This document shows, one piece after another, positions 1 through 44,383 of a DNA stretch of 44,383 nt; positions within the stretch are counted from its first letter, which is position 1; every line of letters begins with the position of its first letter. The notes under the pieces are model-generated. The model had not been told where the DNA came from, searched no databases, and saw nothing but the letters and a program-made list of their open reading frames with translations. The translations under genes and the position numbers were made by a program. Origin of the DNA: Candidatus Gaiellasilicea maunaloa (lineage in GTDB: Bacteria; Actinomycetota; Thermoleophilia; Gaiellales; Gaiellaceae); NCBI GenBank assembly GCA_024330215.1, contig JANDLU010000022.1, positions 1-44,383 of the forward strand, written 5' to 3'.

Positions 1-85
1 CGGAACGAACCCCGAGCGCGCGAGCGACCGCCCAGCCCGGCGCGAGCACGACCGCGGTCGCGAGCGCGAGCCGCAGAAATGTCAT
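1..85 (-). CDS. N-terminus of a membrane or secreted protein (partial)
   Basis: An ATG at 85..83 overlaps the stop of the upstream glycosyltransferase as ATGA and opens a frame that runs off the window. The 28 visible residues begin MTFLRLALATAVVLAPG, a hydrophobic stretch typical of a first membrane segment or signal anchor. Position and overlap make it the next member of the glycan operon. Integral membrane glycan proteins are common at such positions, but the fragment is too short to name. Confidence 0.6.
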   Translation of the reverse strand, partial: MTFLRLALATAVVLAPGWAVARALGVRS

Positions 86-966
86 CGGCGCAAGAGCTCC
101 GGCACGCGACCGGATCCCAGCCAGGCGGCGCCGTCCCGGTACATCCGGCCGCGCTCGCCGCGAAAGAGCGCGCCGCGCAGCACGAGCGCCGCCCACAGCA
201 GCCAGCGCGCCCGCTCGGCGCTGCGCGCGCCGCGGTGCTTCGCGAAGAAGCGCAGATGCCCGCGCAGGTTCTCGCGATAGAGCCGGCCGCCGTGCGAGGC
301 CCCGCCGACATGAACGCACTCGGCGCCCGGAAAGAAGAGCAGCTTCCAGCCCGCCCGTGCGAAGCGATAGCACCAGTCGGTCTCCTCGCTGAAGAGGAAG
401 AAGTCCTCGTCGAGCGGGCCGACGGCGTCGATCGCCTCTCGGCGGACGAGCATGCAGGCACCCATCACGACCTCCGCCTCGAGCACCCGGTCGTGGCCGA
501 AGCCGCCTGCATAGAACCCGTTCAGGAGTTGCGTCCGCGGCGCCAGCTTGCGCAGGAAGAAGTACTCGGTCGCGAGCCGCCAGAGCGTCGGGACGCCGCG
601 CACCGAGCGCTGCAGCGAACCATCCGGGTTCGAGAGCCGCGGGCCGACGATCGCCGCGTCCGGGTGCTCGTCGGCGAACGCGACGAGCCGCTCCAACGAG
701 CGCTCGGTCAGCCAGGCGTCGGCGTTCAGGATCAGGACGTAGCGGTCCGACGCTACCGCCAGTCCCGCGTTCCAGCCGGCCGCGAGGCCGCGGTTCTCGC
801 GCTCGAGGATCCGCGCCTCGGGAAAGAGCTCATGGACGACCTCGACGGTTCCGTCGGTGGAGCCGTTGTCGACGACGATCGTCTCCTCGCCTCGAACGCT
901 CACGAGGCACTGCTCGATCCACGGCAGCGCGTTGTGCGTGACGACGACGACGCTGACGTCAGGCAT
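82..966 (-). CDS. Family 2 glycosyltransferase
   Basis: A 294-residue GT-A glycosyltransferase of the rhamnosyltransferase-like group, predicted to add a sugar to a lipid-linked glycan at the inner membrane face. The N-terminus reads VSVVVVTHN. The nucleotide-binding segment VVDNGSTDGT lies near residues 31-40, the DXD-like NAD at 81-83, and the acceptor-side EETDWCYRF near 194-201. A longer frame opens 48 nt upstream, but those residues are arginine-rich and lie in the preceding gene, so the ATG at 966 is chosen. It overlaps the upstream flippase-like gene by 8 nt and the next gene by ATGA, indicating one operon. Donor and acceptor cannot be told from sequence. Confidence 0.88.
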   Translation of the reverse strand: MPDVSVVVVTHNALPWIEQCLVSVRGEETIVVDNGSTDGTVEVVHELFPEARILERENRGLAAGWNAGLAVASDRYVLILNADAWLTERSLERLVAFADEHPDAAIVGPRLSNPDGSLQRSVRGVPTLWRLATEYFFLRKLAPRTQLLNGFYAGGFGHDRVLEAEVVMGACMLVRREAIDAVGPLDEDFFLFSEETDWCYRFARAGWKLLFFPGAECVHVGGASHGGRLYRENLRGHLRFFAKHRGARSAERARWLLWAALVLRGALFRGERGRMYRDGAAWLGSGRVPELLRR

Positions 967-1924
967 GCGTCGGCGACGGCCGTCCCCGCAGCCCCTCCCA
1001 GAGCAGGATCGCACCGCCCGGCAGGGCCAGCGCGATCGTGACGAGGAAAAAGAGGAAGCCGGCGGCGAAGGCCGGGTCGGCCGCGATCCCGACGCTGCCG
1101 AGGAAGCTGACGAAGAACGCCTCGCGGACGGCGAAGCCGTTCAGCGTGAACGGGACGAGCAGGACGAGGAAGAAGAGCGGGCCCATCACGTAGAAGATCC
1201 GCGGCGAGAGGTCGATCCCGACGGCGCGCGCGGTCGCCCAGATCGCGAGGATGCGGACGGCCTGGACGGCGAGGGTGAGGGCGAAGACGCCGGCGAGCAG
1301 CGGCGCGTGCTCCCGGAAGACGTGCACGCCCTCGTAGACCGAGCGCACCGGCCGCTCCAAGCGCAGGCGGCGGAGGAGCGGTTGCGTCCAGCGCAGCAGC
1401 GGGCGGGCGCCGCGGGAGAAGAAGACGAACGCGAGCACGATCGTTCCAAGCACGAACGCACCCTCGAGCCAGAGGTAGGCGCCGACGTCGTAGCGGCCGA
1501 CTGCGAGAGCGAAGCCGACGGCGCCGAGAAGCACCGTCGCCGCGCCGCCGAGCGCCCGCTCGAGCAGCACGATCGCGCTGATCCCGCCGAGCCGCGCGGG
1601 GTGCCGCCGTGAGGTCTCGAGGATCCGGACGGCGTCGCCGCCGAGCGAGGTCGGCAGGATCTGTCCGGCCGCATAGGCGACGAGATAGGCGCGTGTCAGC
1701 CACGGCAGCCCCTCGCGCATTCCCTGCGAGGCGAGGAGCCACTGCCAGCGCAGCGCCATCGGCACGGTCGTCAGGATCATGATCGCGACCGCGAGCGCGA
1801 ACCACCACGGACTCGCGTCGCGGAGCACGTCCACGGTCGTCCCGAGGTCGATCTTCCAGACGAGGTACGCGGTCGCAAGCCCCGTGAAGAGGATCGTCGC
1901 GAGCGGGCGGAGCCACCGTCTCAT
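959..1924 (-). CDS. Lysylphosphatidylglycerol synthase TM / UPF0104-type membrane protein
   Basis: A 321-residue polytopic protein with about eight hydrophobic segments. The family's LPTSLGGDAVRI-like stretch is present (QILPTSLGGDAVR), and the C-terminal region contains PFTLNGFAVREAFF. This family (LPG_synthase_TM, AglD-like) occurs in glycan and lipid-modification clusters, as a flippase domain in MprF and as a partner of dolichol-type glycosyltransferases. The start is the ATG at 1924, which overlaps the DegT stop (ATGA) and begins MRRWLRPLATILF. The setting suggests a role in moving lipid-linked sugars or supporting glycosylation at the membrane; the substrate is unknown. Confidence 0.82.
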   Translation of the reverse strand: MRRWLRPLATILFTGLATAYLVWKIDLGTTVDVLRDASPWWFALAVAIMILTTVPMALRWQWLLASQGMREGLPWLTRAYLVAYAAGQILPTSLGGDAVRILETSRRHPARLGGISAIVLLERALGGAATVLLGAVGFALAVGRYDVGAYLWLEGAFVLGTIVLAFVFFSRGARPLLRWTQPLLRRLRLERPVRSVYEGVHVFREHAPLLAGVFALTLAVQAVRILAIWATARAVGIDLSPRIFYVMGPLFFLVLLVPFTLNGFAVREAFFVSFLGSVGIAADPAFAAGFLFFLVTIALALPGGAILLWEGLRGRPSPTHA

Positions 1925-3036
1925 GCCGCGCGATCGTGGATCCGGCACAGCGCCTCGAGGACGTCGCTGATGTCCTCCTCCGAGTGCGCCGGCGAGAGGG
2001 GCAGCGAGAGGATCTCGCCGCCCGCGCGCTCGGCGACCGGGAGGGACGACTGCTCGGGAAAGCGCTCGCGGTACCAGGTCAGCCGGTGCACGGGGAGGAA
2101 GTGGATCGAGGTCGAGATCCGCTCCTCGCCGAGCGCGCGCTGGAGCTCGTCGCGGGAGAGGCCGAAGCGCTCGGGGTCGATGCGGACGACGTAGAGGTGG
2201 AGCGCGTGCGTATCGCGCGGGTCGCGCACGAGCGGCTCGATTCCGTCGAGATCAGCTAGGCCCTCGTCGTAGAGCTCGAACTGCCGCTGCCGGCGCGCTG
2301 TGTGCTCGGGCAGCTTGTCGAGCTGGACGAGCGCGATCGCCGCGAGCACGTCGGAGAGGTTCGCCTTGTAGCCAGGAACGGTGAGGTCGTAGAGCGAGCC
2401 GTCGCCGCGGCGCATCAGCCGGAGGTTGCGGATCGCCTCGGCCACCGCGTCGTCGTTGGTGGAAACGAGTCCGCCCTCGCCGGCGGCGATGTTCTTGGTC
2501 GCGTAGAGCGAGAAGCAGGTCGCCGTAGAGAGGCCGCCGAGCTTGCGGCCGCGGTAGGCGCTTTCGGCCGCGTGCGCCGCGTCCTCGATCACCGGGATCC
2601 CGAGCTCCCAGATCGGATCGAGGTCGCACGGCTGGCCCGCGAGGTGGACGGGCATGATCGCCTTCGTCCGCTCCGTGACGGCCGCGGGGATCAGCTCCGG
2701 ATCGAGGTTCAGGTCGGACTCGCGGACGTCGACGAAGACGGGGGTCGCACCCGCATGGACGACGACGTTCGCGGTGGCCGGCCACGTGATGGGCGTCGTG
2801 ATCACCTCGTCGCCGGGTCCCACGCCGAGCGCGACAAGGGCGAGGTGCATGGCCGCCGTGCCCGACGCGACGGCGAGCACGTGCCTCGCCTCCAGGTACT
2901 CGGCCATCCGCTCCTCGAGGAGCGCAGCGCGCGGCCCGGTCGTCAGCCAGCCCGAGCGGAGCGCGTCGGCGACGGCCTCGATCTCCTCCTCGCCGATTGC
3001 AGGCGGCTGGAAGCCGAGTTGTGTCTCTCGCGTCAC
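1921..3036 (-). CDS. DegT/DnrJ/EryC1/StrS aminotransferase (first copy)
   Basis: A 371-residue PLP-dependent sugar aminotransferase, which converts a keto-sugar nucleotide into an amino sugar. The PLP lysine is in LYATKNIAAGEGG (K181 from the chosen start), and the PLP-ring aspartate pair ED is near 151-152. VASGTAAMHLAL near 57-68 binds the phosphate. The GTG start at 3036 overlaps the ATP-grasp stop (GTGA) and removes about 80 arginine-rich upstream residues that belong to another frame. Next to a sugar dehydratase and an ATP-grasp ligase, it most plausibly makes an amine that the ligase then acylates. The regiospecificity is unknown. Confidence 0.92.
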   Translation of the reverse strand: MTRETQLGFQPPAIGEEEIEAVADALRSGWLTTGPRAALLEERMAEYLEARHVLAVASGTAAMHLALVALGVGPGDEVITTPITWPATANVVVHAGATPVFVDVRESDLNLDPELIPAAVTERTKAIMPVHLAGQPCDLDPIWELGIPVIEDAAHAAESAYRGRKLGGLSTATCFSLYATKNIAAGEGGLVSTNDDAVAEAIRNLRLMRRGDGSLYDLTVPGYKANLSDVLAAIALVQLDKLPEHTARRQRQFELYDEGLADLDGIEPLVRDPRDTHALHLYVVRIDPERFGLSRDELQRALGEERISTSIHFLPVHRLTWYRERFPEQSSLPVAERAGGEILSLPLSPAHSEEDISDVLEALCRIHDRAA

Positions 3037-4211
3037 TGGACGACGAAGCGTATTGCGCCGGCCGCCCGGCGAGCGCGCTCGAGCGCGTCGTCGCGGTTCC
3101 CGCCGGTCGCGAGGACGGCGCCGGCTCGATCGGCCCCGCGCAGGAGCGGCCCGAACCGCCAGCCCGGCGCGCGGTAGAGCCGCACCTCGGCGATCCCCTC
3201 GAGGGCCCGCGCCTCCTCGACCCCTCCGACCGAGCGCAGCTCTCCCTCGGGCGCGACGAGGAAGAGGACACACGCGCCGCCGACCAGACTTTGTGTTGAA
3301 ACAACACTTGCTTCTCTTCCCAGCGCGAAATCGAGCGCGAGGTCGTTCAACGGAACGCCCGTGGCGAGCTCGCAGAGCTCGGCATCGTGACCGCCGCCGA
3401 GCCGCGCCGCTAGCTCGACCACGCGGGGTCCAGCTCGTCCGACCCGGATCTGGGTGTAGGTCGGCCCGTTCCGGATCCCGAGCGCAGCCGCCGCGGCGCG
3501 AGCCGCGTCGACGAGCGCTTGTGTTGTTTCAACACTAAGTCTCGTCGGCCAGGCGTGCGCGAGCGCGACGCCGAACGCCGGTGGCTCGGCGGTCAGCCGG
3601 TCGGTCACCGTGAGCGGGTGGAAGACGCCCTCGAGCGAGACCGCGTTTACGGTCAGCTCCGGCCCCTTGACGTGCTCCTCGGCGATGAACGTGCCGTTGC
3701 GCGAGGCGGCGCGGGCCGTCTCGATCGCGGCCGGGAGCTCGGCCTCGCTGTGGACGAGGGTCAGGCCGCGCTGGCCCTGCCGGTCCGGCGCCTTGACGAC
3801 GCAGGGCACGGCCGGCTCGGCGAGCAGCCGAGGCTGAGGGATCCCGGCCGCGGCGAACCGCTCGCGCTGGCGCTGCTTCGACGTCGCGAGCACCGCGGTG
3901 GCGCCGTCGATCGGATGCGGCAGGCCGAGCCGATCCGCGAGCCGCGCGGCGATCCCGACCGTCCAGTCCGCGCCCGGGGAGATCACCCCGTCGATCCGCT
4001 GAGCCCGTGCGAGCCGGTCGACGGCCGGCTCGTCCTCGGTCGAGATCACCGCGCGTGTGTCGGCGTACCGGAAGCCTGGCGCGGCGGGATCGCGGTCGAC
4101 CGCGATCACGTGCAGGCCGCGCTCGCGCGCCGCGCGCAGGAGGCCGAGCTGCGCCGCGCCGGCGCCTAGAACGAGGAGACGCGGTCGCGCTCGAGGACTG
4201 TCCGCCACCAC
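3033..4211 (-). CDS. ATP-grasp carboxylate-amine ligase (first copy)
   Basis: A 392-residue ATP-grasp enzyme of the PurK/CarB-like type, joining a carboxylate to an amine through an acyl phosphate. The pre-ATP-grasp fold begins LLVLGAGAAQLGLLRAARERG. The nucleotide-binding segment includes VVKAPDRQGQRG, and the Mg-binding end reads VVELAARLGGGHDAEL. Two adjacent GTG codons (4211, 4208) are the only plausible starts, overlapping the upstream gene by about 45 nt. It is paralogous to the gene at 15760, and the two align almost without gaps. Two GTGTTG-N3-CAACAC palindromes lie inside the reading frame, encoding VVSTQSLV and LSVETTQALV. The context suggests attachment of an amino or organic acid to an amino sugar. 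Confidence 0.85.
   Translation of the reverse strand: MVADSPRARPRLLVLGAGAAQLGLLRAARERGLHVIAVDRDPAAPGFRYADTRAVISTEDEPAVDRLARAQRIDGVISPGADWTVGIAARLADRLGLPHPIDGATAVLATSKQRQRERFAAAGIPQPRLLAEPAVPCVVKAPDRQGQRGLTLVHSEAELPAAIETARAASRNGTFIAEEHVKGPELTVNAVSLEGVFHPLTVTDRLTAEPPAFGVALAHAWPTRLSVETTQALVDAARAAAAALGIRNGPTYTQIRVGRAGPRVVELAARLGGGHDAELCELATGVPLNDLALDFALGREASVVSTQSLVGGACVLFLVAPEGELRSVGGVEEARALEGIAEVRLYRAPGWRFGPLLRGADRAGAVLATGGNRDDALERARRAAGAIRFVVQ
3289..3311. repeat. GTGTTG-AAA-CAACAC palindrome inside the ATP-grasp gene (site 1)
   Basis: Six-base arms at 3293-3298 and 3302-3307 surround AAA. The left flank ACTTT is the same as at the site at 17589. The stretch is far more AT-rich than the surrounding gene and is read in frame. 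With site 2 (3517-3539) it forms an inverted pair about 228 bp apart, centre to centre. Confidence 0.7.
3517..3539. repeat. GTGTTG-TTT-CAACAC palindrome inside the ATP-grasp gene (site 2)
   Basis: Arms lie at 3521-3526 and 3530-3535 around TTT. Judged by its centre and flanks (GCTT before, TAAG after), it is in the opposite orientation to site 1. It is read in frame within the ATP-grasp gene, in a region where the paralogue at 15760 has the same length but unrelated codons. Confidence 0.7.
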
Positions 4212-5161
4212 GCCTCGTTCTCGCGATACCACGCCACGGTCTGCTCGAGCCCCCGCTCGAAGCTCGTCCGCGCGCGGAAGCCGGTCAGCCGCTCGAGCTT
4301 CTCCGTCGAGCCGATGTGCCGGTCGACCTGCCCGAGCCGCTCGGCCATGTGGACTCGAGGGGACGAGCTGCCGGTCGCGGCGAGTACGGCGTCGGTGACG
4401 TCCGCAACCGAGATGTCGATTCCGGTCGCGACGTTCACGACCTCGCCCGCCAGCGCGTCGATGTCGGCGGCGATGATCGCCTCGATCGCCTCGGCGTCGT
4501 CGTCGACGTACAGCCAGTCCCGGCTCGCGTGGCCGTCGCCGTGGATCGTCAGCGGCTCGCCGGCCAGCGCCTGGGTGATGAAGCGCGGGATCACCTTCTC
4601 GGGATGCTGGCGAGGGCCGTAGTTGTTGAACGGGCGGACGATCACGATCGGGAGGCCGTAAGTCACGTGGTACGAGTAGGCGAGCCGGTCGCCGCCCGCC
4701 TTCGTTGCCGCGTACGGCGAGCGCGGGTTCAAGGGGTGGTCCTCGTCCATCGGCGCGGTCTCGGCGGTGCCGTAGACCTCGCTCGAGGAGATCAGGATGA
4801 ACCGCTCGACCGGCGTGCGGCGGACCGCGTCGAGCAGGATCTGCGTTCCCTCGACGTTCGTCGTCACGAACTCGGAGGCGCCTTCCTCGATCGACTTCTC
4901 CACGTGCGACTCGGCCGCCGCGTTGACGATCACGTCGACCTCGTCGACCACCTTCGCGACGAGCTCGGCGTCGCGGATGTCGCCGTGCACGAACGAGAGC
5001 CGCTCGTGACCCATCACATCGGCGAGGTTCTCGAGGTTGCCGGCATACGTGAGCGCGTCGAGCGAGACGACCTCGTAGGCGGTGTTCGCCAGCAGATGGC
5101 GAATGAAGTTGGACGAGATGAACCCGGCGCCGCCGGTGACGAGGACGCGCTTCGCCGTCAT
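4166..5161 (-). CDS. NAD-dependent sugar-nucleotide dehydratase/epimerase (extended SDR)
   Basis: A 331-residue extended short-chain dehydrogenase acting on nucleotide sugars. The NAD-binding GGAGFIS is at residues 10-16 and the catalytic Y150-x3-K154 sits in SPYAATK. Overall similarity is greatest to dTDP-glucose 4,6-dehydratases (LTYAGNLENL, RPFNNYGPRQHPEKVIPRF). However, the dehydratase Thr-Asp-Glu triad reads Ser-Ser-Glu in SSSEVYG, so an epimerase, decarboxylase or GDP-mannose-dehydratase-like reaction is also possible. It would supply the keto sugar for the neighbouring aminotransferase. An ATG at 5161 lies 8 nt after a TANNNT hexamer. Confidence 0.85.
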   Translation of the reverse strand: MTAKRVLVTGGAGFISSNFIRHLLANTAYEVVSLDALTYAGNLENLADVMGHERLSFVHGDIRDAELVAKVVDEVDVIVNAAAESHVEKSIEEGASEFVTTNVEGTQILLDAVRRTPVERFILISSSEVYGTAETAPMDEDHPLNPRSPYAATKAGGDRLAYSYHVTYGLPIVIVRPFNNYGPRQHPEKVIPRFITQALAGEPLTIHGDGHASRDWLYVDDDAEAIEAIIAADIDALAGEVVNVATGIDISVADVTDAVLAATGSSSPRVHMAERLGQVDRHIGSTEKLERLTGFRARTSFERGLEQTVAWYRENEAWWRTVLERDRVSSF

Positions 5162-5169
5162 GAGGCGGC

Positions 5170-5175
5170 AGCCTA
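5170..5175 (-). promoter_or_regulatory. Candidate -10 element (TAGGCT) before the sugar dehydratase
   Basis: TAGGCT reads 5175..5170 on the minus strand, 8 nt before the ATG at 5161. This fits a near-leaderless transcript that starts inside the otherwise continuous operon. Confidence 0.35.
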
Positions 5176-5185
5176 CCCCGGCGCG

Positions 5186-7285
5186 CTACTCCACCGGCAA
5201 CAGGCTCGTCTGCTGCGGGGTCTCGTCTCGAGGGACGGGTGCGCGGCCGACGCTCACGCCGCCGTCGAAGACCTCGGGCTCGAGGAACGCTCGCATCAGC
5301 CGCTCGTGGAAACGATGGCGCAGTAGCTGAGCCTCGTTCCGAACGGCCGCGGCGTAATCGGACGGCTCCGCGGGACGCGCCTCGGCGAGCCGACGTTCGA
5401 CGATCCGCTCGGCGGCCCAGGCGTAGACGGCGTTCGCGGCAACCTCCACCTCGAGCAGCCGGAAGGGCAGATACTCGGGAACCCTCCGCTTCGAGAGTCC
5501 CGAGCGCCGGGCTCCCCGCTCCAGCGACTTGAACTCCTTTCGTCCCTCGAAAACGGTGACGACGCCGGTCTCCGGGTCGAACGACGCCTCGATCTGGGCG
5601 TCCTCGTCCTTCCGCGCGATCTCTCGCACCCACCCGCTCGCCCGGTGCTGGACGATCAGCACCTCGAGCTCGGCCGTGTGCTCCCCGGCCTGCGCGACGA
5701 CGGTCAGACGCGATCCAGGATTCGCCGACGCGCGCGCTCTTAAGGACCCGCTGACTCGCGACCAGCCGAGCTTGCCCGGATCGGGAACGTCGTCTCGCGA
5801 GAGCGTCAAGCCGAGACCGTCGTCTGCGAGCGTCTCGATTCCGGTTCCCGGCGGGACGCGGGCAGGATCGAAGAGCAGAGAGACGGTCCGCTGTTCGCTC
5901 GGATGCATCCGGAGCGGCGACTGCTTGAAGCGCATGGCCTCGTCCGGCGATTCGAGCTCCTGCGTGACGGGATCGCGCGCCCCTGGCTCCACGTCCGCAG
6001 CGAGGGTCTCTCGCGGTGCCTCGTCGCTCACGGCGGCGCCGCGCGCGAAACCGGCGGAACCGGGCGCATCGAACGCCGCCTTCAGCGCGTCGTTCAGCGC
6101 CCGGAGACCGACCTCATCCCGTGCCTTGATCGCCCGGCCGGTGCTGAGGAGATGTGCGCCGGCGCGGCGCTCCTCCGCCTCGACGAGCGGCCGGAGCACG
6201 CGCTCGACGGCCGCATGGAGGCTGATCACGAAGGGGTGGTTCTCGTTCAGGCCGCTGCGATCCACCTTCACGACGACCTCCGGCCGGCGCGACTCGAGGG
6301 CGTCGCGCTGGAGCGACTCGATCTCCTCGCAGCGGATCTCCCCGAAGAGGTGACGGGAACCCTGGCGATTCTCGTAGCCGAGGAGGGTCGCCTCGTGCGC
6401 TGCGCGGCCGGAGCGGATCAGGAGCCCGCCTCGCCTAGTGGCGCGAGAGGATCCGAGTGGAATCGGCGCGAGCGCTCGGCGTACCACCACGCGGGCGGCC
6501 ACACCGGGGCGGACGTCGACATCGCCGTCGAAGAGCGTCGGCCGCGCCGGATCGAGCTCCGGACTGGCGGCGGTGATGAGCTGCAGAGGCTCGTCGTCGA
6601 GCTCGAGCCAGAGCTCGCGGCCCGGATCCTCGAGCACCGGACGCAACTGGACGAGCTGGGCGACGAGCGAACGGAGCCTGCCGGGGGAGGGCAGCCGCGG
6701 CAGCGCAAGCGGGACGGTAACGCGCGTGCCGTCGGCTTCGATCCCGAAGGCCCGCCGGAGCTCGGGAGTCGCCGCTTCCTCGAGCACCGGCGCGAAGGCG
6801 TACGGCTCGTCGCCGCTCGCCGGGAAGAACCAGGCCTCGACGGCGCGGCCCGCGCGGATCGCCTGCAGCCTGCCTCCGCCCTGCGCCAGCCAGACGTCGC
6901 GCAGCCCACGGCCGAAGAGACCTCGCTGTCCCGCGCGCGCAGGCTCGACCCCAAGCGCACCGAGCCTGCGCTCGACGGTCTCCCAGTCGAGTCCCTCGCC
7001 GTTGTCCGTGCAGACCACCTCGTGCTGCCAGTCCGGGAGGTCCGGTACCCGGAGGCGGGTCAGCTCCCGCTTCCAGGTCCGCCGGAACTCGCGCGCGCCG
7101 GCGCCGAAGCGGAGCGTGATCGAGCCGCGCCCGCGTCCAGCGGCGGCAATCGCAGCGTCGGCGTTCGTCACGAGCTCCGCGACCACCTGTGCCAGATCGA
7201 GCCCGCCCTGGGCGAAGTTCTCGCGGAAGTAGCGGCCACGCACCCGTCCTGCACGAACGCGCGCCGGATCGACGGTCGTGGACAT
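5186..7285 (-). CDS. Free-standing GHKL (Hsp90/MutL/MORC-like) ATPase
   Basis: A 699-residue cytoplasmic protein with a complete GHKL ATP-binding fold. The N-box ELVTNADAA has E37, N41 and D43; the G1 box DNGEG is at 94-98; GLFGRGL is at 122-128; and DGTRVTV is near 185-191. A likely S5-type domain follows, with KVDRSGLNENHPF near 340-352. After residue 450 come an Ig-like beta-rich region and a charged helical tail. No histidine-kinase, gyrase or mismatch-repair endonuclease motif was seen. Bacterial MORC-like ATPases of this shape occur with restriction or phage-defence genes, but here it sits 25 nt upstream of a sugar dehydratase in a glycan operon. Function unknown. Confidence 0.8.
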   Translation of the reverse strand: MSTTVDPARVRAGRVRGRYFRENFAQGGLDLAQVVAELVTNADAAIAAAGRGRGSITLRFGAGAREFRRTWKRELTRLRVPDLPDWQHEVVCTDNGEGLDWETVERRLGALGVEPARAGQRGLFGRGLRDVWLAQGGGRLQAIRAGRAVEAWFFPASGDEPYAFAPVLEEAATPELRRAFGIEADGTRVTVPLALPRLPSPGRLRSLVAQLVQLRPVLEDPGRELWLELDDEPLQLITAASPELDPARPTLFDGDVDVRPGVAARVVVRRALAPIPLGSSRATRRGGLLIRSGRAAHEATLLGYENRQGSRHLFGEIRCEEIESLQRDALESRRPEVVVKVDRSGLNENHPFVISLHAAVERVLRPLVEAEERRAGAHLLSTGRAIKARDEVGLRALNDALKAAFDAPGSAGFARGAAVSDEAPRETLAADVEPGARDPVTQELESPDEAMRFKQSPLRMHPSEQRTVSLLFDPARVPPGTGIETLADDGLGLTLSRDDVPDPGKLGWSRVSGSLRARASANPGSRLTVVAQAGEHTAELEVLIVQHRASGWVREIARKDEDAQIEASFDPETGVVTVFEGRKEFKSLERGARRSGLSKRRVPEYLPFRLLEVEVAANAVYAWAAERIVERRLAEARPAEPSDYAAAVRNEAQLLRHRFHERLMRAFLEPEVFDGGVSVGRAPVPRDETPQQTSLLPVE

Positions 7286-7291
7286 GCCCGG

Positions 7292-7320
7292 AGAATAGGG
7301 CGGGCGGCCCGACAGGCCAA
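7292..7320 (-). promoter_or_regulatory. Promoter for the GHKL ATPase (TTGGCC-N17-TATTCT)
   Basis: On the minus strand TTGGCC (7320..7315) and TATTCT (7297..7292) are 17 nt apart, and the -10 ends 6 nt before the ATG at 7285. Spacing and composition fit a vegetative promoter with leaderless initiation. Confidence 0.5.
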
Positions 7321-7330
7321 GCTCGAGGCT

Positions 7331-8299
7331 CTAGAGCTCTTCCGCGATCGAGTAGAGGGGCCGGCCTTCAACCTCCCGCTGGATTCTGCCCAGATACTCG
7401 CCGACCAGGGCGAGGATGAAGCCCTGGATCCCGAGCACGAAGAGGACGGCGACGCCACCGAGCAGCGGGCCCGGAAAGTCCTCGCGGGCGATCCAGAACC
7501 AGACGCCGTATGCGAGCAGGACGGTGGCGAGCAGCGAGCAGACGGCGCCGAGCGCGATCCCGATCCACTGGATCGGCTGCGGCCAGAAGCCCGCGAGCAC
7601 ATGCAGCGCGAGCCGCGTCAGGCGGAGCGGGGAGTAGCGCGAGCTGCCGGCGCGCGGAGCGTGGCCGACGTCGACCTCGACGACCGAGGCGCCGCCGGAG
7701 AGGATCAGCGCCTTCGTGAACTTCTGCTTCCCGATCGCGCCGAGCATCGGCGTGACCGCACTGCGGCGGTAGGCGTTGAAGGCGCAGCCGAAGTCGGCGA
7801 TCGCGACGCCGGTGAAGCGGCGCAGCATCCCGTTGATCAGGCGCGAGGGAAGGGTGCGGCCCCACGAGTCGTGCCGTGCGGCGCGGCGGCCGCTCGCGAC
7901 GTCGGTGCCGTCGTCGAGCGCGGCGACGAGCCTGGGGATGTCCTCGGGCTGGTTCTGGAGGTCGCCGTCCATGGTCACGACGATCTCGCCGTGGGCGCGC
8001 GCGAGACCGGCGTGCATCGCCGGGTGCTGGCCGAAGTTGCGCTTGAACCGCACGGCGCGGATGCGCTGGTCGGCCGCGTGCAGCTGCTCGACGAGCTCCC
8101 AGGTACGGTCGCGCGAGCCGTCGTCGACGAAGACGACCTCGTAGGAGCGCTCGCCGAGAGCCTCCACGAGCCGGCGGTAGAGCTCCTCGACCGTGCTCTC
8201 CTCGTCGTAGAGCGTGACCACCACGGAGAGGTCGGGCGCCGGCCGAGCCTCTGCTTCGGCTATGTCGTCGGGATCGGCGATGACGTCGAGGTCGGCCAT
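7331..8299 (-). CDS. DPM1/GtrB-type membrane-anchored GT2 glycosyltransferase
   Basis: A 322-residue polyprenyl-phosphate sugar transferase. After about 20 acidic residues the GT-A domain begins LSVVVTLYDEE, followed by DDGSRDRTWELV, the metal-binding MDGDLQNQPEDI and the RAARHDSWGR segment. Two C-terminal transmembrane hairpin helices (PIQWIGIALGAVCSLLATVL and the next hydrophobic run) and the ending GRIQREVEGRPLY match the DPM/GtrB/ArnC group. It probably makes polyprenyl-phosphate-linked hexose used by GT-C enzymes such as the protein at 30255. The ATG at 8299 is chosen because longer frames are serine/arginine-rich shadow sequence. It lies 45 bp upstream of the GHKL gene on the same strand. 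Confidence 0.9.
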   Translation of the reverse strand: MADLDVIADPDDIAEAEARPAPDLSVVVTLYDEESTVEELYRRLVEALGERSYEVVFVDDGSRDRTWELVEQLHAADQRIRAVRFKRNFGQHPAMHAGLARAHGEIVVTMDGDLQNQPEDIPRLVAALDDGTDVASGRRAARHDSWGRTLPSRLINGMLRRFTGVAIADFGCAFNAYRRSAVTPMLGAIGKQKFTKALILSGGASVVEVDVGHAPRAGSSRYSPLRLTRLALHVLAGFWPQPIQWIGIALGAVCSLLATVLLAYGVWFWIAREDFPGPLLGGVAVLFVLGIQGFILALVGEYLGRIQREVEGRPLYSIAEEL

Positions 8300-8308
8300 G
8301 GCAGCCGG

Positions 8309-8337
8309 AGCGTACCGTCCTGCCTGGCGCATACGGT
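8309..8337. promoter_or_regulatory. Divergent -10 pair between the GT2 and the small membrane gene
   Basis: On the minus strand TACGCT (8314..8309) lies 9 nt before the ATG at 8299. On the plus strand TACGGT (8332..8337) lies 8 nt before the ATG at 8346. Both fit short-leader or leaderless starts from a 46-bp divergent gap. Confidence 0.4.
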
Positions 8338-8345
8338 CAGCCGCG

Positions 8346-8782
8346 ATGCCCGTGTCACTGATCGGCGGTGGCTTCGCGCTCGCGGGGCTGGCGGCCGCGC
8401 TGGCGCGGCTCGGCGACGGCGACACCGAGGTTCCCGCCCTCGCGACGCTGCTCGTGGCGAACGTGCTCCTCGTCGTGGCCGTGCGGCTGCCGCTTGCGCT
8501 TGCGATCCCGCTCGAGGCCCTGCTCGTCGCCGTCGCGGTGCTGCTCGCCCGTTGCACCGGGCGGCGCGGAGCGCCCGCGAGGAGCAGGTCGCGACCGGCT
8601 CGGCGCCCGGCTCGGGAACGGCGTCCTCATCTGCCTGCTCGCCTGGCTCGTGCTGGGCGGCGAGGGCGCGACCGACGCAGCTCGGGGCGGCGATCGTCTG
8701 CGGACTCGCCGGCCTCTTCCTCGCCAGCACGGCCGCCCTCGCGGCGAGGCCCGAGCGGGTCGTGATCGGCTACAAGGGCTAG
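8346..8782 (+). pseudogene. Small membrane protein broken by two frameshifts
   Basis: Reading from the ATG at 8346 gives MPVSLIGGGFALAGLAAALA and two hydrophobic segments up to about 8560, then arginine-rich nonsense. The membrane-like sequence resumes one frame over (NGVLICLLAWLVLGGEG, about 8615-8670). It resumes again in the third frame (LGAAIVCGLAGLFLAS to RPERVVIGYKG and TAG at 8780-8782). Joined, this would be a four-helix protein of about 145 residues. Two shifts in the same direction mean a decayed gene or repeated sequence errors. The TAG lies inside the terminal repeat of the element at 8779-9001. Family not recognised. Confidence 0.6.
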
Positions 8783-9001
8783 ATGATTGATGCCACGATC
8801 TCGCGCGCTCGGGACGCGATCTGGCGTGTCTGGGCCGCTCCCGGACTGTCTGATCGGCCTGGCGGCCGCTCAGCCAGCCCGTCCGCTTCGCGCGCTCAGC
8901 CCGTCACCGATGCAACCGGCATCGGCAACGGGCTGATCCCGCGCCCCAGAGCGGCCAGCTCACGCCCCGAGACGGACGATCTCATGGCATCAATCATCTG
9001 G
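8779..9001. mobile_element. MITE-like foldback element with 17-bp terminal inverted repeats
   Basis: The ends are C(T/C)AGATGATTGATGCCA: left 8779-8795 and right 8985-9001 inverted, with one mismatch. Imperfect pairing of the ends continues for roughly 55 bp inward. An off-centre hairpin has 18-bp arms (8896-8913 and 8919-8936, two mismatches) around AACCG. There is no transposase gene. The left repeat contains the stop codon of the broken gene before it, and the right end abuts the GTG of the DUF402 gene. No clear target duplication was seen. Short frames inside look like chance. Confidence 0.65.
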
Positions 9002-9588
9002 TGAGGTGGCAGCCGGGAGATGCGATCGTGCGGCGCGACGTCTGGCGCGGCCGGCCGCACGTGGGATGGGGCGGCTACGTGCTCGAGGACACCGACGAGC
9101 AGGTCGCGCTCTACCTGCCCGAGGGCTCGCCGCTCGCCTTCGCCGACGACTTCTTCGGCGCGCCGCATCCGTGGAGCGGGCGCGATCGCTGGTTCGGGCA
9201 CGGCGTCGTCCAGCTCCATCGGCCCGGGTCGATGAACTCGGTCTGGGTCTTCTGGACGGGGCTCCGGCCAGAGCTTGCTGCCTGGTACGTCAACCTCGAG
9301 GAGCCCTGGCGGCGCTCGCCGCTCGGCTTCGACACGCAGGATCTCGAGCTGGACCTCGTGGTCGAGCCCGACGGCTCGTGGAGCTTCAAGGACGACGAGC
9401 AGCTCGACCCCTGGGTCGAGCGCGGCCGCTGGACGCGCGAGGAGGTGGCGGCGATCCGCGCGGAGGGTGCTCGGCTGGGCGCCGAGCTCGACGCAGGCCG
9501 GCGCTGGTGGAGCGAGGAGTGGGCGACCTGGGAGGCGGATCCGGCGTGGGCACCGCCGGTGCTCCCCGAGGGCTGGGATGCGGTCTAG
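9001..9588 (+). CDS. DUF402 / FomD-like protein (first tandem copy)
   Basis: A 195-residue soluble protein of the DUF402 family, whose studied members (FomD, Ntdp) are metal-dependent hydrolases of nucleotide or nucleotidyl phosphates. The conserved core reads WYVNLEEPWRRSPLGFDTQD, then LDLVVEPDG and FKDDEQL; these acidic residues bind metal in the family. The start is the GTG at 9001, directly at the right end of the foldback element, with no clear ribosome-binding site. The second copy starts inside its last codons. The substrate is unknown. Confidence 0.8.
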   Translation: MRWQPGDAIVRRDVWRGRPHVGWGGYVLEDTDEQVALYLPEGSPLAFADDFFGAPHPWSGRDRWFGHGVVQLHRPGSMNSVWVFWTGLRPELAAWYVNLEEPWRRSPLGFDTQDLELDLVVEPDGSWSFKDDEQLDPWVERGRWTREEVAAIRAEGARLGAELDAGRRWWSEEWATWEADPAWAPPVLPEGWDAV

Positions 9589-10135
9589 CGACGACGCGGC
9601 CTGGCGCGACATTCATCGCGGCCGCGTCTGGCGCGCGCAGGCGTGCCGGATCGTCGACGACTCCGCGGAGACGATCGCGCTCTGGATTCCGGCTGGATCG
9701 CCGGCAAAGGTGCCGTCGGGCGGTCTCCGCATCCCGGGCGACGAGTGGGAGCTCGAGGACGTGTCGCCCAGCCGCGATCAGATCTGCGTCGCGCACCCCG
9801 GCCGCGCGCACTCCGTCTACGTCTTCTGGGACGACGCCTGGGAGCTCGACCACTGGTACGTGAACTTCGAGCAGCCGCTGCGCCGCTCGCCCGTCGGCTT
9901 CGACACCTTCGACGAGAAGCTCGACCTGATCGTGGAGCCGGACGGAGCCCATCGCTGGAAGGATGAGGACGAGCTCGAGCAGGCCGCATCGCTCGGGCTG
10001 CTCGACGCGGGCGCCGTTCGAGCGGAGGCGGCGCGGGTCCTCGAGGAGTGGCCGTTCCCCACCGGCTGGGAGGACTGGCGGCCCGATCCGTCCTGGCCGC
10101 TGCCGAAGCTCCCGGAGGGCTGGGATGTGGTCTAG
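9578..10135 (+). CDS. DUF402 / FomD-like protein (second tandem copy)
   Basis: A 185-residue paralogue of the preceding gene. Shared blocks are SVYVFWDD, WYVNFEQPLRRSPVGFDTFDEKLDL, VEPDGAHRWKDEDEL and the C-terminal PKLPEGWDVV. The ATG at 9578 overlaps the end of the first copy by 11 nt, so the two are likely translated together, perhaps as a hetero-oligomer. The family's acidic metal-binding residues are kept in both, giving no sign that either copy is degenerate. It converges on the nucleotidyltransferase gene with a 4-bp stop overlap. Confidence 0.8.
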   Translation: MRSSDDAAWRDIHRGRVWRAQACRIVDDSAETIALWIPAGSPAKVPSGGLRIPGDEWELEDVSPSRDQICVAHPGRAHSVYVFWDDAWELDHWYVNFEQPLRRSPVGFDTFDEKLDLIVEPDGAHRWKDEDELEQAASLGLLDAGAVRAEAARVLEEWPFPTGWEDWRPDPSWPLPKLPEGWDVV

Positions 10136-10632
10136 TCGAAAAGCTGCTCGACGAAGAACCGCGCGGCGACGTCGAGCCGATCGCCGAACACGTCCTCAGC
10201 GACCGCCAGCACGGAAGCCGCGGACGAGAGGCCGAGGAATCTCGCCAGGAGACGGACATCGTCCTCGTCCTCCTCGACACGATGGGCGAGCACCTTCAGC
10301 GCCAGCAGCATCCGCGGCGATGCGGTCGAGACCCGGATCCCAGGGGCTTCGAGCGCTGGCACAGCCTCGGCGTCGGGGCCGGCCAGGAACCCCTTGACGC
10401 CGTCGTTCAGCCACCCCGGCGGCAACCCGAGCTCGCTCGCCATGCGCTCGGCCTCGGCATACACGGCGAGCTTCGGCTCGAAGACGGCGTCGATGTCGCG
10501 GGTCGAGCGGCGCTCGTCGAAGGCCAGCGCGATCGCGGCGCCGCCGACGACATAGATCTCCGCCGCGAGACCGGATGCATCGAGGCGGCGTCCTAGCTCC
10601 AGCAGCAGGCGAGTGATCTCGTCGCGATCCAT
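10132..10632 (-). CDS. Nucleotidyltransferase-fold protein (DUF6036/AbiEii-like), possible toxin
   Basis: A 166-residue small nucleotidyltransferase. The hallmark GG-x(n)-D-x-D is present in VVGGAAIALAFDERRSTRDIDAVF. A helical half follows, with SPRMLLALKVLAHRVEEDEDDVRLLARFLG, typical of the DUF6036/AbiEii-like group. It is coupled to the upstream gene by a TGATG overlap. Two-gene units of this form resemble toxin-antitoxin modules in which the nucleotidyltransferase modifies RNA or nucleotides; toxicity here is inferred, not visible. A domesticated housekeeping nucleotidyltransferase is the alternative. Confidence 0.72.
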   Translation of the reverse strand: MDRDEITRLLLELGRRLDASGLAAEIYVVGGAAIALAFDERRSTRDIDAVFEPKLAVYAEAERMASELGLPPGWLNDGVKGFLAGPDAEAVPALEAPGIRVSTASPRMLLALKVLAHRVEEDEDDVRLLARFLGLSSAASVLAVAEDVFGDRLDVAARFFVEQLFD

Positions 10633-11069
10633 CAGACCCGCCGGAGCGAGCGGGCGGGCCAGAAGATGCCACGCCGCTTGAGCGAGACCGGAGTCTGCGC
10701 GAGCGCGATCGCCCGAAAGCCGGGTGTATCGCTCACGAACCAGAAACGGTCGAGGAAGCGATCAGGCTCGAGCGTCCAGCGGGGGCACGCGAAGCCACGG
10801 GTGATCGCTGCGTGCTCGGCGATGGCGGCAACGAGCGCGTCGGCCCGACTGTCCCCGGTCGCCGGTGGCTCCTGCTCGACGAGGCGGGCGAGCTCGTCGG
10901 CCGGCAGTCGCTCGAGCTGGTCGAGGAAGTCGCGCACGGCGGGGAGAACGCCCTCCCCGGCCAGCACCCGATCGCCGACTTCCGCCAGCGCCGTGGCGCG
11001 GCCGGGAACGATGAGCGGCTCGCCGTCGGCGACATACGTTCCAGTGCGGATCCGATCGAGCAGCCCCAC
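10632..11069 (-). CDS. Partner protein of the nucleotidyltransferase, antitoxin-like
   Basis: A 145-residue soluble protein starting MGLLDRIRTGTYV and ending with the basic/aromatic block AQTPVSLKRRGIFWPARSLRRV. The middle contains RADALVAAIAEHAAITRGFACPRWT and LDRFWFVSD. No enzymatic motif was recognised. It precedes the nucleotidyltransferase and shares its stop/start overlap, the usual order for an antitoxin. The GTG at 11069 is 7 nt after TAGCGT (11082..11077), again a leaderless arrangement; a longer frame would run through the hairpin repeat region and is rejected. Confidence 0.55.
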   Translation of the reverse strand: MGLLDRIRTGTYVADGEPLIVPGRATALAEVGDRVLAGEGVLPAVRDFLDQLERLPADELARLVEQEPPATGDSRADALVAAIAEHAAITRGFACPRWTLEPDRFLDRFWFVSDTPGFRAIALAQTPVSLKRRGIFWPARSLRRV

Positions 11070-11076
11070 GTCGAGA

Positions 11077-11082
11077 ACGCTA
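11077..11082 (-). promoter_or_regulatory. Candidate -10 (TAGCGT) for the nucleotidyltransferase pair
   Basis: TAGCGT reads on the minus strand 7 nt before the GTG at 11069, matching the TANNNT spacing seen before other lead genes in the window. Confidence 0.35.
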
Positions 11083-11109
11083 GCGGTGCCGCACGCCCAG
11101 CGCGCCCGA

Positions 11110-11189
11110 CGTCCGGGGCCAGCCCCTGGACGTGTCCGCAACGGACGTGTCCCAGGGACAGTCCCTGGGACACGTCCCAAACGGACGGT
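11110..11189. repeat. Double-hairpin REP-like element with a 17-bp perfect palindrome
   Basis: A perfect inverted repeat has arms GGACGTGTCCCAGGGAC (11143-11159) and its complement (11161-11177) around a single A. A second, weaker hairpin CCGGGG/CCCCTGG precedes it near 11112-11129. Read on the minus strand, the element begins ACCGTCC (11189..11183) directly after the exporter's TGA, then 9 nt, then GTGTCC. That is the same design as the elements at 18372 and 28246. It may also act as a terminator for the exporter gene. Confidence 0.65.
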
Positions 11190-12593
11190 TCAGGCGGCCT
11201 CCGCGAGCGCGCCGACCGGCTGTTCGTCCCGCTTGCGGCCCGGGATCAGGAACGCGGCGAGTGCGCCGAGGCCGACGACGGCGCCGCCGATCACGAGCGC
11301 CGGGTTCATCCCGTCGACGTAGGCCTGGCCGCTCTCGTAGCCGCCGAGGCTCGCGAAGACGGAGGCCAGGACCGCGACGCCGAAGACCCCGCCGAGCTCA
11401 CGGACAGCGTTGTTGGCGCCTGACGCCTGGCCCTCCTCCTCCGGCCGCACGGCCGAGAGGACGATGTTCGCCATCGGGGCGAAGAAGAGCGACATCCCGA
11501 TCCCGGCGAGCACGAACGGCGCGATCAGTGACGAGTAGGCCACCGTCGGCGTCGAGACGAGGCCCAGCCACACGAGCGAGCCCGCCTGGAGCGTGAGGCC
11601 GATCCCGACGAGCGTCTTGCCGGGAATTCGATCCGACATGGCGCCCGCAATCGGGGCGATGAACATCGGCGCGATCGTCCACGGCAGGATCCGCAACCCA
11701 GCCCCGAGCGGCGAGTAGCCCTGCACCGTCTGGAAGAACTGCGAGAGCAGGAAGATCGAGCCGAACATCCCGAAGAACATGAAGAGCGACGCCGCGTTCG
11801 CGAGCGCGAACGCCGGCTTGCGGAAGAAGCGCATCGGCAGCATCGGCGCCGCCGTCCGCAGCTCCCAGGCGACGAACGCCGCCACGAGCAACCCACCGAC
11901 CGCGAGCGAGCCGACGATCTCGGGGCTCGCCCAGCCCTGGCCGTTGCCGCGGATCAGGCCCCAGACGATTCCGAAGAGACCGGTGCTCGCGAGCCCGAGT
12001 CCGGGCAGGTCGAGCCTGCCGCCCGGCCCGTGCGTCTCCTGCAGCCGCGAGAGCGCGAGCGGGATCAGGAGCAAGCCGATCGGAACGTTCAGCCAGAAGA
12101 TCCACTGCCACGAGAGCCCCTGCACGACCGCGCCGCCGACGACCGGGCCGAACGCGACCGCGAGACCGCTGATCCCGCCCCAGGCCCCGAGCGCGAGCCC
12201 GCGCTTCTCCTTCGGCACCGCCGCGCTCAGGATCGTGAGCGTCAGCGGCATCACGATCGCGCCGCCGAGGCCCTGCAACGCGCGGGCGAGGTTCAACAGT
12301 TCGACGGTCGGCGCGAGCGCCGCGGCGACCGAGCCGAGGGTGAAGACGCCGACGCCGATCGCGAAGACGCGCCGCCGGCCGAAGCGGTCGCCAAGCGCGG
12401 CGCCGGTCAGCAGCAGCACGGCGAAGGTCAGCGTGTAGGCGTTCACCGTCCACTCGAGGCTCTCGAGCGAGGCGTCGAGATCGCGACGGATCACGGGAAT
12501 CGCCGTCGTCACGACGAGGTTGTCGAGGGTGACCATGAAGAGGGCGATCGAGGTGATCGCGAACGTCCAGAGAGTCTTCGTTCGTGCTGCCAT
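11190..12593 (-). CDS. MFS drug exporter, DHA2 (14-helix) family
   Basis: A 467-residue proton-driven multidrug exporter of the EmrB/QacA/LfrA type. Fourteen hydrophobic segments are visible. Motif A appears as GDRFGRRRVFAIG, motif C-like glycine-rich sequence as ISGLAVAFGPVVGGAVVQG, and the N-terminus has LDNLVVTTAIPVIRRDL, typical of DHA2 proteins. The ATG at 12593 has a good ribosome-binding site, GGAAGGAG, 5 nt upstream, unlike most lead genes here. An operator lies between the -10 and that site, and the TetR gene follows immediately upstream, so induction by a TetR ligand is likely. The substrate is unknown. Confidence 0.92.
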   Translation of the reverse strand: MAARTKTLWTFAITSIALFMVTLDNLVVTTAIPVIRRDLDASLESLEWTVNAYTLTFAVLLLTGAALGDRFGRRRVFAIGVGVFTLGSVAAALAPTVELLNLARALQGLGGAIVMPLTLTILSAAVPKEKRGLALGAWGGISGLAVAFGPVVGGAVVQGLSWQWIFWLNVPIGLLLIPLALSRLQETHGPGGRLDLPGLGLASTGLFGIVWGLIRGNGQGWASPEIVGSLAVGGLLVAAFVAWELRTAAPMLPMRFFRKPAFALANAASLFMFFGMFGSIFLLSQFFQTVQGYSPLGAGLRILPWTIAPMFIAPIAGAMSDRIPGKTLVGIGLTLQAGSLVWLGLVSTPTVAYSSLIAPFVLAGIGMSLFFAPMANIVLSAVRPEEEGQASGANNAVRELGGVFGVAVLASVFASLGGYESGQAYVDGMNPALVIGGAVVGLGALAAFLIPGRKRDEQPVGALAEAA

Positions 12594-12609
12594 CTCAACT
12601 CCTTCCAGT

Positions 12610-12657
12610 GAAGTAATCGGTTACTTCCTTAGTAGATGAAATTAAAAAGCGGTCACA
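12610..12657 (-). promoter_or_regulatory. Promoter and TetR-type operator of the exporter
   Basis: On the minus strand TGTGAC (12657..12652) and TACTAA (12634..12629) are 17 nt apart. Just downstream a palindrome GAAGTAA-TCGG-TTACTTC covers 12610-12627 and the expected start site, so repressor binding would block initiation. Confidence 0.6.
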
Positions 12658-12669
12658 GTGCGGTTAGCC

Positions 12670-13224
12670 CTACTTCTCCGCCCCGGGCTTGCAGCCGGCG
12701 ATCAGCCGGTCGCCCCACGGCGTCGGATCCACATCGAGCTTCATCGCCATCGTGATCGTGAGGAGCATCCCGTGGGCGAAGAAGGCACTGACCTCCTCGG
12801 AGCTCATCTCGGAGCGCTGCTCGATCAGCTCGACGAGGTCGCGCCACACTCGGCGCACGTTCGCGCGGATCTCGTCGTCGTCGCAGTCCGAGAAGCACTG
12901 GAGCATCAGGAGCACGCGATCCCGATCGGCCATCAACTCGGTATACGCCGTGCCCATCGCGTCCAACGCCTCCTGGCCGGACTTGCCGCGCGAGGCCCGC
13001 TCGAAGAACGTGTAGGTGTCCTCCATCTTGCGGGTGGTGGTCTCGAGATAGAGGCCCTTCTTCGTTCCGAAGAGGCGGAAAAGGTACGGCTGCGAGATTC
13101 CCGCCTGCTTCGCGATCTCGTCGGTCGAGGCGCCGTGCAGGCCCTTGTGGGCGAACTCGTGCGTGGCGGCCTCGTACACCGCCTCACGCCGCTCGTCTGC
13201 TGTTTGCCTTGTCGCGGTGCTCAT
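12670..13224 (-). CDS. TetR-family transcriptional regulator
   Basis: A 184-residue repressor. The N-terminal helix-turn-helix reads HEFAHKGLHGASTDEIAKQAGISQPYLFRLFGTKKGLY (about residues 22-59), a textbook TetR DNA-binding domain. The C-terminal helical part, with LMLQCFSDCDDDEIR, would bind ligand and dimerise. It precedes the DHA2 exporter on the same strand by 76 bp and is presumably its local repressor and its own repressor, since operator-like palindromes lie before both genes. The ATG at 13224 fits the operator spacing. Confidence 0.92.
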   Translation of the reverse strand: MSTATRQTADERREAVYEAATHEFAHKGLHGASTDEIAKQAGISQPYLFRLFGTKKGLYLETTTRKMEDTYTFFERASRGKSGQEALDAMGTAYTELMADRDRVLLMLQCFSDCDDDEIRANVRRVWRDLVELIEQRSEMSSEEVSAFFAHGMLLTITMAMKLDVDPTPWGDRLIAGCKPGAEK

Positions 13225-13226
13225 GG

Positions 13227-13260
13227 TAGTGAGTGTTCACTAACAATGCTCGGATGTCAA
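13227..13260 (-). promoter_or_regulatory. Promoter and autoregulatory operator of the TetR gene
   Basis: A consensus TTGACA reads 13260..13255 on the minus strand, with a weak -10 AACACT 17 nt on (13237..13232). The palindrome TAGTGA-GTGT-TCACTA (13227-13242) overlaps that -10 and ends 2 nt before the ATG. The -35 overlaps the stop codon of the neighbouring aminotransferase gene. Confidence 0.55.
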
Positions 13261-14336
13261 GTGAAGCGAGCGACGCCCTCGGCCACGCGGTCGAGCTCGC
13301 CATCGGTCAGGCGCGAGTGGAGCGGCAGCGCGAGAGCCCGCGCGAAGGCCGCGTCGGCGCCCGGGAACGGCCCTTGGTCGCGATAGGCGGAGAGGTGGTG
13401 AAGCGCGTACGTGCCGATCTGAACCTCGATCCCCTCTGCTCGCAACGTCGCGAGCGCCTCGTCACGTCGGTCGAGCCCGACGACGTAGGCCTGCCAGCCG
13501 TGCGTGTCGCCTTCGTCCACGTCCGGCAGCTCGACGACGCCGGCTAGCCGCTCCGAGTACGCGGCCGCGATTCGCGTCCGCTCGGCGAGCAGCTCGTCGA
13601 GGCGGCGGAGCTGCGGGATCCCGAGCGCGCAGAGCACGTCGGCGAGCCGGTAGTTCGTCGAGGGCTCGACGATGTCCGCGTCGGGATCGAGCCCGTGGTG
13701 GCGCAACCGCCGGATCGAGGCGGCGAGCTCGGCGTCGTTTGTCGTCACCGCGCCGCCCTCACCCGTCGTCACGATCTTGCGCGGGTGGAAGGAGAGGCAG
13801 CCCATCGTCCCGAGCCCGCCGCACGGCATCCCCTGCCAGCGTGCGCCGAGCGCCCCCGCGGCGTCCTCCAGCAGCACGAGCTCCGGGGCAACCGCGTCCT
13901 GAAGCGCTGCCCAGTCGAGAGGACGGCCGAAGAGGTGCACCGCGAGCACGGACTTCGTGCGCGCGGTCACCGCCTCGTAGACGCGCTCGAGATCGAGGTT
14001 GAACGTGTCGGGGTCGACGTCGACGAGCACCGGGGTCGCGCCCGCCAGCCGGACGACGTTCGCGGTCGCCGGGAAGGTGTAGGCGGGAACGATCACCTCG
14101 TCGCCGGCTCCGATCCCGAGCGCGAGCACGGCGAGATGCAGCGCCGCAGTCCCGTTCGAGACGGCGATGGCGTGCTCGACCCCGCAGGCGGCTGCCACGA
14201 GCTCCTCGAGCTCCGCCACCTTCGGCCCCATCGTCAGCGCTCCCGAATCGAGAACGCCGCGCACCTCCGCGAGCTCCGCCTCGCCGAGCTCCGGAAACGC
14301 TAGACGGACGGGCTCAGCGTCTTCTCTCGATACCAC
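13257..14336 (-). CDS. DegT/DnrJ/EryC1/StrS aminotransferase (second copy)
   Basis: A 359-residue PLP-dependent sugar aminotransferase. The PLP lysine is K187 in HPRKIVTTGEGG, the ED pair is at 157-158 and VSNGTAALHLAVLAL near 59-73. It differs clearly from the first copy (LFGRPLDWAAL, GTMGCLSFHPRK) and resembles the ArnB/WecE/PseC side of the family. The GTG at 14336 is the only suitable start and overlaps the upstream epimerase by 37 nt. The pair would make an amino sugar from the epimerase product. The exact product cannot be read from sequence. Confidence 0.9.
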   Translation of the reverse strand: MVSREDAEPVRLAFPELGEAELAEVRGVLDSGALTMGPKVAELEELVAAACGVEHAIAVSNGTAALHLAVLALGIGAGDEVIVPAYTFPATANVVRLAGATPVLVDVDPDTFNLDLERVYEAVTARTKSVLAVHLFGRPLDWAALQDAVAPELVLLEDAAGALGARWQGMPCGGLGTMGCLSFHPRKIVTTGEGGAVTTNDAELAASIRRLRHHGLDPDADIVEPSTNYRLADVLCALGIPQLRRLDELLAERTRIAAAYSERLAGVVELPDVDEGDTHGWQAYVVGLDRRDEALATLRAEGIEVQIGTYALHHLSAYRDQGPFPGADAAFARALALPLHSRLTDGELDRVAEGVARFT

Positions 14337-15274
14337 GCGATCGTCCTGGCGAGACCCTCGTCGAGGTCGACCTTCGCGCTGAAGCCGAGCACCTCGGCCG
14401 CCTTCTCGACGTTCGGGATCCTCAGCTCGACGTCCGCGTAGTGGAGCGGCTGGAAGACGATCTCGACGTCGGCCTCGGTCAGGCGCCTGATTCGCTGGGC
14501 GAGGTCGTAGATCGTCACCGTCGAGCGCGTGTTGCCGATGTTGAAGGTCTGGCCGACGGCGTCCGGATGCTCGAGACAGAGGAGCGTCCCCTCGACCATG
14601 TCGTCCACGTAGCACCAGGCGCGGATCTGGGAGCCGTCGCCGTGGATCACGAGGTCGCGGCCTTCGAGTGCGTTCTCGATGAAGGCGCGGATCGCGCCGC
14701 CGCCGATCTGGCCCGGCCCGAAGACGTTGAAGGGATGGACGGTGACGGCTGGTAAGCCGAGCTCGTCGTGGTAGGCGTGCGACATGTGCTCGCCCGCGAG
14801 CTTCGAGACGGCGTACGTCCAGCGCGCCTCGCCGACCGAGCCGATCGTCGAGACCTGCCCCTCCTGGACGCGGAAGGCGTGTGTGCCGAAGACCTCGCTG
14901 GTCGAGAAATCGACGAAGCGCTCGACGCTTCCGAGGGTCGAGATCGCGGCCTCGAGCACGTTGTAGGTGCCGATCACGTTGACGCGCATCACCCGCACCG
15001 GACTCTTGAGCACGTCGTCGACGCCGGCGATCGCAGCGCAGTGGACGATGTGCGTCACCCCGTGGGCGAGCTCCTCGATCGCCTCGAGATCGAGGATGTC
15101 CGCCTGATGGAAGCTGAAGTTCCGATGCTCGGCGAGCGGCGTGCCGCTGAGCGCGTCGCGGTGCAGGTTGTCGGCAGCGATCACCTCGTTCGCGTCGACG
15201 AGCCGGCGCGCAAGCGTCGTCCCGATGAAGCCGGCTCCGCCCGTGACGAGGATCCGCTTGCCCTGGAGAGCCAC
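14300..15274 (-). CDS. NAD-dependent epimerase/dehydratase (extended SDR)
   Basis: A 324-residue sugar-nucleotide SDR. GGAGFIGTTLARRL is near residue 10, the active-site serine/threonine block STSEVFG is near 123-130, and the YxxxK occurs as YAVSK. HPFNVFGPGQIGGGAIRAF and GDGSQIRAWCYVDDM match UDP-glucose/UDP-glucuronate-type epimerases and decarboxylases. It lacks a dehydratase Asp-Glu pair. Initiation is at a GTG at 15274, with TACACT 6 nt upstream. It leads the two-gene unit with the second DegT aminotransferase and diverges from the SSI-like gene. Confidence 0.88.
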   Translation of the reverse strand: MALQGKRILVTGGAGFIGTTLARRLVDANEVIAADNLHRDALSGTPLAEHRNFSFHQADILDLEAIEELAHGVTHIVHCAAIAGVDDVLKSPVRVMRVNVIGTYNVLEAAISTLGSVERFVDFSTSEVFGTHAFRVQEGQVSTIGSVGEARWTYAVSKLAGEHMSHAYHDELGLPAVTVHPFNVFGPGQIGGGAIRAFIENALEGRDLVIHGDGSQIRAWCYVDDMVEGTLLCLEHPDAVGQTFNIGNTRSTVTIYDLAQRIRRLTEADVEIVFQPLHYADVELRIPNVEKAAEVLGFSAKVDLDEGLARTIAWYREKTLSPSV

Positions 15275-15280
15275 GCGGCG

Positions 15281-15286
15281 AGTGTA
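15281..15286 (-). promoter_or_regulatory. Candidate -10 (TACACT) for the epimerase-DegT unit
   Basis: TACACT reads 15286..15281 on the minus strand and ends exactly 6 nt before the GTG start, predicting a leaderless message. Confidence 0.45.
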
Positions 15287-15311
15287 ACGTCGCGCTACCG
15301 TTCTCTTCGAG

Positions 15312-15695
15312 ATGCAGCTCGCGATGATTGCGGTTCTGGTTGCTCTCGGTGCGCCTGCCCAGGGTCGCGACGAGCTGCGCGTGAGCTACTGGCCGGAGGG
15401 ACGGGATCGGGGCGCGCCGATCCGCTGGACGCTGCGCTGCTCGCCCGCGGGCGGCACGCTGCCGCGAGCGGCTACCGCTTGCACGCGCCTTGCCCGGATG
15501 AAGGCGCCGTTCGCGCCGCTCCGGAAGGATCTGGTCTGCACCGAGATCTACGGCGGCCCGCAGGAGGCGATCGTCGCCGGTACCTACGAGGGTCGTCGGA
15601 TCTGGATTCGGCTCGCCCGCCGGAACGGCTGCGAGATCTCGCGCTTCGAGCGGCTTCGCTTCCTCGTCCCGACCTTCCGCAGCGGCGAGCCGTAG
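15312..15695 (+). CDS. SSI-like secreted protein (subtilisin inhibitor-like domain)
   Basis: A 127-residue exported protein with a short hydrophobic N-terminus (MQLAMIAVLVALGAPAQG) as signal peptide. The rest matches the Streptomyces subtilisin inhibitor-like domain: TLRCSPAGGT, TACTRL, LVCTEIYGGPQEAIVAGTYEG, NGCEISRFERL. Cysteines C43, C57, C76 and C107 would form the family's two disulfides. By alignment of the CTEIY stretch with the SSI reactive loop, the P1 residue would be E78. That is unusual for inhibitors of subtilisin or trypsin, so the target may differ or inhibition may be lost. Confidence 0.75.
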   Translation: MQLAMIAVLVALGAPAQGRDELRVSYWPEGRDRGAPIRWTLRCSPAGGTLPRAATACTRLARMKAPFAPLRKDLVCTEIYGGPQEAIVAGTYEGRRIWIRLARRNGCEISRFERLRFLVPTFRSGEP

Positions 15696-15747
15696 GAGCT
15701 CGTCTCAGAGGACGGCTGCTCCAACCGGCCCGATTCCCGACGAGCGA

Positions 15748-15753
15748 TAGCAT
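15748..15753 (+). promoter_or_regulatory. Candidate -10 (TAGCAT) for the second ATP-grasp gene
   Basis: TAGCAT ends 6 nt before the GTG at 15760, again the leaderless spacing; no ribosome-binding site is visible. Confidence 0.45.
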
Positions 15754-15759
15754 CGCGCG

Positions 15760-16968
15760 GTGTCCACCGTGCTTCTCGTCGGCGCCGGCCGGCATCAGCG
15801 GCGCGCGATCCTGCGCGCGCAGGAGCTTGGGCTGCGCGTCGTCGCCGTGGACAGGAACGCCGACGCGCCTGGCCTGCAGGTCGCAGACGTCGCCGAGGCG
15901 GTCGACTTCACGGACGTCGCGGCTGTCACCGAGGTGGGGCGGCGGCACGCGGTCCACGGGGTCCTGACCGTTTCGGCCGATCGTGCGGTACCCGTCGTCG
16001 CGGCGGTCGCGGAGGCACTCGGGCTGCCCGGAATCGGCGTCGAGACCGCCCATCTGATGACGCACAAGATTGCGATGCGCCGGACGCTCGCCGACGCGGG
16101 CGTGCCGCAGCCGCGGTTCGCGGCTGCGCGCGACCTCGGGAGCGCGCGCGCGGCGCTCGAGAACGTCGGGCTGCCGGCAGTCCTGAAGCCCGTCGACTCG
16201 GGCGGCCAGCGCGGGATCTTCTACCTCGAGACCGTCGACGACCTGGACGCGCATCTGCACGCGGCGCTCGCGGCCTCGACGACGGGGGAGGCGATCGTCG
16301 AGAGCTTCCACGACGGACTCGAGCTGAACGGGATCGTGATCGCGCGGGACGGCGAGGCGATTCCGCTCACGCTCTCCGACCGGCTCCGCCCGCCGGGAAT
16401 CGGCTTCGGCGTCGGCTGGATCCACATCTACCCGGCCTCGATCTACGGCGACGTGCTCCAGGAGGCGGAACGGATCGCGAGCCACGCTGTGCACGCGCTC
16501 GGCCTCCGGAACGGGATCGCCTTCCCGCAGCTGCTCGTCTCCGACGACGGCTCGGTGCGCGTGGTCGAGGTGGCCGCGCGGATCCCCGGCGGCCAGATGG
16601 CCGATCTCGTCCGCCACGCCGTCGGCGTCGATCTCGTGGAAGTGGCGTTGCGACAGGCGCTCGGGGAGGAGATCCCGGACGAGCTCGTGCTGCCGCGCTT
16701 CGAGCAGCCGCTCGCGATCCGGTTCCTGACCGCCGAGCCGGGGCCGCTGCCGATCGGGAAGGTGACGCGGATCGGCCCCCTCGAGCCGGTGCTCGCGGCC
16801 GCCGGCGTCGTCCAGGCCGACACCTATCTCCAGGAGGGCGAGACGATCAGGCCGGTGAGGCTCGACGGCGACCGCCGCGGCTACGTGATCGCGACCGCGG
16901 ACACCTCGGTGGAGGCGTTGCAGCGCGCGGAGGATGCCGCGCGGCTGCTGGAGGTCGAGGTCGAGTGA
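15760..16968 (+). CDS. ATP-grasp carboxylate-amine ligase (second copy)
   Basis: A 402-residue ATP-grasp ligase, paralogous to the gene at 3033. The pre-ATP-grasp part is TVLLVGAGRHQRRAILRAQELGLRVVAVDRN. The ATP-binding part includes AVLKPVDSGGQRGIFYL, and the metal-binding end VVEVAARIPGGQMADLV. About 100 further residues form a C-terminal domain (KVTRIGPLEPVLAAAGVVQADTYLQEGE) typical of amide-forming members such as LysX/PurK relatives. It starts with GTG and shares a GTGA overlap with the methyltransferase. It could attach an amino acid or organic acid to a sugar amine. Confidence 0.86.
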   Translation: MSTVLLVGAGRHQRRAILRAQELGLRVVAVDRNADAPGLQVADVAEAVDFTDVAAVTEVGRRHAVHGVLTVSADRAVPVVAAVAEALGLPGIGVETAHLMTHKIAMRRTLADAGVPQPRFAAARDLGSARAALENVGLPAVLKPVDSGGQRGIFYLETVDDLDAHLHAALAASTTGEAIVESFHDGLELNGIVIARDGEAIPLTLSDRLRPPGIGFGVGWIHIYPASIYGDVLQEAERIASHAVHALGLRNGIAFPQLLVSDDGSVRVVEVAARIPGGQMADLVRHAVGVDLVEVALRQALGEEIPDELVLPRFEQPLAIRFLTAEPGPLPIGKVTRIGPLEPVLAAAGVVQADTYLQEGETIRPVRLDGDRRGYVIATADTSVEALQRAEDAARLLEVEVE

Positions 16969-17588
16969 GCGATCCGCGCGCGCAACTCGTGGCGGACGGC
17001 TACGACTCGATGATCGACACCTGGGAATCGTGGAAGGCGCAGATCACGGACGACCCGAGGAAGCAATGGTGCGCCGAGCTCGCCGCGCGGCTCTCCCCAG
17101 GCGCACGTGTACTCGAGCTCGGCTGCGGGGGCGGAACGGAGGAGACGCGGGTGCTTGCTTCCGGCTTCCGGCTCACGGGCGTCGACCTCTCGCCGGCTCA
17201 GCTCGAGCGGGCGCGCCGGCGAGTTCCAGACGGCGAATTCCGGCCGGGCGATTTCACGGCGATCGATTTCGAGCCCGGCAGCTTCGAGGGCGTGGCCGCC
17301 TTCTACTCGTTCAACCACGTCCCGCGGGCGTTGCTCGGGGATCTCTTCGAACGGATTCACGCATGGCTCGTCCCGGGAGGCTGGTTCCTGGCGACGCTGG
17401 GTGGGAGCGATCTGGAGGACTGGACCGGGGAATGGCTCGGCGTGCGGATGTTCTTCTCAGGCTGGCCGCCCGAGACGAACCGGCGGCTCCTCGCGAAGGC
17501 CGGCTTCGAGCTCGAGCGGGACGAGCTCGTCGCGATCACCGAGCCCGAGGGGAAGGCGACGTTCCAGTGGGTGCTGGCCCGGCGATGA
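16965..17588 (+). CDS. Class I SAM-dependent methyltransferase
   Basis: A 207-residue methyltransferase of the Methyltransf_11/25 type. Motif I is VLELGCGGGTEETRVLASG (near residues 48-66) and the acidic SAM-ribose position is in LTGVDLSPAQLERA. Motif II/III-like sequence is VAAFYSFNHVPRALLGDLFERIHAWLVPGGWFLATLGG. It probably methylates a small molecule or sugar, given its overlap with the ATP-grasp gene and the deacetylase that follows. The stop is directly followed by the palindrome at 17589. Confidence 0.88.
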   Translation: MSDPRAQLVADGYDSMIDTWESWKAQITDDPRKQWCAELAARLSPGARVLELGCGGGTEETRVLASGFRLTGVDLSPAQLERARRRVPDGEFRPGDFTAIDFEPGSFEGVAAFYSFNHVPRALLGDLFERIHAWLVPGGWFLATLGGSDLEDWTGEWLGVRMFFSGWPPETNRRLLAKAGFELERDELVAITEPEGKATFQWVLARR

Positions 17589-17611
17589 CTTTGTGTTGCA
17601 ACAACACAAGC
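17589..17611. repeat. GTGTTG-CAA-CAACAC palindrome (site 3)
   Basis: TTGTGTTG (17591-17598) pairs with CAACACAA (17602-17609) around CAA. It begins immediately after the methyltransferase TGA and has the same ACTTT left flank as site 1. Confidence 0.75.
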
Positions 17612-17668
17612 GCGATTCCCCTTGCTCGCCGCGGCCCCACCACGCGGGTTGCGGTCGAACCGAGAAAA

Positions 17669-17691
17669 GCTTGTGTTGTTCCAACACAAGC
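17669..17691. repeat. GTGTTG-TTC-CAACAC palindrome (site 4)
   Basis: A perfect 10-bp-arm palindrome: GCTTGTGTTG (17669-17678) and CAACACAAGC (17682-17691) around TTC. It shares GCTTGTGTTGTT with site 2 and forms an inverted pair with site 3, centres 80 bp apart. Confidence 0.75.
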
Positions 17692-17712
17692 TCTCTCGCG
17701 GCGGACGCTGTC

Positions 17713-18354
17713 GTGAGCTGCGCGTTCGACTTGGCGCACTACCGCGAGCTGATCGAAGTGGCGAAGGCGGGCGGCTACCGGTTCGCGTTCTTCGAGGGGG
17801 CGCCGGCCGGGGGCGATCTGATCCTCCGCCACGACGTCGATCTCTCGCTCGACGCGGCGCTGCGCATGGCCGAGCTCGAGGCCGAGGCGGGCGCCGCCGC
17901 GACCTATTTCCTGATGACGGGCTCGACCTTCTACAACCTCTCCTCGACGGAGGGCGAGCGCGCGCTCGAGCGACTACGGGAGCTCGGCCATCGCGTCGGG
18001 CTGCACGCGGTCTATCCGCGCGTCGAGCTGGACGAGCGCTTCGAGCGCGTCGTCGCCTGGCACAACCCCGATTCGGAGTACATGCGCGCGCCGATCGAGG
18101 GCGCGATCAACGTGATGGAGTCGCCGTGGTTCGATCCGAAGACCTACCGCTCGGACTCGAACCAGCATTGGCGCTCCGGCTGCCCGCACGAGGAGCTGCG
18201 CGTGGGCGCCTTCCCCTGGCTCCAGCTCCTCACCCACCCGGAGATCTGGGTCTACCCCGGCGACCGGATGGGCGAGACGATGCGCGCGATGCTCGAGGAG
18301 GAGAAGGAGCGCCGCCTCGACCAGCTCGTCGAGGACCGGATCGATCTCTCGTGA
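17713..18354 (+). CDS. Polysaccharide deacetylase-like (WbmS-type) protein
   Basis: A 213-residue protein with a NodB-like start, LILRHDVDLSLDAALRMAELEAEAGAAATYFLMTGSTFYNL. The HDVD motif holds the metal-binding Asp/His, and the second block is LGHRVGLHAVYPRVEL. It matches WbmS-like proteins of O-antigen clusters, thought to remove acetyl groups from sugars. A GTG at 17713 is chosen: it follows the palindrome pair, and upstream in-frame sequence is the palindromes themselves. No signal peptide is seen, so it is likely cytoplasmic, acting on a precursor. Confidence 0.8.
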   Translation: MSCAFDLAHYRELIEVAKAGGYRFAFFEGAPAGGDLILRHDVDLSLDAALRMAELEAEAGAAATYFLMTGSTFYNLSSTEGERALERLRELGHRVGLHAVYPRVELDERFERVVAWHNPDSEYMRAPIEGAINVMESPWFDPKTYRSDSNQHWRSGCPHEELRVGAFPWLQLLTHPEIWVYPGDRMGETMRAMLEEEKERRLDQLVEDRIDLS

Positions 18355-18371
18355 ATCGCCTTGTGCGACGC

Positions 18372-18518
18372 ACCGTCGTTTGCGAACACGTCCGGGGTCA
18401 AAGCCCGGCCACGTCCCGTGTGGCCAGTGCCGTCTCTCTACGCCGCGAAACGATGCGCTCTGTTGCACGCGGCGCACACGTCCGGGCTTTGACCCCGGAC
18501 ACGTCCCTCGCTGACAGT
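18372..18518. repeat. Inverted pair of REP-like hairpins
   Basis: Left half: ACCGTCG (18372-18378), 9 nt, ACGTCC, then the hairpin core GGGGTCAAAGCCCGG ending at 18408. Right half is the inverse, core 18482-18499, ending in TGACAGT at 18518. The core is TCCGGGGTCAAAGCCCGG in both. The halves face each other across about 75 bp of unrelated sequence. It fills most of the gap between two plus-strand glycan genes and has no coding potential. Confidence 0.75.
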
Positions 18519-18555
18519 GGATGAGCGAGCGCGGAATTCGTCGGAAGCTGGGACC

Positions 18556-19590
18556 GTGGCTACGCTGAAGGAGATCACCGTCCTCGTCTCCGCGTCGGGA
18601 GCGCCCGGTACCGCCGCGCTACTCGAGGGCCTGCGCGCGAACGGCGAGCGGACCGTTCGGCTCGTCGGAACGGACATGAGCGAGCGCTCGATCGGCCGCC
18701 ACCTCTGCGATGCCTTCCATCTCGTCCCGGCCGGCTCCGATCCCGGCTTTGCGGACGCGATCCTGGAGGTGGTCGAGCGCGAGGGCGTCGACTGCGTGCT
18801 GCCGCAGTCGTCGTTCGACCTGGAGGGCCTCGCAGCGCACAGGGACCGTTTTCCGGTGCCCGTGCTCGTCTCGAGCCCGGACACGATCCACCGCTCGAAC
18901 GACAAGGCGGAGACCTACGCGCTGCTGCAACGGCTCGGGATCGCCGGGCCGGACTTCCGACGGGTGAACGGCGCGCGGGAGGTCGAAGCCGCGGCGCGCG
19001 AGCTCGGCTACCCCGATCGGCCGGTCTGCTTCAAGCCCGTCTTCTCATCCGGCTCGCGCGGCTTTCGCGTCCTCGATCCGACCGTCGATCGCGCGCACCA
19101 GCTCCTGAACGAGCGGCCCGGCTCGGTGGCGATGCGGCTCGAGGAGGCGGTCGAGCTCCTGCCGGAGGAGGGCGGGCCGGACCTACTCGTGATGGAGCTC
19201 GCGACAGGCGCTGAGCGGACGATCGACGGGATCGCGGACGGCGAGCGGGTCGTGCTCGGCCATCCAAAGGCGCGGGAGGCGATGCGCGCCGGGCTCGCGA
19301 TGTACTTCGTCACGCTCGAGGACGAGGCGCTGATGGAGACCGCCGACCGGCTCGTCGCCGAGCTCGCGATCGAGCACTTCTTCAACATCCAGCTCGTCGG
19401 CGAGCACGTGATCGAGATTAACCCGCGGATCTCGACGATTGTCTACCAGGAGGACCTGAACCTGGCCTACCTCGGCGTCAAGCGCGCGCTCGGCGAGATC
19501 TCGGACGAGGAGCTCGTGGCGCTCCGCTCGCGCGTCCGGCCGGGCCGGACGGCGCTTCGCTACTTCGATCAGGTCGAGTGGGACGCGTAG
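18556..19590 (+). CDS. ATP-grasp (carbamoyl-phosphate synthase-like) protein, third copy
   Basis: A 344-residue ATP-grasp protein of a different subtype. The N-terminal Rossmann part is TVLVSASGAPGTAALLEGLRA with VGTDMSERSIGRHLCD. KAETYALLQRLGI leads into the ATP site (VCFKPVFSSGSRGFRVLD), and the metal-binding end is FFNIQLVGEHVIEINPRIS with E and N ligands. Such CarB-like proteins occur in surface-polysaccharide clusters with unknown substrates. GTG at 18556 is preferred; a GTG at 18517 lies inside the repeat element and has no ribosome-binding site, whereas GGAAG lies before 18556. The stop is part of the hairpin at 19588. Confidence 0.82.
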   Translation: MATLKEITVLVSASGAPGTAALLEGLRANGERTVRLVGTDMSERSIGRHLCDAFHLVPAGSDPGFADAILEVVEREGVDCVLPQSSFDLEGLAAHRDRFPVPVLVSSPDTIHRSNDKAETYALLQRLGIAGPDFRRVNGAREVEAAARELGYPDRPVCFKPVFSSGSRGFRVLDPTVDRAHQLLNERPGSVAMRLEEAVELLPEEGGPDLLVMELATGAERTIDGIADGERVVLGHPKAREAMRAGLAMYFVTLEDEALMETADRLVAELAIEHFFNIQLVGEHVIEINPRISTIVYQEDLNLAYLGVKRALGEISDEELVALRSRVRPGRTALRYFDQVEWDA

Positions 19591-19670
19591 GAGGGCTTGG
19601 CGAAACGAACGCTGAGCCGTCGGGCAGCGGCGCACCCCGCCGACGAGGGACGTTCCGCCAAGCCCTCCTA
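19588..19670. repeat. 83-bp foldback between convergent genes, carrying both stop codons
   Basis: TAGGAGGGCTTGGCGAAACG (19588-19607) is repeated inverted at 19651-19670 with one mismatch, giving 20-bp arms around 43 bp. The left TAG is the stop of the ATP-grasp gene and the right TAG, read on the minus strand, is the stop of the permease remnant. It may serve as a bidirectional terminator, but the long conserved arms also suit a small mobile element. Confidence 0.65.
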
Positions 19671-20217
19671 ACGATCGATCGAGCGGTACTTCCGCACCGC
19701 GAGCGGTGCGAAGACGGCGAGCAGCCCGACGGTACAGAGGATCGAGAGCAGGAACGGATGATCGCCAGGAAAGCCCGACGTGAACGGATTCGGGTTGCCG
19801 AAGAGCTCGCGCGTCGCGGCCGTGAGCGCGCTGAACGGGTTCCACTCGGCCACGGGTCGCAGCCAACTCGGGAGCGTCGAGGTCGGCACGAACGCGTTCG
19901 AGAGGAACGTCAGTGGAAAGACGATCAGGAAGCCGAGTTGCTGACCGACCTCGACCGAGGGTACGAGCAGGCCGACCAAGACGCCGATCCAGGCCATCGC
20001 GAAGGTGAAGAAGAGCATCAGCGCGACCGCCAGAAGAAAGTCGCCGACGTTCGTGTGCACGCGCCAGCCGACGACGAGGCCGGAGAGCATCAGCACGACG
20101 AGAATGCCCGTGTTGTAGATCACGTCGGAGACGGTGCGGCCGCTCAGCACCGCCGAAGCGCGCCATCGGCAGCGAGCGGAAGCGGTCGATCAGGCCGTCG
20201 GCGACCGCTGCCTTCAC
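19668..20217 (-). pseudogene. ABC-2 permease (DrrB-like), N-terminally truncated and frameshifted
   Basis: The C-terminal half (LSGRTVSDVIYN to RKYRSIDR) has four hydrophobic segments and the family's VFPLTFLSNAFVPTSTLPSWL. Upstream, a GTG at 20217 overlapping the ATPase stop gives VKAAVADGLIDRFRSLPMAR, the mid-protein motif of DrrB, but in a different frame. One extra base at 20156-20157 (AA on the plus strand) separates them. About 100 N-terminal residues with the first membrane helices are missing entirely. A translational start inside the remnant could give a 160-residue fragment, unlikely to work. Confidence 0.75.
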
Positions 20218-21182
20218 GCTGCCTCCTCGTCCGGTTGCTCCTCCGCAGCCCGGCCGGTGAGCGCGAGGAAGACGTCGTCCAGCGTCGGCCGCCGAAGCGC
20301 GATGTCGTCGACCGCGATCGCGGCCTCTCCGAGTTGGCGCACGACCTCCACGAGTTGCGCGGCGCCGCCGTCGGCCGAGACGGTAATCCGGCGGGTGTGC
20401 TCCTCGACCGTGCTGCTCCCGCCGGGCGCGAGCAGCTGAGCGGCGCGCTGGATCTCGGCGGGATCGTGCACGACGACCTCGATCCGCTCGCCCCCGACCT
20501 GCGACTTCAGCTCGTCCGCGGTGCCGCGCGCGATGATCTTGCCGTGGTCGACGACCGCGATCTCGTTCGCGAGCTCGTCGGCCTCCTCCAGGTACTGCGT
20601 CGTCAGGAGAAGCGTTCCGCCCTCGCGCACCTGCGCCCGGATCACATCCCACATCCCGAGCCGGCTGCGCGGGTCGAGCCCCGTCGTCGGCTCGTCGAGG
20701 AAGAGGAGCCGTGGCCGGCCGATCAGCGCGCTCGCGAGGTCGAGGCGGCGTCGCATCCCGCCGGAGTAGGTCTTCGCGACCCGGTCGGCGGCGTCCTCGA
20801 GGAGGAAGCGCTCGAGCAGCTCGCCTGCACGGCTTCGCGCTTCGTTGCTCGAGAGCTGGTAGAGGCGGCCGAACATCCAGAGGTTCTCGCGGCCGGTCAG
20901 GTTCTCGTCGACGGCCGCGTACTGGCCCGAGAGCCCGATCGAGCGGCGGACGGCCTGCGCGTCGCGGACGACGTCGAGGCCGCCGACGCGTGCCGTGCCG
21001 GCGTCCGGCCGGAGCAGCGTCGTCAGGATCCGGACCGTCGTCGTCTTGCCGGCGCCGTTCGGCCCGAGCAGGCCGAGCACCGTGCCCTCCTGCACCTCGA
21101 GGTCGACGCCGTCGAGCGCCCGCACCTCGCTCTTGCGCGATCGGTAGACCTTGACGAGACCCTCTGCTTCGATCGCTGCCAT
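20214..21182 (-). CDS. ABC transporter ATP-binding protein, DrrA-like
   Basis: A 322-residue ATPase of the daunorubicin-resistance (DrrA) family. Walker A is GPNGAGKTT near residues 40-48, the Q-loop region is SGQYAAVDENLTG, the signature is YSGGMRRRLDLA and Walker B is LLFLDEPTTGLD. The C-terminal DrrA extension ends RRPTLDDVFLALTGR. It would power an ABC-2 exporter, but its partner permease next door is broken, so it is either unemployed or shared with another permease. ATG at 21182, with TAGCCT 6 nt upstream. Confidence 0.92.
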   Translation of the reverse strand: MAAIEAEGLVKVYRSRKSEVRALDGVDLEVQEGTVLGLLGPNGAGKTTTVRILTTLLRPDAGTARVGGLDVVRDAQAVRRSIGLSGQYAAVDENLTGRENLWMFGRLYQLSSNEARSRAGELLERFLLEDAADRVAKTYSGGMRRRLDLASALIGRPRLLFLDEPTTGLDPRSRLGMWDVIRAQVREGGTLLLTTQYLEEADELANEIAVVDHGKIIARGTADELKSQVGGERIEVVVHDPAEIQRAAQLLAPGGSSTVEEHTRRITVSADGGAAQLVEVVRQLGEAAIAVDDIALRRPTLDDVFLALTGRAAEEQPDEEAA

Positions 21183-21188
21183 CTCGCC

Positions 21189-21211
21189 AGGCTACGTGAC
21201 GCCCGTATCCT
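21189..21211. promoter_or_regulatory. Divergent -10 pair between the ABC ATPase and the GT4 gene
   Basis: Minus strand: TAGCCT (21194..21189), 6 nt before the ATG at 21182. Plus strand: TATCCT (21206-21211), 8 nt before the ATG at 21220. Only 37 bp separate the start codons, so both messages must be nearly leaderless. Confidence 0.5.
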
Positions 21212-21219
21212 CGCCCGCG

Positions 21220-22170
21220 ATGACCGATCCGACCGAGCTCCGCGTCGTCCACTGCCCCGTGAACACCGCCGGTGTGCCGTGGGCGAGCGTCCAGGCACTC
21301 CGCGCGCGGGGCGTCGACGCCCGCCTCGTCGTCTTCGAGCGGTACAAGCTCCACCCCGAGGCCGACTGGTCGCTCGAGATCCCAAGTAGCAGTCCGTTAC
21401 TCGGCAGGCAGGCGCGCCAGTGGGCCGCGTTCGCGCGTCTGCTCACGCGCACAGACGTCTTCCACTTCGTCTTCGGGCTGACGCTCGTGCCCCAGTCGCT
21501 TCAGTTTCCGATCCTCCGGGCGGCGCGGAAGAAGTCGGTGATGCACTACCTCGGCTCGGACATCCGCGGCAAGTCTCCCTCTCAGCTCGCCTATGGCCGC
21601 AAGGCAGACGCGCAGATCGTCGGCTCCTACGACGCGATCCGCTGGGTGCCGGAGGCGGAGGTAATACCGCCTGGGATCGACCTCGCGCGGATCGCGCCGG
21701 CGCCGCCCTCGAATCGCGCACGCCCGCTGATCGTCCATGCGCCCTCGCACCGCGGCCGGAAGGGAACCGAGCACGTGATCGCGGCGTGCGAGGGGCTCGA
21801 CGCCGACCTGGCGCTCGTCGAGGGGTTGCACCACCACGAGGCCCTCGAGCGCTACCGAGCCGCCGACATCGTCGTCGACCAGTTGAACGCGGGCTGGTAC
21901 GGGCTCTTTGCGGTCGAGGCGATGGCGCTCGGCAAGCCGGTCGTCACGTTCCTCCACGACGACGCCGTTCGCCGCACCGAGGAAGCGTACGCGACGCGCG
22001 TGCCGATCGTGAACGCCACGAAGGAGACGCTGCGCGAGCAGCTCCGCGAGCTCGTCGGCTCGGCCGACGAGCGCCGCCGCATCGGCGCTACCTCGCGCGC
22101 GTATGTCGAGCGGGTGCACGATCTCGAACGCGGCACCGACCGCCTGCTCGATCTCTACGCTCGCCTGTAA
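21220..22170 (+). CDS. Family 4 glycosyltransferase
   Basis: A 316-residue GT-B enzyme. The N-terminal part has RVVHCPVNTAGVPWASVQALRARG and the C-terminal part the GT4 E-x7-E region, GWYGLFAVEAMALGKPVVTF, with IVHAPSHRGRKGTEHVI as the mid-domain. The ATG at 21220 is chosen over an in-frame ATG 69 nt upstream because the extension lies in the promoter of the divergent gene. It is followed by the MITE-like segment and a flippase gene, so it is probably part of the glycan pathway. Donor unknown. Confidence 0.86.
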   Translation: MTDPTELRVVHCPVNTAGVPWASVQALRARGVDARLVVFERYKLHPEADWSLEIPSSSPLLGRQARQWAAFARLLTRTDVFHFVFGLTLVPQSLQFPILRAARKKSVMHYLGSDIRGKSPSQLAYGRKADAQIVGSYDAIRWVPEAEVIPPGIDLARIAPAPPSNRARPLIVHAPSHRGRKGTEHVIAACEGLDADLALVEGLHHHEALERYRAADIVVDQLNAGWYGLFAVEAMALGKPVVTFLHDDAVRRTEEAYATRVPIVNATKETLREQLRELVGSADERRRIGATSRAYVERVHDLERGTDRLLDLYARL

Positions 22171-22332
22171 GTGCGCCTGCCGCCAATGTCATCCGCGCCT
22201 CCGCCGGCTGTAAAGCGGCGCGTCGCGGCGTCCTCAGTCGCGTCCATAGCTCCAGCTTTGAACGCTCCCTGCGTCCTTGCGTCGCTTGCCTTTCGCGCGG
22301 CGGAGGCACGGCAACGTCACCGGCTGGCGCAC
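22171..22332. mobile_element. 162-bp MITE-like element with imperfect inverted ends
   Basis: GTGCGCC at 22171, directly after the TAA of the glycosyltransferase gene, is repeated inverted as GGCGCAC ending at 22332. Pairing continues over about 36 nt (27 matches), including GCCTCCGCCG (22197-22206) against its complement (22298-22307). The sequence lacks good codon structure and ends 2 bp before the flippase ATG. No transposase and no clear target duplication were seen, so this is a tentative call. Confidence 0.45.
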
Positions 22333-22334
22333 CG

Positions 22335-23762
22335 ATGACCATGAGCGCCCAGATGCGCAGGCTCGGCAAGCACTCGGCGATCTACGGGCTCGGCGGAATC
22401 GTCTCGCGCGTGATCGCCGTCTTCCTGCTCCCGCTCTACACGCGCTATCTGGAACCGTCCGACTTCGGCGCGGTCGGCCTCCTCGTCGGGCTCTCGGCCG
22501 TGCTCGTGACCATCCTCCGCGCCGGGATCTCGAGCGCGTTCTTCCGCTTCTACTTCGACGCGAAGGACAGCGCCGAGCGGCTACTCGTGCTCCGGACCTC
22601 GTTCTGGTTCACGATGGCGAGCGCGACTGCAGGACTGGCGGCGGGGTTGCTGCTCGCGGAGCCGCTCGCCGACCTCCTCTTGCTCGACGATGCGAACCTC
22701 GTCCGCGCCGCCTTCGTCGGGATCTGGGCGCAGATGAACTACGAGCAGCTGACCGCGCTCTTCCGGGTCGAGGAGCGGTCCGGCCTCTTCGTCGTCGCGA
22801 GCCTCGCCAACATCGCGATCACGATTGCGACGACGCTCGTGCTCGTCGTCGGCTACGACCAGGGCGCGCTCGGCGTGATCGTCGGCAACTTCATCGGCAC
22901 GCTCGTCGTCTACCTCGCGCTTCTCGGCTTCCGGCGAGCCCAGCTCGGCCTCCAGCTCTCGCGGCCGCTGCTGCGCGAGATGAACCGCTTCGGCGTCCCG
23001 CTCGTTCCCTCGGCGCTCGCGTTGATCGCGCTCAGCTTCGGCGACCGCTTCTTCCTGAACGAGCTCGTCGGCGCGGCCGAGGTCGGGCGCTACGAACTCG
23101 GCGTCCGGATCGCCTCGGCGATGGTGCTCTTGATCACCGCCTTCCGCACTGCCTGGCCCGCGTTCGCGTACTCGATCGAGGACGACGACGAGGCGAAACG
23201 GACGTATGCCTTTGTCCTCACCTACCTCGTCGCCGCAGCGTCGTGGCTCGCACTCGCGCTCGGACTTCTCTCGCCCTGGCTCGTGCGCCTGCTGGCGACG
23301 CCGGAGTACTACGAGGGGGGCCGGGTCGTGGCGCTGCTCGCGTTCGGCAGCGTCGCGTACGCCGGCTACATCGTGATGGCGATCGGGGTCGGGCGGGCGA
23401 AGCGAACGAAGTTCAACTGGGCGATCACGGGCGCGGCGGCAGCGCTCAGCGTCGTCCTCAACGTCCTGCTCGTACCGCGCTACGAGCTGATCGGCTCCGG
23501 GATCGCCGCGGCGAGCGCCTACGCGGCGATGTTTCTCGGCATGTGCTGGTACGCGCAGCGCGTCTTCCCGACCCCGTATCAGTGGCGGCGCGTCGCGACG
23601 GCGGCCGGAGGCGCGGTCGCGCTAACCGTGCTCGGCAAGCTCCTCGACGTGCCGCTCGCCGTCGCGCTCGCGCTCGTTGCTGCCTATCCGCTCGTCCTGC
23701 TCCTGCTCGGCTTCACCCTGCCGGCCGAGCGGGCCCGCCTGCGACGGCTCGTTCCGCGCTAG
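22335..23762 (+). CDS. Wzx-like polysaccharide flippase (MATE/MOP superfamily)
   Basis: A 475-residue protein with about 14 membrane helices, starting MTMSAQMRRLGKHSAIYGLGGIVSRVIAVFLLPLYTRYLEPSDFGAVG, the classic start of the polysaccharide-biosynthesis (RfbX/Wzx) family. MNRFGVPLVPSALALIALSFGDRFFL is the second conserved block. It would move undecaprenyl-linked glycan units outward across the inner membrane. A second ATG at 22341 is possible. No ribosome-binding site or TANNNT is obvious; the upstream sequence is the MITE-like element. It converges on the ZIP gene with a 4-bp stop overlap. Confidence 0.9.
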   Translation: MTMSAQMRRLGKHSAIYGLGGIVSRVIAVFLLPLYTRYLEPSDFGAVGLLVGLSAVLVTILRAGISSAFFRFYFDAKDSAERLLVLRTSFWFTMASATAGLAAGLLLAEPLADLLLLDDANLVRAAFVGIWAQMNYEQLTALFRVEERSGLFVVASLANIAITIATTLVLVVGYDQGALGVIVGNFIGTLVVYLALLGFRRAQLGLQLSRPLLREMNRFGVPLVPSALALIALSFGDRFFLNELVGAAEVGRYELGVRIASAMVLLITAFRTAWPAFAYSIEDDDEAKRTYAFVLTYLVAAASWLALALGLLSPWLVRLLATPEYYEGGRVVALLAFGSVAYAGYIVMAIGVGRAKRTKFNWAITGAAAALSVVLNVLLVPRYELIGSGIAAASAYAAMFLGMCWYAQRVFPTPYQWRRVATAAGGAVALTVLGKLLDVPLAVALALVAAYPLVLLLLGFTLPAERARLRRLVPR

Positions 23763-24958
23763 CCGGCGATCAGGCCCGTCGCGTACATGATCGCGATCCC
23801 GGCGAGGAAACCGCCGATCGCCCAGCCGGAGCGGATTCCGGCCGGATCGCGACGCAGGACGTAGCGGCCGACCTCGACGACGACCTCGAACGCGGCTCCG
23901 GCCGCCGCCCCGAAGAAGAGCACCGCCAGCACGTCGTTCGCGACGAAGCCGCCGATCCAGGCGCCGAGGATTGCGGGCCCGCCCGCGACGGCGGTGAGGA
24001 GCGCGAGCCGCCGCCAGGAGAGCGTCGCGCCCTCGTCGGCTGCGGGAGCGGCGATCCCGAGGCCTTCGGTGATGTTGTGAACCATGAAGCCGACGATCAG
24101 GAACGAGCCGAGCGTGAGCTGTCCGAATGCGAACGAGGTTCCGATCGCGAGCCCCTCGCCGAGGTTGTGGACGCCGATTCCGATCGCGACGAGTAACGCC
24201 AGCGCGGCCCCACTGACGACGCCACCGCTGCCGGACGCCGAGAAGCGCGACGAGAGGAAGGTCATCGTCAGGTAGCTGAGGGCGACGCCGAGCAGCACGA
24301 GTCCCGGGCCGCCGAACGCGCCGGGCACAGCCGCCTGGAGCGCGAACGCCTCGAACAGCGCCTCGACGCCGAGAAACGAGAGCAGGCCGGCGGTCAGGGC
24401 CATGAACGCCGTCAGCCACTCCTGGCGCACACGCCGGAGCGACGGCAGCCAGAGGAGCCCGAGCCCGACCGGGAGGACGCCGACGAGGAAGCCGATGATC
24501 GCGTAGCCGAGCACGGAGGAGCCGGTCAGCCCGGGTGTCTCGACCGCGGCGGGGATCTCCTCGATCGTCTCGATCCCGGTCGAGCTCGTCACACCCACGG
24601 TGATCGGGTCGTCCTCGACCCACTCGTACGGAATCACGATCGTGCTCGAGCGAAGGCGGCCGAGCGTTGCCGAGCCGTCGACCGCGAACGGGACGATTGC
24701 GTCGTCGACCGTCACGGAGGCGATCGTCAGATCGTTCGTCTGGGGGTTCGTCACGCGCACGCGGATCTCGCCCGGCTCGAACTCGACGCGGCGGACGTCG
24801 AACGCGTCGGCCTGTGGCGGGTTCTTCCCGATCAGGTCGACGAGCGACGAGCCGGCGGTGACGAACGCCCCGACTGCGACCGCCAGGAGGACGATCGGCA
24901 GGAGCGCCCACAGGCGCCAGCTCAAGTCGCCGCGGCCTTTCGCCGCCCGAGCCTCCAT
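23759..24958 (-). CDS. ZIP-family metal transporter with an extracytoplasmic N-terminal domain
   Basis: A 399-residue ZIP (ZupT-like) transporter for divalent metals. One N-terminal helix is followed by about 110 beta-rich residues (IRVRVTNPQTNDLTIASVTVDDAIVPF), then about eight membrane segments. Metal-site motifs are HNLGEGLAIG and HNITEGLGIA. The extra N-terminal domain is not part of ordinary ZIPs and could bind metal or the neighbouring oxidase. It overlaps the multicopper oxidase stop by one base (TGATG), so it is in the operon controlled by the DtxR-like boxes at 25942. Confidence 0.88.
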   Translation of the reverse strand: MEARAAKGRGDLSWRLWALLPIVLLAVAVGAFVTAGSSLVDLIGKNPPQADAFDVRRVEFEPGEIRVRVTNPQTNDLTIASVTVDDAIVPFAVDGSATLGRLRSSTIVIPYEWVEDDPITVGVTSSTGIETIEEIPAAVETPGLTGSSVLGYAIIGFLVGVLPVGLGLLWLPSLRRVRQEWLTAFMALTAGLLSFLGVEALFEAFALQAAVPGAFGGPGLVLLGVALSYLTMTFLSSRFSASGSGGVVSGAALALLVAIGIGVHNLGEGLAIGTSFAFGQLTLGSFLIVGFMVHNITEGLGIAAPAADEGATLSWRRLALLTAVAGGPAILGAWIGGFVANDVLAVLFFGAAAGAAFEVVVEVGRYVLRRDPAGIRSGWAIGGFLAGIAIMYATGLIAG

Positions 24959-25950
24959 CACGGAACCACGTTGAAGAAGCCCATCCAGCCGAGCTCGGTG
25001 AACTCCGACTGATGCGCGTGGAACATGTGCAGGCCGGTGTGCGCGAAGTCGATCTCGAGCACGCCGCGCTGGCCCTGGCACTGCATCACGGTGTCGGTGT
25101 ACTCCCAGTTCGCGCCCGTGCCGGTCGGCTGGTAGCGGAAGAAGTCGGCGTGGAGGTGGAACGAGTTGATCAAGTCGAACTCGGTGAGGTTGACCAGGTA
25201 GACCCGCACGAGCTGGGAGCGCTTGACGACGATCGGGTACTTCGCGTAGTAGAAGCTGCGGCCGTTGACGGTGTAGAAGTTGTTGCCGCCGTCGGCGTCG
25301 GTGTCGTAGCCGTTCATCACCATCACGAGCTCCTGCGCGGGCGGGCGCGGCTCCTTCGGGTCGATGATGAAGGCGCCGTAGAGCCCCTTGTGGATGTGCT
25401 TCTTGAGCGGGGTCGAGTGGCAGTGGTAGAGCTGGAGGCCGTCAGGCGTCGCGGGGAACTCGTAGGTGAGCTCGCCGCCGGAGGGAACGATCTCGAAGAC
25501 GCCGTCCATGTTCGTCGGATGGATCCCGTGGAAGTGGATCGTGTGCGGATGCGAGCCCTGGTTGACGAATCGCACGCGGAGGATGTCGTCCTCGGTCGCT
25601 CGGATCACCGGCCCTGGGATCGTGCCGTTGTACGTCCACGCGGGAAAGAACACGCCCGGAGCGATCTCGATGTCCTTGTCGATCGCGCGCAGCGTGTACT
25701 CGCGGAGGCGGCCAGGCTCGTGCGGCAGAGGTGGTGGCGGATAGAGCAGCGCGTCGAGGTCGTTGGGGCCGCCGACCGCGGGCGCGTTCTCGCCGACCAT
25801 CGCGGCGTGGCCGAGCGAGCGATGGTTGTCGACGTGACCCTGGAGCTGACGCTCGGCCGCGTTTGCGTCGAGCGCGAGCTTCCCGATGATCGGTGCGGCG
25901 ACGAGCGGAGCGGCACCGGCGAGCAGTCTGCCGCGAGTGAGTTTAGACAC
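24958..25950 (-). CDS. Two-domain multicopper oxidase
   Basis: A 330-residue exported copper oxidase. The hydrophobic N-terminus (LLAGAAPLVAAPIIGKLAL) looks like a signal or anchor, but there is no twin arginine. Domain 1 holds HTIHFHGIHP and a type 1 copper set, YHCHSTPLKKHIHKGLYG. Domain 2 holds SFHLHADFF and MFHAHQSEFTELGWMGFF, with no cysteine between the histidines. So type 1 copper appears only in domain 1, while the HxH pairs fit the trinuclear centre. Its substrate is unknown; the metal-responsive setting makes Mn(II), Fe(II) or Cu(I) oxidation plausible. The GTG start lies inside an operator. Confidence 0.87.
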   Translation of the reverse strand: MSKLTRGRLLAGAAPLVAAPIIGKLALDANAAERQLQGHVDNHRSLGHAAMVGENAPAVGGPNDLDALLYPPPPLPHEPGRLREYTLRAIDKDIEIAPGVFFPAWTYNGTIPGPVIRATEDDILRVRFVNQGSHPHTIHFHGIHPTNMDGVFEIVPSGGELTYEFPATPDGLQLYHCHSTPLKKHIHKGLYGAFIIDPKEPRPPAQELVMVMNGYDTDADGGNNFYTVNGRSFYYAKYPIVVKRSQLVRVYLVNLTEFDLINSFHLHADFFRYQPTGTGANWEYTDTVMQCQGQRGVLEIDFAHTGLHMFHAHQSEFTELGWMGFFNVVP

Positions 25951-25957
25951 GCCTAAA
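25942..25957. promoter_or_regulatory. DtxR/MntR-like box covering the multicopper oxidase start codon
   Basis: TTTAGACACGCCTAAA is palindromic at its ends and includes the GTG start (25950..25948). It closely matches the box at 30125 and the known TTTAGG-N-CCTAAA pattern of manganese- or iron-sensing DtxR-family repressors. A bound repressor would block both the start site and translation initiation. Confidence 0.7.
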
Positions 25958-25958
25958 T

Positions 25959-25986
25959 CCTATACGCGATTCTTAGGCTTGTCTAA
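25959..25986 (-). promoter_or_regulatory. Promoter and second DtxR-like box of the multicopper oxidase-ZIP unit
   Basis: On the minus strand TTAGAC (25986..25981) and TATAGG (25964..25959) are 16 nt apart, with the -10 8 nt before the GTG. TTAGGCTTGTCTAA (25973-25986) overlaps the -35 and is a second, slightly weaker copy of the box. Confidence 0.6.
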
Positions 25987-25998
25987 TTCTGGAGCGGC

Positions 25999-27108
25999 TC
26001 AGCGCGAGACCGCGTCCGCGGCGAGGGTGCGACCCGCATCCGTCAGCTCGAGCGAGCCGACTCGCTCCACCACGAGCCCGCGACGCTCCGCGCCTCGGAC
26101 GATCCGCTCGGCGAAGTCCGCCTCCCAGCGCAGATGCCCGTGCAGGTGCTCGACGCGGCTTTCGACCTCGGCCTCCGGCTTGCCCTCGTGGTTCGCCAGG
26201 TGGATCGCGAGCATCGTCTGGGCGAACTCGAGCCGCTGGCGCGCACGCCGGCGGGCGGCCGCGACAAGCCCACGCTCGGGCGCGAGTAGCCAGCCGAGCA
26301 CGAAGAAGACGCCGGTCATCGACGCCATCGAGCCGGCGATCGAGGCGTCGAGGAAGTACGCGAGCCAGTAGCCGGCGATCCCGCTCGCGGCGCCGATCGC
26401 CGCGGCCAGGGCAAGCAGCCTCGGCAGGCTGTCGGTGAGCAGGTAGGCCGTCGCCGGCGGGGCGATCATCAGCGCGACGACGAGGATCGAGCCCACAGCG
26501 TCGAACGCGCCGACGGCGGTCAGCGAGACGAGGCTCATCAACCCGTACTGGACGAGCGCGGGCGTGAAGCCGAGCGCCACCGCGAGCGCCGGGTCGAAGG
26601 TCGAGAGCTTCAGCTCCTTCCAGAAGACCGCGATCGCCGCCACGTTGAGCCCGAGGACGATGCTCATCACGACGAGCGAGACGGGGCCGAAGTCCCAGCC
26701 CCAGAAGACGAGGCGGTCGAACGGCGCGAACGCGAGCTCACCGAGCAGGACCGCGTCGATATCGAGGTGGACGCCGTCGGCATAGCGCGAGATCAGGATC
26801 ACGCCGATCGAGAAGAGCGCGGGGAAGACGAGTCCGATCGCGGCGTCCTCGCGCACGAGGCCGGTGCGCTCGAGCGTCGAGACGAGCACGACGGTGAGGA
26901 GGCCCACGGCCGCTGCTCCCACGAGAAGAAGCGGCGAGGTGACGTCCCCGGTGACGAAGAAGCCGAGCACGATCCCGAGCAGGATCGAGTGGCTGATCGC
27001 GTCGCTCACGAGCGCGAGCCGCCGCAGGACGAGGAACGTCCCGGGAAGTGCGCAGGCCACCGCGACGACGACCGCGATGAGCTGGATCTCGATCTGGCCC
27101 GAGGTCAC
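25999..27108 (-). CDS. ABC-3 type metal permease with C-terminal winged-helix domain (second permease)
   Basis: A 369-residue permease of the ZnuB/MntC/TroC family. About nine membrane segments include RRLALVSDAISHSILLGIVLG and DAVGSILVVALMIAPPATAYLL, conserved in metal ABC importers. From about residue 285 a soluble tail of about 85 residues ends AERRGLVVERVGSLELTDAGRTLAADAV, a winged-helix pattern like DtxR-type regulators. Such permease-regulator fusions are known from chlamydial YtgCR. GTG at 27108 overlaps the first permease's stop (GTGA). It is the last gene of the importer unit before the oxidase promoter. Confidence 0.85.
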   Translation of the reverse strand: MTSGQIEIQLIAVVVAVACALPGTFLVLRRLALVSDAISHSILLGIVLGFFVTGDVTSPLLLVGAAAVGLLTVVLVSTLERTGLVREDAAIGLVFPALFSIGVILISRYADGVHLDIDAVLLGELAFAPFDRLVFWGWDFGPVSLVVMSIVLGLNVAAIAVFWKELKLSTFDPALAVALGFTPALVQYGLMSLVSLTAVGAFDAVGSILVVALMIAPPATAYLLTDSLPRLLALAAAIGAASGIAGYWLAYFLDASIAGSMASMTGVFFVLGWLLAPERGLVAAARRRARQRLEFAQTMLAIHLANHEGKPEAEVESRVEHLHGHLRWEADFAERIVRGAERRGLVVERVGSLELTDAGRTLAADAVSR

Positions 27109-28214
27109 CTGGACTCCCGTCCCGCCGCCTCGGCGCGGCCGCGATCGGTCAGCGCCCACTCGTCGCCGACCCGGCGGACGAGCCCCTGCTGCTCGAGCTC
27201 GGCGAGGCTTCGCTCGGCGCCGCCGGACATGACGGCGAGCACGGCGGCCGAGTGCGCATGCGCCCCGTCGACGTGCTGCCGCTCGAGCGTCCAGAGATCC
27301 TCGAGCACTGCCGCGAGCCGCAGCCGGCGACGGTCGCGGCGGCCGCGGGCCTCCCGCCAAAGGAGCCCCCGGCGGGGCGCGAAGAGGAGCGAGACGAGCA
27401 CGATCGCGCTGGCACAGAGGACGATCGTCGGTCCCGTCGGCAGGCGCTCCGCCTCAGCCGAGACGACCGCGCCGATCACGCCCGCCGCAGCACCGAAGAG
27501 CCCGGCGACGAGCGCGACGAGTCCGAGTCGATCGGTCCACTGGCGGGCGGCCGCCGCCGGCGCGATCACCATCGCCGCCATCAGCACGACGCCGACGGTC
27601 TGGAGACCGATCACGATCGCAGTCACGAGCAGCGAGGTCAGGAGCACGTCGAGCGCGCGCATCGGGAAGCCGAGGCTCTGGCCGAAGTCCGGGTCGAACG
27701 AGAGCAGCTTCAGCTCCTTCCAGACGAGCAGCATCGCCGCGAGCGCGACGGCCCCCAGCACGGCCTGGGTGACGAGGTCGCGACGCAGCAACGCGGCGGC
27801 CTGCCCGAAGAGGAAACGGTCGAGGCCCGCCTGCGTAGCGTCGGGCCGGCGCTGGATGAACGTCAGCAGCACGAGTCCGAAGCCGAAGAAGACGGAGAGC
27901 ACGATTCCGAGGGCGCTGTCGTACTTGATCCGCGTCGTGCGGGTGACTCCCATCACGACGAGCGTCCCGACGAAGCCGGCGAGGGCCGCTCCGACGACGA
28001 GCGCGAGCGGCGCCTTGCTCCCGGTCAGGAGGAACGCGAGCGCGACGCCCGGCAGCGCGGCGTGCGAGATCGCATCGCCGAGCAGGCTCTGGCGTCGCAG
28101 CACCGCGAAGGTTCCGAGCGCGCCGCTCGTGATCCCAAGTGCGGCCGAGCCGAGCGCCACTGTCCGCAGCGTGTAGTCGGAGAAGAGCCCAATCGCGAGC
28201 AGATCACCGCTCAT
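27105..28214 (-). CDS. ABC-3 type metal permease with C-terminal winged-helix domain (first permease)
   Basis: A 369-residue paralogue of the other permease. VLRRQSLLGDAISHAALPGVALAFL and GVVLMAAMVIAPAAAARQWTD are the family blocks. After the last helix (near residue 275) comes a basic linker and a tail with LAELEQQGLVRRVGDEWALTDRGRAEA, again a winged-helix pattern. The two permeases would form the membrane channel of a Mn/Zn/Fe ABC importer with the ATPase at 28476. ATG at 28214; GAAGG lies 7 nt upstream, just after the REP-like pair that separates it from the ATPase gene. Confidence 0.86.
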   Translation of the reverse strand: MSGDLLAIGLFSDYTLRTVALGSAALGITSGALGTFAVLRRQSLLGDAISHAALPGVALAFLLTGSKAPLALVVGAALAGFVGTLVVMGVTRTTRIKYDSALGIVLSVFFGFGLVLLTFIQRRPDATQAGLDRFLFGQAAALLRRDLVTQAVLGAVALAAMLLVWKELKLLSFDPDFGQSLGFPMRALDVLLTSLLVTAIVIGLQTVGVVLMAAMVIAPAAAARQWTDRLGLVALVAGLFGAAAGVIGAVVSAEAERLPTGPTIVLCASAIVLVSLLFAPRRGLLWREARGRRDRRRLRLAAVLEDLWTLERQHVDGAHAHSAAVLAVMSGGAERSLAELEQQGLVRRVGDEWALTDRGRAEAAGRESR

Positions 28215-28245
28215 AGTCCAACCTTCGGCCGGGCCTCGCGAACGA

Positions 28246-28404
28246 ACCGTCCGCTGTGGCCGTGTCCGGGGTCAAAGCCCGGACGTGTCCCTCGGCGACG
28301 GGATTCCGCACCGGATCCAGCGCTCTGCGGTTGAATGTTCGATGTGACGTGTCTCGAGAGGCCGTGTCCGGGCTTTGACCCCGGGCATGTCTCACGTGGA
28401 CGGT
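28246..28404. repeat. Inverted pair of REP-like hairpins inside the metal-importer operon
   Basis: Left half: ACCGTCC (28246-28252), 9 nt, GTGTCC, core GGGGTCAAAGCCCGG to 28282. Right half is the inverse, with core 28367-28385 and GGACGGT at 28398-28404. Both halves match the element at 18372 in order and spacing. About 80 bp of unrelated sequence separates the hairpins. A weaker imperfect hairpin follows at 28407-28459 toward the ATPase gene. Nothing else is seen in this 261-bp gap. Confidence 0.75.
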
Positions 28405-28475
28405 GGGCGCGCAACCCTGGCGCGTGAACGAGGAACGCGCGCGCGTACCAGGTTGGCGCAAGGCGTTTCACTCGT

Positions 28476-29210
28476 CTAGGCGCCATTGCGCCCGAAGAGC
28501 GCCGCTCTGCCTCCGTACGTACGGCGCAGATTCTCCTCTGTGAAGACCTCGTCGACCGCGCCGCTCGCGATCCGCCGCACGTTCAGGAGCGTCACCTCGT
28601 CGAAGTACTCGGGCACGGTCTGGAGGTCGTGATGGACGGCGACGACCGTCTTACCCTGCTCCCGCAGGGCCCGGAGCAGCTCGACGATCGCCTTCTCGGT
28701 AGTGGCGTCGACGCCCTGGAACGGCTCGTCCATGAAGTAGACCTCCGCGTGCTGGACGAGTGCGCGCGCGAGGAAGACCCGCTGCTGCTGCCCGCCCGAG
28801 AGCTGGCTGATCTGGCGGCCGGCGAGGTCGGCCATCCCGACCTGCGCGAGCGCCTCTCGTGCGGCCTCCCGATCGACCTTCCCCGGCCGGCGAACCCAGC
28901 CGATCCGTCCGTAGCGCCCCATCAGGACGACGTCGAGCACGCTCGTCGGGAAGTCCCAGTCGACGCTGCCCCGCTGCGGCACGTAGGCGACGAGGCTCCG
29001 CTGGGCGGCATACGGCCGCCCATGGACGAGCGCTTGCCCTGCGGCCGGCTTGACGAGTCCGAGGACGGCCCGGATCAGCGTCGTCTTGCCGGCGCCGTTC
29101 GGGCCGACGATCGCCATCAGGACGCCCTTTCGCACCTCCAGGTCGACGTCCCAGAGCACGGGCTTCTCGCCGTAGGCGACCGTCATATCGGTCACCTCGA
29201 TTGCATTCAT
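28476..29210 (-). CDS. Metal (Mn/Zn-type) ABC importer ATP-binding protein
   Basis: A 244-residue ATPase of the MntB/ZnuC/TroB family. Walker A is [10 protein letters not shown], the signature [15 protein letters not shown] and Walker [13 protein letters not shown]. The family-typical [25 protein letters not shown] leans toward manganese-type members. ATG at 29210 overlaps the binding-protein stop (ATGA). The permeases follow only after a 261-bp gap filled by the repeat element, so read-through depends on that hairpin region. Confidence 0.92.
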
Positions 29211-30133
29211 CCGAGCAGGCCTCCGACGATCGTGTCGACGTTGTGACGCACCATCCCGACGTACGTGCCCTCCGGCGTTCCAGGGCTCCCCATCGCGTCG
29301 GAGAAGAGGGAGCCCCCGATGCGGACGTTCCAGCCCCGGCTGCGAACGGCCTCCTGCACGGCCTCGATCGTGCGCGGGGAGACGGAGGACTCGACGAAGG
29401 CCGCGGGGATCCTGCGCTCCGCGATGAATCGTGCCAGCGACTGGACGTCGCCGGCGCCCGCCTCGGCCGCGGTCGAGATCCCCTGGAGCCCGCGCACCTC
29501 GAAACCGTAGGCGCGACCGAAGTAGTTGAAGGCGTCGTGGGCGGTGACGATCACGCGCTGCCTCGCGGGAACGCGGCGCGACTGCTCGGCGACGTAACGG
29601 TCGAGCGCTTCGAGCTCGGTGAGGTAGGAGGCGGCGTTCTCCCGGTAGAGCTCCGCGCTGCCGGGGTCGAGGGCCGCGAGCCGGTCGCGGATCTGCTCGA
29701 CCGCGAAGCTCCAGAGCTCCACGTCGAACCAGACGTGAGGGTCGAACTGGCCCTGGAACTGCGCCGGCGTCAACAACCGATCGCGCGGCATCGCGTCGGT
29801 GACGGCCTGCGTCGCGCGCTGACCGGAGATCCGCTCGAGGACGTCCGCCATCTTCGCCTCGAGATGAAGCCCGCCGAAGAAGATCACGTCTGAGCGCTCG
29901 AGCCGGCGAAGATCGCCCTCGCTCGCCTTGTAGAGGTGCGGGTCGACGCCGGGCCCCATCAGTCCCTCCACCTCCACTCGGTCGCCGCCGACCCGCTCGA
30001 CGGCGTCGGAGATCATCCCGATCGTTGCGACGACCTGGATCGTCTCGCCGTCGAGCGCCCGCTGCTCGCGCACCTCCACCGGGCCGCAGCCGGCGAGGAG
30101 AAGAAGGATGAGCGCGACGAGAAGTTTAGGCAC
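29207..30133 (-). CDS. Metal-binding lipoprotein of the ABC importer (cluster A-I/ZnuA-TroA type)
   Basis: A 308-residue extracellular lipoprotein. The signal [16 protein letters not shown] ends in the lipobox LAGC. Metal-ligand positions fit the family: [26 protein letters not shown], and the C-terminal TAHDAFNYF with an acidic ligand in VESSVSP. There is no His-rich zinc loop, which favours manganese or iron over zinc. The GTG start at 30133 lies inside a DtxR-like box and 7 nt after TAAGGT, so the message would be leaderless and the operon repressed when metal is plentiful. Confidence 0.9.
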
Positions 30134-30146
30134 GGCTAAAACCTTA
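30125..30146 (-). promoter_or_regulatory. DtxR/MntR-like box and -10 over the importer's start codon
   Basis: TTTAGGCACGGCTAAA (30125-30140) contains the GTG start (30133..30131), exactly as at the multicopper oxidase. TAAGGT (30146..30141) reads on the minus strand as -10, 7 nt before the GTG. No clear -35 is visible. Confidence 0.65.
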
Positions 30147-30254
30147 GCTGGATCCGAGGCGGCCGAACGGAGCCCGCAGATGGGTTGTGATCGAGGATCT
30201 CAGCCGCCGCAAGGTCGCGAGCGTTGGTGGATGCGGAATCCGGCGCGCTCCGGG

Positions 30255-32396
30255 CTAGGGAAGCGGCACGTAGCCGAACTCGGGTTTGGCGCCGAGCTCG
30301 CGGATGTCGCTGCTCGCCGGGTCGAGCTCGTTCGGGGAGAACGTCGGCTCGATCGTCACCTCGACTCGGAACGGCACCGTGGCCGGGATCAGCAGCTTGG
30401 GCGGCCCGAGCACCTTGCACTGGTTGAGGACGGCGCGGCGCTCGTGCAGGACTCGCCCGATCGAAGGTTGTTTCTTGGGCCCGACGACGACCGTCCCGAC
30501 CTTGACCGTCACCTTGCCGGGTTTGTTGGGCCCGCACGAAGCGACGCGCGAGAGCACGACCTTGGCGTACCCACGCGGATTCTCGGTTGTGGCGAACTGG
30601 TTGAAGGCGGCCGCCGAGCTCATCCAGCCGTCGCCGAGTACTCCGCTGCGAGCTGAGGTAAGGCGCAGCGGCCCATCGAGTCGGTAGAGCTGCAGCGACC
30701 CGTGCGGTGCGCCGACGCGCGTGCCGACGACATCAGCGTCGTTCTCGGCGACGACCCAGCGATAGCCGGGATCGGGGGTGAGGGTCCCGTCCGGGAGCGC
30801 GAGGTCCGGACTCAGCGTCGGGCCGGGGCCTGGTGCTGGGCCGTCGATGCTCCAGACCTGCTTCAGCGAGCGGTTCCAGAACTCGAGTAGGTGGATCCCG
30901 TTCGCGTCGTCGACCGCAGCGCCGAGGAAGAGCGCCGGCTCCCCTCCGGTTGCCCGGTCGAGCCAGTCGACCGGCTGCGGCGCGTTCTCGTAGAGGCGCC
31001 GGGCGAAGTCGTTCTGACCCTCGGCGGCATAGATCTCGGCGGTCACGTTCCAGCCGACGACGAGCGCGCCGACGGCCCCCGCGAGCACGGCGGCGCGGCG
31101 ACCGCGGACGAGGCTGCGGGCGACGAGTAGGGCGACGGAGAGGATCAGCACGACGACGAGCGCCTGCTCGATCCGTTCCCCCTCCCAGCGCCAGACCCGG
31201 TTCGGCAAGGCAGCGATCGCCAGGCCGGGGGCGTCGTAGTAGGGGTACTTGTCGAGCTCGTACGGCGTCGTCAGGAGGACGTACAGGGCGACGAGCGCTG
31301 CGCCGCCCAGCGCGAGGAAGCGTCTGCCGGGCCGCTCGAGCACGAGCGCTGTTCCGGCGAAGAGAAGCGGCGCGACGTAGATCAGGTTCCGCTCGACCGT
31401 CACGGTCCCGAACTCGGTCGAGATGTAGGCCGCCTTCACGGCCGTGTAGAGGCCGAACGTGAAGAAGGCGGCGAGCGCGGTGAGGACGAACGCGCGCACG
31501 TTGCGATCCGGATCGCGCCCCCGTGTCAGCACCGCGGCGAGCCCGGCGACGAACGGGAGCACGCCGATCCCGATCACGAGTGCTCCGAGCGCGCGCAGGC
31601 CGTAGTCGAACATCCGCTCCTTGTAGAAACCTGTGGCGCGATACCACTCCTCGGAGCGGTGGCCGAGGAAGGCGCTGAGCGCGAGCGCCGCACCGAGGCC
31701 GAGCACCGCGAGCCCGACGTAGTCGGTGCGCGTCCAAGACGCGCGGCGACGGCGGAAGGCGGGGTGCTGCCAGCCGGCGAGCGCGAGCGCGAGGCCGAGC
31801 ACGGGGATCAGGATCGAGAGTTGGGCGCGAACGAGGAACGCGCCCGCGCAGACGATGCCCGCGAGCCCGATCGTCCAGCGGGTCGGCCGTCCGACGGCGC
31901 GGACGATGAGCCACAACGCCGCCGTCGCGACCGGGTACGCGAGCGGCTCCTCGACGAGGAAGGGCGCGTACGAGAGCGCGGGAATCGCCGCCGCTGCGAC
32001 GGCCGCGCCGAGCGCCCACGGTTTCGAGACGATCGTCCGCGCGAGCGCGTGGGCCGGGAAGATCGTCGCCGTCATCACGAGCACGCCGATGAACTTTGCC
32101 GCCTCGTAGGCATTCGCGGTGTCGTCGATCCACCAGGCCGGCGCGACGAGGTAGGAGTAGAGCGTCTGGGCGTCATAGGGGGAGCCGCGCCGCGCAGCCT
32201 CCCCGGTCTCGGCGATCGCCCGCGAGATCTGGGCGAACTCGAGCTCGTCGGTGAAGATCGTCGGCGAGTCGTGTCGGCTCGCCTGCCAGCCGTAGAGACA
32301 GCAGAGCAGGACGTAGCCGAGCACGAGCGGGAGAGCGTCGAGCGCGCGGTCGAGCGGCCGCCGGCCGGCGGCGTCGGCGGGGGTCGAAGCCGTCAC
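30255..32396 (-). CDS. Large polytopic GT-C-like membrane glycosyltransferase
   Basis: A 713-residue protein with about 13 membrane helices in its first 450 residues. An early luminal-type acidic motif, FTDELEFAQISRAIAETG (near 46-63), is the pattern of GT-C enzymes that use polyprenyl-phosphate sugars. The last 260 residues are soluble (DPGYRWVVAENDADVVG, VKVGTVVVGPKKQ, beta-rich) and would face outside. It could use the lipid-sugar made by the GT2 at 7331. GTG at 32396 overlaps the preceding gene's stop (GTGA). The acceptor, whether glycan or protein, is unknown. Confidence 0.75.
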   Translation of the reverse strand: MTASTPADAAGRRPLDRALDALPLVLGYVLLCCLYGWQASRHDSPTIFTDELEFAQISRAIAETGEAARRGSPYDAQTLYSYLVAPAWWIDDTANAYEAAKFIGVLVMTATIFPAHALARTIVSKPWALGAAVAAAAIPALSYAPFLVEEPLAYPVATAALWLIVRAVGRPTRWTIGLAGIVCAGAFLVRAQLSILIPVLGLALALAGWQHPAFRRRRASWTRTDYVGLAVLGLGAALALSAFLGHRSEEWYRATGFYKERMFDYGLRALGALVIGIGVLPFVAGLAAVLTRGRDPDRNVRAFVLTALAAFFTFGLYTAVKAAYISTEFGTVTVERNLIYVAPLLFAGTALVLERPGRRFLALGGAALVALYVLLTTPYELDKYPYYDAPGLAIAALPNRVWRWEGERIEQALVVVLILSVALLVARSLVRGRRAAVLAGAVGALVVGWNVTAEIYAAEGQNDFARRLYENAPQPVDWLDRATGGEPALFLGAAVDDANGIHLLEFWNRSLKQVWSIDGPAPGPGPTLSPDLALPDGTLTPDPGYRWVVAENDADVVGTRVGAPHGSLQLYRLDGPLRLTSARSGVLGDGWMSSAAAFNQFATTENPRGYAKVVLSRVASCGPNKPGKVTVKVGTVVVGPKKQPSIGRVLHERRAVLNQCKVLGPPKLLIPATVPFRVEVTIEPTFSPNELDPASSDIRELGAKPEFGYVPLP

Positions 32397-34195
32397 TCGG
32401 CGATCGCCTCGACGAGGCTCGAGGGTGCGACCGTCGTGTCGCGACGGACGAAACGGCAGGGCACGCCCGCGCCGGTGCAGGCGTCGAGGACGTGCTGGAG
32501 CCGCTCGACGGGCGCGTCGGGGATCGAGACGAGCACCTCCTCGAGCCCGGGCACGAAGCGGCCGGCGTCGGCGAGATCGCCGATCACGATCACGCCCTGG
32601 ATCCGGCGCCGCCGCAGGCGCGTGTTGTCGTCGAGGAAGCCGATCACCCGCTCGCCGGCCGTCTCCTGGAGCTCGCGCGCGAGGCTTCGCCCGGAGCGGC
32701 CGGCGCCGACGATCAGGACGCGGCGGCCGCCGCGGTCGCGAAGCTGAGGCAGCGCCCGCAGGACGAGGCGCGAGGTCGCGACGAGAACGAAGCAGAGGAG
32801 CGCATCGACGACGAAGATCTCAGCCGGAAACTCCTTCAACGGCCTCGTCGCAGCGAGCAGGCCGAGCGCGATCGGCGCCGAGACGAACGTCGCGGCGGCG
32901 AGCGCGGCCAGGTCGCGCGCGCCGGCGTAGCGCCAGATTCGGCGGTAGACGACAAAGCCGACGAAGGCGACGTAGCGGGTGCCGAGGAGGATCGGCAGCG
33001 CCGCGACGAAGACCTGGCGCTGGTAGCCCGTGCCGAGCCCGTCGACGAGCAACAGGTAGGCGGCGCCGAACGAGGCGAGGATTGCCGCGAAGTCGGCGAC
33101 GACCTCGACGAGCCGGCGCGTCTGGAGGAGCGCCGGCGACGCGGTCACGTCCTCCTCGCCTCGGCGGCTGCGCTCCTCGAGGTCGGCGAGGACGCTCGCG
33201 AACTGGACGAGCAGGACGAAGGTCAGGAGGACGCCCACGATCGTCACCCTCGGCTCGTCGAGGATGTTGTAGGCGACCCCGGTCGCTCCGATCGCGGTCG
33301 CGACGGCGGCGAGGAGCGCCACTGCCTTCGTCTCGGACATCCCGTAGTAGACGAGCCGGTGGGAGGTGTGGTCGCGGCCCCCGTGGTGGATCGGTCGGCG
33401 CTCGAGCAGCCGGACAACGGTCACGAGCGTCGTGTCGAGAATCGGCACCGCAAGCACGAGCAGCGGCAGGAGGATCGTCGTCACCGTCGTTCCCGCGACC
33501 TTCCAGCTCGAGGAGAGGGCGAGCGCCGCGAGCGCGAAGCCGAGCACCTGGCTCCCGGAGTCGCCCATGAAGACGGCAGCCGCCCGTCCCGGCCGCAGAT
33601 TGAAGGGAAGGAAGCCGGCGCAGGCCAGCCCGAGCGACAGCGCGAGCACGAGCGCGACCCGATCGGGATGCTCGGTGACGGCGTCGAGCGCGTAGTAGGC
33701 GCAGGCGATCGCGGCGAGGGTCGCGGCCAGCCCGTCCATGTTGTCGAGCAGGTTGAAGGCGTTCGTGATCCCCACGAGCCAGACGAGCGCGATCGCGGTC
33801 GCGAGTACGTCGTTGTCGACGATCTCGACCGAGAGGCCGCTTGCCAGCACGATTGCAGCCGCCCCGAACTGGGCGCCGAGCTTCGCGATCGGGCTCAGGT
33901 CGAAGAGGTCATCGGCCAGTCCGGCCGCGAAGAGGAGGGCGGAGCCGGCGAGCACGCCCAAGAGCTCCGAGCTCGCGTCCACCGCCCCGACCGCGATCGC
34001 GAGCAGGATTCCCGCGGAGAAACCGGCAAAGATCCCGACGCCGCCGAAGCTGGGCGTCGCTCGCTCGTGCCAGCGCTCGCCCGAGGGAATCGCGACGAGC
34101 CGTCCACCGCTCGGCCCGCCGAGGGGGGAGCGGAGGAGCGTCCAGAGGACGACGGCTGCGACAGGGAAGGCCGCGATCGCGACGGCGGCGCTCAC
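32393..34195 (-). CDS. WecA-type sugar-1-phosphate transferase fused to a CapD/FlaA1-like N-terminal region
   Basis: A 600-residue two-part protein. Residues 1 to about 330 are a polyprenyl-phosphate HexNAc-1-phosphate transferase (GT4/MraY family), with catalytic DDLFD, NAFNLLDNMDGLA, FMGDSGSQVLGF and HHGGRDHTSHRL. Residues from about 350 match the membrane and Rossmann (CoA_binding_3-like) parts of CapD/FlaA1/WbpM proteins: RRVLIVGAGRSGRSLARELQ and VIGFLDDN. The SDR catalytic domain that normally follows is absent. So it starts glycan synthesis on the lipid carrier, and the second half may regulate or anchor it. GTG start at 34195. Confidence 0.85.
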   Translation of the reverse strand: MSAAVAIAAFPVAAVVLWTLLRSPLGGPSGGRLVAIPSGERWHERATPSFGGVGIFAGFSAGILLAIAVGAVDASSELLGVLAGSALLFAAGLADDLFDLSPIAKLGAQFGAAAIVLASGLSVEIVDNDVLATAIALVWLVGITNAFNLLDNMDGLAATLAAIACAYYALDAVTEHPDRVALVLALSLGLACAGFLPFNLRPGRAAAVFMGDSGSQVLGFALAALALSSSWKVAGTTVTTILLPLLVLAVPILDTTLVTVVRLLERRPIHHGGRDHTSHRLVYYGMSETKAVALLAAVATAIGATGVAYNILDEPRVTIVGVLLTFVLLVQFASVLADLEERSRRGEEDVTASPALLQTRRLVEVVADFAAILASFGAAYLLLVDGLGTGYQRQVFVAALPILLGTRYVAFVGFVVYRRIWRYAGARDLAALAAATFVSAPIALGLLAATRPLKEFPAEIFVVDALLCFVLVATSRLVLRALPQLRDRGGRRVLIVGAGRSGRSLARELQETAGERVIGFLDDNTRLRRRRIQGVIVIGDLADAGRFVPGLEEVLVSIPDAPVERLQHVLDACTGAGVPCRFVRRDTTVAPSSLVEAIAE

Positions 34196-34203
34196 AGGTC
34201 GAA

Positions 34204-34209
34204 AGCGTA
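34204..34209 (-). promoter_or_regulatory. Candidate -10 (TACGCT) for the WecA-CapD fusion
   Basis: TACGCT reads 34209..34204 on the minus strand, 8 nt before the GTG at 34195, matching the leaderless pattern of other lead genes. Confidence 0.4.
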
Positions 34210-34226
34210 GCCCGGCCCGGTTAGGG

Positions 34227-34254
34227 CTTTGTGTGGGGACACGGGTTCTAGACT
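34227..34254 (+). promoter_or_regulatory. Palindrome GTGT-GGGG-ACAC and TAGACT before wzm
   Basis: CTTTGTGT (34227-34234) followed by GGGG and ACAC resembles the first half of the GTGTTG palindromes, with only 4-bp arms. TAGACT (34249-34254) lies 2 nt before the ATG at 34257, too close for a normal -10 unless translation starts further in. It could be an operator; evidence is weak. Confidence 0.3.
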
Positions 34255-34256
34255 AA

Positions 34257-35066
34257 ATGTCTGGTGTGACTACCTACCTCGATCTCTACCGCTACCGCGA
34301 GCTCTTCGGGAGTCTCTTCCGGCGTGACCTGCGCGCGAAGTACAAGGGCTCGGCGCTCGGTCTCCTCTGGTCGCTCGCGCATCCGGTGCTGCTGATGCTC
34401 GTCTACCTCTTCGTCTTCAGCGTGATGCTGAAGATCCAGCCAGCCGACACCGAGCATTACTGGCTCTTCCTGCTCGCAGGGCTGCCCGTCTGGGTCTTCT
34501 TCGCGACCTCGCTCCAGGCGGCCTCGCGGAGTCTGCTCGAGAACGCGAACCTGATCCGCAAGGTGCGCTTCCCGCGACAGCTCGTGCCGCTCTCGATCGT
34601 CGCGACCCAGCTCGTCAGCTTCGTCGTCATGCTCGCGATCGTGATCGCGCTCAGCCTCGTCTACGTGCCCGAGGCGCGCGTCACGGTCTGGCTCTCGATC
34701 CCGCTCGCGGCGCTCGCCGTCTGTCTCGTCACCGGAGTCGCGCTCGCGGTCGCATCGCTGAACGCGCTCTACCGGGACGTCGAGCACCTCGTCGCTGCGC
34801 TGCTTCTGCCGTGGTTCTTCCTCACCCCGGTGCTCTACTCGCTGGACGACGTCCCGGGGCTCCGCGAGCATCCGTTCCTGATCGACATCGTCCACTACGC
34901 GAACTTCCTCACGCCTGCCGTCGAGGCCGTCCGCGACCCGATCTTCTTCGGCGTGGCGCCCGCCGCCGGCGACGCGATCTACCTTGCGGTCTCGGCGGTC
35001 GCCGCGCTCGCGCTCGGCTCGTTCGTCTTCAGCCGCGTCGACGATCGCGTCGCAGTCGAACTCTGA
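34257..35066 (+). CDS. wzm: ABC-2 polysaccharide export permease (Wzm/TagG-like)
   Basis: A 269-residue permease with six hydrophobic segments. The start MSGVTTYLDLYRYRELFGSLFRRDLRAKYKGSALGLLWSLAHPVLLMLVY is characteristic of Wzm/TagG/KpsM-type exporters, and WFFLTPVLYSLDDVPG is the late conserved block. It would pair with the Wzt ATPase at 37801 to export an undecaprenyl-linked polymer. Unusually, the ATPase is not adjacent: a minus-strand gene and hemE-hemH lie between. It overlaps the convergent Ig-like gene by 38 nt. Confidence 0.9.
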   Translation: MSGVTTYLDLYRYRELFGSLFRRDLRAKYKGSALGLLWSLAHPVLLMLVYLFVFSVMLKIQPADTEHYWLFLLAGLPVWVFFATSLQAASRSLLENANLIRKVRFPRQLVPLSIVATQLVSFVVMLAIVIALSLVYVPEARVTVWLSIPLAALAVCLVTGVALAVASLNALYRDVEHLVAALLLPWFFLTPVLYSLDDVPGLREHPFLIDIVHYANFLTPAVEAVRDPIFFGVAPAAGDAIYLAVSAVAALALGSFVFSRVDDRVAVEL

Positions 35067-35850
35067 TCCGGCCGTCGTAGAGCCACGGCTCCCCTGGAGC
35101 GACACTGCCGGGCTCGTAGGCCGGGAGGCCGAGGTGCTCGCTCGGCTCGCCGAGGAGCAATGAAGGAAGCAGGAGCGGGTGGGCGAAGCCGGGATTCCGG
35201 CCGCCGCCCGGCGCCCACGGACGCAGCACCCTCTCCCTGCCCTCGAGCGAGCCGCCGACCGCGGCGAAGCCCTCGGCGTGCGCGTCGAGGATCCGCCGCG
35301 ACCAGTCGGACGCGGGGTGCGCGCCAGCGACCAAGTGGGCGGTCGCGACGGAATCGACCTCGACCAGAGGCTCCTCCTGAGACGCCAGCGCTGCGACTGT
35401 TTCCTCGTCGGCACCGCCGTGGACGACGACCGCGAGCCGGCGCTCGTCGATCCGCGGCAACACCTGAACCGGTAGCTCGAGCGGCGACGAGCCGATCTCG
35501 GCGAACCAGAAGCGGTACTCCTCGACGAGATCGAACGCGAGCCGGTACAGCCCGGGCGGCTGCGGCACGGCGAGCGCCACCGCCAACTCGGCCGCCTCAC
35601 CGGGCGCGACCGGGTGCGGGAACGGCGTCCGGGGGCCGTCCCAGACGATCGGGTTGCCGCGGTCGTCGAGCCAATGGTAGGAGAGCTGGACGCCGGCCTC
35701 GGATCGCGAGCGCCAGGCGGCCGAGCCAGCGTTCTCGAGGCGGATCCGCGCCGTCCCGCGCGTGCCCGCGCGCAGCTCCGGGAGCGCGTGCGCGAGCCAG
35801 CGGACCGCGAGCGGTCCCGCCGGGACGGGATGCTCGGTTGCCCTCTCCAT
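35029..35850 (-). CDS. Glycan-cluster protein with an Ig-like beta-sandwich domain
   Basis: A 273-residue soluble protein. Residues about 20-130 form a beta-sandwich pattern: ARIRLENAGSAAWRS, VQLSYHWLDDRGNPIVWDGPRT, VAPGEAAELAVALAVPQPPGLYRLAFDLV. This recurs in actinobacterial glycosyltransferases and polymer-export proteins and resembles carbohydrate-binding Ig folds. The C-terminal half has no recognised motif. The position between Wzm and the Wzt ATPase suggests recognition or modification of the exported polymer. There is no signal peptide. ATG at 35850. Confidence 0.6.
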   Translation of the reverse strand: MERATEHPVPAGPLAVRWLAHALPELRAGTRGTARIRLENAGSAAWRSRSEAGVQLSYHWLDDRGNPIVWDGPRTPFPHPVAPGEAAELAVALAVPQPPGLYRLAFDLVEEYRFWFAEIGSSPLELPVQVLPRIDERRLAVVVHGGADEETVAALASQEEPLVEVDSVATAHLVAGAHPASDWSRRILDAHAEGFAAVGGSLEGRERVLRPWAPGGGRNPGFAHPLLLPSLLLGEPSEHLGLPAYEPGSVAPGEPWLYDGRIRVRLRRDRRRG

Positions 35851-35858
35851 CGCGAAGC

Positions 35859-35865
35859 TAGCCTA
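35859..35865. promoter_or_regulatory. Overlapping divergent -10 elements between the Ig-like gene and hemE
   Basis: The 7-bp TAGCCTA reads TAGCCT on the plus strand (35859-35864), 6 nt before the hemE GTG. On the minus strand it reads TAGGCT (35865..35860), 9 nt before the other gene's ATG. The start codons are only 20 bp apart, so the two -10s share the same bases. Confidence 0.45.
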
Positions 35866-35870
35866 CTGCC

Positions 35871-36917
35871 GTGCCTGACCCGCTCCTCGCCGAGCCACTT
35901 CTAGTCCGCGCCGCCCGTCTCGAGCCCGTCGAGCGGACGCCCGTGTGGTTCATGCGCCAGGCCGGCCGGTCGCTCCCCGAGTACCGGGAGATCCGGAAGA
36001 CGCACTCGCTCTTCGACGTCTGCCGCGAGCCGGCTCTCTGCGCGGAGGTGACGCTGCAGCCGGTGCTCCGCCACGACGTGGACGCCGCGGTGATGTTCGC
36101 GGACATCATGCTGCCGCTCCTCGGGATGGGTGTCGACGTCGAGCTCGTCGAGAACATCGGCCCGGTGATCGCCGAGTCGATCCGAACCGCCGTTGACGTG
36201 GAGCGGCTGACGACGCCGGACCCGGAGGAGTCGGTGCCGTTCATCCTCGAGGCCGTCCGGATCGTCCGCCGCGAGCTCCGCCCCGACCAGGCCGTGATCG
36301 GCTTCTGCGGCGGCCCATTCACCGTCGCGGGCTACCTGATCGAGGGGAAGCCGAGTCGGGAGTTCCTCCAGGTGAAGCGGCTGATGTACGCGCACTCCGA
36401 GGTCTGGCACGCGCTGATGGAGAAGCTGACGACCGCCTTCTCGTCCTATATCCAGGCGAAGGTGCGGGCCGGTGCCGACGCGATCCAGCTCTTCGACTCG
36501 TGGGTCGGTGCGCTCTCGCCGGCCGACTACGAGGAGTTCGTGCAGCCGTACTCCGCCCGGATCCTGGCCGCGGTCGACTGTCCCACCATTCACTTCGGTA
36601 CCGGCACGGCGACGCTCTTGCGACAGATGGCCGACGCGGGCGGCGACGTGATCGGGCTCGACTGGCGCATCCCGCTCGACTGGGGCTGGCAGGTCGTCGG
36701 TGAGGATCGCGGCGTGCAGGGGAATCTCGACGGCGCTCTGCTCTTCGGTCCCTGGGAGCGGGTCGAGCGCGCGACACTCGACGTCCTTGCTCGCGCTGCC
36801 GGCCGACCGGGCCACATCTTCAATCTCGGCCACGGCGTCATGCCTGACACCGACCCGGAGATCCTTGGGCGGCTTCGGGAGCTCGTTCACGAGCAGACTG
36901 CGCGTGTTCCGGCATGA
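35871..36917 (+). CDS. hemE: Uroporphyrinogen decarboxylase
   Basis: A 348-residue enzyme converting uroporphyrinogen III to coproporphyrinogen III by four decarboxylations, in the cytoplasm. The N-terminal active-site block VWFMRQAGRSLPEYR is present, with FADIMLPLLGMG, GFCGGPFTVAGYLIEG, FDSWVGALSP and the closing NLGHGVMPDTDPE. Full length for the family. GTG start, apparently leaderless. It overlaps hemH by ATGA; in Actinobacteria its product goes through the coproporphyrin branch. The decarboxylation residues are all visible. Confidence 0.96.
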   Translation: MPDPLLAEPLLVRAARLEPVERTPVWFMRQAGRSLPEYREIRKTHSLFDVCREPALCAEVTLQPVLRHDVDAAVMFADIMLPLLGMGVDVELVENIGPVIAESIRTAVDVERLTTPDPEESVPFILEAVRIVRRELRPDQAVIGFCGGPFTVAGYLIEGKPSREFLQVKRLMYAHSEVWHALMEKLTTAFSSYIQAKVRAGADAIQLFDSWVGALSPADYEEFVQPYSARILAAVDCPTIHFGTGTATLLRQMADAGGDVIGLDWRIPLDWGWQVVGEDRGVQGNLDGALLFGPWERVERATLDVLARAAGRPGHIFNLGHGVMPDTDPEILGRLRELVHEQTARVPA

Positions 36918-37804
36918 CCACAGCGGTCGTCCTGATGGCGTACGGCTCGCCCGACCGGATCGAGGACGTGCCGGCCTACTACGCGGACATCCGCGGCGGC
37001 CGCCCGATCCGGCCGGAGCTGCTCGAGGACCTCGTCGCGCGCTACAGGCGGCTCGGGATCGAGGAGTCGAACCCGCTGAACGAGATCACCGAGGCGACGC
37101 GTGCCGCGCTCGAGGCCGAGCTCGGGCTGCCGGTGTTCACCGGGATGCGCCACTGGCAGCCGCGGATCGCGGAGGCGGCGGATCGTGCGATCGAGGGTGG
37201 GGCAGAGACGATCGTCGGGCTCGTGCTCGCCCCGCACTACTCCTCTATGTCGATCGAGAAGTACCGTGGCCTGCTCGTCGAGGCGGTCGGCGGTCGGGCC
37301 GAGCTGCGCTTCGTGGAGCGGTGGGGCGACGATCCCGGCTTCATCGCCCTGCTCGCCGAGCGCCTAGTAACATTGTGTTACAAGGGTTCACACGTCGTCT
37401 TCACCGCGCATTCGCTCCCGGCTCGCATTCTCGACGAGGGCGATCCCTACGTGGACGAGCTGAACTCGACGGCCGAGGCCGTCGTTCGGGTCGCCGAGCT
37501 CCACAACTGGTCGGTCGCCTTCCAGAGCGAATCCCCTACCGGTGAGCCCTGGCTCGGTCCCGACATCCTCGATCACCTCGACGAGCTCGCCGCAAGCGGC
37601 GTGCGCCAGGTCGTGATCTGCCCGGTTGGATTCGTCGCCGACCATCTCGAGATCAAATGGGACCTCGACACCGAGGCGGCCGAGCGGGCGCACGAGCTCG
37701 GGCTCGAGCTGCACCGGATCGAACTGCCGAACGCCGATCCTGCGTTCGTGCGCGTGCTCGGGGGCTTGGTCCGAAAGGCCATCGCGGTACCTTCCCGAGT
37801 GTGA
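36914..37804 (+). CDS. hemH: Ferrochelatase (actinobacterial coproporphyrin type)
   Basis: A 296-residue chelatase that inserts Fe(II) into coproporphyrin III in actinobacteria (also called CpfC). The catalytic histidine H166 is in FTAHSLPARI, the acidic partner E246 in VADHLEIKWD, and the substrate-side Tyr in MAYGSP (Y10). Residues 151-158 (LVTLCYKG) use rare AT-rich codons (CTA, GTA, ACA, TTG, TGT) and coincide with a palindrome at 37367. Start overlaps hemE (ATGA) and the stop overlaps wzt (GTGA), so the three genes are translationally linked. The last heme step (HemQ) is not in the window. Confidence 0.94.
   Translation: MTTAVVLMAYGSPDRIEDVPAYYADIRGGRPIRPELLEDLVARYRRLGIEESNPLNEITEATRAALEAELGLPVFTGMRHWQPRIAEAADRAIEGGAETIVGLVLAPHYSSMSIEKYRGLLVEAVGGRAELRFVERWGDDPGFIALLAERLVTLCYKGSHVVFTAHSLPARILDEGDPYVDELNSTAEAVVRVAELHNWSVAFQSESPTGEPWLGPDILDHLDELAASGVRQVVICPVGFVADHLEIKWDLDTEAAERAHELGLELHRIELPNADPAFVRVLGGLVRKAIAVPSRV
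37367..37381. repeat. GTAACA-TTG-TGTTAC palindrome inside hemH
   Basis: Six-base arms at 37367-37372 and 37376-37381 around TTG, with the same 6-3-6 geometry as the GTGTTG sites. It is read in frame through rare codons in an otherwise GC-rich gene. A related origin is possible but the arm sequence differs. Confidence 0.4.
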
Positions 37805-39009
37805 GAACAGGAGAGATCCGCGTGGACGCGGCGACGCGCCGCTTCCACGTGCATGCCCGCGAGGCGCGGACACTGAAGGAGCTCTTCGTGCTGCGGGGCC
37901 GCACCGAGGCCACGGACGTTTGGGCGTTGCGGGACGTCTCGCTCCAGGTCGAGCCGGGCGAGGCGGTCGGCCTGATCGGACGCAACGGCTCCGGCAAGTC
38001 GACGCTCCTCCGCCTGATCGCGGGGATCATCAAGCCCACCTCGGGCCGCGTCGCTGCGGGAGGCCGAATCGGCTCGCTGCTCGAGCTCGGCGCCGGCTTC
38101 CACCCCGACTTCAGCGGCCGCGAGAACGTCTTCCTGAACGGCGCCATCTACGGCCTCCGCAAGGCCGAGATCCGCGAGCGCTTCGACGAGATCGTCGCGT
38201 TCGCGGAGCTCGAGGGCGCAATCGACCGGCCGGTGCGGACGTACTCCTCCGGGATGTACATGCGGCTCGGCTTCGCGATCGCGGCGCACCTCGACGCGGA
38301 CGTGCTCCTGCTCGACGAGGTCTTCGCGGTCGGCGACGAGGCATTCCAGCGCAAGTGCTTCGGCAAGATCTTCGAGTTCAAGCAGCGCGGCGGCACGATC
38401 GTCTTCGTCTCGCACGACGCCGCGCAGGTCGAGCGACTCTGCGAGCGGGCGGTGCTCCTCCGCGACGGCGGCGTCGAGCTCTCCGGCCCGACCCACGACG
38501 CGCTCGTCCGTTACCGACGCGTGCTCGCGGCCGAGTCCGATCCTGCCGAGCGCGCGGCTGGTTTGCGCGAGTGGGGGACGGGCGAGGCGACGATTGCCTC
38601 GGCGCGGCTGGTCGGTTCCGGCGGCGAGGAGCGGCAGCAGTTCCTTGCCGGCGAGCCGTTCTCGCTGCGCCTGCGGATCGAGGCGGACGCGGACGTGGCT
38701 GCGCCGCTGCTCCAGCTCGAGCTCCGCGACGACGGCGGCCTGCTCGTTGCGTCCGACACGGTCGAGACCGCCGCCTTGGGCTGGGCGGACGGCGCGGGCG
38801 AGCGGCTGCTGCGCTACGACATCGAGCGGCTGCCGCTCTCGGACGGGCGCTTCCACCTCCGGCTCGGGCTGAGAGACGCGCCAGGCGGGCGGGTCCTCCA
38901 CTGGCTCGACGACGCGCTCGGGTTTCTCGTCTACCCCGCTGGCGAGGAGCGAGGTGTCGTGCGCCTGGAAGGGAGCTGGGCGCTCGAGGAGAAAACCCGA
39001 ACGCAGTGA
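37801..39009 (+). CDS. wzt: Polysaccharide ABC exporter ATPase (Wzt-like) with C-terminal substrate-binding domain
   Basis: A 402-residue protein. The first 240 residues are the ATPase: Walker A GRNGSGKSTLL, signature TYSSGMYMRLGFA, Walker B VLLLDEVFAVGDEAF, and SHDAAQVERLCERAVLL. The last 140 residues are beta-rich (RIEADADVAAPLLQLELRDDGG, RLGLRDAPGGRVLHWLDD), like the Wzt C-terminal domain that recognises the polymer's non-reducing end. Start GTG overlaps the hemH stop (GTGA). It should act with Wzm at 34257; the C-terminal domain implies a capped, specific polymer. Confidence 0.92.
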   Translation: MRTGEIRVDAATRRFHVHAREARTLKELFVLRGRTEATDVWALRDVSLQVEPGEAVGLIGRNGSGKSTLLRLIAGIIKPTSGRVAAGGRIGSLLELGAGFHPDFSGRENVFLNGAIYGLRKAEIRERFDEIVAFAELEGAIDRPVRTYSSGMYMRLGFAIAAHLDADVLLLDEVFAVGDEAFQRKCFGKIFEFKQRGGTIVFVSHDAAQVERLCERAVLLRDGGVELSGPTHDALVRYRRVLAAESDPAERAAGLREWGTGEATIASARLVGSGGEERQQFLAGEPFSLRLRIEADADVAAPLLQLELRDDGGLLVASDTVETAALGWADGAGERLLRYDIERLPLSDGRFHLRLGLRDAPGGRVLHWLDDALGFLVYPAGEERGVVRLEGSWALEEKTRTQ

Positions 39010-39284
39010 GCACGCGTACCTGCCCCGACTGGCCCAGCCTGATGGAGATCGCGCCCGACCTCCAGTTCAAGCACTACACGGTCGCCGAGGCGCAGCTCCC
39101 GGTCGACGTGCTGACCGCGATCTCGCACGTCTCGCTCGCCGATGTCGCGATCTGCTGCGACCTCGAGCATCACGTCTTCTATGCCGAGCACACCGAGCCC
39201 GAGGTCGCCGAGGCCCTCCGCGCGACACACTGGTTCGAGGTGCGCGAGTACGGCGCCCGCGGCCCCGGGGCTACGGCCGCCTAG
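39006..39284 (+). CDS. Small conserved hypothetical protein
   Basis: A 92-residue protein, GTG start at 39006 overlapping the wzt stop. It reads TCPDWPSLMEIAPDLQFKHYTVAEAQLP, then LADVAICCDLEHHVFYAEHTEPEVAEALRATHWFEVREYG. A Cys/His-containing middle (AICCDLEHHVF) may bind metal. No membrane segment or signal. I do not recognise a named family; its good codon use and overlap support it being real. Function unknown. Confidence 0.6.
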   Translation: MSTRTCPDWPSLMEIAPDLQFKHYTVAEAQLPVDVLTAISHVSLADVAICCDLEHHVFYAEHTEPEVAEALRATHWFEVREYGARGPGATAA

Positions 39285-39336
39285 GGCGGCGAACGCCTCG
39301 AGCCGCTCGGCGAGCGTCGGGTTGTTCACCCAGGGA

Positions 39337-39342
39337 TAGTCT
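39337..39342 (+). promoter_or_regulatory. Candidate -10 (TAGTCT) for the F420 unit
   Basis: TAGTCT lies 10 nt before the cofC ATG, in the 68-bp gap after the small hypothetical gene; a short leader is expected. Confidence 0.35.
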
Positions 39343-39352
39343 CTCGTGAGTC

Positions 39353-39952
39353 ATGGCCCCAATCGTGATCCCGTTCCGCGGCCTGGCCGGCAAGCAGCGA
39401 ATCGATGCTCCCGAAGGACTGCGCGAGCAGCTTGCGCTCGCGATGCTCGGCGACGTCGTGACCGCATGCATCGCGACCGACCGGACGCTCGTCGTCACGC
39501 GAGACGAGGACGGGGGCAAGCTCGCGGACAAGCTCGGCGCCGAGCTCGTGGAGGATCCGGGAGGCGGCCAGGGGCCGGCGGTCGCGGCCGGCCTCGCCGA
39601 GCTCCCGGACCGGCCGGCGCTCGTCGTCAACGCCGATGTGCCCTGCATCGTGCCGCACGACCTGCGCACGCTCGCCGGCGTTGCCGAGCTCGGCGCGTTC
39701 GGCCTTGTCGAGGCCGACGACGGAACGACGAACGCGCTCGCGCTCCCGCGGCCGAAGGTCTTCGCGCCGCTCTACGGCGCCGGCAGCGCGGCCCGCTTCC
39801 GCGAGCACGCCGTCTCGCTCCGCTACGAGACGTCGACCGCCGTGATCCCGAATCTCGTCGACGACGTCGACACGCGCGCCGACCTCGAGCGCCTGTCGCT
39901 GCGGATCGGACCGCGGACGCAGGCCGCGCTCGGAGTCCTGAGGACGCTGTGA
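39353..39952 (+). CDS. cofC: Phospholactate/PEP guanylyltransferase for F420 (CofC/FbiD)
   Basis: A 199-residue nucleotidyltransferase that activates phospholactate or phosphoenolpyruvate with GTP for F420. The N-terminus is APIVIPFRGLAGKQRI. The central GGGQGPAVAAGL and VNADVPCIVPHDL are the nucleotide and metal sites, and DDGTTNALALPRP with DVDTRADLERL is the conserved close. Length is normal. It overlaps cofD by GTGA. Which of the two phospho-acids it uses cannot be read from sequence. Confidence 0.9.
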   Translation: MAPIVIPFRGLAGKQRIDAPEGLREQLALAMLGDVVTACIATDRTLVVTRDEDGGKLADKLGAELVEDPGGGQGPAVAAGLAELPDRPALVVNADVPCIVPHDLRTLAGVAELGAFGLVEADDGTTNALALPRPKVFAPLYGAGSAARFREHAVSLRYETSTAVIPNLVDDVDTRADLERLSLRIGPRTQAALGVLRTL

Positions 39953-40851
39953 AGGTCGCACTGCTCTCAGGAGGCGTCGGCGGCGCCAGGTTCGCGCGCG
40001 GCGTCACCGCCGCAGTCGACCCGGCCGACGTGACCGTGATCGGGAACGTCGGCGACGACCTCGAGGTGCTCGGAATGGCCGTGTCGCCGGATCTCGACAG
40101 CATCCTCTACGCGCTTGCCGGGCTGAACGACGACGAGCGCGGCTGGGGCAGAGCGGATGAGAGCTGGCGTGCGCTCGAGACCGTCTCAGCCCTCGGTGGC
40201 GAGGACTGGTTCCGCCTGGGCGACCGCGATCTCGGCCTGCATCTCGTGCGCACGCAGGCGCTGCGGGCTGGCGAGCCGCTCTCCTCCGTCACTCGGCGAC
40301 TCGCGCGCGCGGTCGGGATCGAGGCGCGGCTCCTGCCCGCGACCGACGACCGTCAGCGCACATGGATCGACACGCCCGCGGGGAGCTTCCCCTTCCAGGA
40401 ATGGTTCGTCGCGCGCGGGCATCGGGACGACGTCGACGGGGTGCGGTTCGAGGGCGAGTGCACGCCGGCACCCGGTGTGCTCGAGGCGTTAGGGGAAGCG
40501 GATGTGATCGTGATCGCACCGTCGAACCCGTACGTCAGCATCTGGCCGATTCTCGCCGTCCCGAGGATTCGTGGAAGTCTCCGGGATCGAGAGGTTCCGT
40601 GCATCGCGGTCAGCCCGCTCGTGGGCGGCCACGCGGTGAAGGGGCCCGCCGACAGGATGCTCGCCCGTATGGCCGGCGGCACGTCGCCCGCGCACGTCGC
40701 CTCCTGCTACGCGGGGCTGATCGACGCACTCGTCGTCGACGAAGCCGATCCGAGGGATCCGCTCGCGATCCGCGCGGTCGTGACACAGACGCTGATGACC
40801 GACCTCGCTGCGTCGCGCCGGCTTGCCGAGACCGTGCTGGCCGCGGCATGA
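39949..40851 (+). CDS. cofD: F420-0 (dehydro-F420-0) synthase, 2-phospho-L-lactate transferase family
   Basis: A 300-residue CofD/FbiA protein that transfers the activated phospho-acid to the deazaflavin Fo. LLSGGVGGARFARG at the start and VIGNVGDDLEVLGMAVSPDLDSILY hold the active-site residues. DVIVIAPSNPYVSIWPILAVP and SPLVGGHAVKGPADRML follow. GTG start overlapping cofC and ATGA overlap with the oxidoreductase gene. Complete for the family. Confidence 0.95.
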   Translation: MKVALLSGGVGGARFARGVTAAVDPADVTVIGNVGDDLEVLGMAVSPDLDSILYALAGLNDDERGWGRADESWRALETVSALGGEDWFRLGDRDLGLHLVRTQALRAGEPLSSVTRRLARAVGIEARLLPATDDRQRTWIDTPAGSFPFQEWFVARGHRDDVDGVRFEGECTPAPGVLEALGEADVIVIAPSNPYVSIWPILAVPRIRGSLRDREVPCIAVSPLVGGHAVKGPADRMLARMAGGTSPAHVASCYAGLIDALVVDEADPRDPLAIRAVVTQTLMTDLAASRRLAETVLAAA

Positions 40852-41471
40852 AGGTGGCGCTCGTCGGCGGAACCGGCAGCTTCGGCCAGGCAGTCGCAAA
40901 GCGACTCGTCGCAGCCGGAGTGGAGGTCGTGATCGGCTCGCGCGACCCGAAGCGGGCGCAGGAGGCGGCAGCGGGGCTCGGCGCGCGCGGCGCATCGAAC
41001 GAGGACGCCGTTCGCAATGTCGATCTCGTGCTGCTCGCCGTCAAGGCGGAAGGTGCGGTCGAGACCGCGCGCGATCTGCGCAGCGCGATCGGGACGACGC
41101 CGGTGCTCTCGGTCTGCGCCGAGCTGAGCTTCGGCCCCGGCGGGGTGAAGCCGACTGCGGAGGCTACCTCGATCGCGGAGCGGATCGAGGCCGAGCTCGA
41201 AGCCCCCGTTGTCGCCGGCCTCCACTCCCTGGCCGCCGCCAGCCTCGCCGCCGAACCTCCGGACGAGGACGCTCTGGTCTGCGGCGACGATCCCGATGCA
41301 AAGGCGCTCGCACTCGATCTCGCCGCCCGTCTCGTCTCGGGAAACGCGGTCGATGCGGGTCCGCTCGCGAGCGCCCGCGCGCTCGAGGGCATGACGGCCG
41401 TGATCGTGAACGTGAACCGGCGCTACAAGACCCACGCCGGGCTGCGCGTGACCGGCCTTCCCGACCGGTGA
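40848..41471 (+). CDS. NADPH-dependent F420 reductase (F420:NADPH oxidoreductase type)
   Basis: A 207-residue enzyme passing hydride between NADPH and F420. MKVALVGGTGSFGQAVAKRL is the dinucleotide fold and IGSRDPKRA matches the NADP-specific loop of the family. LLAVKAEGAVETARDL and LHSLAAASL lie near the F420 pocket, and VNRRYKTHAGLRVTG is the conserved close. Its location between cofD and cofE links cofactor synthesis to F420 reduction. No other NADP oxidoreductase motif. Confidence 0.9.
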   Translation: MKVALVGGTGSFGQAVAKRLVAAGVEVVIGSRDPKRAQEAAAGLGARGASNEDAVRNVDLVLLAVKAEGAVETARDLRSAIGTTPVLSVCAELSFGPGGVKPTAEATSIAERIEAELEAPVVAGLHSLAAASLAAEPPDEDALVCGDDPDAKALALDLAARLVSGNAVDAGPLASARALEGMTAVIVNVNRRYKTHAGLRVTGLPDR

Positions 41472-42211
41472 GCGTCGAGATCCGGATCTTCGGGCTCGAG
41501 GGAATCCCGGAGATCGAGTCGGGTGACGATCTCGCCACACGACTCGTCGACGCAGCCGAGCGGCTAGGCGGGCTCGAGGTCGGCGATGTCGTCGTGGTCG
41601 CGCAGAAGGTCGTCTCCAAGGCCGAGGGGAGGATCGTCCGGCTCGCCGACATCGTCCCATCGCCGCAAGCGATCGAGCTCGCGGCCGACCGCGACCCACG
41701 CCACGTCCAGGTAATCCTCGACGAGACGGCGCGCATCGTCCGCGCGCGGCCGCCGCTCCTGATCTCCGAGACGCGGCACGGGTTCGTCTGCGCCTCCGCG
41801 GGCGTCGACGCCTCGAACGCGAAGGGGGCGGGAACGCTGATCCTGCTCCCGCTCGACCCGGACGAATCCGCTGCCGCGATCCGGGAGAGCCTGCACGAGC
41901 GCACCGGCGTCGAGGTAGGCGTCGTCGTGAGCGACTCCTTCGGTCGAGCCTGGCGCCGGGGGACAACCGGGGTCGCGCTCGGCGTCGCTGGAGTGACGGC
42001 CGTGCTCGACCTGAACGGCCGGCGCGACGAAGCGGGCTACGAGCTCCACGGGACCGAGATCGCGATCGCGGACGAGCTCGCCGCAGCAGCCGAGCTCGTC
42101 CTCGGGAAGCTGGAACGGGTTCCCGCGGCCGTCATTCGCGGTGTCGCGGCGGCCGGGGACGGCAGCGGCCGCGAGCTCGTCATCCCCGCGGAACGCGACC
42201 TCTTCCGCTAG
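41468..42211 (+). CDS. cofE: F420-0:gamma-glutamyl ligase, single-domain form
   Basis: A 247-residue ligase adding glutamates to F420-0 with GTP. GDVVVVAQKVVSKAEGRIV, RHGFVCASAGVDASNAKG, VVVSDSFGRAWRRGTTGVALGVAG and DLNGRRDEAGYELHGTEIAIADELAAAAEL are the family core and GTP/metal sites. It is the size of archaeal CofE and lacks the C-terminal nitroreductase-type domain of mycobacterial FbiB. GTG start at 41468 overlaps the reductase gene. Confidence 0.92.
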   Translation: MSVEIRIFGLEGIPEIESGDDLATRLVDAAERLGGLEVGDVVVVAQKVVSKAEGRIVRLADIVPSPQAIELAADRDPRHVQVILDETARIVRARPPLLISETRHGFVCASAGVDASNAKGAGTLILLPLDPDESAAAIRESLHERTGVEVGVVVSDSFGRAWRRGTTGVALGVAGVTAVLDLNGRRDEAGYELHGTEIAIADELAAAAELVLGKLERVPAAVIRGVAAAGDGSGRELVIPAERDLFR

Positions 42212-42217
42212 AGCCCC

Positions 42218-43261
42218 TTAGCTCGTCGCGAGCGCCGCGAGTCGCTCGCCGACGACGGGTGCGAACTTGAAGCCGTGGCCGCTGCAGGCCGAGCCAACCA
42301 CGATTCGTCCGTGCCGCTCGACCACGAAGCTCTCGTCTGCCGTGTTCGTGTAGAGGCATGTCTCGCGGCGAGTGAGCGGGCTGGCCCCGCGGAAGCGCTT
42401 CGCCACCCAATCGGCCGTCCGGCCCGCAATCGTCTCGTCGGGAGCGCCCACCTCGTCCGGATCGGTTGCCGGTCCGGTGTGATGGATGCCGGCCTTCAAC
42501 CCGATTCCGGGCGCGAGAAGCGCGTAGCCGAGCTGACCGGGCCCCGCACCCTCGGCGAAGTCGATCAGCGATGGAACCGGCTCGTCCGTCGCGAGCTCGA
42601 AGTAGGAGACGGTCTCACGCGTCGGCTCGGCCTCGAGAGCTACGCCGAGCGGCTCGAGTAGACCTCGAGCCCAGGCGCCGGCGGTCACCACGACCGCGTC
42701 GGCTCGGAGCGCAACACCCGCCCCGGCCACCGTCACACCCGCATCGTCCGGCTGCATCGATGTGACACGCGTCCCCTCGAGCACCTGCGCCCCGGAAGCG
42801 ATCGCCGAGGAGTGAAGCGCGCGGAGCGCGGCGTCGGCGCGCACGATCCCGCCGTCCGCTTGGAAGAGCCCCGTCTCGCCGCGCGCGAGCTCGAGCGGGA
42901 AACGACGCGCGATCGCGCCGCCACCGAGCACCTCGAACTCGATTCCGCTTGCGGCGAGCGCATCGCGATTCGCTTCCCAGTCGCCGAGGTCGAGCGATCC
43001 GTGCCGCTCGACGAGCGTCTCGCCCTCCGCCTCGAGCTCGTGCCAGAGCGCCAGGGCCGCCTGCGCCAGCCTCACCCAGGTCGCGTCGGGGTAGGAGAGC
43101 CGGAAGATCCGCGAGCCGCCGTGGCTCGAGCCGCGCGTGTGGCCCAGCCCGAACTGCTCGATCAGGGCGACCTCGCGTCCGTTCCGGGCGAGCGACCGTG
43201 CGGTCGCGAGCCCCATCACCCCCGCTCCGACGACGATGACCTCGACGTCGAGCCGGCTCAT
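42218..43261 (-). CDS. N-methyl amino acid oxidase-like flavoprotein (SoxA/SolA family)
   Basis: A 347-residue FAD amine oxidase resembling monomeric sarcosine oxidase and N-methyl-L-tryptophan oxidase. The FAD motif is VIVVGAGVMGLATARSLARNG, then HTRGSSHGGSRIFRLSY. The cysteine in TCLYTNTADESF matches the covalent flavin attachment Cys of that family, and SACSGHGFKFAPVVGERLA is the C-terminal block. It oxidises secondary amines, giving H2O2. It is convergent with cofE (6 bp between stops) and not part of the F420 unit. Start ATG 43261, with TAGGCT 6 nt upstream. Confidence 0.87.
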   Translation of the reverse strand: MSRLDVEVIVVGAGVMGLATARSLARNGREVALIEQFGLGHTRGSSHGGSRIFRLSYPDATWVRLAQAALALWHELEAEGETLVERHGSLDLGDWEANRDALAASGIEFEVLGGGAIARRFPLELARGETGLFQADGGIVRADAALRALHSSAIASGAQVLEGTRVTSMQPDDAGVTVAGAGVALRADAVVVTAGAWARGLLEPLGVALEAEPTRETVSYFELATDEPVPSLIDFAEGAGPGQLGYALLAPGIGLKAGIHHTGPATDPDEVGAPDETIAGRTADWVAKRFRGASPLTRRETCLYTNTADESFVVERHGRIVVGSACSGHGFKFAPVVGERLAALATS

Positions 43262-43267
43262 GGAACG

Positions 43268-43273
43268 AGCCTA
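43268..43273 (-). promoter_or_regulatory. Candidate -10 (TAGGCT) for the amine oxidase
   Basis: TAGGCT reads 43273..43268 on the minus strand, 6 nt before the ATG. It overlaps the last codon and stop of the upstream HD-GYP gene. Confidence 0.4.
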
Positions 43274-44383
43274 GCTTGCGAGGAGCGCCGACTCGACCGC
43301 GGCGTCCGTGGCGGCGCGCCGGATCGCCAGCACGTCGTGCCAGGCGCTGAGGAAGAGATCGAGCAGGCGGGGATCAAACTGGGTCCCGCGGCCCTCGAGC
43401 ATCATCTCGCGAGCCTCCTCGGGCTGATACGCGGGTCGGTAGATCCGATCGGAGGTAAGGGCGTCGAAGACGTCTGCGATCGCGGCGATCCGGCCCTCGA
43501 TCGGGATCGCTTCGCCCGAGAGGCCGTGGGGATACCCGGCCCCGTCGATCCGCTCGTGGTGGGTGAGCGCGAGTAGGGCCGCCAGCTCGAGCAGCTCCAC
43601 GTTCGAGCCGGCGAGGATGCGATGGCCCATCGCGGCATGCGACTCCATGATGTGGCGCTCCTCGCCGGTGAGCCTCCCGGGCTTCAGCAGGATCCGGTCG
43701 GGAATCCCGATCTTGCCGACGTCGTGCATCGGGCTCGCAATCCGGATCAGCTCCGCCCGCTCCGCATCGATCCCGGCGAGCCGAGCGAGCAGGGTGCAGT
43801 AGAGGCTCATCCGGACGATGTGCTGCCCGGTTTCCTGGCTGCGGAACTCGGCCGCCCACGAGAGCCGCCGGATCGTCTCCTCCCGCAGTCGGCGCATCTC
43901 GCCCTCGGAGCTCTCGAGCCGCGAGATCGTGTCGCGGAGCGTCGACGTGCGCTCGAGAACGGTCTGCTCGAGCCGCTCCCGATGGCCGCGATTCTCGATC
44001 TCGAGGGCGCGTCGCCGCAGTGCGTTGACGACGTTGATCACGAGCTCGTTGGGCTTGAAGGGCTTGAGGACGTAGCCGTAGACCCCGTACTCGACCGCCG
44101 CCTCCGCGTACTGCCGGTCGTCGAGGCCGGTGACCATTACGACCGCGATCTCCGGATGATCCTGCGACACCTCGCGGGCAAAATCGAGCCCTGATTCGCC
44201 GGGCATGTTGACGTCGCTGAGGATCAGCGTGACGCGCTCGGAGGCCAGGATTCGTCGCGCCTCGCCCGCGCTTCCGACCGTCAGGCAGTCGAATCCGTGC
44301 ACGCCGAGCAGCCGAGCGAGGAGCGTGCGGATCGGCGGTTCGTCGTCGACGATGAGAATCCGCTCGTCGGCGGAATGAACGTG
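43271..44383 (-). CDS. Response regulator with HD-GYP domain (partial at the N-terminus)
   Basis: The gene enters from the right edge; about 370 residues are visible. The receiver domain starts ERILIVDDEPPIRTLL, with the phosphoacceptor Asp in LILSDVNMPGESG and the Lys in YVLKPFKPNE. A coiled-coil linker (ERTSTLRDTISRLESSEGEMRRL) leads to HD-GYP: GQHIVRMS, HDVGKIGIPDRILLKPG, THHERIDGAGYPHGLSG. All metal-site residues of active c-di-GMP phosphodiesterases are present. It likely lowers c-di-GMP when phosphorylated by an unseen kinase. Confidence 0.93.
   Translation of the reverse strand, partial: HVHSADERILIVDDEPPIRTLLARLLGVHGFDCLTVGSAGEARRILASERVTLILSDVNMPGESGLDFAREVSQDHPEIAVVMVTGLDDRQYAEAAVEYGVYGYVLKPFKPNELVINVVNALRRRALEIENRGHRERLEQTVLERTSTLRDTISRLESSEGEMRRLREETIRRLSWAAEFRSQETGQHIVRMSLYCTLLARLAGIDAERAELIRIASPMHDVGKIGIPDRILLKPGRLTGEERHIMESHAAMGHRILAGSNVELLELAALLALTHHERIDGAGYPHGLSGEAIPIEGRIAAIADVFDALTSDRIYRPAYQPEEAREMMLEGRGTQFDPRLLDLFLSAWHDVLAIRRAATDAAVESALLAS

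Follow-up and report, generated by a model that had tools for sequence, protein, structure and literature searches.

Hairpin repeat doublets and a flanked single-copy Y1 transposase gene in an actinobacterial draft genome

The draft genome G000 (3.85 Mb, 97% complete) of an uncultured bacterium hosts a family of hairpin repeats which form doublets of recurrent geometry, and a cognate RAYT gene (the C113 gene) sits within inverted copies of the same repeats. The window, i.e., the whole stretch of 44,383 nucleotides analyzed, is contig C115 of this genome; G001 is the genome of a congener, G002 and G004 are genomes of two related genera. REP doublets (BIMEs) moved by a RAYT, the reading given in the initial annotation, are the best interpretation of these sequences, because 33 copies of the hairpin core were counted and the C113 Y1 gene lies between inverted ones. 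The doublets are very probably REPIN-like non-autonomous elements, which the cognate C113 RAYT would move as single-stranded DNA.

Architecture and distribution of the repeats

Five halves, in which an ACCGTCC-like heptamer is separated by exactly 9 nt from an RYGTCC block, had been described in the window, and all are present (Table 1). Four (18372, 18518, 28246 and 28404) contain an identical 17-mer, CCGGGGTCAAAGCCCGG, and as initially annotated face each other around unrelated sequence, with tip-to-tip gaps of 73 and 85 bp. Searched with up to 3 mismatches, the 17-mer has exactly four matches in the window, all perfect, whereas 100 dinucleotide shuffles gave 0.57 on average and never four. 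The five halves had been regarded as alike. The frame is common to all; the core is common to four only, the fifth half (about 11105-11195) carrying other tips. Here the hairpin AGGGACAGTCCCT adjoins a third hairpin, GGGGCCAGCCCC, and the adjacent tips, CCAGGGGCTGGCCCCGG (minus strand) and AGGGACAGTCCCT, are both unlike CCGGGGTCAAAGCCCGG.

Table 1. Position of repeats, insert and transposase gene (window coordinates unless a locus or contig is named)
Feature	Position	Strand	Details
Doublet 1, left half	18372..18433	+	tag ACCGTC, minor arm, core CCGGGGTCAAAGCCCGG at 18392-18408, inner arm; heptamer/gap/block ACCGTCG/N9/ACGTCC
Doublet 1, right half, inverted	18457..18518	-	tag ACTGTC at 18518-18513; core 18482-18498; ACTGTCA/N9/GTGTCC
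Insert holding doublet 1	18357..18563		~207 bp, TGAA at both ends
Doublet 2, left half	28246..28302	+	tag ACCGTCC; core 28266-28282; ACCGTCC/N9/GTGTCC
Doublet 2, right half, inverted	28348..28404	-	tag 28404-28398; core 28368-28384; ACCGTCC/N9/ATGCCC
Mixed array, same frame	11105..11192 (elsewhere about 11105-11195)		tip B 11113-11129, then minor arm; tip C 11154-11166, minor arm, tag ACCGTCC at 11189-11183 (minus strand); half 11189 (-), ACCGTCC/N9/GTGTCC
C113 Y1/HUH gene	L051 1895-2437	-	single copy, 180 aa from ATG, NHFH...YLALNP
A core at C113 gene	C113:48888-48904	+	inverted relative to the next
A core at C113 gene	C113:49528-49544	-	

In the fixed ACCGTC-N9-GTCC pattern first proposed the gap is exactly 9 nt, but N9 is not free sequence, being made of N5 plus GGAC: its final four bases generally read GG(A/C)C, which yields GTCC-N5-GGAC, a motif matched 105 times in the genome vs. 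13 in the reversed control. The frame of the halves reads ACCGTCC-N5-GGAC-RY-GTCC-[tip]-GGAC-RY-GTCC-N5-GGAC, and the consensus of the G000 copies is gaACCGTCc-N4-cGGAC-ay-GTCCGGGGTCAAAGCCCGGAC-gt-GTCCc-N4-gGAC. The repeat signal is carried by the hairpin core rather than by the tag plus RYGTCC pattern, which alone, at 3 mismatches, is hardly informative (237 matches vs. 182 expected).

Three hairpin families coexist in the genome, which, unusually, have the outer frame in common and differ mainly in the hairpin tip. Tip A is the hairpin sequence GTCCGGG-GTCAAAG-CCCGGAC, with a 7-nt loop; 24 of the 33 G000 cores are perfect and 9 are one base off, six featuring GTCAGAG instead of GTCAAAG. Set in the same frame are tip B, CCAGGGGCTGGCCCTGG (15 in G000, 4 in G001, control 0), recurring as pairs 53 bp apart, and tip C, AGGGACWGTCCCT (25 sites in G000, 26 in G001, control 0). 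Minor hairpins of the GTCC-N5-GGAC type were also considered as true paired elements: 73-83% of the cells pair, yet without covariation, and since in addition the T-A pair of the minor arm is broken in 9/33 copies, they are described here as sequence arms. No covariation supporting the hairpin arms was found. Between species, the tag bases GTC are identical at 62/66 positions, vs. 75% in spacers (p 7e-5); the conservation of tips was set aside as evidence of selection because ortholog pairs had been picked by having tips, and the tag alone was used.

Copy numbers in G000 rest on pattern and model searches. Allowing up to 1 mismatch, the core occurs 33 times in G000 (reversed control 0), as expected from the prediction of further copies beyond the window, and 38 times in G001; it has no match in the 39 other genomes searched within the order. 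With a covariance model built on the A halves, 78 matches were obtained in G000, 61 in G001 and 29, 17, 12, 11, 7, 3 and 1 in seven genera elsewhere in the family, figures which are not copy numbers, as palindromic sites count on both strands; no matches were found in nine genomes of other families. The other genera of the family feature the same frame around other tips, GGGGTCWGACCCC or GGTGTCWGACACC, and tips of this type border Y1 genes in several of them. Tip A is genus-limited, and the A repeats add a new family, specific to this genus, to a known type of miniature mobile DNA. No Rfam family, terminator prediction or viral-contig match was found at the repeat sites.

A further inverted repeat of the window (3271-3307 and 3521-3557; 37 nt, 86% complementary, 213 nt apart), containing GTGTTGTTTCAACAC, is unrelated to the REPs.

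Y1 genes and their tips

Four Y1_Tnp genes, mutually divergent, are found in G000. The C113 gene is flanked by inverted A cores (Table 1), one 91 bp upstream of the ATG, the other overlapping the stop codon; the Y1 transposase anticipated in the initial annotation, single-copy and with the hairpins of the doublets on both sides, is thus present, and the palindromic repeats flanking it are also dispersed in the genome. In the C113 protein, Y1_Tnp (PF01797) exceeds the Pfam cut-off and is the sole Pfam domain called; no C-terminal helix-turn-helix extension was found in its 180 aa by Pfam. The NCBIfam model for REP-associated tyrosine transposases scored 65 bits (E 6e-18), below its cut-off of 80. 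The best solved structure for the profile is TnpAREP (4ER8, E 1.3e-6). The residues of the HUH and Y-x-x-x-NP motifs (H60, H62, Y119, N123 and P124) are invariant in 13 relatives.

A profile scan with the RAYT identified 80 named relatives. The best ones include Thermoleophilia MAGs, on which the probable placement of the lineage in Thermoleophilia is based. Named relatives come from many phyla; in 50 of the 73 tested, the gene is flanked by significant inverted repeats, most of which include GGGTCAGG. In the Y1 protein tree, the deep support of which is poor, frame-bearing genes are found in several branches.

A B tip lies upstream of the C122 Y1 gene, a C tip upstream of the C164 Y1 gene, and the same holds true for their relatives in the congener; the chance of a tip falling within 150 bp of a given gene is 0.1-0.3%. 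Three RAYTs are thus paired with a tip: A with C113, B with C122, C with C164. No A, B or C tip was found in the flanking DNA examined of the fourth gene, C57. The C113 locus of G001, a genome only 69% complete, is decayed, the start of the gene being deleted, and G001 keeps 38 tips despite this.

Doublets at orthologous sites and their interpretation

The insert holding doublet 1 is absent from G001:C218, G002 and G004, all of which have the two neighbouring genes in direct overlap (TCGTGA each time); a shorter, homologous insert is found in G001:C268, a second contig of the G001 MAG. Doublet 1 is thus a presence/absence polymorphism at one locus, involving a block of frame and tips, and this is the one clear locus at which a doublet may have been gained or lost as a unit. 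The flank tree (G000,(C218,C268)), which has 84% support only, would mean a precise loss of the insert in C218; alternatively, the C218/C268 pattern may result from lineage sorting, or from a MAG composed of more than one strain. As the insert extends 15 and 45 nt beyond the tags, what moves does not run exactly from one tag to the other, and this single case does not reveal the cleavage site. In the region 18517-18600 of the window, the insert parts two genes which overlap in relatives, and supplies an in-frame GTG start (18556) to the downstream ATP-grasp gene. G001:C218 (L163) and G001:C268 (L153) cover the same region, with ~90% identity to each other, and the MAG therefore mixes at least two lineages or has two copies.

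Seven other doublets, five head-to-head and two tail-to-tail, are at orthologous sites in G000 and G001, and many copies hence predate the species split. The mixed B/C array is located at a synteny break: its counterpart in the congener is in L164 (G001:C146), at about 2890-2970, the sequences being collinear to the right and different to the left, and G001 has tip A at the position of the G000 tip B.

The tip-to-tip length of nine head-to-head G000 doublets is 78, 90, 90, 90, 91, 91, 102, 102 and 102 bp. The clustering is significant against a uniform 75-105 distribution (p 5e-5, taking all 8-20-bp periods into account), by a test devised after seeing the data, and orthologous doublets keep their length within 1-2 bp; the sole mechanism offered, a fixed geometry of a two-half complex, may account for discrete lengths. 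Similarity of spacers between the nine doublets was rejected, nothing being common beyond the frame arms (2/36 spacer pairs at p<=0.02, about chance level). As units copied recently would have spacers in common, the family is possibly old, with little activity. Each doublet consists of two inverted REPs with a spacer and folds as one hairpin, and single-strand folding is strong (z -5.0 and -6.0).

In the mechanism proposed, the doublet would act as two REP hairpins set head-to-head, tags outward. Wherever the DNA is exposed as a single strand, as at a replication fork, each half would fold into the GTCCGGG-GTCAAAG-CCCGGAC hairpin, the tip of which would be read by the RAYT for identity, the ACCGTC tag and the GGACRYGTCC arms possibly serving as a guide common to RAYTs; the enzyme would then nick through its tyrosine and move the whole doublet as a single-stranded unit. 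Recognition of folded single strands and tyrosine nicking are suggested by analogy with the biochemistry of IS200/IS605 and TnpAREP (PMC8266576, PMC6006769); the guide role of the tag is a proposal in line with its conservation between species. Catalysis, the single-strand route, the role of tag and arms, and the cleavage site are inferred. Points against this reading are the unrelated spacers, the insert ends lying outside the tags, the lack of covariation in the hairpin arms, and the decay of the C113 locus in G001.

A two-part REP code may tentatively be envisaged, in which a family-wide frame is used by several RAYTs and every RAYT is matched to a tip of its own, which can be exchanged. 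A genome would then hold up to three such pairs, and the doublets would have discrete lengths (78, 90-91 and 102 bp) and free spacer sequence. It is rather unlikely that the frame is instead an older family-wide repeat or insertion target, the tips alone being the RAYT-specific mobile part and the doublets compound sites. Tips A, B and C do occur in one frame in one genome, the mixed array of the window included; other genera keep the frame around other tips; frame-bearing RAYTs are scattered over several branches of a tree with weak support; and the array in common with the congener has tip A there and tip B in the window. Yet the loci read include no distinct class of tip-less frame copies, frame and tips of doublet 1 are missing as one block from the empty sites, and the frame could be common because the RAYTs descend from one ancestor.

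Less probable still is that the repeats are immobile, regulatory sequences, acting either at the RNA level, as terminators or mRNA stabilisers, or as sites bound by a host protein. Such a role would fit their location between genes and the persistence of doublets with nearly unchanged tips at orthologous sites in species ~90% identical, pairs chosen, with a bias, by having tips; against it, neither a terminator call nor an Rfam family was found at the sites, doublet 2 resides within an ABC-transporter operon, between the ABC-3 permease and the ABC ATPase genes, and the repeats bracket a RAYT. By analogy with what has been proposed for REPs elsewhere, the doublets may have a secondary host role. 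That the doublets are degenerate IS200/IS605 ends (MITE-like remnants) and not REPs is very improbable: the transposase shares its Y1 HUH motifs with that of these IS and a gene between two hairpins resembles an IS, but its Y motif is YLALNP (class 2, Y-x-x-x-NP) and not the YxxxQ of IS200 (PMC6006769), the gene is single copy and far outnumbered by solo doublets, the four Y1 genes are divergent and not multicopy, near-identical IS, and no tnpB-like neighbour is evident among the ORFs read.

Relation to known REP systems

That the sequence matches no family recognized in the initial annotation is in agreement with the published descriptions consulted, since the repeats lack both a GTAG/GTGG foot and the architecture of the CGTC superfamily (Di Nocera 2013, PMC3733652); no GT[AG]G foot is present at the hairpin, the conserved tag being ACCGTC, 9 nt from RYGTCC. 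The REPINs of Pseudomonas fluorescens SBW25 (Bertels and Rainey 2011, PMC3116915) are similar in being inverted REP doublets, with a single-strand hairpin, a genomic RAYT, a spacer less conserved than the REPs, and evidence of gain or loss as doublets. In contrast to these, the core is flanked here by GGACRYGTCC arms, with the tag 9 nt away and no GTGG/GTAG foot, spacers are unrelated between copies, and copies are in the tens, not hundreds.

The C113 protein groups with genes of the TIRYT type (TIRYT/TIRtrons; Di Nocera 2013, PMC3733652), which probably correspond to TnpAY1 subclass 2.1 of Quentin 2018 (PMC6006769), a group in which no REP-like sequences were found. The C-terminal helix-turn-helix extension of this group was not found in the C113 protein by Pfam. 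The inverted repeats GGGTCAGG of the relatives are close to the TIRYT motif GGGGWSAS, and some TIR families include moderately abundant solo copies in dimers (Di Nocera 2013, PMC3733652). Tip A similarly starts with GGGGTCA; the own tip is GGGGTCAA, and its variant GGGGTCAG fits GGGGWSAS, but as a hairpin. Unlike in TIRYT/TIRtrons, the end sequence is here a genuine hairpin embedded in a longer frame and has been amplified in doublet form.

CGTC-tagged REPs (Di Nocera 2013, PMC3733652) also have a CGTC tag at the outer end and are mostly head-to-head dimers. Their tag is directly at the foot of an 8-9-bp stem starting with A/T pairs and closed by a 4-5-nt loop, whereas here it is 9 nt from the stem block, the stem starts with GTCC and the loop is 7 nt; moreover, CGTC REPs were reported without a flanked Y1 gene, and the present repeats flank one. 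E. coli TnpAREP/REP (BIME) is the closest solved relative of the RAYT profile (PDB 4ER8) and has hairpins flanking the gene, but REP sequence, tag and protein subclass differ.

In large-genome Actinobacteridae, only IS200-type members (subclass 1.1) of the protein family were reported (Quentin 2018, PMC6006769), and a literature search covering few subscription papers returned no papers on RAYTs with actinobacterial REPs or on Thermoleophilia IS200 transposases. In contrast to that survey, the probable Thermoleophilia lineage analyzed here has class 2 RAYTs with hairpin REPs. As frame and tip vary separately between genomes and RAYTs, the repeat family is a natural test set for the part of a REP which gives specificity.
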